Shown piece after piece: positions 1 through 64,000 of a stretch of DNA of 64,000 nucleotides. Positions within the stretch are counted from its first letter, which is position 1; each line of letters opens with the position of its first letter. The notes under the pieces are model-generated. The model searched no databases. It saw only the letters and a program-made list of their open reading frames with translations, and had not been told where the DNA came from. This DNA is from Amnibacterium flavum (GTDB lineage: Bacteria; Actinomycetota; Actinomycetes; Actinomycetales; Microbacteriaceae). The stretch covers positions 310,001-374,000 of the forward strand of contig NZ_QEOP01000001.1 in the NCBI RefSeq assembly GCF_003097495.1, written 5' to 3'. Position numbers and translations under genes: made by a program.

Positions 1-320
1 TCGATGATGTCCTCGACGATCAGGACCTTGCGGCCGTGGAGAGCGGTGTCGAGGTCCTTCTGAATGCGGACCACCCCGGACGAGCGGGTGCTGGTGCCGT
101 ACGAGCTGACCGCCATCCAGTCCATCTCGACGGGGAGGCTGAGCTCGCGAGCGAGGTCGGCCATCACCATGACGGCGCCCTTGAGCACACCGACGAGCAG
201 GAGGTTCTCGCCCGCGTAGTCGCGCTCGATCTCACGGCACATCTCGGCGATGCGAGCCTGGATCTGCTCTTCCGTGAGCAGGACTTCGACGAGATCGTCG
301 GCGACGTCGGCCGGGTACAT
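1..320 (-). CDS. hpt: Hypoxanthine phosphoribosyltransferase, 3' part missing
   Basis: Purine salvage enzyme transferring phosphoribose from PRPP to hypoxanthine or guanine in the cytoplasm. About 106 N-terminal residues are visible, starting MYPADV; the gene runs off the left edge. Family-typical stretches include LLVGVLKGAVMVMADLAREL (PPi-loop region), a downstream SSYGTSTRSSG flexible loop, and the start of the PRPP-binding segment (VLIVEDIID). It lies 113 bp downstream of tilS on the same strand, the usual actinobacterial tilS-hpt(-ftsH) order. That fits a housekeeping operon continuing out of the window. The truncation is only the window boundary. Confidence 0.95.
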   Translation of the reverse strand, partial: MYPADVADDLVEVLLTEEQIQARIAEMCREIERDYAGENLLLVGVLKGAVMVMADLARELSLPVEMDWMAVSSYGTSTRSSGVVRIQKDLDTALHGRKVLIVEDII

Positions 321-433
321 GGCGCTCCTAACAGGCTGGACGATGCGGGCCGTGCGGCATCCGCTGGACAGGGGCCCACCCGGGCGCGCCTCGTCTTCAC
401 GATAGTCGCGGTCGGAGGGTCGCGACGCTCACG

Positions 434-1459
434 TCAGCTGCCCTGACCTGCCGCCGCGAAGCAGATCAGGCCGTCACGACGGAAGGCCGAGACCCCGGGG
501 AGGTCGACCGCGCCCTGGCCGCGCCAGTCGGTCGCGAGGCGCGCTACCGCGAGGGTGTGGGCGCGGGTGAGCGAGACCCCGAACTCGTGCTCGACCGCCA
601 TCCGGATGACGCGCTGCCGGACCGCCGCCGGCTGGGAGACCAGGGAGGCGACGGGAAGAGCGATACCTGCCTCGGCGTGCTCGGCGATCTCCTCGAGCCA
701 TTCCTGGGCGAGGTGGTCGAGGGCTTCGGCGTCCTCGCGGAGCTGGTCGGCGGTGCGGGCGAGCGCGGCTGCGACGCCGGGACCGATCGAGTCCTCGAGT
801 GCCGGGAGCGCGGTGCGGCGGACTCGGACGCGCGCGAACCGGTCGTCGCTGTTGTGCGGGTCGGTCCAGGCCTCGAGCTCGGAGTCGGCGCAGAAGGTGG
901 TGGTGATGGCGCGGCCGACGGAGAGGAGGGGGCGCAGGTAGTTGCCGGTGTCGGCTTCCATGCCGCTCAGCGAGTCCGGGCCGGATCCGCGGGCGAGCCC
1001 GAGCAGCACGGTCTCGGCCTGGTCGTCGAGGGTGTGGCCGAGCAGGATCCGCACGGCGCCGGTCTCGACGACAGCGGCGGCGAAGGCGGCTCGACGAGCG
1101 GTGCGGGCGGCGGCTTCGAGCCCGCCCTCCGTCCCGACCTCGACGCGGGAGACGATCACCGGATCGAGACCCAGTTCGCGCGCCTGTGCCGCGGCGCGCT
1201 CCGCCACCTCGGCTGATTCGTCCTGCAGTGCGTGGTCGACGACGACGGCGCCCGCCCGGATGCCTGCCCGCGGGGCTTCGAAGGCTGTAGCGGCCGCGAG
1301 CGCGAGCGAGTCGGGACCACCGCTCAACCCGACCAGCACGAGCGGACGGGAGGCGTCCGTGCCCGCCTCCGCCTCCACCGGCGCGACCGTGCCGAGCGCC
1401 TCGCGGACCGCACGGCGGACATCGGCGATAGCGGGAGTCAGGCGGGGTCGGGAGGGCAT
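434..1459 (-). CDS. tilS: tRNA(Ile)-lysidine synthase
   Basis: Modifies the wobble cytidine of the CAU-anticodon tRNA-Ile to lysidine so that it reads AUA, using ATP and lysine. The 341-residue protein carries the PP-loop ATP-pyrophosphatase motif SGGPDS at residues 46-51 and the downstream GHTLDDQAETVLLGL segment typical of TilS. The C-terminal third is Ala/Glu-rich and less conserved, as usual for the short actinobacterial forms. It is followed by hpt on the same strand and is divergent from ppa, the classical arrangement. Recognition is secure; the exact start (MPSRPRL) is the only in-frame ATG that leaves the expected short N-terminal extension. Confidence 0.95.
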   Translation of the reverse strand: MPSRPRLTPAIADVRRAVREALGTVAPVEAEAGTDASRPLVLVGLSGGPDSLALAAATAFEAPRAGIRAGAVVVDHALQDESAEVAERAAAQARELGLDPVIVSRVEVGTEGGLEAAARTARRAAFAAAVVETGAVRILLGHTLDDQAETVLLGLARGSGPDSLSGMEADTGNYLRPLLSVGRAITTTFCADSELEAWTDPHNSDDRFARVRVRRTALPALEDSIGPGVAAALARTADQLREDAEALDHLAQEWLEEIAEHAEAGIALPVASLVSQPAAVRQRVIRMAVEHEFGVSLTRAHTLAVARLATDWRGQGAVDLPGVSAFRRDGLICFAAAGQGS

Positions 1460-1562
1460 CCACTAACGTTATTGGGTCGGCGGCGAGCCGGCGGGCCGCA
1501 TCCGGCCACCCGTACCCTCGGGCCCCGCGGGCCCGCATTCCCACGCGAGGAGCTGTGCCGCA

Positions 1563-2054
1563 ATGGCCACCTACGATGTCGTCGTCGAAATCCCCAAGGG
1601 GAGCCGCAACAAGTACGAGGTCGACCACGAGACCGGTCGCGTCTACCTCGACCGTGTGCTCTTCACCAGCTTCGTGTACCCCGTCGATTACGGATACTTC
1701 GAGGGCACTCTCGGAGGCGACGGCGACCCGCTGGACGCCCTCGTATTGCTCGAATACCCGATCTTCCCGGGCGTCGGCGTCAAGGTGCGCCCCGTCGGCG
1801 TGCTCCGCATGAGCGACGAGGCGGGATCCGACGAGAAGATCCTCGTCGTCCCTCACAAGGACCCGCGCTGGTCGCACATCCAGGACCTGACCGATGTGCC
1901 CGAGCAGACCCGCAACGAGATCGAGCACTTCTTCCGCCGCTACAAGGACCTCGAACCCGGCAAGTTCGTCAACATCGACGGCTGGGGCGACGCCGCCGAG
2001 GCCGAGAAGTTGGTCGTCGAGTCGATCGAGCGCCTGAAGACCGAAGGCCACTGA
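1563..2054 (+). CDS. ppa: Inorganic pyrophosphatase
   Basis: Soluble family I pyrophosphatase that hydrolyses PPi to phosphate and so pulls biosynthetic reactions forward. At 163 residues it has the usual bacterial length. The signature is visible: VDYGYFEGT followed by [10 protein letters not shown], which supplies the acidic metal ligands of the active site. The start [14 protein letters not shown] matches the family N-terminus. It is monocistronic, divergent from tilS, and followed by a strong hairpin. Confidence 0.97.
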
Positions 2055-2072
2055 GCCGGAGCGAGCCAAGTC

Positions 2073-2100
2073 GAACGCCCCCGGGAGACCGGGGGCGTTC
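2073..2100 (+). terminator. ppa terminator hairpin
   Basis: A perfect 12-bp stem (GAACGCCCCCGG with its complement) closed by a GAGA tetraloop begins 18 bp after the ppa stop codon. There is no T-run after it, which is common for terminators in high-GC actinobacteria. Confidence 0.85.
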
Positions 2101-2130
2101 TCCCGTTAACGAACCCCGCCCCACCAGGGA

Positions 2131-2337
2131 TGGGCGTTCCGGGCGAGCGCGCACGTTCCGGCCAGCCCCGCACGCCGGAACGTGCGCGTGGACCTGCCTG
2201 CGTATCGCTTGGCTCAACGGGCGACACGTAGAGAGTTCGCCAGCGCTGGCGACGGCCAGAGCCGCGCGGGGCATTCCTGCGCGCACGTTCCGGGCAACGG
2301 GGCCAGCCGTAACGTGCGCGTTCGCCCGGAACGCCCA
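2131..2337. repeat. Palindrome-rich intergenic element with 16-bp terminal inverted repeats
   Basis: The 290-bp gap between ppa and the NlpC/P60 gene holds no gene but is strongly structured. Outer 16-bp perfect inverted repeats TGGGCGTTCCGGGCGA (2131-2146) and its complement (2322-2337) enclose three further dyads: CGCGCACGTTCCGG at 2148-2161 with its perfect complement at 2175-2188, CGCGCACGTT at 2280-2289 with its complement at 2311-2320, and a perfect 16-bp palindrome at 2237-2252. The nesting resembles a REP/BIME- or MITE-like mobile palindrome; no reading frame inside is convincing. Confidence 0.75.
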
Positions 2338-2344
2338 GCGTGGG

Positions 2345-3541
2345 TCAGGCGGAGGGGCGGGCCACGTAGGCGACGCGCTCGTAGCTGCGCACCGACACCT
2401 CGCGGACGGGGACACCGTCGTAGGGCGCCTCGACCATGCGGCCGCCGCCCGTGTAGATGGTGACGTGGTACATGTCGCTGCCGTCTTCGGAGTAGAAGAT
2501 CAGATCTCCCGGCTGGGCCTGCGAGTAAGGAACGAGCTGTCCGCGGTTGCGGGCGGTGTTGTACTGCGCGGTCGCCGAGTGCCCGCCGATCGAGAGTCCT
2601 GCCGCTGCGTACGCCTTCATGGTCAGACCCGAGCAGTCCCAGCGATCGGGACCTTCACCGGCGAACTGGTAGGCATCGCCGATCTGCGCCCGCGCGAAGG
2701 CGATCGCCGTCGCCGCCTTGTCCGCGACAGGAGGCGCGACCGTTCCGGGATCGTTGATCGGGGGCGCTGCAGGGGGCGGCGGCACCGACGGGGCCGACTG
2801 CTGCTCCTTCTCGGCGGTGAGTCCCGCCTGGTAGCCGGCCTCGGCCTCGGCCGTCGTGTTCTTGAGCGACGCGAGCTGGGCGAACAGCTGGCTCTGCCGG
2901 GCCTGCTGCTCCGCGACGGCGGCGGCCGCGGCGTCGGAGGTCCGCTGCGCATCCGCGAGAGCCGCTTCGGCCTCCGACGCGAGCGCGGCACGCTGGGTGG
3001 TCGCGATCTTCGCCTGGCTCCCGAGCGATGCGGCGAGCTTCTGATCGGCGAGCGCGTCGTCGTAGATCGATTGCGACTGCTCGGACAGCTTGCTCATCGT
3101 GCCGAGCTGGTAGAGCAGATCGTCGGACTCGGAGCCGTTCAGGGCGAGGTTCATCGACAGGTCGTTGCCCGCGGCCCGGGCGAGGTGTGCGGCGAGGAGC
3201 CCGGCGCGCATCTTCGACACCTTGGCCTGCTCGCCCGCTGCGGCCGCCTTGTCGGTGAGGTCGCTCTCGCGGGCCGTCGCCTCGTCGAGGGCGGTCTTGG
3301 CGAGCTGGTACTTCTCGGCGGCGATCTGCTGAGCGCGGCCGGCCGCGTCCGCTGTCGCCTGCAGACCGGAGAGGAGCCCGTTGAGCTCGTCGACCTTGGC
3401 CGCGGCGGCGGCTTCGTTCTGCTTGGCGGCTTCGACGTCGTCCCACGACGGGTAGTCGGGTGCGGCGACGGCGGTGGAGACGCCGACGGCGGCCGTCACC
3501 GAGCCGATCACGACGGCGGAGATGGCGACCTCGGGCCGCAT
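2345..3541 (-). CDS. Secreted NlpC/P60 peptidoglycan endopeptidase (RipA-like)
   Basis: Probable cell-wall hydrolase cutting stem peptides during cell separation or growth. The chosen start gives 398 residues: a signal peptide (about 1-27, ending STAVAA), a long Ala/Glu/Lys-rich coiled coil of about 200 residues beginning DYPSWDDVEAAKQNEA, a proline-rich linker (VPPPPAAPP), and a C-terminal NlpC/P60 domain. That domain has the catalytic Cys in WDCSGLT, the His in YHVTIYTGG, and a following GGRMVEAP segment. The ATG lies 22 bp after the stop of the upstream M23 gene, so the two are probably co-transcribed. A TTG further upstream (3574) is possible but would precede a poorer signal peptide. The coiled-coil N-terminus is related to that of the M23 neighbour, implying tandem duplication and domain swap. 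Confidence 0.92.
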   Translation of the reverse strand: MRPEVAISAVVIGSVTAAVGVSTAVAAPDYPSWDDVEAAKQNEAAAAAKVDELNGLLSGLQATADAAGRAQQIAAEKYQLAKTALDEATARESDLTDKAAAAGEQAKVSKMRAGLLAAHLARAAGNDLSMNLALNGSESDDLLYQLGTMSKLSEQSQSIYDDALADQKLAASLGSQAKIATTQRAALASEAEAALADAQRTSDAAAAAVAEQQARQSQLFAQLASLKNTTAEAEAGYQAGLTAEKEQQSAPSVPPPPAAPPINDPGTVAPPVADKAATAIAFARAQIGDAYQFAGEGPDRWDCSGLTMKAYAAAGLSIGGHSATAQYNTARNRGQLVPYSQAQPGDLIFYSEDGSDMYHVTIYTGGGRMVEAPYDGVPVREVSVRSYERVAYVARPSA

Positions 3542-3563
3542 CCGTCCCGATCGCCCCCGCAGG

Positions 3564-4808
3564 CTAACCAAGTGGCGCTCCCCTGTCGCGCATGAACGGC
3601 ACCGCGTCGATGGCGGTTCCGTTGATGCGGACCTCGAAATGCAGGTGGCACGCGGTCGATGCTCCGGTCGAACCGGTGGAGGCGATGTTCTGCCCCGCAT
3701 CGACCCATTGGCCGACGTTCACGAAGATCCCGCCGGCACGGATGTGCGCGTAGCCGGTGGAGACACCCGAACCGTGGTCGATGAGGACGAAGTTGCCGTA
3801 GGTGCCGTTGGGGCCCGCGTAGATGACGGTGCCGCCGGTCGCGGCGTAGATCGGTGCCGAGCATCCGGTGCCGAGGTCGGTTCCGCGGTGGAACGCGTTG
3901 GCGCCGGCCGGCTGGCTGGGACGAGGCCCGAAGTTGTCGGTGATGCGGCCGCTTCCGGGGCGCGCCCAACCCTGGTCGCTGAGCTGCCCGTAGTCGCCGG
4001 ATGCTCCGCTCGCAGCGGCCGCGGCCGCTGCCGCCTTGCGACGCTCTTCGACTCCGGCCTGGTACTGCTCGGTGGTGGCGGCGGTCGCATCCTTCAGCGC
4101 GGCGAGCTGCTGCGTGAGGGTGATGTTCATCTCCTGCTGCTGCGCGAGCTGCTCCTGCGCGGCCTGTGACGCGGCGGCGGCTTCGGCGAGCTTGGCCTCG
4201 GCCTCGACGCGGAGCTTCTCGCGTTCGGTGCGGGCGACCTGGGCCTGGTCGGTGAGCGCCTGGGCTGCGTTCTTGGTCTCGACCGCTGCGGAGTAGAGGC
4301 CGCTGTTGATCTCGGCGAGCTTCGACGCCTGACCGAGCTTGGAGAGGAACTGATCGGCCTGCCCGTCGCCGCCGAGCATGAGGTCGGTGCTGAGGTCGGA
4401 TCCGCCGGTGCGGTAGAGCTGGGCGGCGAGGAGTCCGGCACGCGCGGTCGCAGCCTCGGCCTCGACCTTGCTCGCGTCGGCCTGAGCCTGGAGGGAGTTG
4501 GCGCGGAAGTCGGCCTCGTCGAAGGCGTCCTGGGCGACCTGATATTCGGCACCGCGCTGATCGGCGATCGCCTGGGTCGCGGCGACCTGAGCCTCGGAGT
4601 CGGCGATGAGGCCTTCGATGCGCGTGATCTCGGCGGCCTTGCTGGCCTCGTTCGCCTTGGCGTTCTGGACGTCCTGCCAGCTCGGATAATCGACCGCCCA
4701 TGCCGGCGCCGATGTGAGGCTGATGACCGCGAGGACCGCAGCGCTCAGAGCGAGCACCCGCGTGCCGACGCGTGACCGAAGACCTCGTGCAGACGTATTC
4801 GTACGCAC
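3564..4808 (-). CDS. Secreted M23-family (LytM-type) peptidase with coiled coil
   Basis: Predicted peptidoglycan hydrolase or hydrolase activator at the cell surface. It has a signal peptide ending SAPAWA and a coiled coil of roughly 210 residues beginning DYPSWQDVQNAKANEA, nearly the same opening as in the NlpC/P60 neighbour. The C-terminal M23 domain has the zinc ligands in HRGTDLG and HLHFEV, so it looks catalytically competent rather than degenerate. The GTG at 4808 was chosen because AGGGGGTGA lies five bases upstream; a GTG at 4817 is the alternative. This arrangement of EnvC/PcsB/RipC-like coiled coil plus hydrolase domain is typical of proteins controlled by FtsEX, which is not in the window. 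Confidence 0.9.
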   Translation of the reverse strand: MRTNTSARGLRSRVGTRVLALSAAVLAVISLTSAPAWAVDYPSWQDVQNAKANEASKAAEITRIEGLIADSEAQVAATQAIADQRGAEYQVAQDAFDEADFRANSLQAQADASKVEAEAATARAGLLAAQLYRTGGSDLSTDLMLGGDGQADQFLSKLGQASKLAEINSGLYSAAVETKNAAQALTDQAQVARTEREKLRVEAEAKLAEAAAASQAAQEQLAQQQEMNITLTQQLAALKDATAATTEQYQAGVEERRKAAAAAAAASGASGDYGQLSDQGWARPGSGRITDNFGPRPSQPAGANAFHRGTDLGTGCSAPIYAATGGTVIYAGPNGTYGNFVLIDHGSGVSTGYAHIRAGGIFVNVGQWVDAGQNIASTGSTGASTACHLHFEVRINGTAIDAVPFMRDRGAPLG

Positions 4809-4993
4809 GCCGATCACCCCCTGGAACAGTCGAACTCCGTCCGACAGTAGCCCGGAGCCCGGGCCAGCGGGGCAGCGACACCCAACATTCGACCTTTGGA
4901 TGAGGCCCCAGAACGTGGGCGACGCGCCCTCGGTTGGCGCCCGCGCCGATTCGCCTCTATGCTTGCTGACCGGTGAGTTTCTTCACAGGGACC

Positions 4994-5066
4994 GGCCCCA
5001 TCGTTTAGCGGCCTAGGACGTCGCCCTTTCACGGCGATAACACGGGTTCGAATCCCGTTGGGGTCA
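4994..5066 (+). tRNA. tRNA-Glu (anticodon TTC)
   Basis: A 73-nt cloverleaf: acceptor stem GGCCCCA pairs with TGGGGTC (one G-T pair), the anticodon stem-loop is TCGCC-CTTTCAC-GGCGA, and the T arm contains GGTTCGAATCC. Discriminator A; CCA is not encoded. First of three tRNAs in tandem. Confidence 0.97.
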
Positions 5067-5097
5067 CAAAGCTCTAGAGTTGGAACACACCAAGTAA

Positions 5098-5171
5098 GGC
5101 CCTGTAGCGCAGTTGGTTAGCGTGCCGCCCTGTCACGGCGGAGGTCGCGGGTTCAAGTCCCGTCAGGGTCG
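5098..5171 (+). tRNA. tRNA-Asp (anticodon GTC)
   Basis: A 74-nt cloverleaf with acceptor GGCCCTG/CAGGGTC, anticodon stem-loop CCGCC-CTGTCAC-GGCGG and T loop GGTTCAAGTCC. Discriminator G; no encoded CCA. It follows tRNA-Glu by 31 bp. Confidence 0.97.
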
Positions 5172-5178
5172 CGGAGGC

Positions 5179-5206
5179 GGCCCTCCCCTCGGGGAGGGCC
5201 TTCTTT
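5179..5206 (+). terminator. Terminator after tRNA-Asp
   Basis: A perfect 9-bp stem GGCCCTCCC/GGGAGGGCC with a CTCG loop is followed by TTCTTT. It separates the Glu-Asp tRNA pair from tRNA-Phe, which probably has its own promoter. Confidence 0.85.
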
Positions 5207-5234
5207 CACTCGGCTTGCGAGAGATCGCGAGCAC

Positions 5235-5307
5235 GGCTCTGTAGCTCAGTTGGTAGAGCGCACGACTGAAAATCGTGAGGTCACGGGATCGACGCCCGTC
5301 GGAGCCA
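5235..5307 (+). tRNA. tRNA-Phe (anticodon GAA)
   Basis: A 73-nt cloverleaf with acceptor GGCTCTG/CGGAGCC, D arm AGCTCAGTTGGTAGAGC and anticodon loop CTGAAAA. The T loop reads GGATCGACGCC instead of the usual TTCGAAT (T loop ATCGACG), a small deviation. A T-run (5341-5347) follows about 35 bp downstream with only a weak hairpin. Confidence 0.95.
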
Positions 5308-5403
5308 CTGCCTCGTTTCCGGGCTTCTACCGGGAGCGGGGCTTTTTTTCCGCAGCGAATCGCGAGAGCGAGAGCCGAGTTCGACGGTTCGCGCGTCGGC
5401 ATC

Positions 5404-5775
5404 TCACGAACGCGGTCGGGTTGCAGCCGGGTTCTCGGCCACACCCCATTCGACCAGCGGCTGCAAGGCCGCCATGAGTCGCTGACCCCGCGCCGACAGC
5501 ACGTAGAGGGCATGAGCGGGAGTGGTGGGGACGACAGTCCGCTCGACGAGTCCCTGCACTTCGAGTTCTTTGAGTCGCTGCGAGAGCAGACGGCCGGATA
5601 GGCCGTCGACGGCATGGGTGATCTCGCCGAAGCGGTGTGCGCCGCGGGAGATGCTGAGCAGGATCGCGCCCGTCCAGCGCCGACCCACGAGTTCGATCGC
5701 GGTCTGGAATCCGCGACACTCCTCCTCGTCGAGGATCGACGGCTGAGGACGGAGATCGGTTACTGAAGCACTCAT
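5404..5775 (-). CDS. HxlR-family transcriptional regulator
   Basis: A 123-residue winged-helix protein of the HxlR/MarR-like group. Characteristic segments are ELVGRRWTGAILLSI, FGEITHAVDGLSGRLLSQRL (recognition helix region) and the wing LVERTVVPTTPAHALYVLS. Such proteins often repress or activate a neighbouring oxidoreductase gene in response to reactive aldehydes or quinones. It is divergent from the LLM gene at 5843, its likely target. A TACAAT -10-like hexamer ends 8 nt before the ATG on the minus strand, suggesting a leaderless or near-leaderless mRNA. Confidence 0.9.
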   Translation of the reverse strand: MSASVTDLRPQPSILDEEECRGFQTAIELVGRRWTGAILLSISRGAHRFGEITHAVDGLSGRLLSQRLKELEVQGLVERTVVPTTPAHALYVLSARGQRLMAALQPLVEWGVAENPAATRPRS

Positions 5776-5776
5776 T

Positions 5777-5791
5777 GTTACTGATTGTAAC
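5777..5791. promoter_or_regulatory. Inverted repeat GTTAC-N5-GTAAC, candidate HxlR operator
   Basis: GTTACTGATTGTAAC sits directly before the HxlR start codon in the 67-bp divergent gap and overlaps the TACAAT -10-like element of that gene, so a bound repressor would block its own transcription. Assignment to HxlR rests on position only. Confidence 0.5.
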
Positions 5792-5842
5792 TATGTAATC
5801 TGACGATTCGTCCCGGCGCCGAGCGCGCGCAGGATCGACGCC

Positions 5843-6742
5843 ATGGTCGATTACGGACACCCCATCAGCTTCGGAATCAGCATCGATCCGACGTCCGCCG
5901 GTTTCGCGCAGGCGCTGAGCCTGGCGCACCAGGCTGACGCGGCGGGCCTTGAATATCTGGCGGTTCAGGATCACCCCTACCAGCCCTCTCACCTCGACGC
6001 CCTGTCGCTCATGTCGATCCTCGTCGACCGAACGGACCGGATCGCTGTCGTATCCGACGTGCTCGATCTGCAGCTCCGGCCACCCACGATGCTTGCGAAA
6101 GCCGCTGCGTCGCTCGCGACAATGGCCGGAGGCCGGGTGCACCTCGGCGTCGGTGGCGGAGCCACCGGCCAGGGGATCGCCGCGATGGGCGGCACTCCGC
6201 GGCGCGGCATCGAGATGGTGGCCTACACCGAGGAAGCCATCCAGATTCTGAAGTGGGCGCTTCGAGGCGAGGTGGTCCAGATCAGCAGCCCCCGGCATCG
6301 GGTCGCCGGATACCAGGCGGGGCCGATCCCTCTACGGCCGGTAGAGGTGTGGGTGGGCAGCCAGATGCCGCGGATGCTCGCCGTCACGGGCCGGTCGGGC
6401 GATGGATGGGTGTCGCCCCTCAACATCTACATCCCGCCCGAGGAGGTGCCCGCACGTCAGCAGATGATCGACGGCGCAGCCCGCGCTGCAGGGCGTGAAC
6501 CGCGGGAGATACGGCGCATCTACAACGTCACCGGCGCGATCGGGGCTTTCCGAGGAGGCAACGGCCTCGTCGGCCCCGTGGAGATGTGGGTAGACACCCT
6601 CGCGGAGTGGACGGTCGAGCTCGGCTTCGACACTTTCATCTTCTGGCCGGCGATCGATGCCCCGCGCCAGCTCGCGATCTTCACTTCGGAGGTCGTCCCC
6701 GCTGTTCGCGCACGAGTGTCGGACGCGAGGGCACGGTCATGA
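5843..6742 (+). CDS. LLM-class flavin-dependent oxidoreductase
   Basis: A 299-residue luciferase-like TIM-barrel protein using F420 or FMN. It opens with PISFGISIDPTSAGF, followed by the family pattern AGLEYLAVQDHPYQP, the GGRVHLGVGGGATG segment after the fourth strand, and VWVGSQMPRMLAVTGRSGDGW near the flavin phosphate site. LLM proteins of actinobacteria are often F420-dependent, but the cofactor cannot be read from sequence with certainty. The stop overlaps the start of the downstream FAD-linked oxidase (ATGA), so the two enzymes are translationally coupled and probably act on the same compound. Confidence 0.9.
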   Translation: MVDYGHPISFGISIDPTSAGFAQALSLAHQADAAGLEYLAVQDHPYQPSHLDALSLMSILVDRTDRIAVVSDVLDLQLRPPTMLAKAAASLATMAGGRVHLGVGGGATGQGIAAMGGTPRRGIEMVAYTEEAIQILKWALRGEVVQISSPRHRVAGYQAGPIPLRPVEVWVGSQMPRMLAVTGRSGDGWVSPLNIYIPPEEVPARQQMIDGAARAAGREPREIRRIYNVTGAIGAFRGGNGLVGPVEMWVDTLAEWTVELGFDTFIFWPAIDAPRQLAIFTSEVVPAVRARVSDARARS

Positions 6743-8031
6743 AGCGTTCCGACGTGCCATTCCGTCTACGCGACGGAGCGGTCCTGCCGGGCGATCCCCT
6801 CTATCGGCGTCTTCGCTCGACCTACACCACCCGACACTCCCCCGCCCTCGTCCTATTGCCGACAAGCGACAGCCAGGTCGCCGAAGCCCTCGCGTTCGCG
6901 CGATCGACCGACCTGCCGCTCGCCATCCGCAGCGGCGGGCACGGTCTGAGCGGACGGTCATCGAACGACGGCGGCATCGTCATCGACCTCTCGTCGATGA
7001 AGCGGATCGAGGTGGCTGATCGGCGGCGCCGCCTCGTCCGCGTACAGGCCGGCGCTCGCTGGGCCGAGGTCGCCCGGGCTCTGGACCCGCACGGACTCGC
7101 GATCAGCTCCGGCGACCACGGAAACGTCGGAGTGGGCGGACTCGCCACGGCCGGCGGGGCCGGCTGGCTGGCCCGCAGTTACGGACTCACCATCGATCGG
7201 ATTCGCGCCGCCACCGTGGTGCTGGCCGATGGCCGGATCGTGCATACCGATGCCGACAACGAGCCCGACCTGCTCTGGGCCGTCCGCGGAGCGGGAGACA
7301 CCGTCGGCGTGGTCACGGACTTCACCATCGAGGCCATCGAGCTCGACGCCATAGGAATCGCCCAGATCGCCATCGAGGTCGACCGTCGCGGCGTAGGCCT
7401 GCAGCGCTGGTCGGAGCACATGGCCGGCGCGCCTCGAGAACTCACGACGAACGGGATCCTTGGCTCCGACGGACGGAGTCACATCCTCCAGCTGACCGCC
7501 GTAGCCAGCGTCGGCGATCCCGAGCGGATCCGCTCGCTGATCGAGCCGGTGGCGCGCCTCGGCGTTCGCGCCCTCAGCGTGACGGCGCAGCTCGGCCGTT
7601 ACTCCATGCTCGTATCGGCAGGTCACCTCCACCCCAACCTGGGACAGCAGCGCTCGACGACCACCAACGCCTTGTTCCCGACTCTCACGGCTGACAGCGC
7701 GGAAGCCCTGATGCAGGTGACCTCGCACCCTCTCGGCCCACTCGTGCAGCTGCGTTCACTGGGCGGCGCGGTGAACGACCTCGATGCGACAGCGACGGCA
7801 TATCCCCACCGGGATCAGCAGGTGCTCGCGATCGTGAGCGCCTTCCCGCCCGCCGGTGTACGAGAACTCGGGCTCGCGTCGCGTCCGCTCTGGCCTCATG
7901 CCGGAGGCGCTTATCGCAACTTCGAAAGCCACCCGACCGCCGCCACCGTCGAGCGTGCCTACGGCGCCTCGTCCGAACGGGTGCGGCTGACCGCACTGTC
8001 CTACGACCCCTCGGGCGTGTTCGCCGACTGA
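6739..8031 (+). CDS. FAD-linked oxidase (PCMH/BBE type)
   Basis: A 430-residue berberine-bridge-enzyme-like flavoprotein. The PCMH FAD-binding domain carries RSGGHGLSGRSSNDGG, whose His is the usual 8-alpha FAD attachment site. The GVGGLATAGGAGW segment has no Cys, so bicovalent flavin is not expected. The C-terminal BBE motif is present (ERAYG, then ALSYDPSGVF). Members oxidise alcohols, sugars or alkaloids with oxygen. The ATG at 6739 overlaps the LLM stop. Substrate unknown. Confidence 0.9.
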   Translation: MKRSDVPFRLRDGAVLPGDPLYRRLRSTYTTRHSPALVLLPTSDSQVAEALAFARSTDLPLAIRSGGHGLSGRSSNDGGIVIDLSSMKRIEVADRRRRLVRVQAGARWAEVARALDPHGLAISSGDHGNVGVGGLATAGGAGWLARSYGLTIDRIRAATVVLADGRIVHTDADNEPDLLWAVRGAGDTVGVVTDFTIEAIELDAIGIAQIAIEVDRRGVGLQRWSEHMAGAPRELTTNGILGSDGRSHILQLTAVASVGDPERIRSLIEPVARLGVRALSVTAQLGRYSMLVSAGHLHPNLGQQRSTTTNALFPTLTADSAEALMQVTSHPLGPLVQLRSLGGAVNDLDATATAYPHRDQQVLAIVSAFPPAGVRELGLASRPLWPHAGGAYRNFESHPTAATVERAYGASSERVRLTALSYDPSGVFAD

Positions 8032-8133
8032 GGTACTCACGGCCGCCGTGATCTCGCATCACCACCGCAGCGAGGGCACGCGCAGACCAGGCGGGGAATA
8101 GGACGGTAGCGGAGAGGCTTATCCCTGACACGG

Positions 8134-8145
8134 TCAATATATTGC
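8134..8145. promoter_or_regulatory. Candidate GntR operator copy 1 (TCAATATATTGC)
   Basis: Eleven of twelve bases match the perfect palindrome GCAATATATTGC found at the GntR gene at 10757. The site lies 23 bp upstream of the thioredoxin-reductase-like start codon and is very A/T-rich for this genome. It probably overlaps the promoter of that gene. Confidence 0.65.
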
Positions 8146-8168
8146 ATATCAGAGGAATGGAGCGAGTC

Positions 8169-9074
8169 ATGACTGGATACGACGTCGTCATCGTCGGAGG
8201 AGGGGCCGCAGGACTGAGTGCCGCGGTGATGCTGGGTCGCGCTCGACGCTCGGTGGCCGTTGTGGACGAGCGACGCCCCCGCAACCGATTCGCACCCCAC
8301 ATGCACGGGCTGCTCAGCAGGGACGGCATGTCACCCCTCGAACTCCTCGAGCACGGCCGACGCGACGCCACCAAGTACGGGGTCGACCTGATCGAGGGAA
8401 CCGTCACCTCCATCGAGAAGGCCGATGGCGGATTCGTGGTCCGCGGCTCGCAGGAGCTCTCAGCCCGGCGGGTCGTCGTTGCGACGGGCCTTGTCGACGT
8501 GCTCCCGGAAGTCGCCGGCGTCGAGGCGCTCTGGGGCACCGGCGCAGTGGTCTGCCCCTACTGCGACGGCTGGGAGGTGCGCGATCAGCCCCTCGGAGTC
8601 ATCGCGACGTCCCCTGCCAGCCGGAACCAAGCCCACCTGCTCCGGCAGTGGACGAATGACCTCACGGTGTTCGGCGCAACGGAGGCCGGAATCCCGGAGG
8701 TCGAGATCGCCGTGATGAGAGCTCGGGGCATCGCATTCGCCCCTCCTGCGATCGCCATTGAGGGCGAGACCGGTGCGGTCCGGATCAGCACCGCCACCGA
8801 GCAGCACGCGGTCGCGCGCGTCTTCGTCGGTGCACGACCGCGCCCTAACGCCGACCTCCTCGCCGCACTCGGCTGCGCGATGGAGGACACCCCCGCCGGA
8901 CGGTTCGTCAGCACCGACTCCAGCGGCGAGACGAGCGTCGCCGGGGTGTGGGCCATCGGGAACGTCGCCGACGTCAAGGCACTCGTGCCGATCGCGCTCG
9001 GGGCCGGCACGTACGCGGCGACTCAGATCAACATCTCATTGACCGAGGAGGAGATCGCCGCGATCACGGCCTGA
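8169..9074 (+). CDS. Thioredoxin-reductase-like NAD(P)/FAD oxidoreductase
   Basis: A two-dinucleotide-fold flavoprotein of 301 residues. The N-terminal FAD motif is VVIVGGGAAGLSAA, the dithiol is in VCPYCDGWE, and the C-terminal FAD segment is GVWAIGNVADVKALVPIALG. The redox CxxC (CPYC) is of the type seen in ferredoxin/flavin-dependent and GliT-like homologues rather than in the classical CATC enzyme. The electron donor and disulfide partner are therefore open. ATG 8169 was chosen over 8142 and 8157 because GGAG lies 6 nt upstream. A GntR-type palindrome sits in the promoter, linking it to the hydrolase and regulator at 9.9-11.4 kb. Confidence 0.88.
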   Translation: MTGYDVVIVGGGAAGLSAAVMLGRARRSVAVVDERRPRNRFAPHMHGLLSRDGMSPLELLEHGRRDATKYGVDLIEGTVTSIEKADGGFVVRGSQELSARRVVVATGLVDVLPEVAGVEALWGTGAVVCPYCDGWEVRDQPLGVIATSPASRNQAHLLRQWTNDLTVFGATEAGIPEVEIAVMRARGIAFAPPAIAIEGETGAVRISTATEQHAVARVFVGARPRPNADLLAALGCAMEDTPAGRFVSTDSSGETSVAGVWAIGNVADVKALVPIALGAGTYAATQINISLTEEEIAAITA

Positions 9075-9094
9075 CGCGCGATCACCCGACCGGG

Positions 9095-9841
9095 TCACGT
9101 CCGCGAACGCGGGTCGCGATCCGGTTCGGGGCGCAAGGGACGCGATCTCCGCCTCGGCAGATGCACCGAGCGCTGCTCGGGGAAGCGCCATCCGAAGATC
9201 ACCGCACCCAGTCGCACGACGGTGGTCGTCGCGGCCGCCACGACCCCCGCGATGGGGACCGGCGTACCGAATCCAACGAGGACGATCAGCGCACCGACCC
9301 CGGCACCGGCTGCCACGGCGTAGAGCGTGCCGACATGGAGGACCGAGATCGGTCGATTCAGAATGATGTCGCGCAGCACCCCGCCGCCGATCGCACCGAT
9401 GACGCCGACGACGAGAGCGCCGACGATGCCCACCCCGAGGGAGAGCGCCTTGGACGCAGCGATCGCCCCGAACAAGCCCATGACGACGGCGTCGAGCACC
9501 GTGATCGCCCAGCCGGCGCGATCCAGCAGTGGCTGCAGCGCCATTCCGAGGAGGGCGGAGGCGCCGGCCACCAGCAGTGGCTGCAGCGCCATTCCGAGGA
9601 GGGCGGAGGCGCCGGCCACCAGCAGATACCAGTTGACCCACACCACGACGGGCGGCTGATTCAGGACGATGTCTCGAAGGAGACTCCCGCCGAGTGCGAC
9701 AGTGAGGCCGATGACGATCACGCCGAGGACATCGATCCGGCGGTCCCGCTGAGTGGCCGCGAACAGCGCACCCTGCAGGCCGCCGAGCCCCGCGGCGATC
9801 AGTTCGATCCAGAGAGGGATCTGGAACTGGACGATCGGCAT
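9095..9841 (-). CDS. TRIC/UPF0126-family membrane channel with internal 16-residue duplication
   Basis: A seven-helix-type membrane protein of 248 residues with two repeats of the family signature: ALGGSLLRDIVLNQPPVV and AIGGGVLRDIILNRPISV, the glycine-kinked pore helices of bacterial TRIC cation channels (YicG-like). Between the two halves the 16 residues LLVAGASALLGMALQP occur twice in a row, caused by an exact 48-bp tandem duplication. The extra copy falls in a transmembrane segment and would shift or lengthen one helix. The C-terminus is an Arg/Pro-rich tail after GWRFPEQ. It converges on the upstream oxidoreductase gene. Confidence 0.9.
   Translation of the reverse strand: MPIVQFQIPLWIELIAAGLGGLQGALFAATQRDRRIDVLGVIVIGLTVALGGSLLRDIVLNQPPVVVWVNWYLLVAGASALLGMALQPLLVAGASALLGMALQPLLDRAGWAITVLDAVVMGLFGAIAASKALSLGVGIVGALVVGVIGAIGGGVLRDIILNRPISVLHVGTLYAVAAGAGVGALIVLVGFGTPVPIAGVVAAATTTVVRLGAVIFGWRFPEQRSVHLPRRRSRPLRPEPDRDPRSRT
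9523..9625. repeat. Exact 48-bp tandem duplication inside the TRIC channel gene
   Basis: Unit 9523-9570 is repeated base for base at 9571-9618, followed by the first 7 bases of a third copy (CCAGCAG). The unit length is a multiple of three, so the frame is kept and 16 codons are duplicated. Absence of any mismatch indicates a recent event or an assembly artefact. Confidence 0.95.
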
Positions 9842-9857
9842 GATCTCTCCATCGCTG

Positions 9858-9891
9858 ACGGGCCGGCCTGTGCGACCGCCGGCCGGCCCGT
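9858..9891 (-). terminator. Hairpin after the alpha/beta hydrolase gene
   Basis: Perfect 11-bp inverted repeat ACGGGCCGGCC/GGCCGGCCCGT with a 12-nt loop, located between the stop of the hydrolase gene and the start of the TRIC gene. No T-run. It likely separates the two transcripts. Confidence 0.75.
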
Positions 9892-9900
9892 GCGGGTTGG

Positions 9901-10608
9901 TCAGGCGCCGACGAGCGCGTTCGCAGCAGCCTCGGCGATCACGTCGGACACCACACCTGACTGGGTCAGGTAGACGGCATGGCTACCCGGCGTCGTGGTG
10001 ATCTGCGCGCCGGCTCGCTGCGCCATGTGCTGGAGCATGGCCTGGTCGAAGGCGTTGTCCTCGGTCGCGATGACGGCCCAGCTGGGCTTGTCCCGCCACG
10101 CGGCACTCGACACCGCCTCGCCGAAGACCGCCATGTTCACGGGCACCTGGGAGTCGCGCAGGAAGGCCGCGTCGGCGTCGCTCGCATCAGCTGCGAAGCC
10201 CACCCGGAACTTGTCGCGATTCAGATATCCGAACCCGTCGTCGTCGATGTCGATCACGAACTCGGGTGTGGGCGCGAACCCCTCGTACTGCTGTCCCGAG
10301 GTCTCACCCGAATCGGGGATCAGGGCCGCAACGTAGACCAGGCCCGCCACCTTGTCGTGGGATCCCGCCTCGGTGATGACGGTGCCGCCCCAGGAGTGGC
10401 CGACGAGGATGGCGGGGCCGTCCTGCTGATCGAGCACACGTCGGGTCGCTGCAACGTCCGCTTCGAACGAGGTCAGCGGATTCTGCACGATCGAAACGCG
10501 GTAGCCGCGGCTCGTCAGATTCTCGTAGACCCCGCGCCAGCCCGACCCATCGGCGAATGCGCCATGGACGAGAACGACGTTCTTGATTCCTTCGACAGCG
10601 GTGCTCAT
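9901..10608 (-). CDS. Alpha/beta-fold hydrolase
   Basis: A 235-residue hydrolase of the salicylate-esterase/AB_hydrolase group. Motifs are VVLVHGAFADGSGW (oxyanion-hole strand and loop), the nucleophile elbow VGHSWGG, the later acid region ATEDNAF and a C-terminal catalytic His in PGSHAVYLT. Start ATG 10608 has AGAGGA upstream; an extension to 10683 would run through the regulatory palindrome. Its promoter carries a near-palindrome GCAACATATTGC. It is divergent from the GntR gene, so that regulator is its probable controller. Substrate unknown; an ester or a lactone are both possible. Confidence 0.88.
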   Translation of the reverse strand: MSTAVEGIKNVVLVHGAFADGSGWRGVYENLTSRGYRVSIVQNPLTSFEADVAATRRVLDQQDGPAILVGHSWGGTVITEAGSHDKVAGLVYVAALIPDSGETSGQQYEGFAPTPEFVIDIDDDGFGYLNRDKFRVGFAADASDADAAFLRDSQVPVNMAVFGEAVSSAAWRDKPSWAVIATEDNAFDQAMLQHMAQRAGAQITTTPGSHAVYLTQSGVVSDVIAEAAANALVGA

Positions 10609-10676
10609 GATGCTTCCTCTCCGGCCCGACCTCACGGTCGAACGATCTAGGACCGTCGAGCGACGATCTGTGATGT

Positions 10677-10688
10677 GCAACATATTGC
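10677..10688. promoter_or_regulatory. Candidate GntR operator copy 2 (GCAACATATTGC)
   Basis: Eleven of twelve bases match the perfect palindrome at 10745-10756. It lies 69 bp upstream of the hydrolase start codon on the hydrolase side of the divergent region. Confidence 0.65.
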
Positions 10689-10721
10689 ATTCCGCTGCGT
10701 ATTCCCATCCCTTTTCCGGAT

Positions 10722-10756
10722 TTGCTCATTAGCCCCAGATGTGCGCAATATATTGC
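10722..10756 (+). promoter_or_regulatory. GntR promoter with overlapping operator copy 3 (GCAATATATTGC)
   Basis: A perfect 12-bp palindrome at 10745-10756 ends at the base before the GntR ATG. A candidate promoter TTGCTC (10722-10727), 18-bp spacer, CAATAT (10746-10751) places the transcription start at or within one base of the ATG, so the mRNA would be leaderless and binding of the palindrome would block the -10 box. Confidence 0.65.
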
Positions 10757-11407
10757 ATGCCAATCCCCTCGGGCTCCAACGGTGTCGACCGCTCACTCCT
10801 CCGTGACAACGTCTTCAACCGGCTGCGCGATGCCATCGTCGATGGCACCTTCCAGCCCGGAGAGCAGCTGAAGGACGGCGAACTGGCCGAGTGGCTGGGC
10901 GTGAGTCGAACCCCCATCCGCGAAGCGCTGCTGCGCCTTGCGACGAGCGGCCTCGTCAAGGCCATCCCCGGCCGCTCGACGGTGGTGACCGAGATCGATG
11001 CCAAGGCCGCACAGGATGCGAGGGATGTGATCGCGGCGATGCACGCTCTCGCCGCGAGCAAGGTCACAGGTCGGCTGACCGAGAGCGATCTCACCCTGAT
11101 GCGAGACGCGAATCGACGGTTCGCCGAGGCGTTGGATGGGAACGACATCGAGGCCGCCCTCCAAGCCGATGAGGAGTTGCACGGAGTCCCCATCGCCCGC
11201 CTGGACAACCCCGCCCTCGCGTCGGTTCTCGAGCACTTCGACCCGCTCGTACGGCGGGCGGAGAGACAGCGATTCAGTCGGGACGGGCACACCTCAGTCG
11301 AACTCCACGATCGCCTCATCGAAGTCCTGACGACTGGAGACGAAGGCGAGGCCGCCGCGGTTGCCTTCGAGATCTGGCACAGCCTGCCCACGAACGCCGC
11401 CGACTGA
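10757..11407 (+). CDS. GntR-family regulator (FadR-like, FCD domain)
   Basis: A 216-residue regulator with an N-terminal winged helix (LRDAIVDGTFQPGEQL, GVSRTPIREALLRL) and a helical FCD ligand domain. The FCD part has the usual spaced acidic and His residues for a metal-carboxylate site (RDVIAAMHALAA, ADEELHGVPI, HTSVELHDRLIEV). Start ATG 10757 follows the operator directly and has no ribosome-binding site, consistent with leaderless translation. ATG 10739 lies upstream of the operator and would give six extra residues. The target set suggested by the repeated palindrome is its own gene, the hydrolase and the thioredoxin-reductase-like gene. Confidence 0.9.
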   Translation: MPIPSGSNGVDRSLLRDNVFNRLRDAIVDGTFQPGEQLKDGELAEWLGVSRTPIREALLRLATSGLVKAIPGRSTVVTEIDAKAAQDARDVIAAMHALAASKVTGRLTESDLTLMRDANRRFAEALDGNDIEAALQADEELHGVPIARLDNPALASVLEHFDPLVRRAERQRFSRDGHTSVELHDRLIEVLTTGDEGEAAAVAFEIWHSLPTNAAD

Positions 11408-11506
11408 GCATTCTCTCCAGGAGGGGGCGGAGCCCGGCGCGGCCGGTTCAGTACCGACGGCGAGAGGTAGTCGGTGCGTCGGAGATGCACGAAGCCCCCG
11501 ACCTGA

Positions 11507-11530
11507 GGCGCCCCGCCGTCGCGGGGCGCC
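11507..11530. terminator. Convergent terminator between GntR gene and aldehyde dehydrogenase
   Basis: Perfect 10-bp stem GGCGCCCCGC/GCGGGGCGCC with a CGTC loop just after the aldehyde dehydrogenase stop. Being symmetrical, it can serve both converging transcripts. The rest of the 129-bp gap shows nothing. Confidence 0.85.
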
Positions 11531-11536
11531 CCAGCC

Positions 11537-12979
11537 TCACACGGTCGACCGGAAGATGTGCTTGACCTCCTGGAACTCGGCGAGACCGCCGAGACCGTTG
11601 AGCCGACCGAGACCGCTCTTCTTGAAGCCGCCCTCCTCGAACTGATCGAGGATCTGCGCCCACGCGTTGATCCAGACCGTGCCCGCCTCGATCCGTTCCG
11701 CCACTCGCTGCGAGCGGGCGCCGTCACGGGTCCAGACGGACGCCGACAGGCCGAAGTCGGTGGCGTTCGCCCGGCGAACCGCGTCGTCCTCGTCGTCGAA
11801 CAGCTCGAAGGTCGCCACCGGGCCGAAGATCTCATCCTGGATGAGCGCGCACGAGAGCTCCTGCACCTCGATGAGAGCCGGGGAGAAGAAGGCGCCGGGG
11901 CCCTCGATGGGACCGCCACGGAGCAAGACACGCGACGGGTCGACACCCGCCACGATCCTCTCGACCCGCTCCACGGCGGCGTGGTCGACGAGCGGCCCCA
12001 TCTCCGTGTCGTCCTCGGTCCCCACGCCGACCCGCACAGCGGCGAGCGATTCGATGAGCCGCCGCTTGAGGTCCTCGCTGATCGATCGCTCGACGAGGAT
12101 GCGACTGCCAGTCATGCAGAACTGCCCCGCGAAGGTCGTCACCGCGGCCGTCAGCGTCGGGACCACCACATCGAGATCCGCATCGGCGAACACGATCATC
12201 GGCGTCTTGCCGCCGAGCTCGAGCGACACCTTCTTCAGCCTCTCCCCCGCTGCACTGGCGATCCGCGCGCCGACCGCCGTGCTGCCCGTGTAGCTGACGA
12301 CGTGCACGTCGGGGGACGAGACGAGCTCCTTGGCGCCGGCATCCCCGGACTCGGTGAACATGTTGATCACACCCTTGGGCAGCGACTCGACCCCGTCGAG
12401 AACCTCGGCGAGCAGAGCGTTCGTGAGAGCGGTCTGCGCTGGCATCTTCACCACCGTCGTGCACCCCGCGGCGAGCGCGGGCGCGAGCGAGCGGATCGCG
12501 AGGATCGCGGGCGAGTTCCACGGCACGATGATCCCGGCAACCCCGATCGGCTCCTTGAGGAGCATCGACGTCGAACCGGGATAGACGTGAGCGGCGGAGC
12601 CCGAGTCGGTGAGCGCCAGCCCCGCGAAATAGCGCAGCTTGGGCGCGGCGATGCTGAGCTCGAAGCGGGCCTGCCCGAGCGGCTTCCCGTTCTCGAGTGA
12701 GATCGCGAGCGCGAGCCGCTCGAGGTTCGCCTCGATCGCTGCCGCGATCTCCCACAGCACGGTGCCCCGCAGCTCGCGATTCGTCGCCCAGTCGAGCTCG
12801 CGGAAGGCCGCGTTCGCGGACTGGATCGCCGCCTGCGCGACAGCGAGATCGGCGTCGAAGTAGCTGCCGAGCACCTCATCGGTCGCAGGGTTGAGGGACT
12901 GGCGCTCTGCGCCTCCCTCACTCCAGATCCCCGCGATGAGATGGCGGGCGGTGGTGTCGGCGAATGGCGTGGTCGTCAT
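11537..12979 (-). CDS. NAD(P)-dependent aldehyde dehydrogenase
   Basis: Oxidises an aldehyde to the acid as the last gene of the 11-gene operon. The 480-residue protein has full family length and both catalytic elements: the general-base Glu in SLELGGKTPM and the nucleophilic Cys in GQFCMTGSR. Also visible are IIVPWNSP (cofactor and oxyanion region), VSYTGST (NAD-binding turn) and EIFGPV. It follows the aryl-alcohol-type dehydrogenase by 54 bp, so the pair probably performs alcohol to aldehyde to acid. The closest functional class (benzaldehyde-like versus general ALDH) cannot be settled by eye. Confidence 0.93.
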   Translation of the reverse strand: MTTTPFADTTARHLIAGIWSEGGAERQSLNPATDEVLGSYFDADLAVAQAAIQSANAAFRELDWATNRELRGTVLWEIAAAIEANLERLALAISLENGKPLGQARFELSIAAPKLRYFAGLALTDSGSAAHVYPGSTSMLLKEPIGVAGIIVPWNSPAILAIRSLAPALAAGCTTVVKMPAQTALTNALLAEVLDGVESLPKGVINMFTESGDAGAKELVSSPDVHVVSYTGSTAVGARIASAAGERLKKVSLELGGKTPMIVFADADLDVVVPTLTAAVTTFAGQFCMTGSRILVERSISEDLKRRLIESLAAVRVGVGTEDDTEMGPLVDHAAVERVERIVAGVDPSRVLLRGGPIEGPGAFFSPALIEVQELSCALIQDEIFGPVATFELFDDEDDAVRRANATDFGLSASVWTRDGARSQRVAERIEAGTVWINAWAQILDQFEEGGFKKSGLGRLNGLGGLAEFQEVKHIFRSTV

Positions 12980-13033
12980 GGTGCGGATCCTGTCGTTAGT
13001 CGTTCTGTTCGATCGCGATGCGGGTGCGGCGAG

Positions 13034-14143
13034 TCAGTCGGCAGGGAAGACGACGACCGGCTTGATCGTCGTGCCCCTCTCCGAGTCCTCGAACGCCGTG
13101 TTGATGTCCTCGAAGGCGTAGCTGCGGACGAGTCGGTCGAACGGGAACTTGCCCGCCTTCCAGAGCTCGATGAGCGCGGGGATGAAGGTCTGCGGGATCG
13201 AGCTCCCTTGGATGATGGTCTTGAAAGTCCACCCCCGGTTGAGCGATTCCCCGATCTCGAGGTGGATCTCCGTGCCGGGCAGGGATGAGCCGACGAGCGC
13301 CAGGGTTCCGCGGATCGCGAGGTTGTCCGCCGCCAGCCGGAGCACACCCGGAATCGCCGTCGTGTCGAGCGCGAAATCGAGTCCGCGCCCACCGGTGATC
13401 TCCGCGATCCTCGCTGCGACGTCCTCGGTGCGGCTGTTGATGGTGTGCGTCGCCCCGAGGGATCGGGCGAGCTCCAGCCGACTGTCGATGATGTCGACCG
13501 CGACGATCGCCGCCGCCCCGGTGAGAGCTGCGGCCATGATGGCCGCGGATCCGACGGCGCCGGTGCCGAACACCGCCAGGTTCGCGCCCGGGAACGGCCG
13601 CAGTTCGTTGAGGATGGCCCCGGCCCCGGTCTGGAGGCCGCAGCCGAGGGGCGCCAGCAGTGCGAGATCGACGGTGCTGTCGACGACCACGACGCTGCGC
13701 GCGGCGACGTTCGCGAACGACGAGAACGAGGACTGCCCGAAGAACTGCGACCCGATGGGCTCGCCGTTCTCGCTGAGCGGCGTGGAGCCATCCGGGCGGT
13801 GTGCCCCGAAGTTCCGGCCGAAGAGATCAGCGCAGTAGGCGAGGTCGCCGCTCAGGCACTGACGGCACACACCGCACGAGTTGGCGGAGAGCACCACATG
13901 GTCGCCCACCCGCACCGTCGTGACGTCGGCGCCGACCGCCTCGACCACGCCCGCCCCTTCATGTCCGAGCACGGCAGGCAGGGGCGTCGGGATGACCCCG
14001 TCGCGGACGACCGCGTCGGTGTGGCACACACCCGAGGCGACCATCCGGACGCGGACCTCGTCGTGCCTCAGCTCGTCGAGGTCGAACTCGCTGATCGTCA
14101 GCGGCGCCCCTGTCGAGCGGGCGATTGCCGCGGTGACCTTCAT
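13034..14143 (-). CDS. Zinc-dependent aryl-alcohol-type dehydrogenase
   Basis: A 369-residue medium-chain dehydrogenase. Catalytic zinc ligands occur in GVCHTDAVV and GHEGAG, and the structural-zinc cysteines in SCGVCRQCLSGDLAYC. The stretch RNFGAHRPDGS with FFGQSSFSSFA is typical of benzyl-alcohol/aryl-alcohol dehydrogenases, and VFGTGAVGSAAI is the NAD-binding turn. This supports an aromatic or terpenoid alcohol as intermediate in the operon. The ATG is preceded by AGGGAG. A longer in-frame extension upstream overlaps the SDR gene and is not coding. Confidence 0.92.
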   Translation of the reverse strand: MKVTAAIARSTGAPLTISEFDLDELRHDEVRVRMVASGVCHTDAVVRDGVIPTPLPAVLGHEGAGVVEAVGADVTTVRVGDHVVLSANSCGVCRQCLSGDLAYCADLFGRNFGAHRPDGSTPLSENGEPIGSQFFGQSSFSSFANVAARSVVVVDSTVDLALLAPLGCGLQTGAGAILNELRPFPGANLAVFGTGAVGSAAIMAAALTGAAAIVAVDIIDSRLELARSLGATHTINSRTEDVAARIAEITGGRGLDFALDTTAIPGVLRLAADNLAIRGTLALVGSSLPGTEIHLEIGESLNRGWTFKTIIQGSSIPQTFIPALIELWKAGKFPFDRLVRSYAFEDINTAFEDSERGTTIKPVVVFPAD

Positions 14144-14184
14144 GGAACTCCCTGACGATGTCGGGTGGATGGACGGCGATGCGG

Positions 14185-14943
14185 TCATGCGCCGAATCCT
14201 CCGTCGATGCTGATGGATGAGCCGGTGATGAAGTCCGCCTGCGGTCCGGCCAGGAAGACGGCGAGCGCCCCGACCTCCTCGACCGTGCCGAAGCGATCGA
14301 GCGCCAGGTGCTGGAACATGGCGGTGGCGAGCGGTCCCGTCGACGAGTTGAGCTCGGTGTCCACCGGACCGGGCTGGATGTTGTTGACGGTGATGCCGCG
14401 CGGGCCGAGTTCGCGCGCGAGTCCCCGCGTGAACCCGGCGATAGCCCCCTTGCTCAGCGAGTAGGCGGAACCTCCGGGGACGGGCATCCGATCGGCGTTG
14501 ATGCTGCCGATGTTGATGATCCGACCACCGCGAGGAAGGTGGAGCAGCGCCTGCTTGGTTACCAGGATCGTGGCACGCACGTTCACGTCGAGGATCCACT
14601 GGATCTCGTCGCGTGTGGCCACGTCGAGCGGATCGAGGCGCCCGCCGCCGGCGTTGTTGACGAGGATGTCCAGTCCCCCGAACTCCGCGACAGCGCGGTC
14701 GACGGTCCCGACGGCCTCCTCGACATCGGCGCTGTCGGCGCGGACAGCCGATGCGGCGCCTCCACGCGAGGTGATCTCGGCCACGACCGCCTCTGCTCGG
14801 TCGGCCGACTTCGCATAGGTCACCACCACCGCTGCTCCCTCCGCGGCGAGCGCGATCGCGATGCCTGCGCCGATGCCGCGGGATCCTCCGGTGACCAGCG
14901 CGACCTTGCCGCCGAGTGCTCCGCGGCTCGTGGTCGCCGTCAT
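14185..14943 (-). CDS. Short-chain dehydrogenase/reductase (SDR 1)
   Basis: Classical SDR of 252 residues: TGGSRGIGAG cofactor motif, NNAGGG, and a catalytic Ser in INIGSIN with the active site at YSLSKGAIAG (Tyr-x-x-x-Lys) and IQPGPVDTE. The C-terminus ISIDGGFGA is standard. It is one of three SDRs in the operon and overlaps SDR 2 by 4 bp (ATGA). NADP or NAD preference is uncertain; the residue pattern after the glycine loop (VTYAKSADRAE) lacks the acidic residue that favours NAD. Confidence 0.92.
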   Translation of the reverse strand: MTATTSRGALGGKVALVTGGSRGIGAGIAIALAAEGAAVVVTYAKSADRAEAVVAEITSRGGAASAVRADSADVEEAVGTVDRAVAEFGGLDILVNNAGGGRLDPLDVATRDEIQWILDVNVRATILVTKQALLHLPRGGRIINIGSINADRMPVPGGSAYSLSKGAIAGFTRGLARELGPRGITVNNIQPGPVDTELNSSTGPLATAMFQHLALDRFGTVEEVGALAVFLAGPQADFITGSSISIDGGFGA

Positions 14944-15812
14944 CCGCGGGCCGCCGATCCGAAGCTCGGGTCGACATCGGTGACGCCCATGATCGCGAAC
15001 GCCTTTCCGACGACCCCTCCGAGGTCGTGCGTGAAAACCGAGGTGAGTCCGCCGTCGACCGTCAGCGACTGGCCGGTGATGAAGCTCGAGCGGTCGCTCG
15101 CGAAGAAGAGCGCGGCATTAGCGATGTCGCGCGGGTCGCCGCCGCGACCGAGAGGGTGGAACTCCGCGAACGGCTCCCGGAGCGCCTCGACGAAGTCGTC
15201 GTACCGCGACGGATCGAGGGCGGTTCCGCGCGCCATGATCGGTGTCCTGGTCATTCCCGGCATCACGATGTTGGAACGGATGCCGAACTCCGCGAGTTCG
15301 AACGTCGCCGTCCGCGCCACCTGCAGCACGGCCGCCTTGGCGGCGTCGTAGGACGGCGCGGCGAATCCGCCTCGGATCGACGCGATGCTCGAGAGCGAGA
15401 CGATGCTCCCGCCGGTGCCCTGCTTCTTCATCTGACGCCCGGCGTGCTTGTGGCCGAGCAGAACCGAGCGGGCGAGCAGATCCATGGTGCGCGAGAAGCC
15501 GTCGGCGTCGAGATCGAGCAGCCCCGACGGCTCGCCGACCGCGCCGGCGTTGTTGACCATGACGTCGAGTCGCTCGAAGCGATCGACCGTGGCGGCGACC
15601 AGCGACTCGAGGTCGCCGTCCTTCGTGACGTCGGTGCGGACGAAGGCGAAGTCCTCACCCAGCTCGTCCGCCATCGCTTCGCCCGCGGTCGCATTGATGT
15701 CGGCGGCGACGACCTGTGCGCCCTCTTCGAGGAAGAGGTCGACCATCTCGCGGCCGATGCCGCTCGCACCACCGGTGATGATGGCGACCTTGCCGAGGAG
15801 CTCGTCGCTCAT
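14940..15812 (-). CDS. Short-chain dehydrogenase/reductase (SDR 2)
   Basis: An SDR of 290 residues with ITGGASGIGREM, an acidic AADIN after strand 2 (favouring NAD), NNAGAVG, SLSSIAS and a catalytic YDAAKAAV, which is the Tyr-x-x-x-Lys pair. It has a longer than usual C-terminus (about 30 residues past LTVDGGLT). Overlap by 4 bp with the SnoaL-like gene upstream and with SDR 1 downstream shows tight coupling. Role: redox step on a hydroxyl/keto intermediate of the operon substrate. Confidence 0.92.
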   Translation of the reverse strand: MSDELLGKVAIITGGASGIGREMVDLFLEEGAQVVAADINATAGEAMADELGEDFAFVRTDVTKDGDLESLVAATVDRFERLDVMVNNAGAVGEPSGLLDLDADGFSRTMDLLARSVLLGHKHAGRQMKKQGTGGSIVSLSSIASIRGGFAAPSYDAAKAAVLQVARTATFELAEFGIRSNIVMPGMTRTPIMARGTALDPSRYDDFVEALREPFAEFHPLGRGGDPRDIANAALFFASDRSSFITGQSLTVDGGLTSVFTHDLGGVVGKAFAIMGVTDVDPSFGSAARG

Positions 15813-16285
15813 GCGGTCACCTCGGCGTTCCCCGCGCCAGCGCGAGAGGCGGCCACGTACTCGGGCACATTCCAGTAGAACGGTCTGAATTCGGTGATCC
15901 GGCCGTTCTTGACGGTGACGACCTGCGCCATCGGGGCGTCGAGGATCCGGCCGGTGCCGATGGATCGTGTCACCAATCGGCAGAGCACGATCACCTGGTC
16001 ACCGCGCTCGAAGTACTTCGCGTCCTGCACGTCGACCATGTCGAAGTGGCTGCTCATCTCGATCGACCAGCCCTTGAAGCCCTCGTGCCCGCGCCACTCG
16101 CCTCCCCACGGGAGATCCGGCGACTGGTGCAGTTCGACGTCGGGATCGAGCGTCGCCGCCATGCCCTCGAAGCTGGCACCCGCGTTCGCGCCGCCCGCCG
16201 CCATGTAGATGCGCTCGGTGCGGTAAAACTCCTCGAGCACCTCCATCGCCGTCGAGTCCGGGCCGAGTGGGTGAGGGGCTGTCAT
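15809..16285 (-). CDS. SnoaL-like / NTF2-fold protein
   Basis: A 158-residue single-domain protein of the SnoaL/ketosteroid-isomerase superfamily. Recognisable are the opening helix EVLEEFYRTERIYMAA, the HQSPDLPWGGEWRGHEGF strand-turn typical of the family and the final strand ITEFRPFYWN. Members act as isomerases, dehydratases, hydroxylases or lyases, so the reaction here is open. Start ATG 16285 is preceded by AGGAAG at good spacing; a GTG at 16312 is the longer alternative. Its position among three SDRs suggests it handles an enol or epoxide intermediate. Confidence 0.85.
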   Translation of the reverse strand: MTAPHPLGPDSTAMEVLEEFYRTERIYMAAGGANAGASFEGMAATLDPDVELHQSPDLPWGGEWRGHEGFKGWSIEMSSHFDMVDVQDAKYFERGDQVIVLCRLVTRSIGTGRILDAPMAQVVTVKNGRITEFRPFYWNVPEYVAASRAGAGNAEVTA

Positions 16286-16327
16286 TGTCTCTGCTTCCTG
16301 TTGAAATGCCACGTCGCGTCTCGTGTC

Positions 16328-17077
16328 TTACTCTGCTGGGCCGAAGGCGGCGGTGCCAGCCGTGATGCCGCCGTCGACCACGAACTCCGCGCCGGTCGAG
16401 AAGCTCGACTCGTCGCTCGCGAGGTAGACGACGAGGCCGGCGACCTCCTCGGGCTGGGCGCCACGGCCGAGGGCTCCCCCACCTAGTGATGAGACGTCGA
16501 AGCCGTCGATCATGGGCGTGTGGATCACGCCGGGGTGGATGGAGTTGACGCGGATGCCGTCGCGCCCGACCTCCATGGCGACCGATTTGGTCAGTCCGCG
16601 AATCGCCCACTTGGACGCCGTGTAGCCGTGGAGTTCGGCCGTTCCCCAGAGTCCGGCGGTCGAGGAGATGTTGATGATCGACGAGGGTGCGTACTCCCGC
16701 AGCGCCGACATCGCTGCGGTCATCCCGAGGAACGCGCTCGTCAGGTTGATGGCCAGGATGTCGTCCCATTGTGCGCGGGAGTAGTCGCCGATGGCACCGA
16801 AGGTGGTGATGCCGGCGTTGTTGACGAGCACATTGAGCGCGCCGAATCGCTCGAGCGTCGCGGCGACGGCACTGCTCCAGTCCGCCTCGCTCGTGACATC
16901 GAGATGGATGGAGGCGGCGGGCGTGCCGAGTTCCGCGGCCAGCGCGGCGCCCTCCTCGTCGAGGATGTCCGCGATCATCACCCGGCCGCCCTCCGCCACG
17001 ATGGCGCGCGCGTGCGCGGCGCCCATCCCTCTGGCACCACCGGTGATGAGGGCGACCTTGCCGGTCAAGCGGTCCAT
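16328..17077 (-). CDS. Short-chain dehydrogenase/reductase (SDR 3)
   Basis: A 249-residue SDR close to the FabG3/3-alpha(20-beta)-hydroxysteroid dehydrogenase group: ITGGARGMGAAHARAIV, MIADILDEEG, NNAGITTFG, INISSTAG and YTASKWAIRGLTKS (Tyr-x-x-x-Lys). The NAD-type aspartate (IADIL) is visible. It ends FVVDGGITAGTAAFGPAE. It lies between the ABC permease gene and the SnoaL-like gene of the same operon, and probably oxidises an alicyclic secondary alcohol, judging from family preference. Confidence 0.92.
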   Translation of the reverse strand: MDRLTGKVALITGGARGMGAAHARAIVAEGGRVMIADILDEEGAALAAELGTPAASIHLDVTSEADWSSAVAATLERFGALNVLVNNAGITTFGAIGDYSRAQWDDILAINLTSAFLGMTAAMSALREYAPSSIINISSTAGLWGTAELHGYTASKWAIRGLTKSVAMEVGRDGIRVNSIHPGVIHTPMIDGFDVSSLGGGALGRGAQPEEVAGLVVYLASDESSFSTGAEFVVDGGITAGTAAFGPAE

Positions 17078-17116
17078 GTTCTCTTCCTGGGTCTGTCGGT
17101 CGTGGACGGGCGCTGA

Positions 17117-18127
17117 TCAGAGCGGCTTGCCGCGCAGGTAGCGCGTGAGCGATACGGCGACGAGGAGGGCGACGCCGTTGAAGGCCGGCTCGACCCAGTT
17201 CGGCAGCCCGAGGAGATTGAGTCCGGCGACCCCCGTCGCGAGCGTGACCACGGCCGTGATCGTGCCCCAGACGTTGAACTGACCGACCTGGTAGGCCGTC
17301 GCCCCGAGGAACACCGCCGCGAAAGCCGGGAGAAGGAACGATGGCCCGACCGCGGGGTTGCCGCTGCCGAGCTGTCCCGCCTGGACGACACCGGCGATGC
17401 CGGTCAGGGTGCCGGCGAGCATGAACGTGACGATCGTGACGATGTCGGTGTTGATCCCCGAAAGGCGAGCGGCGTCCTTGCTCCCACCGACGGCGCTCAT
17501 GTACCGGCCGAACGGCGTGCGCTTGAGGAACACCCAGACGAGCACGGCGATGACCGCCACATAGATGACCGGTGCCGGGATCCCGAGCGGGGCGAAGGAC
17601 GAGATGTTGATCAGCTCGGGCGGGACGCCGAGGAAGATCACCGTGCCGCCGGAATAGGCCAGGACGATCGCGCCGATCAGCGCCGCGGTGCCGATGGTCG
17701 CGATGAAGGAGTTGACCTTCGCCTTCGCCACCAGCAGCCCGTTGCAGAGGCCGACGAGCGTCGTCGCGAGGATCGACAGCACGATCGCGAGCGGGATCGG
17801 CACCGCCCCGTTGGCGGTGAGCCCCGGGAGGAGCAGCGCCGAGAGTCCCATCTGCGCGCCCAGGGAGAGATCGAACTCCCCGATCACCAAGGTGAGCAGC
17901 GCGGCCATCGCGACGAGGGCGAGCACCGACTGCGTGCTCAGCACCGTGCGGGCATTGGCGAGGGTTGCGAACGTGGTCGGATTCAGGATCGAGAAGACGA
18001 TGATGAAGACGACCAGCAGTCCGGGCAGTGCGAATCGCGACCCGGCCGCCATCCGCTCCCGGGTGGTGGGGGTCCGCCGTGTCGCGTCGGTCACCGGGGT
18101 GGTCCGTTCGATCGTTGTGTTGGTCAT
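17117..18127 (-). CDS. Ribose/autoinducer-type ABC transporter permease
   Basis: Membrane subunit of 336 residues with about 8-10 helices and the family landmark IGEFDLSLGAQMGL. It also has FNGVALLVAVSLTRYLRG at the C-terminus and RLSGINTDIVTIVTFMLAG in the middle, like RbsC/XylH. One permease gene implies a homodimeric channel. It works with the ATPase (1-bp-spaced upstream gene) and the lipoprotein at 19722-20879. The surrounding enzymes imply that the cargo is an alcohol or cyclic compound rather than a common pentose. Confidence 0.93.
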   Translation of the reverse strand: MTNTTIERTTPVTDATRRTPTTRERMAAGSRFALPGLLVVFIIVFSILNPTTFATLANARTVLSTQSVLALVAMAALLTLVIGEFDLSLGAQMGLSALLLPGLTANGAVPIPLAIVLSILATTLVGLCNGLLVAKAKVNSFIATIGTAALIGAIVLAYSGGTVIFLGVPPELINISSFAPLGIPAPVIYVAVIAVLVWVFLKRTPFGRYMSAVGGSKDAARLSGINTDIVTIVTFMLAGTLTGIAGVVQAGQLGSGNPAVGPSFLLPAFAAVFLGATAYQVGQFNVWGTITAVVTLATGVAGLNLLGLPNWVEPAFNGVALLVAVSLTRYLRGKPL

Positions 18128-18129
18128 GG

Positions 18130-19722
18130 CTATTCCTTCGGTTCTTGCGACGTCGTTGTCGTGATGACGTCCGCTTCGTCATCCACGCCGAATGTGGCCC
18201 GGGACATGTCCTCGGTGGTCAGCCGTGAGCCGGTCAGCTCATCGACGATGCGTCCGGCACGGAGGATCACGACCCGGTCGCAGAGGTTCGCGAGATTGTC
18301 GAAATCGCTGTCGATGACCAGAACGCCGGTTCCCGCCTCGGCGGTAGAGCGCAGAAGCGCGAAGATCTCGGCTTTGGCTCCCACGTCGACCCCCTGCACG
18401 GGCTCGTCGAGGATGATGAGGCTCGGTTTGCGGGCCAGCCACTTCGCGAGCACCACCTTCTGCTGATTTCCACCCGACAGGGTGGCGACCGCTCGTCGTG
18501 GGTCGGCGGGCCTGATGTCGAACGAGCTGATCGCATCGGCTACCTGCCGTCTCTCACGACGCAGGTCGAGCAGGCCGGTCCGGTTGGTGGCGAGCTTCGC
18601 GATCGTGATGTTCTCGGCGACGCTCATGGTCAGCACGCAGCCGTCGCGTCGCCGATCCTCGGGCACCATCGCGACGCCCGCATCCATCGCCTCCCGGGCG
18701 GAGGCGGATGTCAGCTCGCGCGCTCCGATGCGGCGCGTTCCGCCGGTGGATGCCTGCGATCCGAAGATGAGGCGGGCGAGCTCGCTGCGCCCGCTGCCCG
18801 CGAGACCGGCGACGCCCACGATCTCGCCCTCTCGCACCGTGAGGTCGGCCCCCTGGATGCGCCGGCCGCTGAGCCCGGCCGCGGCCAGCACGATGGGGCT
18901 GGTCGTTTCCCCGGTCCGGGAGCCTCGGGGGGCCGTCACCGCACCGTCGGTCTGCTTGGGGCCGACGATCGCCGTGAACAGCGATGCCGGTGTCATGTCC
19001 GAGACCGTGTAGGTCCCGCTGCGGTTACCGTCTCGGAGGATCGTCGCGCGATCCGCGATCCGGAACACCTCCTCGAGGCGGTGCGTGACGTACCCGACGC
19101 CGACACCCGCCGCCGTCACGCGCTCGATCGCTGCGAAGAGCAGCTCCGCATCGTTGTCCGGCAGCGCCGAGGTCGGCTCGTCGAGGATGAGGCAGGCGAG
19201 CGGGGTGGCGTTCGCTCCACGACTGGGCTGGAAGGCACGCGCGATCGCGAGCAGGGTGCGGGCCGTCACGGGCAGTTCCCGGATCGTCGCGCCGGGCGAG
19301 ATCGCGAGGCCGAAGTCATCCAGCACGGTCTGCGTCCGCATCCTCTGCGCGCGGCCGTTGATGAGCAGGCCCCTCCGCTCGAAGCCGGTGCCGATCGCCA
19401 GGTTCTCGGCCACGGTCATGTCGTCGATGAGTCCGAGGTCCTGGTGGACGAACGCGAGGCCGAACTTGCGGGCATCGCTCGGGGGGTAGGAGGACGGCAC
19501 CGGCCGGCCCGCCACGTGGACGGACCCGCCGGCGTCGGGCCGGTGGACACCGGCCAGTGCCTTGATGAGCGTCGACTTCCCCGACCCGTTCTGCCCGAGC
19601 AGGGCGTGCACCTCACCGGGCGCGATCGTCAGGGAGACGTCGTTCAGCACGGTGACACCGGAGAAGGTCTTGCTCAGGTGCTCGACGGTGAGAGCGTCGG
19701 GTCGGGGGTCGACGGCGGTCAT
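18130..19722 (-). CDS. Ribose-type ABC transporter ATPase (two nucleotide-binding domains)
   Basis: A 530-residue double ATPase of the RbsA/MglA/XylG type. The first domain has a standard Walker A, GQNGSGKSTLIKA, and Walker B LILDEPTSAL; its signature motif is degenerate. The second has the degenerate P-loop GLAGSGRSELARL and a good signature LSGGNQQKVVLAKWL with IILDEPVQGVDVGAK. This asymmetry is normal for the family. It overlaps the binding-protein gene (ATGA) and leads into the permease gene after 2 bp. Confidence 0.95.
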   Translation of the reverse strand: MTAVDPRPDALTVEHLSKTFSGVTVLNDVSLTIAPGEVHALLGQNGSGKSTLIKALAGVHRPDAGGSVHVAGRPVPSSYPPSDARKFGLAFVHQDLGLIDDMTVAENLAIGTGFERRGLLINGRAQRMRTQTVLDDFGLAISPGATIRELPVTARTLLAIARAFQPSRGANATPLACLILDEPTSALPDNDAELLFAAIERVTAAGVGVGYVTHRLEEVFRIADRATILRDGNRSGTYTVSDMTPASLFTAIVGPKQTDGAVTAPRGSRTGETTSPIVLAAAGLSGRRIQGADLTVREGEIVGVAGLAGSGRSELARLIFGSQASTGGTRRIGARELTSASAREAMDAGVAMVPEDRRRDGCVLTMSVAENITIAKLATNRTGLLDLRRERRQVADAISSFDIRPADPRRAVATLSGGNQQKVVLAKWLARKPSLIILDEPVQGVDVGAKAEIFALLRSTAEAGTGVLVIDSDFDNLANLCDRVVILRAGRIVDELTGSRLTTEDMSRATFGVDDEADVITTTTSQEPKE

Positions 19723-20879
19723 CAGCGCTGCCAGGCCTCGAGGTAGGCGGCGCGGTAGTCGACGTCACCGCTCCAGTTGCCGTCCTGCGCCTCATCCGCA
19801 TTGCTCTTGTCGAACACGCGGATCGGCACGGTCTCCTCCACGGTGTCCTTGCCGTCGAGGATGCGGTTCAGGTTGTCGACCAGCGCGTACGCCTCCTGCT
19901 CGAAACTGATCGCGACCGTGACCTTGACGTACCCGTCCGCCTTGATGATGTCGAGGTTGGGACCGTCTCCGTTGGAGGAGACCATGAAGGTGTCGGAGCC
20001 CGCCAGACTCGCCTGTCGCAAGCCGTTGAGCACCTGCAGTCCGGCGAAATCGAAGCTCACCCAGTAGGCGTTGAAGCCGGGATTGGCCTGAGCGAGGCTC
20101 GCTCCGTCGGCGGGCAGCGTCGTCGTCGCGTTCGCGACCTGGAACTTCTTGTCCGCGACAACGCTGCAGTCGCCCTTGGCGTCGCCGCACTCCTGCAGGA
20201 AGCGGTCAAAGCCCGTGTCACGCGCCGACAGGTTGGATAGCGCCGGGTCGTGCATGCGCAGGAAGCGCGGGTGCCCATCCGTCTGCGGGTACGCGTACAT
20301 GGCCGCGTAGTAGCCCATGTCCTCGAACACGCTCAGAGCCGGGGTGACGTCGGCGTAGTAGTCGCCGAGGTTGGTCCCGGGATCGCTGAGGTCCCAGCAC
20401 GCCGCGCAGCTGACGGGGATTCCGGCATCCTTGGCTGCCTGGAGTCCGCTGCCCACGTCGGTCGGGTCGAGCGAGATGAGGACGATCGCATCGGGGCTGG
20501 TCGCGACGGCCTGCTCGAGCTTCTGGTTCGCGGTGGTCGGCGATCCCTGTCCGTCGTAGGTGGTCGAGGTCCAGCCGATGTCCTCGATCGCCGCCGTGAG
20601 CGCCTTCGAGGTGCGCAGCGCACCGGTCTCGGCGAGCGTGACGGACACGATCGCGATGTCCTTGCCGGGCAGGGCCGGGTTGGAGGCGAGCTCCAGGTCG
20701 GGCTGAGGCGCCTTCGCGGTGGCGAGGGCGTCGTCGACCTGCTGCGCGTAGCCGGCATCGACGTCGGCGCCGCCGTTCGACGTGGTCGAGGCGCCGGCGG
20801 TCGCCGAGCATCCGGCCATCGCGACGGCGATGGCTCCTGCTCCGAGCGCGGCGAGAAGCCGAGTGGGTCTGATGAACAT
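19722..20879 (-). CDS. Periplasmic-binding-type sugar/small-molecule lipoprotein
   Basis: A 385-residue substrate-binding lipoprotein. The signal peptide ends in the lipobox AMAGCSAT, followed by a Thr/Ser-rich linker and a Peripla_BP_4-like two-lobe domain (DIAIVSVTLAETGALRTSKA, PDAIVLISLDPTDVGSG). Six or so cysteines in the mature part (CAACWD, QECGDAKGDCS) are unusual for the ribose-binding family and may form disulfides. The ligand is unknown. It is the third gene of the IclR-divergent operon. Confidence 0.92.
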   Translation of the reverse strand: MFIRPTRLLAALGAGAIAVAMAGCSATAGASTTSNGGADVDAGYAQQVDDALATAKAPQPDLELASNPALPGKDIAIVSVTLAETGALRTSKALTAAIEDIGWTSTTYDGQGSPTTANQKLEQAVATSPDAIVLISLDPTDVGSGLQAAKDAGIPVSCAACWDLSDPGTNLGDYYADVTPALSVFEDMGYYAAMYAYPQTDGHPRFLRMHDPALSNLSARDTGFDRFLQECGDAKGDCSVVADKKFQVANATTTLPADGASLAQANPGFNAYWVSFDFAGLQVLNGLRQASLAGSDTFMVSSNGDGPNLDIIKADGYVKVTVAISFEQEAYALVDNLNRILDGKDTVEETVPIRVFDKSNADEAQDGNWSGDVDYRAAYLEAWQR

Positions 20880-20914
20880 CGTTGTCCTTACTGTGGTTGG
20901 GGTTCGGTGAGGTG

Positions 20915-21733
20915 TCAGGGTTCGAGTTGCGCTCGGTTGGCGATGCTGCCGATGCCGTCGATCTCGACGCGGAGCTCGTCCCCGTCGCGGATGAAGAGCT
21001 GCGGGTCGCGACGGAATCCGACGCCGCCGGGGGTTCCGGTGAGGATGACGTCGCCGGCGTTCAGCTCGGTGAAGGTGGAGATCTCGGCGATGAGACGCGG
21101 GATCGAGAAGATGAGGTGCGAGAGATCGGACTGCTGCACCAGCTGGTCGTTGAAGTAGGTGCGGATGCCCGCCCGGTTCAGGTCGATCTCCGCGGGCGGC
21201 ACGATCACGTCGCCGAGCGGGGTGGAGCGATCCCACGCCTTGCCCTGGATCCACTGGTGGGTCTTGTACTGGAAGTCCCGCATCGTGACGTCGTTGGCGA
21301 CCGAGTAGCCGAGCACGTGCTCCAGCGCATCCTGTTCGGAGATGCGTCGACCCCGTCGGCCGACGATCACAGCGAGCTCTCCCTCGAAGTCGACCTGGTC
21401 GGATTCGCGCGGGAGCAGGATCGGGTCGCCGTCGGCGATCAGGTTGGAGGCGAACTTGGCGAAGAAGACGGGGTACGTGGGCTTCTCCCGTCCGGTCTCG
21501 AGGATGTGCTCGTCGTAGTTGAGTCCGACGCAGAGGATCTTCTGCGCGCGCGGACTGGCCGGCAGAGGCGAGGTCGAGGCCCGATCGATCCGAGATCCGT
21601 GCAGCGCTCTCGTCAGATGATCGAGATCGTGGTCGGGTGTCAGCGCTGAGATCCCCTCGAACTCGTCGATGCCGTCCGCGGTGATGGCTCCGATGTGCGG
21701 CTCGCCGTCGCGGACGTAGCTGAGGTAGGGCAT
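20915..21733 (-). CDS. Fumarylacetoacetate-hydrolase-family enzyme
   Basis: A 272-residue FAH-superfamily protein. The C-terminal catalytic domain begins at KILCVGLNYDEHI and contains FEGELAVIVGRRGRRI (metal-binding Glu), GYSVANDVTMRDFQ and the late LTGTPGGVGF. In aromatic pathways, family members hydrolyse or hydrate ring-cleavage products or decarboxylate 2-oxo acids. The gene starts 1 bp after the extradiol-dioxygenase-like gene ends, so it is the natural candidate for processing that ring-opened product. Reaction type is inference. Confidence 0.92.
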   Translation of the reverse strand: MPYLSYVRDGEPHIGAITADGIDEFEGISALTPDHDLDHLTRALHGSRIDRASTSPLPASPRAQKILCVGLNYDEHILETGREKPTYPVFFAKFASNLIADGDPILLPRESDQVDFEGELAVIVGRRGRRISEQDALEHVLGYSVANDVTMRDFQYKTHQWIQGKAWDRSTPLGDVIVPPAEIDLNRAGIRTYFNDQLVQQSDLSHLIFSIPRLIAEISTFTELNAGDVILTGTPGGVGFRRDPQLFIRDGDELRVEIDGIGSIANRAQLEP

Positions 21734-21734
21734 C

Positions 21735-22670
21735 TCAGACCGTGCCCTCGCTCGTCTTGCGCCAGGTGGGGGTCTGACCGCCCCAGAGGTTGACGCTCGC
21801 CGGCACGGGCAGCCAACGCCGCGTCGAGTAGTGGACCGCGTCGTCGTAGAACTTCTCCATCTCGGCCGACAGCTCGATGTGGTTTCCGGCGGGGTCGTCG
21901 AAGAAGACGAAGAGGTTGTTGCCCGGCCCATGCCGGCCGGGGCCCCACTGCACTTTGACGTCGAGCTCGGTGAGTCGATCGCACCAGGTCTTGAAGTCCT
22001 CCCACTCGGAGAGGTCGTAGGAGTAGTGGTCGAGCACACCCGTGCGCTCCACGTTGACGACCGCGAGCGTGTGGTGGTCCTTGTCGCTGCGCAGCCAGCA
22101 GAAGCGGCCGTCCTCGAGCTGGTCGCTGAGACGGAAGCCGACCGTGCTGGCGAAGAAGTCGACCATGGGCTGCACGGCGGCGGTGCCGACCGTCGTGTGC
22201 TGGAACTTCACGGGGCGCCGGCCGGTGTCGGCCACGTTCTCCCCCTGTCGCCAGATCGGCGAGTGGAAGTGCACGGTGGTGCCGTCGGGGTCCGAGACAC
22301 TGATGCCGGATCCGACGCCGACGGAGCCGTCGAGGTAGGAGGTGTCCAGATTGGCGACGGCGTGACCTGCCGCCTCGAGACGGGAGCGGATGCCCACGAG
22401 CCCGTCGTCGTCGCGGACCTCGAAGGCGTAGTGATCGATGCCCGTCTCGCCCGGGATGAGGTCGAGCACGTGGTGTCCGGCGCCCCAACCGAGTCGGGCG
22501 CCACCGCCGTCGAGATCCCCCTGGAGCACCAGACCGAGGACGCGGCCGTAGAAGTGGACCGAGGCATCGACGTCGGGCACGCGGAGGCCGATGTGGGACA
22601 CCGACGTCTTGCGCAGGGTTCCTGCGTATTCGCCCTGCTGCAGCACTACCCGGTTCGTGGTCACCGACAT
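21735..22670 (-). CDS. Extradiol-type ring-cleavage dioxygenase (VOC superfamily)
   Basis: A 311-residue type I extradiol dioxygenase-like protein made of two VOC modules. The C-terminal module holds the three metal ligands in their canonical contexts: His in VKFQHTTVG, His in KDHHTLAV and Glu in GNHIELSAE. It should therefore bind Fe(II) or Mn(II). The family opens catechol-like diols next to the hydroxyls. It has a strong ribosome-binding site (AAAAGGAGG) and is the first gene of the 11-gene operon, facing the IclR gene. The substrate may be a catechol or a related enediol. Confidence 0.92.
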   Translation of the reverse strand: MSVTTNRVVLQQGEYAGTLRKTSVSHIGLRVPDVDASVHFYGRVLGLVLQGDLDGGGARLGWGAGHHVLDLIPGETGIDHYAFEVRDDDGLVGIRSRLEAAGHAVANLDTSYLDGSVGVGSGISVSDPDGTTVHFHSPIWRQGENVADTGRRPVKFQHTTVGTAAVQPMVDFFASTVGFRLSDQLEDGRFCWLRSDKDHHTLAVVNVERTGVLDHYSYDLSEWEDFKTWCDRLTELDVKVQWGPGRHGPGNNLFVFFDDPAGNHIELSAEMEKFYDDAVHYSTRRWLPVPASVNLWGGQTPTWRKTSEGTV

Positions 22671-22684
22671 TGGTTCCTCCTTTT

Positions 22685-22757
22685 CAGGACTACCGTGTCC
22701 TGACAGTCGAAACTGTATGTCTCGTTTAGCAGGACTGTCAATCCCGTTATTCAGGAC
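22685..22757. promoter_or_regulatory. CAGGAC operator cluster between dioxygenase operon and IclR gene
   Basis: The divergent gap contains an inverted pair CAGGAC-N6-GTCCTG (22685-22702) and two further CAGGAC half-sites at 22730-22735 and 22752-22757. Repeated half-sites in a divergent IclR region are the expected signature of an IclR-type operator. The inverted pair overlaps the region just before the dioxygenase ribosome-binding site. For the IclR gene, TATGCT at 22787-22792 is a -10 candidate 6 bp before its GTG, implying a leaderless mRNA. Confidence 0.7.
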
Positions 22758-22798
22758 ACATCTTTCGCGTCGCGGATCGCACGCCGTATGCTCGTCAC

Positions 22799-23587
22799 GT
22801 GACGAACGATCTGGCGGCGCCGCCGAGGGAAGGCAACAGCACTGCCGATCGCGCGCTCTCGATCCTCGAGATGTTCTCCCACCAGCGACGGCAGATCTCT
22901 GCCAGAGACGTCGCGGCGGGCCTCGGCGTCGCCCGCTCGACGGCATACCGCTACCTGCAGACACTCGTCTCGGCCTCCTACCTCGAGGAGAGCCCCGAGG
23001 GCGGATTCCGGCTGGGCGCCAAGATCCTCGAGCTCGCGCAGGTCGCCCAGGGACGGAACAACCTCCCCGATCTCGCCCTGCCCGAGATGCGGCGGATCGC
23101 CACGGAGTTCGGCCAGACCGTCCTTCTCACGAAGCTCGTCGGCGACTCGATCCTCTGCCTTGAACAGGAGGATTCGCCCACCCAGTTCGTGCGCCTGTCC
23201 TATCGGCGCGGAGGCCAGATGGCCGTGAACGCCGGCGCCTCGGCGCTCGCCTGCATCGCGTGGATGACCGGCTCAGCGCTCCGCGAACTGCTCGAGCGCC
23301 AGCCGCTCCCCCACATCTCGGAGTCGACGGTCACGGACGTCGACCGGCTGCTCGATCGGCTGGATCAGGTCCGCCGCGACGGATACGTCGTCACCCGCGG
23401 CGAAGTGGATCCGGAGGGAATGGGAATCGGGGTGCCCGTCTACGACGGAGAAGGGCAGGTAGTCGGTGCTCTTAGCGTCGTGGGCCTGCAGACGCGGATC
23501 GATGCGGCCACGGTGCCCCGCATCGTCGACACGCTCCTCGCTGCGAGCGCATCTGTGACGGCCGGCCTCAGCTCATACGGCAGCTGA
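22799..23587 (+). CDS. IclR-family transcriptional regulator
   Basis: A 262-residue regulator: N-terminal winged helix (ALSILEMFSHQRRQ, VARSTAYRYLQTL) and C-terminal GAF-like effector domain (VNAGASALACIAWM, GMGIGVPVYDGEGQVVGALSVVG). The GTG start leaves a short disordered N-terminus. It is divergent from the dioxygenase/ABC/SDR operon and separated from it by the CAGGAC repeats. It most likely controls that operon in response to the pathway substrate or an intermediate. No ribosome-binding site precedes the GTG. Confidence 0.93.
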   Translation: MTNDLAAPPREGNSTADRALSILEMFSHQRRQISARDVAAGLGVARSTAYRYLQTLVSASYLEESPEGGFRLGAKILELAQVAQGRNNLPDLALPEMRRIATEFGQTVLLTKLVGDSILCLEQEDSPTQFVRLSYRRGGQMAVNAGASALACIAWMTGSALRELLERQPLPHISESTVTDVDRLLDRLDQVRRDGYVVTRGEVDPEGMGIGVPVYDGEGQVVGALSVVGLQTRIDAATVPRIVDTLLAASASVTAGLSSYGS

Positions 23588-23589
23588 GA

Positions 23590-23636
23590 GGTGACGTCAC
23601 TGCACTTACGGCGGCGACCGATAGTTCGACGTCACC
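23590..23636. terminator. Convergent inverted repeat between IclR and SIS genes
   Basis: GGTGACGTC (23590-23598) and its exact complement GACGTCACC (23628-23636) enclose 29 nt in the gap between the converging IclR and SIS genes. A terminator role is inferred from position; the loop is long. Confidence 0.5.
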
Positions 23637-23640
23637 GGAA

Positions 23641-24315
23641 TCAGGCGGACGAGCCAGCGATCGCTGCCAGGGAATCGGGCGTCTGCGTCGTGAGGCCGAC
23701 TGCTCCGGCGGGGTGGATGTCGAGGACCTTGTCGAAGCCGTAATCGCGGCGCCTCATGAGCACGTTGGCCAGCGCGTCGCCCCAGACCGCGGTGACGAGT
23801 GTGCTGCCCATGGCGATGACACCGCCGGGATCACCGGCCTCATCCGTTCGCAGGACGACGGTGATGTCGGCCAACTCACCGAGGGCTGACCGGGGCTCGG
23901 CGGTGACGGCGATGACCTTCACGCCCCGCTTCTGGGCGCGGGTCGAGAGATCGTTGATCTCGCCGGACTCACCACCGCGCGAGATGGACACCAAGAGGTC
24001 TGCGGCGGTCAAGACGCCCATGGTGCCGTGGAGGGCATCCATCGCGTTGATGTAGGCGGACGGCGTGCCGCACACCGACAGGAGGTGCGCCATCCGGCGC
24101 GCGACGGCGCCCGAGGTTCCGGAGCCGGTGACGAAGACCTTGCCCTCGCAGGCCAGCATCTCCTCGACCACGTCGTCGAAGGTGTCATCGAGCTGCGCGG
24201 CGACGGCCGCGACCGCTGCTGCCTCGGTGAGCACGACCTCGCGTGCCGCAGCAAGGGCTGGTGAGTCCACGGAGCTACCTCCAGTTGTCGGGGCGGACGG
24301 TTCCGAACCGGTCAT
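23641..24315 (-). CDS. SIS-domain sugar-phosphate isomerase-like protein (paralogue A)
   Basis: A 224-residue single SIS domain resembling the N-terminal part of KpsF/KdsD arabinose-5-phosphate isomerases: KVFVTGSGTSGAVARRMAH (phosphosugar loop), MDALHGTMGVL, and ISRGGESGEIN with the second Ser/Gly loop. There are no CBS domains. The C-terminus DIHPAGAVGL is shared with paralogue B at 29842. It probably interconverts a ketose and an aldose phosphate. Start ATG 24315 overlaps the ATPase stop by 4 bp (ATGA); an in-frame ATG at 24327 is the alternative. Last gene of the perm-SBP-ATPase-SIS operon. Confidence 0.88.
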   Translation of the reverse strand: MTGSEPSAPTTGGSSVDSPALAAAREVVLTEAAAVAAVAAQLDDTFDDVVEEMLACEGKVFVTGSGTSGAVARRMAHLLSVCGTPSAYINAMDALHGTMGVLTAADLLVSISRGGESGEINDLSTRAQKRGVKVIAVTAEPRSALGELADITVVLRTDEAGDPGGVIAMGSTLVTAVWGDALANVLMRRRDYGFDKVLDIHPAGAVGLTTQTPDSLAAIAGSSA

Positions 24316-25838
24316 GCCGCGTCCCACGCTGCGTGACGCAGGGCCGCCGGGGTCAGCGCTTCAGGAGCGAGCAGCGCACCGTCAGTACTGCCGTTGCTCA
24401 TCACGATCACGTCGTCGGAGACGTCGCAGATCTCCTCCTCCTCGCTCGAGACGAGGATGACGGTCAAGCCGTCCTCGTGAGCAAGACGACGGATCATCTT
24501 GTGGATGTCGGCCTTCACTCCGAGGTCGACGCCCTTCGTCGGTTCGTCGAGAAGAAGGACCCTCGGCTGCTGGGCGAGCGCGCGAGCGAGAAGCACCTTC
24601 TGCTGATTGCCGCCCGAGAGGCTGGCGACAGGCCCGGAGCGATCGCCGCGGACCTTCAACTGATCCATCCAGCGGTCAGCCTCGTGCTTGAGTTTGCTCC
24701 GGTTGAGGAACCCGCCGCGGTATGCCGATCGGAGCACGGGGAGCATGGCGTTGACGGCGGAATCGAGCTGGGGGACGATTCCGTCGATCTTCCGCTCCTC
24801 GGTCAGGTAGACCACCCCCGCCCGGCGAGCTGCGTCCGGATCGCGGGGCGAATAGGCCTTGTCGAACAGCGACACGGTGCCCGCCCGAACTGAATCGAGA
24901 CCGACGAGAGTGCGCAGCAGTTCGGTGCGTCCCGAACCGACCAGGCCGTAGATTCCGAGCACTCGTCCCGCGCGGGCCGAAAGGTCGACCCGGCTGAGTC
25001 GGTCGGTCGAGAGGCCTTCGATCCGCACGGTGACGGGTACGTCGGGGTCGGCCTCGCGGGCGGATCGAGTCGCACCGGCGAAGAACTCGACGGCTTCCTC
25101 CCCCGCGATCGCCGCCACCACGTCCTCTCGACTGACGTCGGCGACATTGGCGTCGATGCGCACCTCGCCGTCGACGAGCGCGACCACGCGGGTCGCGACC
25201 GCGTAGAGCTCCTCGAGTTTGTGGTCGACGAGGATGATGCCGATCCCGTCCGCCGCAAGCGAGCGGACGATCTCGAGGAACTGGTCGACCTGCTTGCCTT
25301 CGAGACTCGTGGTGGGCTCGTCCAGCAGCAGGAACCTGGCGTTCCGGTGCGTCGCAACCGCGATCTCGAGCAGCTGCCGCGTCGCGACGGGATGATCGCC
25401 GACCTTGCTGTCGGGGTCGACGTCGAGGCCGAATCGCTTCGTCAACGCCCGAGTCGTCTCGCGCATCGCATCTTTGTCGAGCACGCGTCGTTTGACCTGC
25501 TCGTTACCGAGGAAGACGTTCTGCGCAACCGTCAGGTTGCTAAGCAGGGAGAGCTCCTGGTAGACCGTGACGATCCCCGATCGAAGCGCGTCGATCGGAG
25601 AACCGAGCGTCTCCGGCCGTCCTCCGATCGTGATGGCACCCGAATCCGGCTTGGCCGCGCCCGAGATGATGCGCATCAAGGTCGACTTGCCTGCCCCGTT
25701 GTGCCCCACGAGGCCGACGACCTCGCCGGGGCGGACGGCGACGGACACGCCCTTGAGCACGGTCACGCCCGAATAGCTCATGACGATGTCTTGTGCCTCG
25801 AGCCCGCGGGTCTCGAGCGAGTCCGTCGCCGTCGTCAT
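24312..25838 (-). CDS. Ribose-type ABC transporter ATPase (two domains), sugar island
   Basis: A 508-residue double nucleotide-binding protein. Domain 1 has GHNGAGKSTLMRI and FLLLDEPTTSL; domain 2 has GLVGSGRTELLRT, signature LSGGNQQKVLLARAL and LLLDEPTKGVDLG. It is similar in plan to the ATPase at 18130-19722 but clearly a separate gene set. It lies directly between the binding-protein gene (1-bp gap) and the SIS gene (4-bp overlap), so transport and metabolism are co-expressed. Confidence 0.95.
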   Translation of the reverse strand: MTTATDSLETRGLEAQDIVMSYSGVTVLKGVSVAVRPGEVVGLVGHNGAGKSTLMRIISGAAKPDSGAITIGGRPETLGSPIDALRSGIVTVYQELSLLSNLTVAQNVFLGNEQVKRRVLDKDAMRETTRALTKRFGLDVDPDSKVGDHPVATRQLLEIAVATHRNARFLLLDEPTTSLEGKQVDQFLEIVRSLAADGIGIILVDHKLEELYAVATRVVALVDGEVRIDANVADVSREDVVAAIAGEEAVEFFAGATRSAREADPDVPVTVRIEGLSTDRLSRVDLSARAGRVLGIYGLVGSGRTELLRTLVGLDSVRAGTVSLFDKAYSPRDPDAARRAGVVYLTEERKIDGIVPQLDSAVNAMLPVLRSAYRGGFLNRSKLKHEADRWMDQLKVRGDRSGPVASLSGGNQQKVLLARALAQQPRVLLLDEPTKGVDLGVKADIHKMIRRLAHEDGLTVILVSSEEEEICDVSDDVIVMSNGSTDGALLAPEALTPAALRHAAWDAA

Positions 25839-25839
25839 C

Positions 25840-26844
25840 TCAGCCCACCTCGCCCGGTGCGGGGGTGTCGCCGGTGGTGAACAGCTTGAGCGAGAGAAGG
25901 ATCTCGGGCTCCGGGGTTCCTCCGTCGACCCAGTCGCGGATCTGGTCGATGACCTGGCTGCCGTAGGACTGGGGCTCCTGTGCGACGCAGCCTGCGTACT
26001 GCTCGGTCAGCGGCTCCTCGGAGGCGCAGAATCCGTAGAGCTTCACGTTGCTGTTGCCGCCGATCGCCTGCAGCGCACCGAAGGTCGCGGGTCCGGTGCT
26101 GGCGAAGATGACGTTGATGTCAGGGTTTCCGCTCAGCATCTCGGTGGTGGCGGCGAGGCTGTCGTCGGGCTTCACATTGCCGTCGACCTTCGCGACAACC
26201 GAGGCGTTCGCGTCGCTCGCGATGCCCTTCTCGAAGCCTTCGTCGCGCTGGACGGTCGGCACCTCGTCGGGTTCGGTGACGAAGCCGATCTTCAGGTCGG
26301 CGTCGGCTCCGAGGTCGGCGAGCACCTGCTCCGCCATCTGGGTACCACCCGCGGAGTTATCCGCACCGAGGTACTGCACGACGCTGGCGCCCTGCGCTTC
26401 GAGGGCGTCAGGCGAGACGGTGACGTTCACGGTGAAGACGGGGACGCCCGCATCGTTCGCGGCCTTGACGATCGCCGCTGCCGGCTCGGACTTCACGGCG
26501 TTGAGGGCCAGCGCGCACGGCTTCTTCTGCAGCATCGACTGGACCTGGGACAGCTGCTGGGCGTCGTCGTCGTTGGCGATCTGCACCTCGACGTTGAAGC
26601 CCTGGGTCTTGCCCTGCTCCTCGAAGCCCGCCTTCATGGCCACGTAGTACGGGTTGGTGAGGTTGGGCAGTGCGACGGCGATGTAAGGCGTGTCATCGTC
26701 ACACGAGTCGGGACGCGGGATCTCGCCGGAGGCTGCGGTCGAGCCGCCGCCGTCGCTGACTCCTGTGTCGATGGCGCCGCTGCAGCCGGACAGCAGCAGG
26801 GCGACCGCTGCTGCAGTCGACAGCAGTGCGATGCGTCTTTGCAT
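25840..26844 (-). CDS. Sugar-binding lipoprotein of ribose type
   Basis: A 334-residue lipoprotein with lipobox LLLSGCSGA and a Peripla_BP_4 fold: YIAVALPNLTNPYYVAMKAG is the standard ribose/galactose-binding opening, ALALNAVKSEPAAAIVKAAN the second strand set, and VPVFTVNVTV the hinge side. GAGGAG precedes the ATG. Ligand specificity cannot be read directly; pentoses, hexoses or deoxy-sugars are all possible in the family. It is transcribed with the permease gene 88 bp upstream. Confidence 0.92.
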   Translation of the reverse strand: MQRRIALLSTAAAVALLLSGCSGAIDTGVSDGGGSTAASGEIPRPDSCDDDTPYIAVALPNLTNPYYVAMKAGFEEQGKTQGFNVEVQIANDDDAQQLSQVQSMLQKKPCALALNAVKSEPAAAIVKAANDAGVPVFTVNVTVSPDALEAQGASVVQYLGADNSAGGTQMAEQVLADLGADADLKIGFVTEPDEVPTVQRDEGFEKGIASDANASVVAKVDGNVKPDDSLAATTEMLSGNPDINVIFASTGPATFGALQAIGGNSNVKLYGFCASEEPLTEQYAGCVAQEPQSYGSQVIDQIRDWVDGGTPEPEILLSLKLFTTGDTPAPGEVG

Positions 26845-26932
26845 GGGGAACTCCTCTTGATCGGTGTTGGTGATAGCAGGTGAGCCGGATGAAGGGAACG
26901 GAGGTGGGCGGCTCGATCCCGCCTCCACGTGT

Positions 26933-27937
26933 TCAGGCGGTGGGGGCGCCCTGGCGGGGGGCGGCATCCACTGCTGTGCCCTTGCCGAAGTGCTTGAAGA
27001 GCGACCCGAGCGAGAGGCTTCGTCGATGAGTGTCGAGGACGACGCCGACGAGGATGATGACGCCGATGACCAGGGGCTGCCAGTAGCTTTGGACGCCGAC
27101 GACGTTCATCCCGTTGGAGACCGTGGCGATGAGTACGGCGCCGAGAAGAGCGCCGCCGATGGAGCCGATTCCGCCGAACAGGCTGACTCCACCCACGACC
27201 GCGGCCGCGATCGAGTAGAAGAGTTCGTTGCCCGATCCGGCACTCGGGTAGCCCACCATGAGTCGGCTGGTCACGATGAGTCCGCCCATTGCGGCGCACA
27301 CCCCGCTGAGGGCGTAGGCCAGCACGATCACCCTGCCGCTCCGAACCCCCGCGAGGCGGCTCGTCTCGGCGTTGCCGCCGACCGCGTAGACGTGCACGCC
27401 GGTCGCGGTGAAGCGCAGCAGGATCGAGAACGCGATCGCCGCGACAGCGACGAGGAGGACCGGCATCGGGATCCCGAATACCGAGCTGCGGCCGATGATG
27501 GCGAAGAAGCGGTCGCCGACGTTGACGGAGCTGGCGCCGGTGAGGATGAGCGGGATGCTCGCGGCGACCCCGAACGTGGCGAACGTGACGATGAAGGGCG
27601 GCAGTTTGAGGTAGTAGATGAGGCTGCCGTTCACGACTCCGACGAGGATGCCGACGGCGAGGGCGGCGAGGACCGCCACCCACCACGGCGCAACGAGGGT
27701 CGTCAGAGCGGCGACCATGCCGGTGAGGGCGATGTTCGAACCCGTCGACAGGTCGATGCCTCCGGTGAGGAGCACGAAGGTCTGGCCGAGCGCGAGGAAG
27801 GCGATCACCGCACCGTTGAGAAGTAGCACTTGAGCGTTCTCGAGGGTGCGGAAGTTCGGCGAGATGATGCTGAGGACCGCCGCCACGAGCAGCACCACCG
27901 CCGCGATGCCGACTTCGTTCGGAATGCGTCGTCGCAT
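26933..27937 (-). CDS. Ribose-type ABC transporter permease, sugar island
   Basis: A 334-residue RbsC-like permease: [19 protein letters not shown] (family landmark), [34 protein letters not shown] (EAA-like cytoplasmic loop) and [19 protein letters not shown]. The C-terminal tail after SLFKHFGK is short and polar. AAGGAGG lies upstream of the ATG. First gene of the transport operon, with a good promoter and two palindromes in front. Confidence 0.94.
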
Positions 27938-27975
27938 TTTCTCGTCCTCCTTGCCGAGTGACCTTCAGCGCCACT

Positions 27976-28041
27976 GCTCATTTGAGCGGAGATGCCGCCC
28001 ATCTGAGATGGATACTAGGTCGCCTATTGACGCTTTTGCAA
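27976..28041 (-). promoter_or_regulatory. Promoter and palindromic operators of the sugar-island ABC operon
   Basis: On the minus strand TTGCAA (28036-28041), an 18-bp spacer and TAGTAT (28012-28017) form a good promoter. A 13-bp palindrome CCATCTGAGATGG (27999-28011) directly follows the -10 box, covering the start site, and a second palindrome GCTCATTTGAGC lies at 27976-27987 in the leader. These are likely repressor sites; the SorC regulator encoded 0.8 kb upstream is the obvious candidate. The rest of the 217-bp gap holds nothing recognisable. Confidence 0.65.
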
Positions 28042-28154
28042 GCCCGGCGCGCGTGTGAGCAGGTTCTTGCGCTCGTTTGCGCAGGCAAGAGCCGCGCAAA
28101 TGCACTCGGGAGCGATCAGCTCCGGGATACGGGCTGGGCCCGATCGGGCGTCGC

Positions 28155-28772
28155 TCAGATCGCCGGCGCGAGCCGCGGGGCCCAGCGAGCGAGTCCACCG
28201 GGCGCGATGAGGTCGGTGCCGACCACGACCCACCCGATTCCCGCTTCTTCGGCCCGAGCCGCGTGAGCCGTCTGAACTCCACCGTCGATGCCGACGCTGC
28301 GCGTGCCGTCGGCGGCGAGTCGGACGGCTTTCGCCAGCAGCGGGTCGGAGAAAGCAGACCCCGCCTGCCCCGGCACGATCGTCATGCAGAGAATGCTCAC
28401 GCCGTCGGGCAGCCCGTCGACGGCCGTGCCGGGCGAGACGGCCAGACCCGGCTCGCTGCCCCGCGCGACCACACGATCGACGGCCGCTTCCCATCCCTCT
28501 GCCTCGACGTGCACGAAGACGCGGTCGCAGAAATCGGTCCAGGCGTCGACCTCACGGCGCGGGTCGACCGCCATGAGATGCGCCTCGTTCCGCAGGCCCG
28601 CCGCCATCGCGAGCCGTTCGGCCGTCTTCGCATCGAAACCGCCGGGTGCGGCGAAGACGCCGTCGGACATGTCCCAGTGCAGGCGACGGAGCCCCGCTCG
28701 CGCAAGCTCGGACGCCATCTCAGCCCGCTCCGATTCCTCGACCGACCAGAGCGATCCAGCCACCTCAAGCAT
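28155..28772 (-). CDS. Ribulose-phosphate 3-epimerase-like protein
   Basis: A 205-residue TIM-barrel protein related to Rpe/AlsE. The metal/acid-base motif appears as LHWDMSDGVF (canonical HxDxMDGxF with an altered spacing residue). VFVHVEAEG, CMTIVPGQAGSAF and GIDGGVQT match the later phosphate-binding elements. It is shorter than true Rpe (about 220) and diverged, so it may act on a different ketose phosphate, for example allulose-6-phosphate. Its start overlaps the stop of the SorC gene by 8 bp, so the two are co-transcribed. Confidence 0.8.
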   Translation of the reverse strand: MLEVAGSLWSVEESERAEMASELARAGLRRLHWDMSDGVFAAPGGFDAKTAERLAMAAGLRNEAHLMAVDPRREVDAWTDFCDRVFVHVEAEGWEAAVDRVVARGSEPGLAVSPGTAVDGLPDGVSILCMTIVPGQAGSAFSDPLLAKAVRLAADGTRSVGIDGGVQTAHAARAEEAGIGWVVVGTDLIAPGGLARWAPRLAPAI

Positions 28773-29751
28773 CGAGAGCAGCGAGGACTGCGCCGGCGAG
28801 CGAATGATCGGCGACCAGTTCGGTGATCAGGCCCGCTCGCGCGACTGCGATGATCGCCGCCGCTTTCGCCGGGCCGCCCGCAACGGCGACCACCCGGGGA
28901 ACCGCGCGGAGCTGCTCGTAGGTGATGCCGATGCTGCGAGATTCGAGATCGGATTCGACGGGGGTCCCGTCGGCTTTGACGAGGATTCCGGCGATATCAG
29001 CGACGCATCCCCCGCGCACGGCCACGTCGAGATCATCTTTCGAGAGGACTTCTCGCACCTGGGTATCCGACGGCTCCCATGCTCCGACGGAGAGCAGCGC
29101 CGTCGTCACCCGCGGAAAGAGATCGAGCGCAGCTCGGATGTCGGGATGATCGCGAAGGGACTGGGCGGTGCCGACGTCCTGCACGAAGAGGGGCGCGAAG
29201 ATCGGGAAGACATTCCCACCCGACCTGTCCGAGACACGGCGGGCCACCTCGATCGGAGACGAGGCCAGATCACCCGCGACGAAGCCGGTCAGCTGGACGA
29301 TGGTCAGCGGCGGCAGATAGCGGAGGGCCGAGGTCGTCGCGTTGAGGGTGCGCCCCCACGAAACCCCCACCACCTCGTCGGGCGAGAGCGTGCCGCTCAG
29401 GCTCGCGGCCGCGGCAGCACCGACCTGCGACCGCATGCTATCTCCGTCGCCGTGCGAGCGAACGACTTCGCATGAGGCGAGTCCGAGCGCCTCCCTCAGG
29501 CGTTCGCCGAGGACGGCATCGGGCAGGCCGCCGTCGTTGATCTCGATGGTGACGACACCCTCGTCCCGAGCACGTGCGAGCAACCGCGAGACCTTGAACC
29601 GGGAGACGCCGAACATATCGGCGATCTCGACGCGCGACAGATCATCGATGTAGTAGGCCCGCGCGACGGCGGCGAGGAGCGCGCGCCCTTCGGTGCCGCC
29701 GGCTTCCGGAGTGCTCATTCGAGCAGAGTATCCGGACCTCGATTCCATTGC
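28765..29751 (-). CDS. SorC-family sugar-responsive transcriptional regulator
   Basis: A 328-residue regulator with an N-terminal HTH (ARAYYIDDLSRVEIADMFG, VSRFKVSRLLARARDEG) and a C-terminal sugar-phosphate-binding domain of NagB/RpiA-like fold (VVGVSWGRTLNATTSAL, VVAVAGGPAKAAAIIAVARAG). ATG 29751 was chosen because GGAG lies 6 nt upstream; ATG 29718 gives 317 residues with no clear ribosome-binding site. It is divergent from SIS paralogue B, the kinase and the TalC-like gene. Effectors in this family are phosphorylated sugars, which fits the adjacent kinase. Confidence 0.92.
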   Translation of the reverse strand, partial: AMESRSGYSARMSTPEAGGTEGRALLAAVARAYYIDDLSRVEIADMFGVSRFKVSRLLARARDEGVVTIEINDGGLPDAVLGERLREALGLASCEVVRSHGDGDSMRSQVGAAAAASLSGTLSPDEVVGVSWGRTLNATTSALRYLPPLTIVQLTGFVAGDLASSPIEVARRVSDRSGGNVFPIFAPLFVQDVGTAQSLRDHPDIRAALDLFPRVTTALLSVGAWEPSDTQVREVLSKDDLDVAVRGGCVADIAGILVKADGTPVESDLESRSIGITYEQLRAVPRVVAVAGGPAKAAAIIAVARAGLITELVADHSLAGAVLAALDA

Positions 29752-29784
29752 GTTCTCCACGTGATTGATGGACCCGCCTTGCGC

Positions 29785-29804
29785 GTGTACGCTCAAACGT
29801 ACAC
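29785..29804. promoter_or_regulatory. Palindrome GTGTACG-N6-CGTACAC, candidate SorC operator
   Basis: Perfect 7-bp arms with 6-bp spacer in the 90-bp divergent gap between the SorC gene and the SIS-kinase-TalC operon. Position and symmetry suit a SorC-family tetramer site controlling both directions. Confidence 0.7.
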
Positions 29805-29841
29805 CCACGATGCACATGTGAGCGTGCCCGAGAGGACTGAA

Positions 29842-30522
29842 GTGACGGTCGAGGACGACATCCTGAAGGTGGCGCGCGAACGCCTGGCGCTCGAGGCGAC
29901 GGCGATCACCGATCTGCTGCCGCAACTGGACGCATCGTTCGTCGACGCCGTGTCCCTCATCCTCAGCTCGTCGGGCAAAGTCTTCATCGGTGGTTCGGGG
30001 ACCTCTGGCACGGTGGCGAGGCGGATGGCGCACATCTTCTCCGTGACGGGCACTCCCGCCGTCTCCTTCTCCCCGATGGACAGCCTTCACGGCGCGTCGG
30101 GTGCGATCACCGCCGACGACGTGGTGCTCATGATCTCGAAGGGCGGTGCGTCCGACGAGGTCCTCCAGGCTGCGCGGATCGCTCGGAGCAGAGGAGCCAG
30201 GGTCATCGCGCTCAGCGGGAGCCACGCGACACCGCTCGCCCGAGAGGCCGATCACAGCGTCGCCGTCTCCGTCGACAGCGCGACGGAGCTCGGTGGGGTG
30301 ATCGCAACGGGTATCACGATCGCCCAGGCTGCCTGGGGCGATGCCTTGGCCGAGGTCCTGATGAGAACACGCGGCTACACCTGGAAAGAGTTCATGAGCA
30401 CCCATCCCGCGGGGGCTGTGGGGAAGATCGAGGATCTGCCGGAGGACCTGCCGCCTCTCGAACGACCTCGCGCCTGGGTCGCACCCCGGGGCGGAGAGGA
30501 GCCGGTCCCGTGCGAGAAGTAG
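29842..30522 (+). CDS. SIS-domain sugar-phosphate isomerase-like protein (paralogue B)
   Basis: A 226-residue single SIS domain, clearly paralogous to the protein at 23641: KVFIGGSGTSGTVARRMAH, MDSLHGASGAI, ISKGGASDEVL and C-terminal THPAGAVGK. The GTG at 29842 is used because GAGAGGA ends 5 nt before it; GTGs at 29761, 29818 and 29824 are longer options, and the first would include the palindrome. It overlaps the kinase start by 13 bp. Having two such isomerase-like proteins in one sugar island suggests either a heteromer or two successive isomerisations. Confidence 0.88.
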   Translation: MTVEDDILKVARERLALEATAITDLLPQLDASFVDAVSLILSSSGKVFIGGSGTSGTVARRMAHIFSVTGTPAVSFSPMDSLHGASGAITADDVVLMISKGGASDEVLQAARIARSRGARVIALSGSHATPLAREADHSVAVSVDSATELGGVIATGITIAQAAWGDALAEVLMRTRGYTWKEFMSTHPAGAVGKIEDLPEDLPPLERPRAWVAPRGGEEPVPCEK

Positions 30523-31967
30523 TCGTCGGCGTCGACAGCTCGACCCAGTCGTGCACAGCCGAGGTCAGAGATCTGGTCTCGGGCGAACTGATCTCGACGG
30601 GGCGCGCGCCGCATCCGCCGACCACACCGCCCGTCAGCGAGCAGGACCCGCAAGCCTGGTGGGATGCTCTCGTGACCGCAGTGCGCTCCGCGCTGCGCGA
30701 CCTCGATGTGCGGGTGGTCGGCGTCAGCATCGGAGCCCAATGCCACGGCCTGGTCGCACTCGATTCCTCGCGGCAGGTGATCCGCCCCGCCAAACTGTGG
30801 AACGACACGACATCTGCCCCTCAGGCAGCCGCGCTGCTCGAGGCGCGCACCACCTCATGGTGGACGAATGAGATCGGCCTCGCCCCGTCTGCAGCGCTGA
30901 CGATCTCCAAGTTGGCCTGGATGCGCGACATCGAGCCGGAGAACTTCGCTCGGGTGCGGCACCTGGCGGTCCCCCATGACTGGCTCACATTCCGCCTGAC
31001 CGGACTGCACGTCACCGACCGCTCGGACGCCTCGGGAACGGGATACTTCTCGGCGCACGACAATCGTTGGCGCACCGACATCCTCAACGAGATGATCGCC
31101 GATCGCGACTGGTCGGCGCTTCTCCCCGACGTTCTCGGTCCGAATGACCGTGCGGGCCGTATCACCGCCGAAGCTGCGGCGATCCTGGGCATCGACGCCG
31201 GGGCGGTCGTCAGCGCGGGCGGCGGCGATCAGCACCTCGCCGCCCAGGGGATCGGACTCCGCGAGGGCGACATCGGCTACAGCCTCGGTACGTCGGGGGT
31301 CGCGTTCGCGACGACACCGCGTTCGATTCACGACCCGACGGGAAGCATCGACGGGGTCGCCAATGTGACCGGCGGATTCCTTCCCCTCGTCTGCTCGCTC
31401 AACTCGACCAAGGTCACCGATGCCATGGCGCGCCTGCTCGGTGTCGACCACACCGAACTGGCACGTCTCGCCCTCGCTGCACCGCTCGACGCCGACCGCC
31501 CTGTGCTGGCCGCCTATCTGGATGGCGAGCGTTCACCGCGTCGTCCTGCGGCACGAGGCATGCTGGCGGGCCTGACGTCGTCGATGAGTCGCGAACAGAT
31601 AGCCCTCTCCGCTTTCGAAGGCGTGGCGCTCGGATTGGTGCGCGGCGAACGCCTCCTCACCTCGCACGGCATCGAGGTGACCGGACGCACGATCGCAGTC
31701 GGCGGAGGCGCGCGATCACTCGCCTACCGTCAGGTACTCGCCGACCTCACCGGTCGACCGGTCAACACGGTGGAAGCGCCCGAAGGCACCGCGCGCGGGG
31801 CCGCCATTCAGGCTGCCGCCGTAGTCCGAGGGGAGACCGTCGATGAGCTCAGTCGGTCATGGTCTCCCCCCATCACAACAACCACCTCGCCCACCGCAGA
31901 TCGCAACGACGTCTGGGATCGCTATCTCGCGCTCTCGGACCTCCAAGCCGACGGTCGAACCTTCTAG
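30510..31967 (+). CDS. FGGY-family carbohydrate kinase (xylulokinase-like)
   Basis: A 485-residue ATP-dependent sugar kinase. The N-terminal domain has VVGVDSSTQSCTAEV (ATP phosphate loop) and QCHGLVALD; the middle has WNDTTS and PHDWLTFRLTG. The C-terminal domain has GGGDQHLAAQGIG with the catalytic Asp, LGTSGVAF, and AVGGGARSLAYRQVLAD (FGGY-type adenosine site). Similarity is greatest to xylulokinases, but the pathway partners leave pentulose or hexulose possible. GTG start, overlapping the SIS gene. Confidence 0.93.
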   Translation: MREVVVGVDSSTQSCTAEVRDLVSGELISTGRAPHPPTTPPVSEQDPQAWWDALVTAVRSALRDLDVRVVGVSIGAQCHGLVALDSSRQVIRPAKLWNDTTSAPQAAALLEARTTSWWTNEIGLAPSAALTISKLAWMRDIEPENFARVRHLAVPHDWLTFRLTGLHVTDRSDASGTGYFSAHDNRWRTDILNEMIADRDWSALLPDVLGPNDRAGRITAEAAAILGIDAGAVVSAGGGDQHLAAQGIGLREGDIGYSLGTSGVAFATTPRSIHDPTGSIDGVANVTGGFLPLVCSLNSTKVTDAMARLLGVDHTELARLALAAPLDADRPVLAAYLDGERSPRRPAARGMLAGLTSSMSREQIALSAFEGVALGLVRGERLLTSHGIEVTGRTIAVGGGARSLAYRQVLADLTGRPVNTVEAPEGTARGAAIQAAAVVRGETVDELSRSWSPPITTTTSPTADRNDVWDRYLALSDLQADGRTF

Positions 31968-31976
31968 GAGACAGCA

Positions 31977-32609
31977 ATGCTTTATCTCGACAGCGCGGAT
32001 CGCACCGCACTCACGCCCCTTCTCGAGACAGGGATCTTCTCGGGGGTCACGACCAATCCGCTCATCCTGCATCGGGCGGGCTTGACCGCAACGGACCTCC
32101 CCGCCCTCGCCGACTGGGTCGCCGGATTCGACGGGGCCCGATTCTTCGCCCAGGCGACAGGCCGAACGATCGCCGATGTCCGCGCGTCGGCGGACAGGGT
32201 GGCGGCTCTCGGAGACCGCGTCGTGATCAAGCTCGTCTGCAACACTGCGGGCCTGACCGTGGCGAAGGAACTGACCGACGCCGGACGCGAGGTGCTCATC
32301 ACCGCCGTCTACCACCCGACCCAGATGCTGCTCGCGTCGGCCGTCTCAGCGCAGTTCATCGCGCCCTACGTTCGCCGATCCGGGGAAGCCGGACGAGACG
32401 GTACCGCTCTGGTACGCGGTCTGCGAGAGCTCGGATCCGAGACGGGGCCGCGCATCCTGGCAGCCAGCCTGAGCACGGTCGAGATGTTGCAGTCCGCAAT
32501 GGAGGCGGGCTCCCACGACGCCACGATCTCTCCGGCGCTCGCGAGCTCGCTCCTCGACGACGAGCTGACGGGGGCCGCAGCGGAGGAGTTCGAGGCCGTC
32601 GCCCGTTAG
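31977..32609 (+). CDS. TalC/fructose-6-phosphate-aldolase-type transaldolase
   Basis: A 210-residue small transaldolase: MLYLDSADRTAL opening, GVTTNPLIL, the Schiff-base lysine in VVIKLVCNTAG, and ITAVYHPTQMLLA. The length fits the TalC/FSA subfamily rather than classical 310-residue transaldolases. FSA-type members catalyse reversible aldol cleavage to dihydroxyacetone or dihydroxyacetone transfer. It lies 9 bp after the kinase with AGGAG upstream of the ATG. It is the probable carbon-carbon cleavage step of the island. Confidence 0.9.
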   Translation: MLYLDSADRTALTPLLETGIFSGVTTNPLILHRAGLTATDLPALADWVAGFDGARFFAQATGRTIADVRASADRVAALGDRVVIKLVCNTAGLTVAKELTDAGREVLITAVYHPTQMLLASAVSAQFIAPYVRRSGEAGRDGTALVRGLRELGSETGPRILAASLSTVEMLQSAMEAGSHDATISPALASSLLDDELTGAAAEEFEAVAR

Positions 32610-32714
32610 GTCCGTGGCGTCCCCTCCGCGGGCGCAGACGATCGGCGCAGTGTCCAGCCGCTCTACGCGACATGTTGTACTCGCGCTCCGATGCCGAGAC
32701 ATGGGACCACGACG

Positions 32715-33650
32715 TCACTGCCAGAACTCGCCTATGCGGCCGGCGGCGGCCCGGCCCTGCTCGTAGCCGGCTCGGGCCGCAGGGATGCGAGCGGACAGTG
32801 CCGTCATGTTGTCGCCGAATGCCGCGAGCGAGGCACCGTCCGGCAGGATCGTCTCGACGCGACTGCCGCCCGCGCGGAGCTCTTCGAGCTGGGTCGCGAG
32901 CGGCGTGCCCCACTCCACCGGAGTGAGCACCCGACCGCCCAGGGGCGACAGCACGAGCACGCGCTCGGATCCGGCCGCCAGGTCGGCATTCTCACTCGAC
33001 CGCCGATAGCCGCCGTCGATGTAGAAGTGTTCGCCGATGCGGTAGGCGAAACCGCCGCCGGCCGTGCTCGCGGCGACGGCGTCCACCAGTCCCACGCCCG
33101 AATTCCCGTCGAACACGACCGGTTCGCCCGTGCGGGCGTCGACCGCCGTGAGGAGCACGCGGCGGTCCGGCCACTCGCGAGCGGAGAACCGGGCCTCCAC
33201 GGCAGCCCGCCATCGGTCGGTGATATCCGACGCCGCTGTCACCTCGAGCGCCATCTCGCCCATCCGTCGCCGGAGATCAGCAGCATCCGCAGATGATGCG
33301 ATCACCTCGGTCAGTCGACGCAGATGATCGGTTCCGGGCCCGGTGCCGTCGGGTCTCGCCCGCGTCGACGGCGGCGGGGCGGCGAGGAGTTCCGAGAAGA
33401 GCCGGGTCGCATCCGCACCGGCGAGCTGCGCCGCAGCCGTCGCGCCCGCCGAGGTTCCGACGGTCAGGTCGGCGCCGGTCACGTCGAGGCCGGCGTCGGC
33501 GAGACCGGCGAGGACTCCGATCAGCCAGGCGTTCCCGGCGGCTCCCCCGCCACCGAGGACCAGAGCCCGGCCGGCGCGGGCAGGAGGGTGGGGCAACCCG
33601 AACGGATTGGCCGGAGTGAATTGCAGGTCTGAAGTCGAGTAGGTGTCCAT
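32715..33650 (-). CDS. Patatin-like phospholipase
   Basis: A 311-residue Ser-Asp dyad lipase. The oxyanion-hole glycine loop is LVLGGGGAAGNAWLIGVL, the nucleophile elbow is VGTSAGATAA and the catalytic Asp lies in YIDGGYRR. No signal peptide or membrane segment is visible, so it is cytoplasmic or peripherally membrane-bound. Start ATG 33650 has AAAGG nearby, but that sequence is the 3' arm of a hairpin that follows a short leader ORF, suggesting regulated translation. A GTG at 33683 is the longer option. Confidence 0.92.
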   Translation of the reverse strand: MDTYSTSDLQFTPANPFGLPHPPARAGRALVLGGGGAAGNAWLIGVLAGLADAGLDVTGADLTVGTSAGATAAAQLAGADATRLFSELLAAPPPSTRARPDGTGPGTDHLRRLTEVIASSADAADLRRRMGEMALEVTAASDITDRWRAAVEARFSAREWPDRRVLLTAVDARTGEPVVFDGNSGVGLVDAVAASTAGGGFAYRIGEHFYIDGGYRRSSENADLAAGSERVLVLSPLGGRVLTPVEWGTPLATQLEELRAGGSRVETILPDGASLAAFGDNMTALSARIPAARAGYEQGRAAAGRIGEFWQ

Positions 33651-33651
33651 C

Positions 33652-33686
33652 GGAGTGCCTTTCGCGTGATGCGGAAAGGGCACTCC
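33652..33686 (-). promoter_or_regulatory. Hairpin sequestering the patatin ribosome-binding site
   Basis: In the mRNA, GGAGTGCCCTTT (33686-33675) pairs with AAAGGCACTCC (33662-33652), leaving one bulged base and a 12-nt loop. The 3' arm contains the AAAGG ribosome-binding site and ends 1 nt before the patatin ATG. The 5' arm starts 9 nt after the stop of the 19-codon leader ORF, close enough for a terminating ribosome to melt it. Confidence 0.7.
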
Positions 33687-33695
33687 CGGCGGCGA

Positions 33696-33755
33696 CTAGT
33701 TCAGCCGCGCGATCGTGGACTGCGAGGGAGCGCCCACTGCGGATACTGCGCTCAT
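33696..33755 (-). CDS. 19-codon leader ORF upstream of the patatin gene
   Basis: The ORF encodes MSAVSAVGAPSQSTIARLN and is preceded by AGGAGGTGA (33761-33769), a perfect nine-base match to the anti-Shine-Dalgarno sequence, five bases before the ATG. This is the best ribosome-binding site in the region. The peptide has no run of a single amino acid that would indicate classical attenuation, and no cleavage or export signal. It is followed at once by a hairpin that hides the patatin start. A translated regulatory leader is the best reading; a small functional peptide is possible. Confidence 0.65.
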   Translation of the reverse strand: MSAVSAVGAPSQSTIARLN

Positions 33756-33823
33756 GGGTCTCACCTCCTCTCGATCACGATCGTCGCGACGCTAACACGC
33801 CGCCGGGTCCACCACCAGAGAGA

Positions 33824-34474
33824 TCAGACGGCGATCTTCGAGGCCAGGAAGCGGCCGTGCTCGCGCGCGGTCACCTCGGCGGCCTCATGCAGCTCCTTGG
33901 CCATGTCCGTGAACTGGTCGAGGGCCGGGTTGACTCCCACCAGAGTGAACTCACGCTTCACCACGCGGAGGTCGGCACCCCAGACGTCGGCGATCACGCG
34001 CTTCATCCAGTCGGTGGAGTGATCCCAGCCGGCGCGGGGCGTGCCCGGCGAGTAGTTGCCTCCGAGGACGGTCGCGAGCACGGTCGGCTTGCCGGCGATC
34101 ACCGAGGGCGCTCCGGGTGCCATGCGCGGATCGGTGATCATGAGGTCGACCCAGGTCTTGAAGTGCTGCGAGACGCCGAAGTTGTAGAGCGGCACGGCGA
34201 ACAGGAGCGCGTCGGCCTGCTCGAGAGCATCGACATCGGCTGCGGCGAGCGCCATCGCCGCGCGCTGCGCCGGGGTGCGAGCGCCCTCAGGGGTCGCCCC
34301 GCCCGCCACCGCACTGGCCCATGCCGTCGCGGGGACCGGCTCGGTTCCGACGTGACGGCGGATGATCTCGGCCCCCGGGTCCTCCCGCAGCCACTCGGCT
34401 TCTACGACATCGCCCAGGGCTCGGCTCTGCGAGCCCTCTACGCGGATGCTGGCATCGAGACGGAACAGCTTCAT
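33824..34474 (-). CDS. FMN-dependent NAD(P)H azoreductase / quinone reductase
   Basis: A 216-residue flavodoxin-fold enzyme of the AzoR group: KLFRLDASIRVEGSQSRALG (FMN phosphate site), the family PLYNFGVSQHFKTWVD motif, and a late GGNYSPG loop. It reduces azo compounds or quinones by two electrons. It is divergent from the HxlR gene at 34554, a common pairing in which the regulator senses quinones or diamide-type stress. Confidence 0.92.
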   Translation of the reverse strand: MKLFRLDASIRVEGSQSRALGDVVEAEWLREDPGAEIIRRHVGTEPVPATAWASAVAGGATPEGARTPAQRAAMALAAADVDALEQADALLFAVPLYNFGVSQHFKTWVDLMITDPRMAPGAPSVIAGKPTVLATVLGGNYSPGTPRAGWDHSTDWMKRVIADVWGADLRVVKREFTLVGVNPALDQFTDMAKELHEAAEVTAREHGRFLASKIAV

Positions 34475-34540
34475 GAATCCTCCACTACGTGATGAGCAGT
34501 CGCTACGGAAAACAAAGTAACACTGAAAAACCTAGCATGG

Positions 34541-34546
34541 TAGATT
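34541..34546 (+). promoter_or_regulatory. -10 box of the second HxlR gene (leaderless)
   Basis: TAGATT ends 7 nt before the HxlR ATG at 34554, so transcription would begin at or one base before the start codon. No clear -35 box is seen at 17 bp, and no ribosome-binding site precedes the ATG. Confidence 0.5.
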
Positions 34547-34553
34547 CTTCGTC

Positions 34554-34895
34554 ATGGTCGACGTCGCGCAGGAGCATCGCTCGTGCAATGCGGCCATCAC
34601 GCTGGCCTTCTCGATCCTCGGAAAGCGCTGGAACGGCGTCATCGTCGGCGCGCTCGAGCAGGGTCCCGCGTCCTTCGTCGTCCTGCGCCGTGCCATCGGC
34701 GGGATCAGCGACACCGTCCTGTCCGAGCGCCTCGGCGAACTGGCCGAGGCGGGGCTCGTCCGGCGCACGGTGACCGAGGGGCCGCCGGTCTCGGTGTCCT
34801 ACGAGCTGACGCCAGGGGGTGCCGAGCTCACCCCGCTGCTCGATCAGATCGGCGAATGGGCGCGCAAGAACATGCGCCGCCCCGGCGCCGAGTAA
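34554..34895 (+). CDS. HxlR-family regulator
   Basis: A 113-residue winged-helix regulator: the N-terminal HRSCNAAITLAFSILGKRW carries the single Cys typical of redox- or aldehyde-sensing HxlR/YodB proteins, followed by FVVLRRAIGGISDTVLSERL and the wing LVRRTVTEGPPVSVSYELT. YodB/QorR-type members use this N-terminal Cys to sense quinones, and the divergent azoreductase is a matching target. Apparently translated without a leader. Confidence 0.92.
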   Translation: MVDVAQEHRSCNAAITLAFSILGKRWNGVIVGALEQGPASFVVLRRAIGGISDTVLSERLGELAEAGLVRRTVTEGPPVSVSYELTPGGAELTPLLDQIGEWARKNMRRPGAE

Positions 34896-34929
34896 CCGGC
34901 AATCACGACCGCTTCGTCCCGCAGCTGCG

Positions 34930-35508
34930 TCAATCGCGTCGGGCTGCCATCACACCTTTGATGTCGTCGGCGACAGCGCGGAGATCATCGCCGAGCTGGT
35001 GTCCGCCGGCGACGGTTCGAGTCACCGAACCCGGGATCGCCGCCGCATAGAGGTCTCGGTGGGCGAAGGGCACGATGTCGTCGTCCCGACTGGCGTAGAG
35101 GAATACGGCGGCTTCGGTCGGCAGAGCTTCGGCTACGCGGGGCGGCAGGTCGAATCCGTCTAATGTCCAGTCGGCGTCGCCGCCCGGGAACGGCACAGCG
35201 ATGAGGCAGACCGCGACCACCGATCGCTCGACCTCTTCCGCGGCCAGGTGAGCGAGCAATTGGAATCCACCGGCCGAATGACCGACGAGGACGGCGGGCC
35301 CACCGCCCGACGCCAGCGTCTCGGAGATGGTCCGCCTCCACGCGTCGCCGTCGGGGTCCTCCTCGTTCGGCATCACCGGATATCGCACGGCGAACCCGGC
35401 GCCGAGGTGTTCCGCGAGGCTCGCGGCGAGAACCGCGTCCTCGTCATGCGCACCGGCGCCGGCGCCCTGGATGAACACGACTTCGACGATGCCCGGTTCG
35501 GAGGGCAC
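34930..35508 (-). CDS. Small alpha/beta hydrolase
   Basis: A 192-residue hydrolase with opening VEVVFIQGAGAGAHDED, nucleophile elbow VLVGHSAGGFQLL, acid-containing strand FLYASRDDDIVPFAH and catalytic His in VAGGHQLGDD. Length and layout match compact YdeN/RBBP9-like or dienelactone-type hydrolases. It follows the MFS gene by 3 bp on the same strand, so it is probably co-transcribed and may act on the transported compound. Confidence 0.88.
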   Translation of the reverse strand: MPSEPGIVEVVFIQGAGAGAHDEDAVLAASLAEHLGAGFAVRYPVMPNEEDPDGDAWRRTISETLASGGGPAVLVGHSAGGFQLLAHLAAEEVERSVVAVCLIAVPFPGGDADWTLDGFDLPPRVAEALPTEAAVFLYASRDDDIVPFAHRDLYAAAIPGSVTRTVAGGHQLGDDLRAVADDIKGVMAARRD

Positions 35509-35511
35509 CGA

Positions 35512-36918
35512 TCAGCCCTCCGCCGGCTGGAGTCGCGCAGTCGAAGCAGGCGGCTCCTGATCCGAATCCCGGAGGTATTCCTGCGAGAGCATGCGGTACG
35601 GCTTGCTCATGAATGCGGCCAACGCGATGAGGACCATCGCGATGCCGGCGAAGAAGAACACCAGCGCGATGCCCCGGGCGTCCCCTTCACCCAGCAGCCA
35701 ACCCCAGGTGCGCTGCCCCTCGTCCGAGTCGAGCAGGGGGATGACTCCGAACTGGGCGATCGGCGCGATGAGGAACGACGTGACCGGTGCCGCCGCGGAC
35801 TCGAACGCCTGCGCGAACCCGAACACCCGGCCCTGCTTCTCGTAGGGCACGACGCGTTGAATGACGGTCTGCTCCGCCGCCTCCACAGCGGGGATGGTCA
35901 CGAGGTACAGGAAGATCCCGATGGCGTAGATCCACCACAACTCGCGGATCGTGAACAAGCTGCCGAGCACACCCATCACGATGACGAGGATGAGCATGGT
36001 GCGGATCGGGTTGCGCCCGAGCCCGAACTTCGCGACCAGGAGCCCTCCGACGATGAACCCGGTGGAGGCGACGCCGAGCACGGTGCCCCAGATCTGCACG
36101 GGGAAGAGCTCCAGGCCGTACGGGTCCATAAGCGCCATGTAGACGCCCCCGATGAGGTTGTTGAACATAGAGAAGATGATCAGCGCGAACAGAGCGGGGA
36201 CCGCTCGCACGGCGCGGATGCTTCCCGCGACATCGAACGTCGGCGGGCGCTCGCCATCGGCGTCTCGACGTTCCTCCTCGGGAATGCGGATGAAGGCGAG
36301 GTGCGCGAAGGCTAACCCGGTGAACACGATCGCGATGAGCAGCGTGCCCCCCATCCCGATGAAACCGATCGCGAGCCCGGAGAAGACGCTTGTCACGATG
36401 AACGCGACACCCTGGACCGTGCCGACCAGACCGTTCGCGTTGGCGTGCCGCTCCTCGGGCACCAGAAGCGTGACCGACGTCGAGAGGACGATGTTGCGCA
36501 TGTTCTCGATGACGGAGCCGAACAGGATGATCCCGGCGAAGAACCAGAACCACGGCTTGCCCAGATCGGAGAGGTCGCCCTCGGGTGCCGCGAGGTAGAT
36601 GACTCCTGCGACGAGAAAGGAGCCGAGGGTGACACTGCTGGAGAGGACGAGCACCAGGTGCTTGCGGTGGCGGTCGACGATCGAGCCGAAGAGGATGCCG
36701 AAGAAGGCGACGAACAGCATGTAGGTGCCGCCCACGATCCCGGTTGCGAGCACCGACTGAGTCTCGATGTACGCCCAGAAGGTGAGCCCGAACCAGAGGA
36801 AGCTCGTCGTGAGATTCGCGACCGCCGTATTGATCAGCACCTGCCTGAAGGTGCGCAGGTTGCGGCGGTTCAGCTGAGCTCTGTCGGCGTCAGCTGCGAT
36901 CGGTGTCGAATCGGTCAC
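35512..36918 (-). CDS. MFS transporter
   Basis: A 468-residue, roughly 12-helix major-facilitator protein of the drug-efflux type (TMR-like): GSIVDRHRKHLVLVLSS is the loop 2-3 motif, and the second-half equivalent lies near YEKQGRVFGFAQAF. The tail is polar. GTG 36918 was chosen because GAGGTGGGGG lies just upstream and the predicted transcript starts near 36935, after the alternative ATG at 36939. The promoter has a 19-bp operator-like palindrome. Substrate unknown; macrolide-type exporters are the nearest class by general appearance. Confidence 0.9.
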   Translation of the reverse strand: MTDSTPIAADADRAQLNRRNLRTFRQVLINTAVANLTTSFLWFGLTFWAYIETQSVLATGIVGGTYMLFVAFFGILFGSIVDRHRKHLVLVLSSSVTLGSFLVAGVIYLAAPEGDLSDLGKPWFWFFAGIILFGSVIENMRNIVLSTSVTLLVPEERHANANGLVGTVQGVAFIVTSVFSGLAIGFIGMGGTLLIAIVFTGLAFAHLAFIRIPEEERRDADGERPPTFDVAGSIRAVRAVPALFALIIFSMFNNLIGGVYMALMDPYGLELFPVQIWGTVLGVASTGFIVGGLLVAKFGLGRNPIRTMLILVIVMGVLGSLFTIRELWWIYAIGIFLYLVTIPAVEAAEQTVIQRVVPYEKQGRVFGFAQAFESAAAPVTSFLIAPIAQFGVIPLLDSDEGQRTWGWLLGEGDARGIALVFFFAGIAMVLIALAAFMSKPYRMLSQEYLRDSDQEPPASTARLQPAEG

Positions 36919-36941
36919 GCGTCGCCCCCACCTCGGCATCA

Positions 36942-36966
36942 ATCCTAATGTGCACACTGTACACAT
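36942..36966 (-). promoter_or_regulatory. MFS promoter with 19-bp near-palindrome
   Basis: TAGGAT (36942-36947, minus strand) is a good -10 box. Immediately upstream, 36948-36966 reads ATGTGCACACTGTACACAT, symmetric except for two base pairs and the centre. It would occupy the promoter spacer, so it probably binds a repressor encoded elsewhere; none of the adjacent genes is a matching regulator. Confidence 0.6.
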
Positions 36967-37019
36967 CAAGCTCGGGGGAAGACAGGGGCAACGCGCGCGA
37001 GTTCGACCCGCGGTAGCGA

Positions 37020-37373
37020 TCAGGCGGGCTGCCAGAGCTCGATCCGGTTGCCCTCGGGATCGGTCACCCAGCCGAAACGGCCGACGCCCTCCATGTCCTG
37101 GATCTCGTCCGCTACATCTGCGCCGACCGCGCGCAGCTGCTCGAGCATCGCGTCAAGGTCCCGCACCCGGAAGTTGAGCATCGTCTGCTGCGTCGACGAG
37201 CCGAAGTAGTCGCTGTCCGGCTCGAAAGCCGCGAACACCGTCGGTCCGGCGGACTGCTGCCACATGCCGTAGTGGTCGGAGTCGAGTCCGAGGTTGTCGC
37301 GGTACCAGGCGGTGAGCGCCGCCGGGTCCGATGCGCGGAGGAAGTAGCCGCCGATGCCGAGTACGCGTTCCAT
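37020..37373 (-). CDS. VOC-family (glyoxalase/bleomycin-resistance-like) protein
   Basis: A 117-residue single VOC module: VLGIGGYFLRASDPAALTAW, a central FAAFEPDSDYFGSS strand, LNFRVRDLDAMLEQL and terminal GWVTDPEGNRIELWQPA, with the Glu ligand in RIELW. Many members are glyoxalases, dioxygenases or drug-binding proteins. The function here is not evident. It is divergent from the HicB-like gene. Confidence 0.88.
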   Translation of the reverse strand: MERVLGIGGYFLRASDPAALTAWYRDNLGLDSDHYGMWQQSAGPTVFAAFEPDSDYFGSSTQQTMLNFRVRDLDAMLEQLRAVGADVADEIQDMEGVGRFGWVTDPEGNRIELWQPA

Positions 37374-37446
37374 TTCCGTAGCGTCGCACGTACAGATGCG
37401 TGCCGGCCAGGGGCCGCCAGCTCGTCGAATGCATCCGTTCCGAACG

Positions 37447-37496
37447 TGACACCACTTGCGCTTGACGTGACACCATAGTGGTGTCATATTGGTGGC
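37447..37496 (+). promoter_or_regulatory. Promoter with palindrome filling the -35/-10 spacer
   Basis: TTGACG (37462-37467) and CATATT (37485-37490) are separated by exactly 17 bp. That spacer plus two flanking bases is a perfect 19-bp palindrome, TGACACCATAGTGGTGTCA (37468-37486). A further TGACACCA half-site lies at 37447-37454, and TTGGTGGCA follows at 37489-37497. Transcription should start at the ATG of the HicB-like gene (37497), giving a leaderless mRNA. The RHH domain of that gene makes it the likely autorepressor. Confidence 0.8.
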
Positions 37497-37985
37497 ATGG
37501 ATCTCGGACCTTATGTCGGCGACCTCCAGCAGCAGCTGGTCGACGCCGCAGCGAACGGCGCGGAAGACACCCGCGCCGCCGCCGAACGACTGACCGCAGC
37601 ACTCGACGCCGCAACGCGTCTGGTGCTGCTCGATGCGCTCTCCGCCGCGGCGGGTGAGATCACTCGCGACCTCGCGCCCGGTTCGGTCGACCTCCGACTG
37701 AGGGGGCGAGAGATCGAGTTCGTCGTGACAGCGCCGACCGCCGATACCGAGACCGACGACCTGCCCGCCGCACCGATCGACATCGACGAGGCCAGCACGT
37801 CGCGCACCACACTCCGCCTTCCCGATGCCCTCAAGGCGAGAGTCGACGAGGCAGCCGCCGCAGACGGCCTGTCCGTGAACGCATGGCTGGTCCGTGCGAT
37901 CGCGACCGCACTCCAACCCCGCCAACGCAGATCCGCCCAGCGCTCCCTGAAGACCGGCGACAGCTTCGCCGGGTGGGCCCGCTAA
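37497..37985 (+). CDS. HicB-like ribbon-helix-helix protein
   Basis: A 162-residue protein annotated in many actinobacteria as a HicB-family antitoxin. The N-terminal 90 residues are an Ala/Asp-rich domain resembling a partial HicB fold. The C-terminus is a ribbon-helix-helix DNA-binding domain (TTLRLPDALKARVDEAAAAD, LSVNAWLVRAIATAL). No HicA toxin is present; instead a DUF4097 and a DrrA/DrrB ABC pair follow. It therefore more likely acts as the autoregulator of that exporter cassette, consistent with the palindrome in its promoter. Confidence 0.82.
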   Translation: MDLGPYVGDLQQQLVDAAANGAEDTRAAAERLTAALDAATRLVLLDALSAAAGEITRDLAPGSVDLRLRGREIEFVVTAPTADTETDDLPAAPIDIDEASTSRTTLRLPDALKARVDEAAAADGLSVNAWLVRAIATALQPRQRRSAQRSLKTGDSFAGWAR

Positions 37986-38060
37986 CCGCACACATCACTT
38001 TCACGAGCTCCGCGCGCCGCGGGGCCCGCCAGTCACGCCCAGAGAAAGGGAGGCGTCAGC

Positions 38061-38906
38061 ATGCCCACCTACGAAACCCCCACCCCGATCGACGTCGCGA
38101 TCAAGCTGCCCGTCGGCAGCATCCGGATCATCGCCGGCGAGCGCGCCGACACGGTGGTCACGGTGTCACCCACCGACCCCGGCAAGACTTCCGATCGCCG
38201 GGGAGCCGAGGAGACCAGCGTCGACTTCGACGGCCGGCGTCTCACCGTCACGGGACCCAAGCCGCGGGCGTCGTGGATCGGTCCCTCCGAGTCCATCGAC
38301 GTGCTCGTCGAGCTGCCCGCCGGGTCCCGCCTCACCGCCGAAATCTCGGTCGGAGGAGTACAGACCACCGGCCGACTGGGCGCCACGCGCATCAAGGCCG
38401 CGTTGGGGTCCGTCGACCTCGACCGCACCGGCGACCTCTGGCTCCGCGCGGGGCACGGGAGCGCCGCGGTCGGCACAGCTCAGGGCGCCGTCGAGGTCAC
38501 GGCTGACCACGGTCAGATCCGGATCGGGAAGGTGACCGGCGATGCGATCCTCAAGGCCTCGCACGGCTCCGTCCAGGTCGGCGAGTCCGGAGGCGACATC
38601 GAGGCGAAGCTCTCCTACGGCGACCTCGACATCACCACCGCGCTCGGCTCGGTGACAGCCAAGACCGCCTACGGCAGCATTCAGCTGCGCGAGGTGTCGG
38701 GCGGCTCCATCGAGGTCGAGAGCGGGTTCGGCCAGGTCACCATCGGCGTGAGGCCGGGCGTGCCCGCGTGGCTCGACGTCTCCTCGAAATCCGGGCGGGT
38801 GCGCAACGAGCTCGACGCCGATCGCGGACCCGAGTCGACGGAGCAGACGGTCGCCGTGCGCGCCCGCACCCAGTTCGGCGACGTCCTCATCCAGCGCGCG
38901 GCCTGA
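38061..38906 (+). CDS. DUF4097 beta-strand repeat protein
   Basis: A 281-residue protein made of repeated short strands with the pattern GxVxV/GxIxI (for example GSVDLDRTGDLWLRAGHGS, GQIRIGKVTGDAILKASHGS, GDLDITTALGS), forming a right-handed beta-helix-like DUF4097 domain. There is no signal peptide or membrane helix. Its function is unknown. DUF4097 proteins are often cotranscribed with ABC exporters or anti-sigma-like membrane proteins. AAAGGGAGG precedes the start. Confidence 0.88.
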   Translation: MPTYETPTPIDVAIKLPVGSIRIIAGERADTVVTVSPTDPGKTSDRRGAEETSVDFDGRRLTVTGPKPRASWIGPSESIDVLVELPAGSRLTAEISVGGVQTTGRLGATRIKAALGSVDLDRTGDLWLRAGHGSAAVGTAQGAVEVTADHGQIRIGKVTGDAILKASHGSVQVGESGGDIEAKLSYGDLDITTALGSVTAKTAYGSIQLREVSGGSIEVESGFGQVTIGVRPGVPAWLDVSSKSGRVRNELDADRGPESTEQTVAVRARTQFGDVLIQRAA

Positions 38907-38939
38907 CCCGGCCATCCCGATAGAGAGACAGCAACGGTC

Positions 38940-39902
38940 ATGGCAACTCCCGCCATCGCGGTCAGCGGACTGCGCAAGTCGTACGGCGACAAGGTCGTGC
39001 TCGACGGTGTCGACCTCGTGGTCCCCGCCGGAACGATCACCGCTCTTCTCGGCCCGAACGGCGCCGGCAAGACCACGACGGTGCACATCCTCAGCACCCT
39101 CTTGCGCCCGGATGGCGGAACGGCGTCGGTCGACGGCGCCGATGTCGTCCGCGACCCCGACACCGTTCGCGCTTCGATCGGCCTCACCGGTCAGTTCTCC
39201 GCGGTCGACGGGCTGCTCACCGGCGAGGAGAACCTGCTGCTGATGGCTCGCCTCCGCCACCTCGGAGCCGCCCGGTCCAAGACGCGGGTGGCCGAGCTGC
39301 TCGAGCAGTTCGACCTCGTGGAGGCGGCCCGCAAGCCGCTCGCGACCTACTCGGGTGGGATGCGGCGTCGTCTCGATCTCGCGATGACCCTGGTGTCGAC
39401 ACCGAGCGTGATCTTCCTCGACGAGCCGACGACGGGCCTCGACCCGCGCAGTCGGCACACCATGTGGGACATCGTGCGCGACCTCGTCGCCGAGGGCACG
39501 ACAGTGCTGCTCACGACGCAGTACCTCGAAGAGGCCGACGAACTCGCCGACCGGATCGCCGTACTCGACGGAGGCCGCATCGTTGCGGACGGAACCCCCG
39601 ACGAGCTCAAACGGCTCGTGCCCGGCGGGCATCTCCGGCTGCGGTTCGCGGACGACTCCGCCCTCGACTCCGCCGCGCATCTCCTCGCCGGGTCGGCCCG
39701 CGACGATTCCGCGCTCACCCTCACCGTTCCGAGCGATGGCAGCGTCGACGCCCTGCGGGCGGTCCTCGACACCCTCGCCACGCCGCAGATCGAGGTCGTC
39801 GACCTCAGCATCCACACTCCCGACCTCGACGACGTCTTCTTCGCCCTCACCGGCAAGACGGAGCGCCCGGGACTGACCGACACGAAGGGATCCGAATCAT
39901 GA
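38940..39902 (+). CDS. DrrA-type ABC exporter ATPase
   Basis: A 320-residue ATPase with Walker A GPNGAGKTTTVHIL, signature YSGGMRRRLDLAM, Walker B VIFLDEPTTGLDPRSR, H-loop TTQYLEEADELADRI and the DUF4162 C-terminal extension found in daunorubicin-resistance ATPases. Probably exports a hydrophobic compound together with the permease, whose start it overlaps by 4 bp. Confidence 0.95.
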   Translation: MATPAIAVSGLRKSYGDKVVLDGVDLVVPAGTITALLGPNGAGKTTTVHILSTLLRPDGGTASVDGADVVRDPDTVRASIGLTGQFSAVDGLLTGEENLLLMARLRHLGAARSKTRVAELLEQFDLVEAARKPLATYSGGMRRRLDLAMTLVSTPSVIFLDEPTTGLDPRSRHTMWDIVRDLVAEGTTVLLTTQYLEEADELADRIAVLDGGRIVADGTPDELKRLVPGGHLRLRFADDSALDSAAHLLAGSARDDSALTLTVPSDGSVDALRAVLDTLATPQIEVVDLSIHTPDLDDVFFALTGKTERPGLTDTKGSES

Positions 39903-40735
39903 CCGCCCTTACCGCGAGCCGTCCGCCGGTCGCTCCATCGCGCCGACGGTCCCATGTCGTCGCCGATGCCGTCACCATGCTGCGGCGCAACCTGCTGCAC
40001 ATGATCCGCTACCCCGGACTCTCGCTGTTCACGATCATCGGGCCGGTCGTCGCGCTGCTGCTCGTGGTCTTCGTCTTCGGCGGCACTCTGGGTGCGGGCC
40101 TGCCCGGGGTCGATCCGGAGGGCGGCCGTGAGGCGTACATCGCCTACGTCCTTCCCGGGATCCTCGCGATCACGATCGCCGGCACGGCGGGGGGAATCGC
40201 GATCACCATCTCGATGGACATGACCGAGGGCATCACGGCCCGGTTCCGCACCATGGCGATCTCGCGCGCGTCGGTGCTCGCCGGGCACGTGCTGGGGAAC
40301 ACGATCCAGGGGATCATCGCCGTGGCCCTCGTCCTCGCGGTGGGACTGCTGATCGGGTTCCGCCCCACGGCCGGGCCGCTGGAGTGGCTCGCCGCCGCAG
40401 GAGTCGTCGCACTGATCGCCTTCGCGATCAGCTGGATCGGCCTCGCGATGGGCATCCAGGCGAAGTCGGTCGAGACGGCGAGCAACCTGCCGCTCATCCT
40501 GACGTTCCTGCCTCTGCTCGGCAGTGGCTTCGTGCCGACCGACTCGATGCCTGCGGGCCTGCAGGAGTTCGCCCGGTATCAGCCGTTCACGCCGTTCATC
40601 GAGACGATCCGCGGCCTGCTGCTCGGGACTCCCCTCGGCTGGAACCCGGCGCTCGCGATCGGCTGGGCTGTGCTGTTCGTGCTGGTCGGATACATCTGGT
40701 CGACGGCGATCTACGAGCGCAAATCGGTGCGCTGA
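39899..40735 (+). CDS. DrrB-type ABC-2 permease
   Basis: A 278-residue membrane protein with six helices: MIRYPGLSLFTIIGPVVALL at the N-terminus, GTAGGIAITISMDMTEGITARFRTM-type loop in the middle (IMDMTEG-like), GSGFVPTDSMPAGLQEFARY and a final helix ending TSAIYERK-like (WSTAIYERKSVR). Forms the membrane part of the exporter with the upstream ATPase. Translationally coupled (ATGA). Confidence 0.94.
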   Translation: MTALTASRPPVAPSRRRSHVVADAVTMLRRNLLHMIRYPGLSLFTIIGPVVALLLVVFVFGGTLGAGLPGVDPEGGREAYIAYVLPGILAITIAGTAGGIAITISMDMTEGITARFRTMAISRASVLAGHVLGNTIQGIIAVALVLAVGLLIGFRPTAGPLEWLAAAGVVALIAFAISWIGLAMGIQAKSVETASNLPLILTFLPLLGSGFVPTDSMPAGLQEFARYQPFTPFIETIRGLLLGTPLGWNPALAIGWAVLFVLVGYIWSTAIYERKSVR

Positions 40736-40741
40736 CGGGAG

Positions 40742-40780
40742 CCGCTCCTCCGCCGGACGGGAAGTCAGGTGGAGGAGCGG
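40742..40780. terminator. Convergent terminator between DrrB-type permease and Hsp20
   Basis: Perfect 10-bp arms CCGCTCCTCC/GGAGGAGCGG with a 19-nt loop in the gap between the two converging genes. Confidence 0.7.
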
Positions 40781-40822
40781 ATCCGCAGCCCCGCGCCCGT
40801 CGAGCGCAGGGCCTCTTATCGA

Positions 40823-41257
40823 TCAGCTCGCGAGCGTCTTCTGGTCCTGGTCGTTCGACGCCTGGTTCTGGACGTGGATCTTGCGCGGCTTCGCACGCTC
40901 GCTCACGGGGACGATGACGCTCAGCACCCCGTTGTCGTAGCTCGCCGAGATGCCGGCGGTGTCGACGCCCTCGCCGATGCTGAACTGACGCAGGTAGGAC
41001 CCCGCAGGGCGTTCTTGCGCGAGCCACTTGGCTCCGCTCACGGATCCGGCGGTGCGCTGCGCCCGAATGGTGAGCAGCTGCCCGTCGACATCGACGTCGA
41101 CCGAACCAGGGTCCACGCCCGGCAGGTCCGCGTTCAGTACGTATCGGTCGGCATCACGATAGAGGTCGACCGGCATGACGCGGGGCCCCGAATGCGGCTG
41201 GAGGAGCGACGCGGCGACGCGATCCAGCTCGCTGAAAGGGTCGAATGTCATTGCCAT
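40823..41257 (-). CDS. Hsp20/alpha-crystallin small heat-shock protein
   Basis: An ATP-independent holdase of 144 residues. The alpha-crystallin domain spans roughly 30-130 and includes MPVDLYRDADRYVLNADLPG, VDVDVDGQLLTIRAQR and the conserved strand GVDTAGISASYDNGVLSVIVP. The tail QNQASNDQDQKTLAS lacks an obvious I-x-I motif. Start MAMTFDPF has AAGGAG upstream. Two different heat-shock operators, HAIR and CIRCE, stand 29-85 bp upstream. Confidence 0.95.
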   Translation of the reverse strand: MAMTFDPFSELDRVAASLLQPHSGPRVMPVDLYRDADRYVLNADLPGVDPGSVDVDVDGQLLTIRAQRTAGSVSGAKWLAQERPAGSYLRQFSIGEGVDTAGISASYDNGVLSVIVPVSERAKPRKIHVQNQASNDQDQKTLAS

Positions 41258-41285
41258 GAGTATCAATCTCCTTCCGGTTCTGAGA

Positions 41286-41306
41286 GTTGAGCCAAACCGG
41301 CTCAAT
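41286..41306. promoter_or_regulatory. HAIR element (HspR site) upstream of hsp20
   Basis: TTGAG (41287-41291), nine bases, CTCAA (41301-41305), matching the core of the HspR consensus CTTGAGT-N7-ACTCAAG. The inner bases extend the symmetry to TTGAGCC/GGCTCAA. Confidence 0.75.
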
Positions 41307-41315
41307 GCCAGCAAG

Positions 41316-41342
41316 TTAGCACTCTAGGCACCCGAGTGCCAA
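41316..41342. promoter_or_regulatory. CIRCE element (HrcA site) upstream of hsp20
   Basis: TTAGCACTC (41316-41324), nine bases, GAGTGCCAA (41334-41342). The consensus is TTAGCACTC-N9-GAGTGCTAA, so 17 of 18 arm bases match. Confidence 0.92.
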
Positions 41343-41708
41343 TGCGGGTCAGCTGAAGAATTGCCCAGAACCGGACCGGGTGTTGCCCCGCTCCGTGTTC
41401 CTCGAGAACTACGGGTGTAACGCTCACTACGCCCTGACGGCCTCGAATTCAAGCCCCTCCGATCGCAGCCGTCCGGGTGCAGAATGTGCGAGCAGCTCGA
41501 GTTCGGCGGTCGCCCCTCGTTGCGACCGGGCGAAGACGCGCGGCGTGGCTGACACGGCGGCCTCCGGGCTCGAGGCGGATTCATCGAAGCAGCTTCCGTC
41601 GTGGGCCACCGTCCTCGCCGTCCGAGATAGCGCACCGCAGCCTGATCGCCGCCCCTGCATTCGTCCGCAGGGCGACCCATCGCCCGCATGTCTGGGTAGC
41701 GTGTCTCC
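41343..41708. other. Intergenic stretch without recognisable gene
   Basis: About 366 bp between the CIRCE element and the next gene. Small frames exist on both strands but none has a credible start, family motif or codon pattern. No hairpin or repeat stands out. It presumably holds the promoter of the following membrane-protein gene. Confidence 0.6.
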
Positions 41709-42953
41709 ATGACGGCGCCCACGGCTGACCGCGCGGGCACCGGGCGCGTCATCGCGATCGACATCGCCCGGTTCATCGCGTTGGCCGGAATGTTCGCCGC
41801 CCACACCTGGAATCGCAACGAGGACGGCAGCCACACCCTCATCGGAGAGCTGGTCGCCGGGCGAGCGGCCGCGCTGTTCGCCGTGCTCGCCGGAGTCGGC
41901 ATAGCTTTAGTCACCCGTCGGTTCCTCGCCGATGGCCAGCCCGGCCGCGCGCGTCGGATGCTCGTCGGGCGCGGAGCCGCGTTGCTCGCGATCGGCCTCA
42001 CGCTCGGGGTGCTCAGCACCAACGTCTTCGTCATCATCGCGTACTACGGGGTGCTGTTCTGGGTGATGGCCCTCGTGGTCGGCCTCCGCGACCGCTGGCT
42101 GATCGTGGTCGCGGCGATCTCGGCTCTCGTCGGTCCGCCCGTCAACGTGGCCGTCCGGCATTCGCTGGGCATCGAGTACGAGGTGGGCACTCCCGACTGG
42201 CTCGACCTCGCCGATCCGATCGCACTGCTCCGAGGCCTCGCCGTCACCGGCATCTATCCGGCGCTGACCTGGATCGTCTACGGGATCGTCGGCCTGCTCA
42301 TCGGGCGCGCGCTGCTTCGCGCATCCGGGGCGGCGGCACGGCGGACCCTGGGGCTGAAAATCGCTGGGCTCGGTGCGGCCTCTGCAGCGCTCGGTGCCAT
42401 CGTCAGCGCGCTCGCCCTCGACGTGTTCGGAGGGCGGGAGGCGCTCGCGGCGGGGTACCTCAATGACGGCCCGGCGATCGTCGACGTGCTGCTGACCGGC
42501 TCGGGGGAAGGGGCGCCCCTGCCCGGCAGCCCGTGGTGGTTCTTCGCTGCGATCCCCCACACCGGCACCACGCCCGATCTGCTGCTGACCGCCGGGATCG
42601 CCGCGTTCGTCATCGGCGTTCTGCTTGCTCTGCTGCCCGATCCGTCGCGAGCCGTGCAGCGGATCCTGCTGCCGATCGCCGGCGCGGGCGCCATCCCGCT
42701 CACCGTCTATTCGGTCCACGTCACGTTGACGGCGATCGTGCCCGAGGTCGTCGCGATGACCTCACCGAGCGGGGTGGTGCCCTACGAGTACGACTCCGGT
42801 CCTGTGCTGTGGCTCGCGCATGTCGTCGTCGCGCTGCTGCTCGGCACACTGTTCGCCCTGATCAAGGTGCGCGGGCCGTTCGAGACGGTCGTCACCGCCG
42901 TGGGCCGCTTCGCCGCCCGCCCTCTGCGCACCCGCCGCACCCCCGCCCGCTGA
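41709..42953 (+). CDS. DUF418/HGSNAT-like membrane protein (putative acyltransferase)
   Basis: A 414-residue multi-helix membrane protein. The N-terminal RVIAIDIARFIALAGMFAAH and the His-containing first helix with HTWNRN match the heparan-alpha-glucosaminide N-acetyltransferase/DUF1624-DUF418 superfamily. The C-terminal part (LPIAGAGAIPLTVYSVHV, LWLAHVVVALLLG) is DUF418-like. Family members transfer acyl groups across the membrane or are of unknown function. About ten helices. Monocistronic. Confidence 0.82.
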   Translation: MTAPTADRAGTGRVIAIDIARFIALAGMFAAHTWNRNEDGSHTLIGELVAGRAAALFAVLAGVGIALVTRRFLADGQPGRARRMLVGRGAALLAIGLTLGVLSTNVFVIIAYYGVLFWVMALVVGLRDRWLIVVAAISALVGPPVNVAVRHSLGIEYEVGTPDWLDLADPIALLRGLAVTGIYPALTWIVYGIVGLLIGRALLRASGAAARRTLGLKIAGLGAASAALGAIVSALALDVFGGREALAAGYLNDGPAIVDVLLTGSGEGAPLPGSPWWFFAAIPHTGTTPDLLLTAGIAAFVIGVLLALLPDPSRAVQRILLPIAGAGAIPLTVYSVHVTLTAIVPEVVAMTSPSGVVPYEYDSGPVLWLAHVVVALLLGTLFALIKVRGPFETVVTAVGRFAARPLRTRRTPAR

Positions 42954-42967
42954 GCGAAGCGAGCGTG

Positions 42968-43387
42968 TCACCCCTCGGTCGACGGGGGCTCGGGCCAGCT
43001 CTGTCGGATGTGCGCGAACTCGTCGGTGTCGAGAACTTCGGCGAGAAGCGGAAACGCCATCATCGGAACGTGGAATCCGCCGACCAGTCCGACGAGCTCG
43101 AGAGCGGCGGAGATCTCCTCCACCGTCGCCCCGTGCCTGAGCGCCTCCCCGATGTGGAACTTGCAGCCGTAGGTGAAGTAGACCGCCGCATCGGCTGAGA
43201 GCATGATGAGCTCTTTCGTCTTGCGATCCAGCGTCTCATTACGGTGCACGGCGTGCATGTAGGACGTATGGAACTGCTCCAGCAGCGGAGGATCGAAACG
43301 CGCTGAGATCGCGAGGTTCGGGTGGACGACGCCGCGATCGGTCTTGATCTGCGCGAGCAGCGAGTTCAGGTCAGTGGTTTGCGTCAT
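42968..43387 (-). CDS. Carboxymuconolactone-decarboxylase/AhpD-family protein
   Basis: A 139-residue all-helical CMD-domain protein: LDRKTKELIMLSADAAVYFTYGCKFHIGEALRHGAT is the core, here with a single Cys (YGCKFH) instead of the AhpD CxxC pair, so peroxidase-type disulfide chemistry is unlikely. It may be a decarboxylase or an unrelated member. The stop is last in the minus-strand operon headed by the IclR gene; its start overlaps the DUF6282 gene by 4 bp. Confidence 0.88.
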   Translation of the reverse strand: MTQTTDLNSLLAQIKTDRGVVHPNLAISARFDPPLLEQFHTSYMHAVHRNETLDRKTKELIMLSADAAVYFTYGCKFHIGEALRHGATVEEISAALELVGLVGGFHVPMMAFPLLAEVLDTDEFAHIRQSWPEPPSTEG

Positions 43388-44307
43388 GGTGTTTCCTCTT
43401 CTGGGGCGGGGATGGGTGTCGTCAGCGTGTTCGCCAGCAGGTGGCTGGGATTACGGCGGAGCATGAGATCGAGTTCAGCCCTCGAGATACCCTCGGCGGC
43501 GAGATCGCGGGCCAGGTCGGCCAGCATGATGCTCGACGGGGGACACCAGTCGAAGAAGTAGTCGGTGGTGAGCACGCAACGCTCTGCACCGACGAGACCG
43601 ACGATGCGGGCGAGACCGGCGGGCGTGATTCGGCCGATCCGGGGATACGTGCCGAGGGCGCAGATCTCGATGAAACCCCCAAGCCGTGCGATCTCGACGA
43701 TGGTCGCGTCATCGGCACCGATCGAATGACTGTCGGGGTGGGAGAAGACGAAGCGATCGGCGAGGCGTCCATCCCGGGCTATGGCGAGCACCTCGTGGGG
43801 CGCGAGATGGCCCGAGTAGACCATCAGTCGGTGCTCGTCGATGACGTCGAGAACAGCGTTCAGCTCGCCAGTCAGCCGACCCTCGTCGTCGAGAACCGTC
43901 GTCGATGGAAGCGAATGGGCGTCGAAGTGACCGAGCTGGGTCTCGATCGTGTGCGAGATGCCGCCCCGCTCGACGTCATTGTGGGCACCGACCGTCGGGA
44001 GGTACACGACCCCGGCTCCCTGGCGAGCTGCGAGCTCGACCACCTCGGGCCGCATCCCACCTGCGATCGGATTCAATGTCACGCTTCCCACGACGCGAAT
44101 GCCCTGCACGAGCTGCTCGAGGAGGATCGCGCGGCCCATGGTCGGCCACGTGTGCGACTTCAGCACGACAGCGGTCATCCCCGCGTCGCGGCAGAGCGCG
44201 ATGTCGTCCGCGTCCGCGAGAGGAGTCCGGAAGTCCCGGGTGATCTCTGGGAAGCCGTGGCGGTGCAGGTCGATCGCGCCCACGAGGATGTCGTCGAAGT
44301 CGCTCAT
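43384..44307 (-). CDS. DUF6282/amidohydrolase-like protein
   Basis: A 307-residue predicted metal-dependent hydrolase. DLHRHGFPE near the N-terminus, MTAVVLKSHTWPTMGRA, VYSGHLAPHE, FSHPDSHSIG and LTTDYFFDW have the spaced His/Asp residues of the amidohydrolase superfamily and match the DUF6282 layout. The reaction is not established for this family. It overlaps both neighbours by 4 bp, tying it to the PEP-mutase-like lyase and the CMD protein in one pathway. Confidence 0.82.
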   Translation of the reverse strand: MSDFDDILVGAIDLHRHGFPEITRDFRTPLADADDIALCRDAGMTAVVLKSHTWPTMGRAILLEQLVQGIRVVGSVTLNPIAGGMRPEVVELAARQGAGVVYLPTVGAHNDVERGGISHTIETQLGHFDAHSLPSTTVLDDEGRLTGELNAVLDVIDEHRLMVYSGHLAPHEVLAIARDGRLADRFVFSHPDSHSIGADDATIVEIARLGGFIEICALGTYPRIGRITPAGLARIVGLVGAERCVLTTDYFFDWCPPSSIMLADLARDLAAEGISRAELDLMLRRNPSHLLANTLTTPIPAPEEETP

Positions 44308-45179
44308 GCTCGGATCGGACCGTCGTCGGCTAGGACTGCGCGCTCGAACTCCTCGATCTCACGGAGCCCGACCAGGGCGTTCAGCGCATCGAGCGACTGG
44401 ATCCTCCCCGACCACGACGAGGAGTCGCCTTCGCGCGCGAGATCTGCGAAGAATTCGACGAACATCCGAGATGCGATGCGAAGAGCCGACGTGGGGTAGA
44501 GGACGATCTCGAAGCCGAGCTCGGCAAACTCCGCACGAGTCGTCGACGGAGTGCGGCCGGATTCGGACATGTTGGCGACCTTGAGGCCGGGTACCTCGGC
44601 GGCGATGCGCTCGAGCTCTTCGCGACTCTCGGGCGCGTCGATGAACAGGGCATCAGCCCCCTCCGCGTGGAAGCGACGCGCGCGCTCGATGGCCTCGTCG
44701 AGATCGTGGGTCGCCCGGGCATCGGTGCGGGCGATGATCAGAGTCGCGTCATCGCGGCGCGCCCTGACTGCAGCGCGCACCTTGCGCACCGCGACCTCGA
44801 TCGGCTCGACCGACTTCCCGGTGAGGTGGCCGCACCTCTTGGGCCAGGTCTGATCCTCGACCTGAATGGCGGATGCTCCGGACGCCTCGAGACGATGAAT
44901 GGTGTCCGCCACGTTGCTGACGTCACCGTACCCCGTGTCGGCATCGACGAGGAGCGGCACTGTCGTCGCAGATCGGACCGCTTCCAACGCCTCCCGGATC
45001 TCGGCCAGCGCGATCAGCCCGATGTCGGGGACGGCGTGCCGCCAGGCCGCTGTGGCGTATCCGCTCACGTAGATCGCCTCGAAGCCCGCGGCTTCGGCCG
45101 CTCGTGCTTCGAGGGCGGTCCCGACACCCGGGATAACCACGGGCCCGTCAGCCTGTGCGAGCAGCTTTCGCAGAGTCAT
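44304..45179 (-). CDS. Isocitrate-lyase/PEP-mutase-family lyase
   Basis: A 291-residue TIM-barrel enzyme. The family landmarks are LLVDADTGYGDVSNV (metal-binding Asp), IQVEDQTWPKRCGHLTGKS (the KKCGH-like catalytic Cys loop, as in methylisocitrate and oxaloacetate lyases) and IIARTDARA. It most likely cleaves a 2-hydroxy- or 2-methyl-dicarboxylic acid carbon-carbon bond. ATG 45179 overlaps the IclR stop (ATGA); an ATG at 45191 would add four residues. Confidence 0.9.
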   Translation of the reverse strand: MTLRKLLAQADGPVVIPGVGTALEARAAEAAGFEAIYVSGYATAAWRHAVPDIGLIALAEIREALEAVRSATTVPLLVDADTGYGDVSNVADTIHRLEASGASAIQVEDQTWPKRCGHLTGKSVEPIEVAVRKVRAAVRARRDDATLIIARTDARATHDLDEAIERARRFHAEGADALFIDAPESREELERIAAEVPGLKVANMSESGRTPSTTRAEFAELGFEIVLYPTSALRIASRMFVEFFADLAREGDSSSWSGRIQSLDALNALVGLREIEEFERAVLADDGPIRA

Positions 45180-45940
45180 ACCTGTTTCCATCCCATCGCC
45201 TCGGCGATTTCGACAACGGTTCGCGTCACCGCAGCCGCGAGTTCCACCTGCGAGGCCTCGACACGCGACAGCAGGCCTCCCACGCTCACCGCACCGACGA
45301 CCGCACCTCGGTCGTCGAGGAGCGGCATCGCGATGGCCCCGACACCTTCGGAGATGTCACCCCGGGTCATCGCGAAACCCCGTGCGCGAGCCGCGTCGAC
45401 CCGCTCGATCACATCAGCCGCGGTCTTGGAATCGAGAGATCTCACGGCCCCCTCTACCTCGGTATCGTCGAGGGTCGACAGAATCGCCGTACCCGAGGCC
45501 CCTATCGTGAGAGGGACCGTCGTCCCCGGCGGGGTTGACAGGTCTCGCATCGGATGCGAGCCCTCGATACGGTCCGCGCAGATGGCGCCGTCTCCGCGGC
45601 GGAGCATCAGATAGACGGTCTCCCCGGTCGAGTCCCGCAGATCGCGCAGATGGGATCTGGCCTCGTGTCTGATGTCGAGGGACGACTGGACGACATGAGC
45701 CAGCTGCAGCAGCCGGACTCCGAGCCGGTACGTGCGCGTCGTCGGGTTCTGCTCGAGGAGACCGAGGCTCACCAGGGTCTGCGCGAGGCGGTGCACGGCG
45801 GCCTTGCTCAAGCCGAGCTTCGTGGCCAGCTGACTCAGACCGAGTTCGGGAGTGTTCTGATCGAAGGCGAACAGAACGGCACCCGCCCGCACCACGGTCT
45901 GCAGATCTGATCCGCTCTCCGAACCTTCGATTCGCTCCAT
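45176..45940 (-). CDS. IclR-family regulator of the second catabolic cluster
   Basis: A 254-residue IclR protein: winged helix LSQLATKLGLSKAAVHRLAQ and effector domain PLTIGASGTAILSTL, GVGAIAMPLLDDRGAVVGAVSVGG. It is first in its own operon (IclR, lyase, DUF6282, CMD) and divergent from the MHS transporter and alcohol dehydrogenase. A palindrome TCAATC-N10-GATTGA lies between the two promoters, and its own transcript begins about 2 nt before the ATG. Confidence 0.93.
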   Translation of the reverse strand: MERIEGSESGSDLQTVVRAGAVLFAFDQNTPELGLSQLATKLGLSKAAVHRLAQTLVSLGLLEQNPTTRTYRLGVRLLQLAHVVQSSLDIRHEARSHLRDLRDSTGETVYLMLRRGDGAICADRIEGSHPMRDLSTPPGTTVPLTIGASGTAILSTLDDTEVEGAVRSLDSKTAADVIERVDAARARGFAMTRGDISEGVGAIAMPLLDDRGAVVGAVSVGGLLSRVEASQVELAAAVTRTVVEIAEAMGWKQV

Positions 45941-45948
45941 GGAACACG

Positions 45949-46020
45949 AAGGTACGTGCCCGACGTGACCAAATCAATCTCCGATTTCGGATTGACAGCC
46001 TCGATGGTCACCCCTACAGT
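45949..46020. promoter_or_regulatory. Divergent promoters with shared IclR-type palindrome
   Basis: Minus strand: TTGATT (45972-45977), 17 bp, TACCTT (45949-45954), 8 nt before the IclR ATG. Plus strand: TTGACA (45992-45997), 17 bp, TACAGT (46015-46020), a near-consensus promoter for the MHS transporter. The inverted repeat TCAATC-N10-GATTGA (45974-45995) overlaps both -35 boxes, so one bound regulator could control both directions. Confidence 0.8.
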
Positions 46021-46098
46021 CCATTTCGCCATCCGGATTCGCGGTTCGCAGAGTGAACCATTTCCCCGCCGAGTCCGCTTGAATCCAATGGAGGATCG

Positions 46099-47454
46099 AT
46101 GACCGACACCACCACTGCCGAACCCCAAGTCGACCTCAAGGAGGCACGACGGGTGTCGCTCGCCAGCCTCGTCGGCGCGAGTGTCGAATGGTACGACTTC
46201 TTCATCTACGGCCAGGCCGCAGCTCTCATCTTCAACAAGCTGTTCTTCCCCGAACTGGATCCGGTGACGGGCACCCTCGCGGGCCTCGCGACCTTCGGGG
46301 TCGGATTCGCCGCCCGTCCCATTGGCGGGATCATCTTCGGCCACTTCGGCGACCGGATCGGCCGCAAGACCGCGCTGATCACCACGCTCCTGATGATGGG
46401 TATCGCAACGGTCGTCGTGGGCTTCCTGCCCACCTATCAGCAGATCGGTGTCGCCGCCCCGATCATCCTCGTGGCCCTCCGACTCATCCAGGGCATCGCC
46501 GTCGGAGGCGAATGGGGCGGCGCTGTGCTCATGGCGGTGGAGCACGCGCCATCGAAGCGGCGGGGTCTGTACGGCAGCTGGCCCCAGGCCGGCGTGCCCA
46601 TCGCGCTCATCGCGGCGAGCCTCGTGCTCTACCTGCTCTCCGTGACTTTGACCGACGAGCAGTTCGAGGCGTGGGGCTGGCGGATCCCGTTCCTCGCCAG
46701 CATCGTGCTGATCGCAATCGGCCTCATCATCCGCCTGAAGATCTCGGAGTCACCGCTGTTCCGCAAGCTGCAGCAGGAGGGCCGTCAGCTCAAGGTGCCG
46801 ATCCTCGATGTGCTGCGCAACGCGTTCGGTCGCGTCGTTCTTGTCATCTTCGTGCAGGCGGCCCTCAACGTCGGTTTCTACATCATCAGCACCTATGCGC
46901 TCACCTACGCGACCCAGAATGCGGGGTTCTCACGCGCCGACACGCTCGTGGCCCTGACCATCGGCGCGATCCTCGACTTCCTCGCCATCCCCCTGTGGGC
47001 CGCGCTGTCGGACCGGATCGGGCGACGGCCGGTCATCGTCATCGGCGCCCTCGTGCTCGGCGTGTTCATGTGGCCGTTCTTCCTGCTCGTCGACACCGGT
47101 AATCCGGTCCTGCTCGTGCTGGCGGTGAGCATCGGGCTCGTCTTCGGACACGCGCCCTTCCACTCGGTCCTGTCGACGTTCCTCCCCGAGACCTTCGATG
47201 TGCAGTCGCGTTACACGGGAGTCTCGCTCGGCTACCAGTTCTCGGGCGCGATCATCTCGGGTCCGACCCCGCTCGTCGCCGCCGCGCTCGTCACCGCGGC
47301 CGGCAGCTACTACCCGGTGATCGTCATGATGGGAGTCGCGACTGTCGTGACGCTCGTCTGCCTGGCCCTCCTCAAGGAGACGCAGGGGCGCGACATGAGC
47401 CAGCAGCTCAAGGACAGCGCGGCTCCGTCGACGGTCTCCCCGGCGGAGCGCTGA
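46099..47454 (+). CDS. MHS-family MFS transporter
   Basis: A 451-residue proton symporter of the metabolite:H+ group (ShiA/ProP/KgtP-like). SVEWYDFFIYGQAAAL near residue 30 and GHFGDRIGRKTALITTLL are diagnostic, as is RLIQGIAVGGEWGGAVLM. Substrates are usually organic acids, shikimate or betaines. Context (lyase, DUF6282 hydrolase, alcohol dehydrogenase) suggests uptake of an organic acid that these enzymes degrade. GGAGG precedes the ATG. Confidence 0.94.
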   Translation: MTDTTTAEPQVDLKEARRVSLASLVGASVEWYDFFIYGQAAALIFNKLFFPELDPVTGTLAGLATFGVGFAARPIGGIIFGHFGDRIGRKTALITTLLMMGIATVVVGFLPTYQQIGVAAPIILVALRLIQGIAVGGEWGGAVLMAVEHAPSKRRGLYGSWPQAGVPIALIAASLVLYLLSVTLTDEQFEAWGWRIPFLASIVLIAIGLIIRLKISESPLFRKLQQEGRQLKVPILDVLRNAFGRVVLVIFVQAALNVGFYIISTYALTYATQNAGFSRADTLVALTIGAILDFLAIPLWAALSDRIGRRPVIVIGALVLGVFMWPFFLLVDTGNPVLLVLAVSIGLVFGHAPFHSVLSTFLPETFDVQSRYTGVSLGYQFSGAIISGPTPLVAAALVTAAGSYYPVIVMMGVATVVTLVCLALLKETQGRDMSQQLKDSAAPSTVSPAER

Positions 47455-47462
47455 GGGACGCC

Positions 47463-48572
47463 ATGCTCATCACTGGCGCCGTGCTCGAAACGTCGGGAGC
47501 ACCCGCGCCCTACCGTTCATCGAGACCGCTGACCGTCTGCCAGGTTCACCTCGACGCCCCTGGACCTCATGAGGTCATGATCCGGATCGAGGCTGCGGGC
47601 ATCTGCCACTCCGACCTGTCGGTGGTGAACGGCGATCGGCCGAGGCCTCTCCCGATGCTGCTCGGTCACGAGGCCGCCGGCGTCGTCGAGGAGGTCGGTG
47701 AGGGCGTAACCGACCTCCGCCCCGGTGACGCCGTTGTGGCGAGCTTCCTTCCACGCTGCGGGGAATGCGCCGAATGCCGTACCGACGGGCGTGTCCCCTG
47801 CAGCCGAGGCAGCGCGTCGAACGCCGCCGGGGAACTCCTGGGCGGCGGCCGCCGTCTCCGACGCGAGCAGGCCGAGATCGCGCATCATCTCGGGGTCTCC
47901 GGCTTCGCGACCCACGCCGTCCTCCACCGCAGTTCACTCGTCCCCGTCGGAGACGGAGTGCCGCACGATGTGGCGGCCCTGATGGGGTGCGCGGTGCTCA
48001 CGGGCGGCGGAGCAGTCGTCAATGCGGCCCGCCCCAAGGCAGGCAGCAGGCTCGTCGTCGTCGGCCTGGGCGGGGTCGGGATGGCTGCCCTCCTGGTTGC
48101 GTTGGCGCATGACGATGTCGAAGTGATCGGGGTCGATGCCAACCCGGCCAAGCTGCGGATCGCGGCCGATCTCGGCGCCCATGCGGTCCACACCCCCGAC
48201 GACGCCTCTGCGGCGGGGATCACCGGCGATGCGGTGGTCGAGGCGGCCGGCAGTGCACGAGCCTTCGAGACCGCCGTCGCACTGACCGGCCCTGGTGGAA
48301 CCACGGTCACGGTGGGGCTTCCCCGGGCCGACGCCCGGGCGTCCATTGCGCCGCTCGACCTCGTCGCCGGAGCCCGCTCGATCGTCGGAAGCTACCTGGG
48401 TTCAGCGGTGCCCGCCCGCGACATCCCGCGCTTCGTCGAGATGTGGCGGGTCGGACGACTACCGGTCGAGCGTCTGATCTCCGGACGGGTGCCGCTCAGC
48501 CGCGTCAACGAAGGGATGGATGACCTGACTGCAGGAACGGCGCTGCGACAGATCATCACGCCCCACACCTGA
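47463..48572 (+). CDS. Zinc-dependent alcohol dehydrogenase
   Basis: A 369-residue medium-chain dehydrogenase. Catalytic zinc region AAGICHSDLSVV and LGHEAAGVVEEVG; the structural-zinc loop is RCGECAECRTDGRVPC, with all four cysteines. The NAD turn is VVVGLGGVGMAALL. It begins 8 bp after the MHS gene, so it is in the same operon. Oxidises an alcohol of the unknown pathway. Confidence 0.92.
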   Translation: MLITGAVLETSGAPAPYRSSRPLTVCQVHLDAPGPHEVMIRIEAAGICHSDLSVVNGDRPRPLPMLLGHEAAGVVEEVGEGVTDLRPGDAVVASFLPRCGECAECRTDGRVPCSRGSASNAAGELLGGGRRLRREQAEIAHHLGVSGFATHAVLHRSSLVPVGDGVPHDVAALMGCAVLTGGGAVVNAARPKAGSRLVVVGLGGVGMAALLVALAHDDVEVIGVDANPAKLRIAADLGAHAVHTPDDASAAGITGDAVVEAAGSARAFETAVALTGPGGTTVTVGLPRADARASIAPLDLVAGARSIVGSYLGSAVPARDIPRFVEMWRVGRLPVERLISGRVPLSRVNEGMDDLTAGTALRQIITPHT

Positions 48573-48581
48573 GCGCCGGGT

Positions 48582-49592
48582 TCAGACGACCGCGTCCGCC
48601 CTGAGCACCGGCAGGACTTCTCTCGCTAGAAGGTCCATCGAACGCAGCGAGTCGCCCACCGGCATGCCCGGCCAGTCGGTGCGCAGGATGAACTCGTCCA
48701 CACCGATGGTGTCGCGGAAGCTCCGCAACCCCGCGAGCACCGTCTCGGGGGATCCCACGATGAACCGATCCCGCCCCACCTCATCGACGGGTCCGGCCAG
48801 GCTCTGATCGCTGACGTGACCGCGCTCCTGCCCCCAGGAGCTGTATCCGGCGTACTTGCGGGCGAGATGCGGCAGGGCGGTCTCCCGAGCGAGCTCGTCC
48901 GTCGCCGCGCAATAGACCTCGCGGAAAGCCGCGACATGACTCGGCCGACCCGCGGCCAGGGCGGCTGACCGGTAGCCGGGGGCGAGGTCGGCGAGCGAGC
49001 CGGAGTCGGCCGCGGGATTGATGATCCAGCCGTCGGCGAGACGTCCGGCCCTCTCGATGGCGCGCGGCCCCGTTCCCCCGATCCATACGGGTAGCGGGTC
49101 CTGGACCGGTCGTGTTCCGATCACCGCCTCATCGAGACGGCACCACTCCTCATCAACGGTCACTGGTCGACCCGACCAGAGCTCGCGGGCGATCTCGAGA
49201 TTGCGCTCGAACCGGCGAGCTCGCTGAGTCATGTCGATGCCGAAGGCGGCGAACTCCTCGGGCCGATAGCCGATGCCCAGCCCGGCGATGACACGCCCCC
49301 CGCTCACGACGTCGAGGCTCGCGAAGTCCTCCGCCATCGCGACCGGGTTGCCGAGTGAGAAGAGGTGGATTCCCGTGCCCAGCGAGAGGCCGGGGGCGGC
49401 AGCCGCCAACCTGGCCAGGAACGGGATGGGTTGCGTTCGCTGAGTCCCCGAACTGACGAAGTGCTGACCGGTGAAAAGGGATTCCCATCCACCTGAGGCC
49501 GCGGCCTCGGCGAACCACAACTGGTCGTCGAATGCCGCGGAAAGGTCCGAACCCGTCGGGTGCTCGTTGGTGAGGAAGAGGCCGACCTTCAT
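48582..49592 (-). CDS. LLM-class flavin-dependent oxidoreductase
   Basis: A 336-residue luciferase-like enzyme: MKVGLFLTNEHPTGSD, WFAEAAASGGWESLFTGQHF, the signature SGGRVIAGLGIGYRPEEFAAFG and PLPVWIGGTGPRAIERAGRLAD. Probably F420- or FMNH2-dependent; monooxygenase and dehydrogenase activities both occur in the family. It converges on the dehydrogenase gene with 9 bp between. Confidence 0.92.
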   Translation of the reverse strand: MKVGLFLTNEHPTGSDLSAAFDDQLWFAEAAASGGWESLFTGQHFVSSGTQRTQPIPFLARLAAAAPGLSLGTGIHLFSLGNPVAMAEDFASLDVVSGGRVIAGLGIGYRPEEFAAFGIDMTQRARRFERNLEIARELWSGRPVTVDEEWCRLDEAVIGTRPVQDPLPVWIGGTGPRAIERAGRLADGWIINPAADSGSLADLAPGYRSAALAAGRPSHVAAFREVYCAATDELARETALPHLARKYAGYSSWGQERGHVSDQSLAGPVDEVGRDRFIVGSPETVLAGLRSFRDTIGVDEFILRTDWPGMPVGDSLRSMDLLAREVLPVLRADAVV

Positions 49593-49676
49593 CGCCCCGG
49601 ACCGCCTGCTGGACCGATTTTCGCTTTCACGAAGAGAGTGTAGTCACCGGCATTCAGACCGGGCAGCCGTCCGAAG

Positions 49677-50618
49677 TCAGGCGCGTTGCAGGACGTCGGG
49701 TTCGAGGTAGATCACACGCGCGGCGGGAACCGCGGCCCTGACCCGCTCCTCGACGGCGTTGATCGCCGCGGCCACCTCGTCGAGCGACCTCGCCGCCGGC
49801 ATCGCGAGCTTGGCGGCGACGAGCAGCTCGTCGGGTCCGAGATACAGGGTCTTCATGTGGATGATCGAGTCGACGTCATCACCGCTCGTGATCGCCGCCA
49901 CGATCTTGTTCACGTCCCCGGTGCTCGCTCCCTCGCCGATGAGGAGGCTGCTGGTCTCGATGCCGAGGACGACGGCCACGGCGATGAGGAGGACGCCGAT
50001 CCCGATGGTGCCGATGCCGTCCCAGGTCGCGTCACCGGTGATCACCGAGAGCCCGACCCCGGCGAGCGCCAGGACGAGACCGATGAGAGCAGCGAAGTCC
50101 TCGAGGAGGACGACAGGCAGCTCGGGCGCCTTCGCGCGGCGGATGAACTGGTACCAGGACTGGTTCCCGCGCGTGTGGTTCGACTCCTTGACGGCAGTGC
50201 GCAGAGAGAAGCCCTCGAGACCGATCGCGATCACGAGGACCAGCGCCGGAAGCCAGGCGTTCTCGAGAGGGTGGGGATCGGCGAGCTTCTCGACGCCCTC
50301 GTACAGCGAGAAGACGCCACCGACGGAGAACAGGATGATGGAGACGATGAACGCGTACACATAGCGGGACCGGCCGTAACCGAATGGGTGCTCCGCGTCG
50401 GCCGCTCGACGGGAACGGCGTCCGCCGATGAGCAGGAGCACCTGGTTGGCCGAGTCGGCGAGAGAGTGCACACCCTCCGCGAGCATCGACGCCGACCCCG
50501 AGAAGAACGCGGCGATGAACTTCGTGATCGCGATCCCGACGTTGGCCCCGAGTGCTGCGATGATCGCGCGATTGCCGCCAGATGTGCTCACCGATTGATT
50601 CTGCTCCTCCGCGGGCAC
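49677..50618 (-). CDS. Cation diffusion facilitator (CDF) family efflux protein
   Basis: A 313-residue six-helix transporter exchanging divalent metal ions for protons. Helix 2 has AEGVHSLADSANQVLLL (HxxxD metal site) and helix 5 the LLEDFAALIGL segment in which the second HxxxD is replaced by ExxxA-like residues. That places it in the atypical Zn/Fe CDF subgroup with a large IL2 region (SNHTRGNQSWYQF). The C-terminal cytoplasmic domain is present. Confidence 0.92.
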   Translation of the reverse strand: MPAEEQNQSVSTSGGNRAIIAALGANVGIAITKFIAAFFSGSASMLAEGVHSLADSANQVLLLIGGRRSRRAADAEHPFGYGRSRYVYAFIVSIILFSVGGVFSLYEGVEKLADPHPLENAWLPALVLVIAIGLEGFSLRTAVKESNHTRGNQSWYQFIRRAKAPELPVVLLEDFAALIGLVLALAGVGLSVITGDATWDGIGTIGIGVLLIAVAVVLGIETSSLLIGEGASTGDVNKIVAAITSGDDVDSIIHMKTLYLGPDELLVAAKLAMPAARSLDEVAAAINAVEERVRAAVPAARVIYLEPDVLQRA

Positions 50619-50644
50619 CTTGTTGCACCGATCAGGAGATCGGC

Positions 50645-50724
50645 GCGGATCAGGATGATTTCTGCGCGGATCAGGACCGGATCGGGGTTTTTACCTGATC
50701 CGTGCGACCGGTCCTGATCCGTGC
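50645..50724. repeat. Inverted repeat and GGATCAGGA repeats upstream of the CDF gene
   Basis: GCGCGGATCAGGACCGG (50664-50680) and its complement with one mismatch (50708-50724) form a 17-bp inverted repeat around a 27-nt loop that contains GGGGTTTTT. Another GCGGATCAGGA copy lies at 50645-50655. It may be a bidirectional structure or a REP-like element; a terminator role is unlikely because it lies upstream of both flanking genes. Confidence 0.65.
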
Positions 50725-50739
50725 AGATGGGGTGGGAAG

Positions 50740-50878
50740 GAGGCTCGTTTCGACGGGCTCAACGGGCGGGGCGGGGCGAGGCTCGTTTCGACGGGCTCAA
50801 CGGGCGGGGCGAGGCTCGTTTCGACGGGCTCAACGGGCGAGGCGAGGCGGAGGCTCGTTGCGACGGGCTCAACGGGCG
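50740..50878. repeat. Four tandem copies of a 29-bp REP-like sequence
   Basis: Cores of 29 bp (GAGGCTCGTTTCGACGGGCT followed by CAACGGGCG) begin at 50740, 50778, 50811 and 50850, separated by 4-10 bp of G-rich spacer. The fourth differs by one base (TTGCGACG). Sequences of the form GTTTCGACxxGCTCAACxxGCGG are, to my knowledge, widespread dispersed intergenic repeats in Microbacteriaceae. Confidence 0.9.
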
Positions 50879-50949
50879 GGGGCGCGGGGTTCGTACAGGG
50901 TCTGATCATTAGGGTTCTAGCGTTCGATGGACAGAGAGGACCCTGAGCG

Positions 50950-52809
50950 ATGGGCCCCACCCCCGCAGACGGCCAGACCGAGATCGACGACGTGAGCGAG
51001 AGCCGGCGCGACGGATACGTCGACCTTCGCGACTACGCCGCGATCGGCGACGGCCGCACCATCGCCCTCATCGCCCGCGACGGGCGGATCGACTGGTTGC
51101 CCATCCCCGCCATGCACACGGCGCCCCTCTTCTCCGCCCTCCTCGATCAGAGGCGCGGCGGATACCTCGAGCTGCGGCCCACCGGCCCGTTCACCACCCA
51201 GCGGGACTACGTCGACGGCACGAACGTGCTGCGCACCCGTTTCACCACCGCCGACGGGGTCGTCGAGGTGACCGATGCGCTCGTCACCGGTGTCGCCGGT
51301 CGCCTCCCATGGGCCGAACTGGCCCGCCGCATCGACGGGATCTCGGGCGAGGTCGACATGATGTGGTCGGTGGTGCCCGGCGACCTCTTCGGCGAGAAGA
51401 AGATCGAACGGATCGAGACCGCCCACGGCCCCCTCCTCCGTGCGCAGGCGATCGGTATCGCGCTCGTCGGGTTCGAGCACGGCCGCATCGATGCGCCCGA
51501 CGACGGTCCCGGAAGCGACTTCGACGCGCCGGAGTTCCGCGGCGCCTTCACCACATCGGCGGGATCCCGCCACCTCCTCTGCCTGGTCGGCACCGACGAC
51601 GAGCCCATCCACCTGCCCGACCCGAGAATCGTGGATGAGGGAGTCGACCGCACCATCGAGAGCTGGGCGACCTGGTCGCGCGAGTTCAACTGGGACGGCC
51701 CTTGGGCGGACGCCGTCCACCGGAGCGCGCTCGCGCTCAAGCTCCTCATCTACTCCCCCACCGGCGCCATCATGGCCGCCGCCACCGCCGGTCTGCCCGA
51801 GTCGCTCGACGGCGATAAGAACTGGGACTACCGGTTCGCCTGGGTGCGCGACCTCGCGTACACGACCCGGGCTCTTCTGCGCTTCGGCCTGCGCGAGGAG
51901 CCTCACGCCGCCGTGTCATGGCTGCTCAAAGCGCTCAAGGCGAACGACGGCGAGATGCAGATCTTCTTCCGGCTCGACGGGAGCCTGCCCGACGGCACCC
52001 GCAAGATCAAGGCCGACGGATGGCGCGGGATCGGTCCGGTCGTCGACGGCAATCCCGCTGCGGGTCAGCTCCAGCTGGGCGTCTTCGCCGACATGCTGGC
52101 CATCATGAACGGCTACGCCCAGGGCGGCAACATCCTCGACCGGGCGACGAGCGACGTGTTGTGCTCCTTCGCCGACGAGGCCTGCATCCGCTGGGAGGAG
52201 AAGGACGCGGGTATGTGGGAGCTCGAGGAGGAGCAGCACTACACGAGCAGCAAGATGGGGTGCTGGCAGGCCATCGAGTCCGCGATCGGGCTCGCCGATC
52301 TCGGCGCCATCTCACCGACGACGAAGCAGCGCGCGACCTGGGAGAAGAACCGGCAGCTCATCGTCGACTGGGTCGACGAGAACAGCTGGTCCGAGGAGCG
52401 GGGCGCCTACCTGATGTACCCCGGTGGTGACGCCCTCGACGCCTCGGTCCTTCTCCACGCGCCGAGCGGCTTCGACCGCGGCGAGCGCATGTCGCGGACC
52501 ATCGACCGCATCGTCGAGGAATTGAGCGACGGCACCCTCGTCTACCGCTACAGCGGTGTCGACCAGGAGGAGGCCACCTTCGTGGCGTGCGCGTTCTGGG
52601 TCGTCTCCGCCCTGACGTGCGTCGGGCGGCGAGAGGAGGCGATCGCCCTCATGGATCGTCTCGTCGCGCAGGCCAACGACGTCGGTCTCTACTCCGAGAT
52701 GATCTCCGTCGACGAGCACGATTTCCTCGGCAACCTGCCTCAGGGACTCAGCCACCTGGCTCTCGTCAACGCCGCCGCCGACATCGTGGACACCGCCGAC
52801 GAGCAGTGA
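50950..52809 (+). CDS. GH15 family glucoamylase/trehalase-like enzyme
   Basis: A 619-residue cytoplasmic glycoside hydrolase family 15 protein, without a signal peptide. The N-terminal beta-sandwich domain (about 20-270) includes AARDGRIDWLPIP-like sequence, and the catalytic (alpha/alpha)6 barrel has NWDYRFAWVRDLAYT, the acid in MWELEEEQHYTSSKMGCWQA and LGNLPQGLSHLALVNAA with the second acidic region. Actinobacterial homologues of this layout include trehalases, so intracellular trehalose or maltodextrin turnover is likely. Preceded by the 29-bp repeats. Confidence 0.92.
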   Translation: MGPTPADGQTEIDDVSESRRDGYVDLRDYAAIGDGRTIALIARDGRIDWLPIPAMHTAPLFSALLDQRRGGYLELRPTGPFTTQRDYVDGTNVLRTRFTTADGVVEVTDALVTGVAGRLPWAELARRIDGISGEVDMMWSVVPGDLFGEKKIERIETAHGPLLRAQAIGIALVGFEHGRIDAPDDGPGSDFDAPEFRGAFTTSAGSRHLLCLVGTDDEPIHLPDPRIVDEGVDRTIESWATWSREFNWDGPWADAVHRSALALKLLIYSPTGAIMAAATAGLPESLDGDKNWDYRFAWVRDLAYTTRALLRFGLREEPHAAVSWLLKALKANDGEMQIFFRLDGSLPDGTRKIKADGWRGIGPVVDGNPAAGQLQLGVFADMLAIMNGYAQGGNILDRATSDVLCSFADEACIRWEEKDAGMWELEEEQHYTSSKMGCWQAIESAIGLADLGAISPTTKQRATWEKNRQLIVDWVDENSWSEERGAYLMYPGGDALDASVLLHAPSGFDRGERMSRTIDRIVEELSDGTLVYRYSGVDQEEATFVACAFWVVSALTCVGRREEAIALMDRLVAQANDVGLYSEMISVDEHDFLGNLPQGLSHLALVNAAADIVDTADEQ

Positions 52810-52818
52810 CGCCTCCCG

Positions 52819-53706
52819 TCAGGGAGTCGCGACGGCGAAGGTGTCGCAGGCGGTGGGGCCATCGTTGTAGCCGGTGGTGAACCATTTCTGGCGGGATTCG
52901 CTGGAGCCGTGCGTCCACGTCTCCGAGTTCGCCGTGGTGCCCTGGATGCGGTCGTCACCGACGGCGGCCGCTGCGCTCAGCGCGTCGGCGACCTGGGCGT
53001 CGGTGATCGGTTCGAGCAGGGCTTCGCCGTACGTGCCGTCGTCCCGCGAGGCGCCTGCGGCCCACGCTCCCGCGTAGCAGTCGGCCTGGAGTTCGACCCG
53101 CACTCCGTTGGAGGTGGGGCCGGTCTGGCCGTCCTGCGCCCGTTCGAGCACGCCGGTCAGATTCTGGATGTGGTGCCCCCACTCGTGCGCGACCACGTAC
53201 ATCTCGGCGAGCGGGCCACCCGTGGAGCCGTACTTGCTGCGCAGGTCGTCGTAGAAGGCGGTGTCGATGTAGATCGCGGTGTCGGGTGGGCAGTAGAACG
53301 GGCCGACCGCGCTCGTCGCCTGACCGCAGCCGGTGTCGGTGCTCTGATCGAACAGGAAGAAGTCGGGGTCGACGTAGGAGGAGGCGCCGACGGACCCGGC
53401 CTCGACAGTCCAGAACGCGGACAACGAGGTCGCAGCCCCGGCCATGCGGCAGTCGACTGAGGCGTTGGCGTCCGCTCCGGTCGAGCAGCCGGTCAGCTCC
53501 TCCGACTCCTGACTGGTGCCGCTCCCCGACCCGCCACCATCGAGGACGGGCGCGAGGCCCGTGAGGTCGACTCCGAGGACCTGCGAGAGCAGGAACAGGC
53601 CGATGACGACGATGCCGCCGCCTCCGGCGCCGATGGCGACGCCGCGGCCCCGGCCGCGACGTCGCACCTTGCTCGAATCGATGCGCGCATCATCGTCGAA
53701 AGTCAT
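52819..53706 (-). CDS. Membrane-anchored neutral zinc metallopeptidase (YpfJ family)
   Basis: A 295-residue protein with a basic N-terminus, one membrane helix (AIGAGGGGIVVIGLFLLSQ) and an extracytoplasmic zincin domain with HEWGHHIQN (HExxH) and the downstream ELQADCYAGAWA carrying the third ligand. It has six or more cysteines (TGCSTGADANASVDC, GCGQATSAVGPFYC), expected for an exported domain. Substrate unknown. It converges with the GH15 gene. Confidence 0.92.
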   Translation of the reverse strand: MTFDDDARIDSSKVRRRGRGRGVAIGAGGGGIVVIGLFLLSQVLGVDLTGLAPVLDGGGSGSGTSQESEELTGCSTGADANASVDCRMAGAATSLSAFWTVEAGSVGASSYVDPDFFLFDQSTDTGCGQATSAVGPFYCPPDTAIYIDTAFYDDLRSKYGSTGGPLAEMYVVAHEWGHHIQNLTGVLERAQDGQTGPTSNGVRVELQADCYAGAWAAGASRDDGTYGEALLEPITDAQVADALSAAAAVGDDRIQGTTANSETWTHGSSESRQKWFTTGYNDGPTACDTFAVATP

Positions 53707-53758
53707 GACGCGACGGTATCTGGCGCAACCTGAGATCTGCGCGCGAACTCCGCCCCGC

Positions 53759-55933
53759 CTACGAGCGCGCGGCCACCGCCCAGGGGCTGGTCCAGCCGAT
53801 CCTCGAGATGACAGCACGCACCCGGTACGTGTAGGACCCGTCGGTGACGAGGGTGCACTTGCCGTTCACCGACTGCGCACCGGTCGCGCACGCTGCGGAG
53901 AACCCGGTCGAGATGGCGGCGGGGGCCGGCGAGGACACGTTGTAGTCCGATCCGTCATTCGAGACCGGCACCGACCCGTTGCCCATGCTGCCGCGGAAGT
54001 TACTGCCCCAGCACGAGACGCGGCCATCCGTCATCAGTGCACAGGGTGAGAAGCCGTACGCGTCGAGTTGAGCGACCTGCCCGGTGCCCACGATTCCGCC
54101 CGTCACGCGTGTCGGGGTGCTCACGATGGGAACAGGCGACGCCGTCGACAGCCCGAGTCCGAGCCAGCCGGCAACATTCGAACCCCAGCAGTAGACGCTG
54201 CCCGATTTCAGCGCGCACATGCTGCCGTATTGGAAGTCGGTCGTCGCGGGACCGCGCATGAACACCGAGTCGGGCTTGGAGAGGCCCGGCGTGGCGAGGA
54301 GAGTGGGGCGATCCTTCGCTACAGGCCGTCCGGCCGAGTCGATGCCGCCGCCCATGAGACCCCAGCAGTAGAAGTCACCGGTGTCCGTCTTGGCACAGAC
54401 CGTGCCGTCACCGCCCGATAGCCCCGTGAACCGCGTGCCCGCGGCGATGGAGCCACTATCGACCGCGATGGGAGCCCAGCTTCCGTAACCCGAGTTCACG
54501 CCGGTTCTGTTCGGGAACGGGGTCGAGCCGATACCGAGGGATCCCTGGACCTCGAGACCCCAGCAGGCAATGGAGTCGTCACTGGAGAGGGCGCAATATC
54601 CTTGTCCACTCCCCGCGATGCTGACGACGGTCTTGCCCTGCAGCGCTCCGTTGTCGATCGTGCGCGGAGTCATGATCGTGTCTGTTGAGCCGTTCGTTCC
54701 GTAGACCCCGTATCCCCAGCAGGCAACTTTGCCGTTGACCGTCAGGAGACAGTTCGCTCCATTGGCGACGCTCACGCTGATCTGCTTGACGCGATCGGAC
54801 CCGAGCGCGCTCATATTGACCGCCACCGGCTTACCCGCCTCGGAGCTTCCGGCGCCGGGGTAACGTCCCCAGCAGTACGGACGCTGGTCCGACGTGATCG
54901 CACAGGTCGTCGCCCCACCCGTCACAACACTCACCGCTCGCTTACCGGTCAATTCTCCGGTCGCGAGGACCGGAGTCGGCTGCGCCTGCCGCCCGTTGTA
55001 GACGAACGTCCCATCACCGAGTCGAGGTACGAGGGCGTAGCCCCAGCAGTAGACCTCTCCCTTATTCGTGACCGCGCACTCCGCACTGTCGCGCGAGGAG
55101 ATCCCCACCACTGAGCTGGGCACGCCGCCGTCGGTGTCCGACGCGGCGAGGAGGTCACCGGTGTAGACGGTTGTCGCGTCGGTGAAGTCGCCGCGCTGCG
55201 AACGCTCCACCGTGTAGACGGGCGAATCCGCGACGCCGTTCGAACGGAGCGCGGCCGATATGTCGGACCACTTGAGCGAGGTCGAGACGCCGCTCGGGGA
55301 GCCGCTCTTCTCCGCCGTCAACGTCATGGTCGGCGATGTGATGCCGCCCGCGCCGTTCTGAAGAGCGTTGATGACGACGTCGAACGACGCCTGCGCTCCC
55401 TGGAAGCGGTCGTCCGCGGCCGTGTCGAGCCACATCCGCAGTTCGACCTTCGACTGCCCACCGGCTGCCAGGGCGCTGCCCTGAGTCTGGAACGAGCCGG
55501 GCAGCGCGGCCGCCGGCATGTCGCCGAGCCGCAGGATGGAGGTCACCGGCTGGCCCTGCTCGCTGAAGAGCTGGAACCGGAACATCGCGAGCTGCGCCGC
55601 CGTGAGAGGCGCCACCGCCTTCGGATTCACCACCGACAGCGTCCAGTCGAGCGGGATCGTGCCGGTGTTGCGGACCGTGACCCATTCGGAACGCGCCGCG
55701 GACGAGGCCTGGCCGTCGGTCATGGGGTAGACGTCGGACACGGCGATCGACGCCTGATCCCGGTCGCCGATGTTGCCGAGCGACAGGAGGGCGCCGGTCA
55801 CGGTCGCGCTCGCCGAACGGGTCGCCGTGAACCAAGCGCCCGTCATCGAGACGGAGACCCCTCCGATACCCAGCACGAGTGCCAAGAGCCCGACCGCGAG
55901 AGCGCGGCCACGAAAACGCACAGAACGTGCCAT
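53759..55933 (-). CDS. Secreted TasA/camelysin-like protein with RCC1 propeller inserted in an FnIII-like domain
   Basis: A 724-residue surface protein. Residues 1-50 carry a SipW-type signal region (LLALVLGIGGVSVSMTGAWF, then SASATVTG). Residues about 50-195 resemble TasA/CalY (WVTVRNTGTIPLDWTLSVV). A fibronectin-III-like first half follows (about 202-270; SLKWSDI, YTVERSQRGDF). From about 275 to 680 there are seven RCC1-type repeats, each with a Cys-Trp-Gly (VYCWG, PYCWG, VACWG, IACWG, FYCWG, VYCWG, VSCWG). The last 40 residues (YTYRVRAVISRIGWTSPW) read as the missing FnIII second half. The gene appears monocistronic; no SipW peptidase or sortase is in the window. The start has no better alternative. 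Confidence 0.85.
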   Translation of the reverse strand: MARSVRFRGRALAVGLLALVLGIGGVSVSMTGAWFTATRSASATVTGALLSLGNIGDRDQASIAVSDVYPMTDGQASSAARSEWVTVRNTGTIPLDWTLSVVNPKAVAPLTAAQLAMFRFQLFSEQGQPVTSILRLGDMPAAALPGSFQTQGSALAAGGQSKVELRMWLDTAADDRFQGAQASFDVVINALQNGAGGITSPTMTLTAEKSGSPSGVSTSLKWSDISAALRSNGVADSPVYTVERSQRGDFTDATTVYTGDLLAASDTDGGVPSSVVGISSRDSAECAVTNKGEVYCWGYALVPRLGDGTFVYNGRQAQPTPVLATGELTGKRAVSVVTGGATTCAITSDQRPYCWGRYPGAGSSEAGKPVAVNMSALGSDRVKQISVSVANGANCLLTVNGKVACWGYGVYGTNGSTDTIMTPRTIDNGALQGKTVVSIAGSGQGYCALSSDDSIACWGLEVQGSLGIGSTPFPNRTGVNSGYGSWAPIAVDSGSIAAGTRFTGLSGGDGTVCAKTDTGDFYCWGLMGGGIDSAGRPVAKDRPTLLATPGLSKPDSVFMRGPATTDFQYGSMCALKSGSVYCWGSNVAGWLGLGLSTASPVPIVSTPTRVTGGIVGTGQVAQLDAYGFSPCALMTDGRVSCWGSNFRGSMGNGSVPVSNDGSDYNVSSPAPAAISTGFSAACATGAQSVNGKCTLVTDGSYTYRVRAVISRIGWTSPWAVAARS

Positions 55934-56097
55934 GAAAAATCCCTGTATCCCCCGGGCGGCCGCAGAAATACCGTCCGAGAAGGGACGGCGAGCCGCTTTC
56001 GGACGAGTCTGACGGGGCCGCCGCACGGCTGTCACCTGCGCGGAAAGCGAAAGGTTCGCTCAGCGAACAGAACGCGCGTCGGACGCCGATTCTTGAG

Positions 56098-57939
56098 TCA
56101 GGAGGTGAGGACTTCGAGCAGTTTCTCGCCGTAGCGGTCGAGCTTGGCCTGGCCGACACCGGTGATGCCGGCGAGACCATCGAGCGTGGTCGGACGCACG
56201 GTCGCGAGTTCGCGGAGCGACGCATCGTTGAAGACGACGTAGGCGGGGACGCCCTGCTCCTTGGCTTCGGCGGCCCGCCACTCGCGCAGCTCCTCGAACA
56301 TGGGTTGGGCCTCTGGCGGCAGATCGACGACCGCCCGACGGGCACTGCCCGAACCGGCGGACCGGGCGGCCTTCGGCGATTCCTTGCGCAGCTCGACCTT
56401 CGTCGATCCGGACAGCACCCCGGCGCTGCCCTCGGAGAGGACGAGAGTGCCGTACCCGTCATCGGCGACGGCCAGCAGCCCCTGGGCGAGGAGCTGGCGC
56501 AGGACGCCGCGCCACTGCTGCTCGGCGAGATCGGAGCCGATGCCCCAGGTCGCGAGCTTGTCGTGACCGTGCTGCGTGGTGCGTGGAGTGGTCTTGCCTC
56601 GGAGGATGTCGATGATCTGGCCGCCGCCGAAACGCTGGCCGCGTTCGCGCTGCAGGCGCACGACGGTGGACAGGAGCTTCTGGGCGGGGACCGTGCCGTC
56701 CCACGTCTCGGGCTTCTCGATGCAGGTGTCGCAGTTGCCGCAGGGCTCGGCGAGGTTCTGACCGAAGTAGGCGAGCACTTGACGACGACGGCAGTCGACC
56801 GTCTCGCAGAGGGCGAGCATGGCGTCGAGGTTGGCGGACAGGCGACGGCGATGCGCCTCGTCGCCCTCGGACGTCTCGATCATGCGACGCTGCTGCACCA
56901 CGTCGTTGAGCCCGTAGGCGAGCCACGCCGTGGAGGGCAGGCCGTCGCGCCCGGCGCGACCCGTCTCCTGGTAGTAGCCCTCGACCGACTTGGGCAGGTC
57001 GATGTGGGCGACGAAGCGCACATCGGGCTTGTCGATGCCCATGCCGAACGCGATCGTGGCGACCATGACGATGCCGTCGTCGCGGAGAAAGCGGCTCTGG
57101 TTGGCTGCGCGCACGCGTGCGTCGAGACCCGCGTGATAGGGCAGGGCTTTGATGCCCTGCGCAGCGAGGAACTCGGCGGTCTGCTCGACGCTCTTGCGCG
57201 ACAGGGCGTAGACGATGCCCGCGTCGCCGTCGTGCTCGTTCTTGATGAACGACAGCAGCTGCCGACGCGGATCGTCCTTCGGGACGATTCGATACTGGAT
57301 GTTGGGCCTGTCGAAGCTCGAGACGAAATGCTTCGCGTCATCGAGCCGCAGCCGCATCGCGAGTTCGCGATGGGTCGCCTCGGTCGCGGTCGCCGTGAGG
57401 GCGATGCGCGGCACGTCGGGCCAGCGTTCACCGAGGTCGCCGAGAGTCAGGTAGTCGGGTCGGAAGTCGTGACCCCACTGCGCGACGCAATGCGCCTCGT
57501 CGATCGCGACCACCGACAGACCGCCCGCGTTATGGACGTTGTCGAGCAGCCGGCGGGTGCTCTCGAGCGCGAGCCGCTCGGGCGCGACGTAGAGCAGGTC
57601 GACCTGGCCGGCGAGCAGCGCCTGCTCGACGCGGCTGCGCTCGGCGGAGTCCTGGGTGGAGTTGAGGAACTCGGCCCGCGCACCGACCGCGCGGAGTGCC
57701 GACACCTGGTCGTGCATGAGCGCGATGAGCGGCGAGACGACCACTCCCGTGCCCTGTCGGGCGAGGGCGGGGATCTGGTAGCAGAGTGACTTGCCGCCGC
57801 CGGTCGGCATGAGGACGATGGCGTCGCCGCCGCCCAGAACCTGGTCGATGATCTCGCCCTGCTGTCCGCGGAACGCGTCGTAGCCGAACGTGGAACGGAG
57901 AGTCTCGAGGCCTGCTTCGAGTGCGATCGGGGCAGCCAT
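56098..57939 (-). CDS. recQ: ATP-dependent DNA helicase RecQ
   Basis: A 613-residue 3'-5' helicase. Ordered motifs: FRGQQGEIIDQ (motif 0), MPTGGGKSLCYQ (Walker A), IDEAHCVAQWGHDFRPDY (DEAH box and aromatic-rich loop), TATATEATHREL, and QETGRAGRDG (motif VI). It has the RecQ-C-terminal zinc cysteines (CRRRQVLAYFG, CGNCDTC) and an HRDC domain at the end (ELREWRAAEAKEQGVPAYVV). Complete domain set, normal length. ATG 57939 is the only in-frame ATG at the right place. Confidence 0.97.
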   Translation of the reverse strand: MAAPIALEAGLETLRSTFGYDAFRGQQGEIIDQVLGGGDAIVLMPTGGGKSLCYQIPALARQGTGVVVSPLIALMHDQVSALRAVGARAEFLNSTQDSAERSRVEQALLAGQVDLLYVAPERLALESTRRLLDNVHNAGGLSVVAIDEAHCVAQWGHDFRPDYLTLGDLGERWPDVPRIALTATATEATHRELAMRLRLDDAKHFVSSFDRPNIQYRIVPKDDPRRQLLSFIKNEHDGDAGIVYALSRKSVEQTAEFLAAQGIKALPYHAGLDARVRAANQSRFLRDDGIVMVATIAFGMGIDKPDVRFVAHIDLPKSVEGYYQETGRAGRDGLPSTAWLAYGLNDVVQQRRMIETSEGDEAHRRRLSANLDAMLALCETVDCRRRQVLAYFGQNLAEPCGNCDTCIEKPETWDGTVPAQKLLSTVVRLQRERGQRFGGGQIIDILRGKTTPRTTQHGHDKLATWGIGSDLAEQQWRGVLRQLLAQGLLAVADDGYGTLVLSEGSAGVLSGSTKVELRKESPKAARSAGSGSARRAVVDLPPEAQPMFEELREWRAAEAKEQGVPAYVVFNDASLRELATVRPTTLDGLAGITGVGQAKLDRYGEKLLEVLTS

Positions 57940-57990
57940 CCGCTCATGGTAATCGCCGCCGCGGACGTCGCGGCGCCGGCATGGAGAACG

Positions 57991-58006
57991 CGGGACCAAG
58001 GTCCCG
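57991..58006. promoter_or_regulatory. Palindrome CGGGACC-AA-GGTCCCG upstream of recQ and S-component gene
   Basis: Seven-base arms separated by two bases in the 111-bp divergent gap. The GGGACC-N2-GGTCCC core has the form of DosR/DevR boxes (GGGACTTTAGTCCC), but no DosR gene is in the window. It could serve either divergent gene. Confidence 0.45.
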
Positions 58007-58050
58007 GTCATGCGCTGGGGAGGGGACGGAGCGCACCCTAGGCTTGGCGC

Positions 58051-58608
58051 ATGCAGCGCCAGACGACAGCGATCCTGCTCACCTGCGCCGCAATCGGCGT
58101 GGCCGGTGGGCTCGTCTTCGTGCTCGAGGGACTGATCAGCGGAACCGTCGCCGCAGCGGCCCCGTTCCTCTACGGCGCGACACTCGGCGTCTACTTCCTG
58201 CCCGGTGCCATTGCGATGGTCCTCCTCCGCCGTCCGGGTGTCGCACTGCTCTCCGCGGTGATCGCGGGTGTCGTCGTCTCGCCCTTCACGTCGATCTCGG
58301 TGCGCGCGATCGCTGCGACCGCCCTCATCGGAGCCCTGCAGGAGCTGCCGTACGCGATCACCCGCTACCGGAAGCGGCCGGTCTGGCTCCTCTACCTCGG
58401 CGCGGTCGTGGCCGGCGCGATCTTCAGCGCTGTGGTGCTCGTCGCGTTCGACGTCGTCTCGCTGGCGCCCGGACTCCAGTTCGTCGCCGTACTGAGCTCC
58501 GTGCTCGCGCCGGTCGTCTTCACCGCGATCGGGCACGCCATCGCGCTCGGGGTGGCGCGCACCGGCGCTGCTCGCTCACTGGCATGGAGGCCGGCACCCC
58601 GCTCCTAG
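58051..58608 (+). CDS. ECF-transporter S-component (YkoE-like), stand-alone paralogue
   Basis: A 185-residue membrane protein with six helices: TAILLTCAAIGVAGGLVF opens it and RRPGVALLSAVIAGVVVSPFT is the middle landmark. It shares this pattern with the two S components at 62166 and 62777. YkoE-type S components bind thiamine precursors, but no TPP riboswitch is visible here. It lacks adjacent ATPase and T genes and may use the ECF module 1 kb downstream. The mRNA appears leaderless or nearly so (TAGGCT 6 nt before the ATG). Confidence 0.85.
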   Translation: MQRQTTAILLTCAAIGVAGGLVFVLEGLISGTVAAAAPFLYGATLGVYFLPGAIAMVLLRRPGVALLSAVIAGVVVSPFTSISVRAIAATALIGALQELPYAITRYRKRPVWLLYLGAVVAGAIFSAVVLVAFDVVSLAPGLQFVAVLSSVLAPVVFTAIGHAIALGVARTGAARSLAWRPAPRS

Positions 58609-58622
58609 CGCGACGGCATGCG

Positions 58623-59447
58623 TCACATCTCCTCGTGCGTGTTCGGGTCGCCCCCGAAGAGTCGGCCGTCCGCCCGCCCGAGAGACGAGATCGCGGCGAC
58701 CTGGTCATGGGTGAGGGTGAACCCGCCGAGCTCGAAGTTCTCCCGCTGACGGTCGGGGTTCGCCGACTTGGGGATCGGCACCGACCCGATCTGCTGATGC
58801 CAGCGGAGGATCACCTGCGCCGCGCTCACCCCGTGCGCACGTGCAGCCGAGGCGACCGGCTCCGCCTCCTTGACGGGGGCGGCCTTGCCGAGCGGGCTCC
58901 ACGCCTCCGTCACGATCCCGTGCTCCTCGTGGAAGGCCCGCAGCTGCTCCTGCGGGAAGAACGGGTGCAACTCGACCTGGTTCACCGACGGCATGACGCC
59001 GGTCGCATCGGCGATGCGGAGCAGGAACTCCTCGGTGAAGTTCGAGACCCCGATCGACCTCACGCGACCCTGCTGCTGGAGAGCGACCATCGCGCGCCAG
59101 GTCTCGACGAACTTCCCGACGCTGGGGTTCGGCCAGTGGATGAGATAGAGGTCGACGGTGTCGAGACCCAGCGCGGCCGCCGAGCGGTCGAACGAGGCGA
59201 GCGTCTCGTCGTACCCGTGGTCGCGGCCCGGGAGCTTCGTCGTGACGACGATGTCGTCCCTCGCGACGTCGGTCTGGGCGATCGCCCTCCCCACAGCGTC
59301 CTCATTGCCGTAGTTGACGGCGGTGTCGATGAGGCGGTAGCCGATCTCGAGGGCGCTCAGGACGGCACCGGTGCCCTCCGCTCCCTTCAACGGGTAGGTG
59401 CCGAAGCCGATGTCGGGCAGGAGGGTTCCGTCGGAGAGTGCGAGCAT
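58623..59447 (-). CDS. Aldo/keto reductase
   Basis: A 274-residue NADPH-dependent AKR (AKR5-like): DTAVNYGNEDAVGRAI with the catalytic Tyr, DDIVVTTKLPG with Lys, LYLIHWPNPS with His, and SIGVSNF. NADPH-site segment SVPIPKSANPDRQRENFEL. Reduces aldehydes or 2,5-diketo-gluconate-like ketones. It sits on the minus strand between the stand-alone S component and the ECF operon and is not part of either. Confidence 0.94.
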   Translation of the reverse strand: MLALSDGTLLPDIGFGTYPLKGAEGTGAVLSALEIGYRLIDTAVNYGNEDAVGRAIAQTDVARDDIVVTTKLPGRDHGYDETLASFDRSAAALGLDTVDLYLIHWPNPSVGKFVETWRAMVALQQQGRVRSIGVSNFTEEFLLRIADATGVMPSVNQVELHPFFPQEQLRAFHEEHGIVTEAWSPLGKAAPVKEAEPVASAARAHGVSAAQVILRWHQQIGSVPIPKSANPDRQRENFELGGFTLTHDQVAAISSLGRADGRLFGGDPNTHEEM

Positions 59448-59535
59448 GCCTCCACCGTACGACTCCTCCCCGCCGCTGACGCTGGATGCTCGTGCTCGCC
59501 TCACTCTGACGGCCGGCCATCCTTGGCTCGCGAAG

Positions 59536-59554
59536 ATAGGTAAGGCTATGCTCA
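59536..59554 (+). promoter_or_regulatory. DtxR/IdeR-like iron box before the ECF operon
   Basis: The 19 bases ATAGGTAAGGCTATGCTCA resemble the iron-repressor consensus TTAGGTTAGGCTAACCTAA, with the left half best conserved and the right half degenerate. It lies 33 bp upstream of the TTG start of the ATPase gene. The TAGGTAAGGCT form is typical of iron-regulated siderophore genes in actinobacteria. Confidence 0.65.
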
Positions 59555-59587
59555 GTTGCGCTCTGATCGCCGACCCGGAGGTGCCGC

Positions 59588-61330
59588 TTGTCCGCAGCCA
59601 GCGCGCCTGCCTCCGACCCGCACCTCGACCGCCCGAGGCCGAGCGCTCTGCTCAGCACCGTGGGCGTCTCGATCCTCCACGAGGGCGGGACTCGACCCAC
59701 TCCCCTGGCCGTCGACCTCGCCGTTCACCCCGGTGAGGTGCTCCTCGTGCTCGGGCCCTCGGGGTCGGGCAAGTCGACGCTCGCCCTCGCCCTCAACGGA
59801 CTCGTGCCACATGCCGTGCCCGCGAGCCTCGAGGGCGAGGTGCTGATCGGCGGACGATCCTCCCGCGAGATCAGCGTCGCCGAGGCGAGCCGCACGGTCG
59901 GCATGGTCTTCCAGGATCCCGACGCACAGATCGTGACCGGGACGGTGCTCGACGAGGTCAGCTTCGGCCCCGAGAACCTCCTCGTCCCCACCGACGAGGT
60001 TCTCGCGCGAGCCGAACGCGCCCTCCGCGAGGTCGGACTGTGGGAGCGCCGGTCCGAGAATCCCGACCGCCTCTCCGGCGGCGGACGCCAACGCCTCGCC
60101 ATCGCCTGCGCACTGGCGATGGGGTCGCCGCTGCTCGTGCTCGACGAGCCGACCGCCAACCTCGATCCCGTCGGCATCGACGAGGTCTACGCGGTCCTGC
60201 GCCGGATCGTGCGGGACGATCGCCGCTCGGTCCTGCTCATCGAGCACAACCTCGACGCCGCGATCGATCTGGTCGACCGCGTGCTGGTCCTCGACCGCCT
60301 CGGCAGGGTCGCCCTCACCGGAACCGTCGACGAGGTGCTCCGCCACCGGGTCGACGAGGTGCGGGCGCTCGGCGTCTGGCTGCCGATCGCGACCCTCGCC
60401 GCACTCGACCTCCGCGCTGCCGGAATGGATCTCGACCCCCTTCCCCTCACCGCGCGCGAGCTGACGGCCGGACTCGACGCGCTGCCCGAACTCCCCGCAC
60501 CTCGTCTCCCCGGACCCGAGGGCGAGCACCGCGCACCTGCGGTCGAGGTCAGGTCGCTGTCGGTCGTGAAGCGCGGCACGACACTTCTCGACGACGTTGA
60601 GCTGTCGGTGCCCGCCGGCGAGATGCTCGCGATCATCGGAACCAACGGAGCGGGCAAGACGACGCTCCTCCAGGCGATCGCGGGTGTGGTCCCGCCCCCT
60701 CGCGGCACCGTGACCGTCGGCGGCCTCGACCCGGCGAAGGCCGACGTCCGCACGCTCGCGGCGACCATCGGATTCGTCTTCCAGAACCCCGAGCACCAGT
60801 TCCTCGAGCCCTCCGTCGCCGACGAGCTCGCCCACGGACTGCGGATCAGAGGCATCCCCGCCGACGAGGTGGAGCATCGGGTCGACAGGATGCTCGCCCG
60901 GTTCGGACTGACCGAGCTGCGAGCGCAGCACCCCTTCCTCCTCTCGGGCGGGCAGAAGCGCAGGCTCTCGGTCGGCACCGCGCTCATCGCCGGCGCTCCG
61001 GTGCTCGCGCTCGACGAGCCGACGTTCGGGCAGGACCGCGAGCACGCTGCCGAGCTGCTCGACGTGCTCGCCCGGCTGCGCGACGAGGGAACGACGGTGC
61101 TCATGGTCACCCACGACCTCCAGCTCGTCGCGGACTACGCGGATCGGGTCGCGGTCCTCTCCGGCGGGAGACTGCTCGGCGCCGGCCCCACCTCGACCGT
61201 GCTGGCGGGCGACCTCATCGAGCGGGCCGGCCTCCGACCACCACCGCTCACGCGTGCGATGCGGGCGTTGGCGAACCATCCCGAGTGGCGCTCCGTCAGC
61301 CGCCTGGCCGACCTGCCGGTCGCCCCATGA
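59588..61330 (+). CDS. ECF-transporter double ATPase (EcfA/EcfA' fusion, YkoD-like)
   Basis: A 580-residue fusion of two ATPases. Domain 1 has GPSGSGKSTLALAL, MVFQDPDAQIVTGTVLDEV and LLVLDEPTANLDPVGI, but its signature reads RLSGGGRQRLAIA instead of LSGGQ. Domain 2 has GTNGAGKTTLLQAI, FVFQNPEHQFLEPSVADEL, a normal LLSGGQKRRLSVG and VLALDEPTFGQD. It energises vitamin- or metal-type uptake with the T component. TTG start, preceded by GGAGGTG. Confidence 0.92.
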   Translation: MSAASAPASDPHLDRPRPSALLSTVGVSILHEGGTRPTPLAVDLAVHPGEVLLVLGPSGSGKSTLALALNGLVPHAVPASLEGEVLIGGRSSREISVAEASRTVGMVFQDPDAQIVTGTVLDEVSFGPENLLVPTDEVLARAERALREVGLWERRSENPDRLSGGGRQRLAIACALAMGSPLLVLDEPTANLDPVGIDEVYAVLRRIVRDDRRSVLLIEHNLDAAIDLVDRVLVLDRLGRVALTGTVDEVLRHRVDEVRALGVWLPIATLAALDLRAAGMDLDPLPLTARELTAGLDALPELPAPRLPGPEGEHRAPAVEVRSLSVVKRGTTLLDDVELSVPAGEMLAIIGTNGAGKTTLLQAIAGVVPPPRGTVTVGGLDPAKADVRTLAATIGFVFQNPEHQFLEPSVADELAHGLRIRGIPADEVEHRVDRMLARFGLTELRAQHPFLLSGGQKRRLSVGTALIAGAPVLALDEPTFGQDREHAAELLDVLARLRDEGTTVLMVTHDLQLVADYADRVAVLSGGRLLGAGPTSTVLAGDLIERAGLRPPPLTRAMRALANHPEWRSVSRLADLPVAP

Positions 61331-62169
61331 CCGCGGCGACGACGGCGATGATCGACCCGTTCGCCGTGAGACCGGACTACGGACCCGTCCGATTCCTCTA
61401 CCGGCTCAATCCGCTGAGCAAGATCGCGGCCCCGCTGCCCGCGATGATCGCGTTGATCTTCGTGCGCGATCCACTCACCCCCGCGATCTTCCTCGGCCTG
61501 ACCTTCGCTCTCATCCTCATCGGCGCGAAGCTCTCCCGACGCGCAGCACTCGGAATCCTCCTCGGCATCCCCGCGGCGCTGATCGTCCTGACCCTGAGCT
61601 TCGCGCTGTGGACCGATCCTGCCCGTACCGCGGACACGACGAACCTGTTCACGATCGCCGACTACCGGTTCAACACCGGTGCGCTCTACATCGGCGCTTC
61701 CACGGCGCTGAGGCTCACGACCCTCGCCGCCCTCGCCCTGCTGGGCGGCCTGACGACCGACGGCCCCGACCTGGTCCGATCACTCGTCCAGCAGCTGCGC
61801 GTGCCGTACCGGATCGGGTACACCGCACTCGCCGCCTACCGGTTCGTGCCGCGGTTCGCGCACGAGCTCGAGATCATCCGCGCCGCCCATCGGGTTCGCG
61901 GCATGGCAGGTGGACGCGGCCCGATCGCGGGGCTCCGGCGCTACCTCGGCTATGTGGTGCCGCTCCTCGCGAGCGCGATCCGGCACGCGGAGCGGGTCGC
62001 ACTCTCGATGGATTCGCGCGCGTTCGGCGCCCACCCGACCCGCACCGAGCGTCACCTCGTTCCGTTCCGCACCCGCGACTGGCTGTTCATCGCCGCGTTC
62101 TGGATCGTCAGCGCTCTCGTCCTGCTCGCCCTCCCCCGCGATTTCCTTCCCCTGATCGGAGACCGATGA
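61327..62169 (+). CDS. ECF-transporter T component (transmembrane, YkoC-like)
   Basis: A 280-residue membrane protein. Hallmarks are the cytoplasmic coupling helices with their Ala-Arg-Gly pattern: IIRAAHRVRGMAGGRG and LSMDSRAFGAHP. N-terminal RFLYRLNPLSKIAAPLPAMI is the standard EcfT opening. It overlaps the ATPase gene by 4 bp and the first S gene by 4 bp (ATGA at both ends), so the four genes are tightly coupled. Confidence 0.93.
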   Translation: MTAATTAMIDPFAVRPDYGPVRFLYRLNPLSKIAAPLPAMIALIFVRDPLTPAIFLGLTFALILIGAKLSRRAALGILLGIPAALIVLTLSFALWTDPARTADTTNLFTIADYRFNTGALYIGASTALRLTTLAALALLGGLTTDGPDLVRSLVQQLRVPYRIGYTALAAYRFVPRFAHELEIIRAAHRVRGMAGGRGPIAGLRRYLGYVVPLLASAIRHAERVALSMDSRAFGAHPTRTERHLVPFRTRDWLFIAAFWIVSALVLLALPRDFLPLIGDR

Positions 62170-62780
62170 CCTCTCACGCCGTGCCCCCGACCCGGAGACG
62201 CGCCAGCACGCGCTTCCTCATGACCTGCGCCGTGCTCGGTGTCGCCGGCGGACTGCTGTCGATCGCCCTCAACTGGGCGAGCGTCGGCTTCGCGACCGTC
62301 GGCGTCGTCTTCTTCGGGGTGACGATCGGCTTGTGGGTCCTCCCCTCGATCATCGGGCTGGCCCTCCTCCAGCGCCCGGGTGCGGGAGCCCTCATCGCGG
62401 TGCTCGCCGGGCTCGTGAACGCCCCGTTCACCCCGTTCGGATACGCGCAGATCCCCACCGCGCTCATGATGGCGGTGCTCGTCGAACTGCCGTTCCTCGT
62501 CACGCTCTACCGCGTCTGGAAGCCGTGGCTGTTCTACGTCGGGTACACCGTGCTCCTCACCGCGTTCTCGACCCTCTGGTTCGTCGCAACGGACATCATG
62601 AGCAGCCCGGCGCTGCTCGTCGCCGCCTACGCCGCCTCGGCGATCGCGTCTCTGTTCTTCGTCTGGCTCGCGCTGCTCCTCGCGAAACGTCTGCGTCACG
62701 CGGGAGTCGGCCGCACGGTAGCCCGGCCGGTGCCGCCAGTCGCCGCGTCGCCCTACGGCAGCGGTGGTGCGACGTCGTGA
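62166..62780 (+). CDS. ECF S component 1 (substrate-binding membrane subunit)
   Basis: A 204-residue six-helix protein: FLMTCAVLGVAGGLL, LQRPGAGALIAVLAGLVNAPFTPFG and WKPWLFYVGYTVLL. The length and pattern fit the YkoE-like/ThiW-like group, but the linked iron box and siderophore-interacting gene argue for a different ligand. It overlaps both neighbours by 4 bp and is the first of two tandem paralogues. Confidence 0.88.
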   Translation: MTSHAVPPTRRRASTRFLMTCAVLGVAGGLLSIALNWASVGFATVGVVFFGVTIGLWVLPSIIGLALLQRPGAGALIAVLAGLVNAPFTPFGYAQIPTALMMAVLVELPFLVTLYRVWKPWLFYVGYTVLLTAFSTLWFVATDIMSSPALLVAAYAASAIASLFFVWLALLLAKRLRHAGVGRTVARPVPPVAASPYGSGGATS

Positions 62781-63352
62781 GCCGCTTCCCGACCCGGTAC
62801 CTGCTCACCTGTGCGGCCATCGGCGCGGCCGGGGGCGTCCTGCTGATCCCCGCGAACAACGTCGCCGCAGCCGTCTCCGCCTCGCTGCCGCCGCTCTACG
62901 CCGCGATCGTCGGAGTATGGATCCTGCCCGTCATCACCGGCCTCGCGCTGCTGCGTCGCCCCGGGGTCGGGGTGCTCGTCGCCCTGCTCGCGTCCCTCGT
63001 GACGGTCCCGTTCACTCCGTACGGCGCCCGCTCGATCATCACCGGCCTCATGGTCGGGATCGCGTTGGAGCTGCCGTTCGCGATCGCGCTCTACCGGCAC
63101 TGGCGGCCGTGGCTGTTCTTCGTCGCCGCTCTCCTCGTCGGCGGGCTCTACGCCGGCGTCTCGTTCAACAGCCTCGATCTGCCCACCTTCCCGGCGGGGG
63201 TGCAGATCGCCTTCGTCGCCCTCCTGCTGGTGAGCGTCGCCGTCGCGGTCGCGCTCGGTCTGTGGTTGGCGCGTGCGGTCGAACGCACCGGCGTCGTCCG
63301 CGGGATCGCTCGCCCGAGAGCGGCGACTCCGGGTGCAGAGGCGGTTCGCTGA
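62777..63352 (+). CDS. ECF S component 2 (tandem paralogue)
   Basis: A 191-residue paralogue of S component 1 and of the stand-alone S gene: YLLTCAAIGAAGGVL, RRPGVGVLVALLASLVTVPFTPYG, WRPWLFFVAALLVGG. The GTG start overlaps S1 (GTGA), and its stop overlaps the siderophore-interacting gene by 1 bp (TGATG). Two S genes in one operon suggest either two ligands for one ECF module or a heterodimeric S subunit. Confidence 0.88.
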   Translation: MSRFPTRYLLTCAAIGAAGGVLLIPANNVAAAVSASLPPLYAAIVGVWILPVITGLALLRRPGVGVLVALLASLVTVPFTPYGARSIITGLMVGIALELPFAIALYRHWRPWLFFVAALLVGGLYAGVSFNSLDLPTFPAGVQIAFVALLLVSVAVAVALGLWLARAVERTGVVRGIARPRAATPGAEAVR

Positions 63353-64000
63353 TGGCGCGCGGACTCCCCCGCAGGGTCGAGCCCGATGAGAAGGTGATCC
63401 TGCACGCCCACGTGCTGCGCACCGAGCGGGTCAGCCCCTCGTTCCAGCGGGTGACGATCACCGGCGAGGCGCTGCGGCGCTACGCGCCCCTCGGGTACGA
63501 CCAGTGGTTCCGGCTCTTCCTGCCCGCGCCCGGCCACAACGATATGAAGCTGCCGAAGAACCCGGGCGGGCTCCTCGGGTATGCGCGGTTCCTCGCCATC
63601 CCAAAAGCCTCGCGCCCCGCGCTCCGCAACTACACGACGCGGGCGTACCGACACGGGGTCGAAGGCGGTGCGCTTCCCGAGCTCGACATCGACTTCGTGC
63701 TGCACGGCGATGAAGGGTTCGCCTCCGGATGGGCCGCCCGCGCGCAGCCCGGCGACGAGGTCGCACTTCTCGACGAGGGCATCCTCTACGTGCCGCACGA
63801 GACGACGAGACGGCACCTGATCATCACGGACGAGACAGGACTGCCGGCACTGGCCGCCATCGGCGAGTCCCTCCCGCGGGATGCGGTCGGCGATGCCGTT
63901 CTCGAGGTGGCCGATCGAGCGGATGCCGAGTTGATGACCCTGCCTGCCGGGATGACGCTCCATGTGCTCGAGAGGGCCGAGGGGCTGCATCCCGGGTCGG
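63352..64000 (+). CDS. Siderophore-interacting protein (ferric-siderophore reductase), 3' part missing
   Basis: The 216 visible codons show the FAD domain of the SIP/ViuB family: ILHAHVLRTERVSPSFQRVT, YDQWFRLFLP, NYTTRAYR (FAD phosphate loop) and DIDFVLHG. The NAD(P)H-binding domain begins with TRRHLIITDETGLPALAAI. It reduces ferric siderophores or related chelates to release iron. The gene is truncated by the window edge. As the fifth gene of the ECF operon it strongly suggests an iron-related cargo for that transporter. Confidence 0.92.
   Translation, partial: MARGLPRRVEPDEKVILHAHVLRTERVSPSFQRVTITGEALRRYAPLGYDQWFRLFLPAPGHNDMKLPKNPGGLLGYARFLAIPKASRPALRNYTTRAYRHGVEGGALPELDIDFVLHGDEGFASGWAARAQPGDEVALLDEGILYVPHETTRRHLIITDETGLPALAAIGESLPRDAVGDAVLEVADRADAELMTLPAGMTLHVLERAEGLHPGS

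Follow-up and report, generated by a model that had tools for sequence, protein, structure and literature searches.

A YkoE-related ECF transporter operon behind a DtxR/IdeR-type box in Amnibacterium flavum probably imports iron chelates

Introduction

In this work, we report that an operon in a 64,000-nucleotide stretch of the Amnibacterium flavum genome (contig NZ_QEOP01000001.1, positions 310,001 to 374,000; hereafter the window) probably encodes an ECF system for iron chelates that is homologous to YkoEDC and would stand under DtxR/IdeR repression. The loss of the thiamine-contacting residues, the iron-repressor site and the neighbouring gene of a siderophore-interacting flavoreductase (SIP) together point to siderophore- or haem-bound iron as the probable cargo. 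From the SIP gene and the box alone we infer siderophore import as the putative function of the operon, and the broader prediction, that the operon imports iron chelates under the control of a DtxR-type repressor, has good support from the comparison with related loci.

The known substrates of ECF transporters are vitamins, nickel and cobalt and, in the case of LhaSTA, haem. No ECF importer tied to a SIP or to DtxR in actinobacteria was found in the literature searched, most subscription journals and bioRxiv lying outside its scope.

Materials and methods

In the family of the window, 157 of 199 genomes match S2 at 1e-5 and 46, counted from the match table, do so better than 1e-15. From these, 57 loci were taken, comprising all places that matched better than 1e-15 plus three slightly weaker ones, and together with the own locus and the own canonical YkoE locus they make up a set of 59 loci. 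In a second scan the best 80 of 212 relatives, ranked by S2 similarity, were kept, so that S-down loci are over-represented. A scan of the class found matches at 1e-16 in 20 of 394 genomes, 18 of these 20 belonging to the family of the window, own genome included. Both EcfA-A' and EcfT are held by 108 of 138 loci, and removal of eight with near-identical EcfT left a set of 100 operons.

S-up denotes the 82-row set around S3 and S-down every other non-canonical S; S-down as counted includes genes upstream of the ATPase (L037, L066, L088). Boxes were scored against TWAGGTWAGSCTWACCTWA (IUPAC form, 19 positions), which we take to be the DtxR/IdeR consensus.

Results

Layout of the operon

Table 1. 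Features of the ECF operon and its upstream region, in window coordinates
Feature	Coordinates	Strand	Evidence and remarks
S3, S component, S-up lineage	58051..58608	+	PF09819 9e-16; placed in the S-up set by the tree
Aldo-keto reductase gene	58623..59504	opposite strand	between S3 and the operon
DtxR/IdeR-type candidate box	59536..59554		in the gap that separates ecfA-A' from the divergent aldo-keto reductase gene; 15/19 consensus
EcfA-A', fused ECF ATPases	59588..61330	+	TTG start; TIGR04520 371.7 bits, TIGR04521 370.5 bits, both above cut-off
EcfT, transmembrane coupling protein	61327..62169	+	PF02361 2e-26
S1, S component not belonging to S-up	62166..62780	+	PF09819 1.2e-12
S2, S component, S-down lineage	62777..63352	+	PF09819 match
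SIP, siderophore-interacting flavoreductase	63352..64169 (window ends at 64000)	+	PF08021 8.7e-32, PF04954 6.7e-27

The genes that a sequence-only reading of the window had listed, namely those of an EcfA-A' fusion, EcfT, S1, S2 and SIP, are all borne out by Pfam and NCBIfam matches. Their start-to-stop overlaps are seen in the sequence and read ATGA, ATGA, GTGA and TGATG along the operon. The EcfA-A' chain consists of two ABC domains by NCBIfam profiles, and S components, EcfT and two ABC ATPase domains are thus encoded together, as in an ECF transporter. That reading was right in placing a SIP gene in the operon, and the gene runs past the end of the window (L003:9352-10167 in locus numbering); its product carries the FAD_binding_9 and SIP domains, both above the Pfam cut-off, and the solved chains nearest to it in a PDB comparison are themselves SIPs. 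The two tandem S paralogues that it described are indeed S1 and S2, but it overlooked S3, which makes three in all, and it took the presence of two S genes as an oddity, whereas in Microbacterium a module is usually accompanied by several S genes.

S2 shares 42% identity with S1, 40% with S3 and 32% with the canonical YkoE that the genome also encodes. By tree and identity, S1 is closest to an S gene beside a SIP gene in a same-genus genome (66%), and the tree places S2 closest to S-down genes of Agromyces. At L075, the locus of that same-genus genome, no S2 lies between the S and SIP genes, so S2 may have been slotted into the operon later. In the same locus, S3, box and EcfA-A' are adjacent, unlike in the window, where the aldo-keto reductase gene interrupts them. 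Since the box sits in a divergent gap, it could also act on the aldo-keto reductase gene. A scan for the sigma-70 consensus over 57800-64000 found no promoter, a weak test for a high-GC actinobacterium.

A conserved iron box

The claim of a DtxR/IdeR-like box ahead of the operon held up, as this site scores best in the 64 kb, the next reaching 13. With four mismatches it is weaker than three further sites in the genome that lie within three mismatches (reversed-consensus control, 0). These precede the genes of a siderophore-binding protein (PF01497) and of a haem oxygenase, and a small gene whose match to the SIP domain is below cut-off. The genome holds two strong matches to DtxR-family genes. 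Upstream of S3 no site scores above 10/19, so this gene lacks a box, and in Microbacterium, too, S-up genes stand upstream of the box.

Across the 59 loci, sites scoring at least 14 number 36 in 23,088 upstream positions versus 7 in 1,012,440 others, and four of these seven, from L044 and L075, separate S from EcfA-A', a position that the definition of the upstream zone missed. Such a site occurs within the operon or the 300 bases around it in 85 of the 100 related operons (none in the other 15), versus a mean of 4.1 and a highest count of 53 operons for 200 control palindromes made by shuffling the consensus letters; it was also present in 13 of the 30 loci excluded for a missing core gene. 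Among the canonical YkoE control loci, which at 2.1 kb each are shorter than the operons, none of 20 reaches 13. A consensus box that stands ahead of the operon and is kept in relatives is consistent with membership in a DtxR/IdeR regulon, and the box is a candidate binding site for such a repressor. Near the L044 operon, a radical-SAM gene has sub-cut-off intein-splicing and LAGLIDADG matches (L044:14827-18997).

Two S lineages and their link to SIP

In YkoE, Trp49 stacks on the thiamine pyrimidine. Outside S-up, Trp is found at this position in 89 of 95 rows, S1 and S2 included, whereas all 82 S-up rows carry Tyr (44) or His (38), and this difference indicates that the two lineages have different predicted pockets.

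The usual order in Microbacterium is S-up, box, EcfA-A', EcfT, SIP, S-down. Among the 100 operons, 35 hold both S types, all with SIP, 31 hold S-down only, 12 with SIP, and 34 hold S-up only, a single one with SIP (Fisher p 1e-11 for the association of S-down with SIP). A search for conserved neighbourhoods of these S paralogues with SIP genes, the check proposed by the earlier reading, finds SIP in 47 of 66 operons with an S outside S-up, with 19 lacking it, and in 1 of 34 with S-up only. A test of independent pairs yielded one such pair on supported branches, too few events, so shared descent may account for much of the association. With three SIP loci in the 3.57 Mb of the own genome, the repeated adjacency of SIP is not a matter of chance. 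Many S-up operons (L073, L074, L076, L077, L079, L081, L082, L084 and others) lie opposite the copper genes CopC and YcnI (DUF1775), and also near pirin.

Siderophores or haem

An iron-import precedent exists that qualifies the premise of the earlier reading that ECF systems mostly import vitamins or cobalt/nickel: LhaSTA of Staphylococcus lugdunensis is described in PMC7299338 as an iron-regulated ECF importer of haem, with a LhaS spectrum that suggested histidine, and PMC6593403 counts siaFGH, from a haem operon, among ECF genes. The whole system could thus import haem like LhaSTA, with a haem oxygenase under the same repressor opening the ring and SIP giving electrons to that step or handling the freed iron. 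This alternative, which we consider unlikely though not negligible, draws on the box before the haem oxygenase gene of the own genome, on the invariable Tyr or His of S-up, and on L088, a locus without box in which a haem oxygenase gene lies directly ahead of S-EcfA-A'-EcfT and the S carries Tyr at the Trp49 position of the pocket, yet falls outside the S-up set. Haem oxygenase also co-occurs with this S class, being present in 41 of 46 genomes with it versus 79 of 153 others (p 2e-6) and, among genomes with strong FecCD, in 41 of 46 versus 74 of 105 (p 0.013), both values uncorrected for kinship. However, L088 is the single adjacent case among the 139 loci searched, so haem oxygenase was rejected as a general neighbour of the operon, SIP belongs to a siderophore reductase family, and SIP tracks the Trp-bearing S lineage and not S-up.

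The siderophore side is represented as well by a distant member, L067, in which a 19/19 box precedes an S gene, a fused EcfA-A'-T chain and two ABC half-transporters (L067:2618-8985), whose nearest half-size PDB chains are IrtA and YbtPQ/IrtB and whose best NCBIfam name, MsbA, is far below cut-off. In L067 and L068, the latter from its map only, the ECF module is joined to this second kind of siderophore importer. Weighing SIP and L067 against L088, the Tyr/His position and the haem oxygenase co-occurrence, we would assign siderophores to S-down, with haem as the first candidate for S-up. Conventional FecCD importers are found in 46 of 46 family-sample genomes with this S class, so the ECF system would be one of at least two routes for iron.

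In three genomes, an S-down gene lies behind its own box without a nearby ATPase, and the S-up/EcfA-A'/EcfT operon lies elsewhere (L042 and L043, L048 and L049, L050 and L051). Together with operons that hold two or three S genes, these split genomes suggest that several S proteins may share one EcfA-A'T module. Orphan S-down genes of this kind (L042, L048, L050 and, in Agreia, L145, L157, L158, L160, L187, L195) have genes for sugar transport and glycosidases as neighbours. S-up-type orphans that lack a box (L036, L039, L055) have a common neighbourhood with glycosyltransferase-like genes, and in two genomes of this group a haem oxygenase gene lies about 11 kb away.

Loss of the thiamine contacts

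A thiamine, HMP or related-vitamin transporter that is incidentally iron-controlled would fit the PF09819 domain and YkoE fold of the S components, the best structural match by VIA-align, which is thiamine-bound YkoE, and the Trp49 kept in S1 and S2. LhaS was not among the VIA-align structural matches, a result that carries no weight. The S components are YkoE homologues, but they do not group firmly with thiamine binders, as the canonical YkoE proteins occupy their own side of the tree (support 98). Gln95 and Asp131, each present in 20 of 21 canonical rows, are absent in all 177 non-canonical rows, and thiamine import was rejected on this ground. In 54 of the 95 rows outside S-up the Gln95 position is taken by Trp, and the Q95W substitution abolished thiamine binding in YkoE, according to PMC5037267. 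A TPP riboswitch accompanies 17 of 21 canonical YkoE loci; none was found at the window operon (L003) or in the 44 related loci scanned, with ten loci covered over their whole length, and in the own genome a TPP riboswitch already accompanies a canonical YkoEDC. We therefore regard the vitamin transporter as highly improbable. The ECF mechanism of iron import put forward by the sequence-only reading gains support from the same tree, the same lost contacts and the recurring box, with the chelate itself a prediction.

Equally improbable is an importer of manganese, cobalt, cobalamin or some other non-iron metal or complex, controlled by a DtxR-family repressor that would respond to a metal other than iron. 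The two strong DtxR-family genes and the membership of EcfT in the CbiQ Pfam family could accommodate it, but siderophore and haem genes of the genome stand behind sites of the same consensus, SIP belongs to an iron-chelate reductase family, no cobalamin riboswitch was found at the window operon or in the related loci scanned, and EcfT, at 49.5 bits, is far under the CbiQ equivalog cut-off of 111.8, on which the cobalt/nickel (CbiMNQO) assignment was rejected.

Discussion

Based on these findings, we propose that iron-loaded DtxR/IdeR would repress the operon by binding at the predicted box. At low iron, the S proteins would bind ferric chelates on the outer face and dock on a shared EcfA-A'T, through which ATP would drive chelate import, and SIP would reduce the ferric siderophore in the cytosol, whereby Fe(II) would be freed. 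S1 and S2, which stand beside SIP, would most likely take ferric siderophores, and S3, of the S-up lineage, would take another chelate via the same module, haem being the first candidate.

The homologous YkoEDC system (Bacillus subtilis YkoE, PDB 5EDL) differs from the one described here in that its Gln95 and Asp131 contacts are lost here, a DtxR-type box stands where YkoEDC has a TPP riboswitch, two or three S genes accompany one module, and a SIP gene is part of the operon. LhaSTA, as described in PMC7299338, resembles the present system as an ECF importer of an iron source under an iron repressor, whereas it has a Fur box and the isd locus in place of a DtxR-type box, SIP and several PF09819 S genes. 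With the FecCD/SIP and IrtAB routes the system has in common a SIP-type reductase and iron regulation, IrtA itself bearing a SIP domain; here, however, the importer beside SIP is an ECF system, and the operon is without a substrate-binding lipoprotein.

Tentatively, and as a reading that is possible rather than probable in its entirety, we further propose that an ECF system takes ferric siderophores, and that one EcfA-A'T could serve two old S lineages, with siderophores handled by S-down (Trp, SIP-linked) and haem by S-up (Tyr/His); S genes located elsewhere in the genome behind their own box would also use this module. A vitamin-type S fold would then have been re-tooled into receptors for iron chelates, mainly in Microbacteriaceae. 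The two S lineages, the one module and the S genes with their own box would allow module sharing to be tested in a transporter of the YkoE type. If true, the siderophore route would represent a new form of iron uptake that needs no soluble binding protein, in a large family whose members include soil, plant and dairy bacteria, and would reveal how a thiamine-type pocket came to be re-tooled for ferric chelates.
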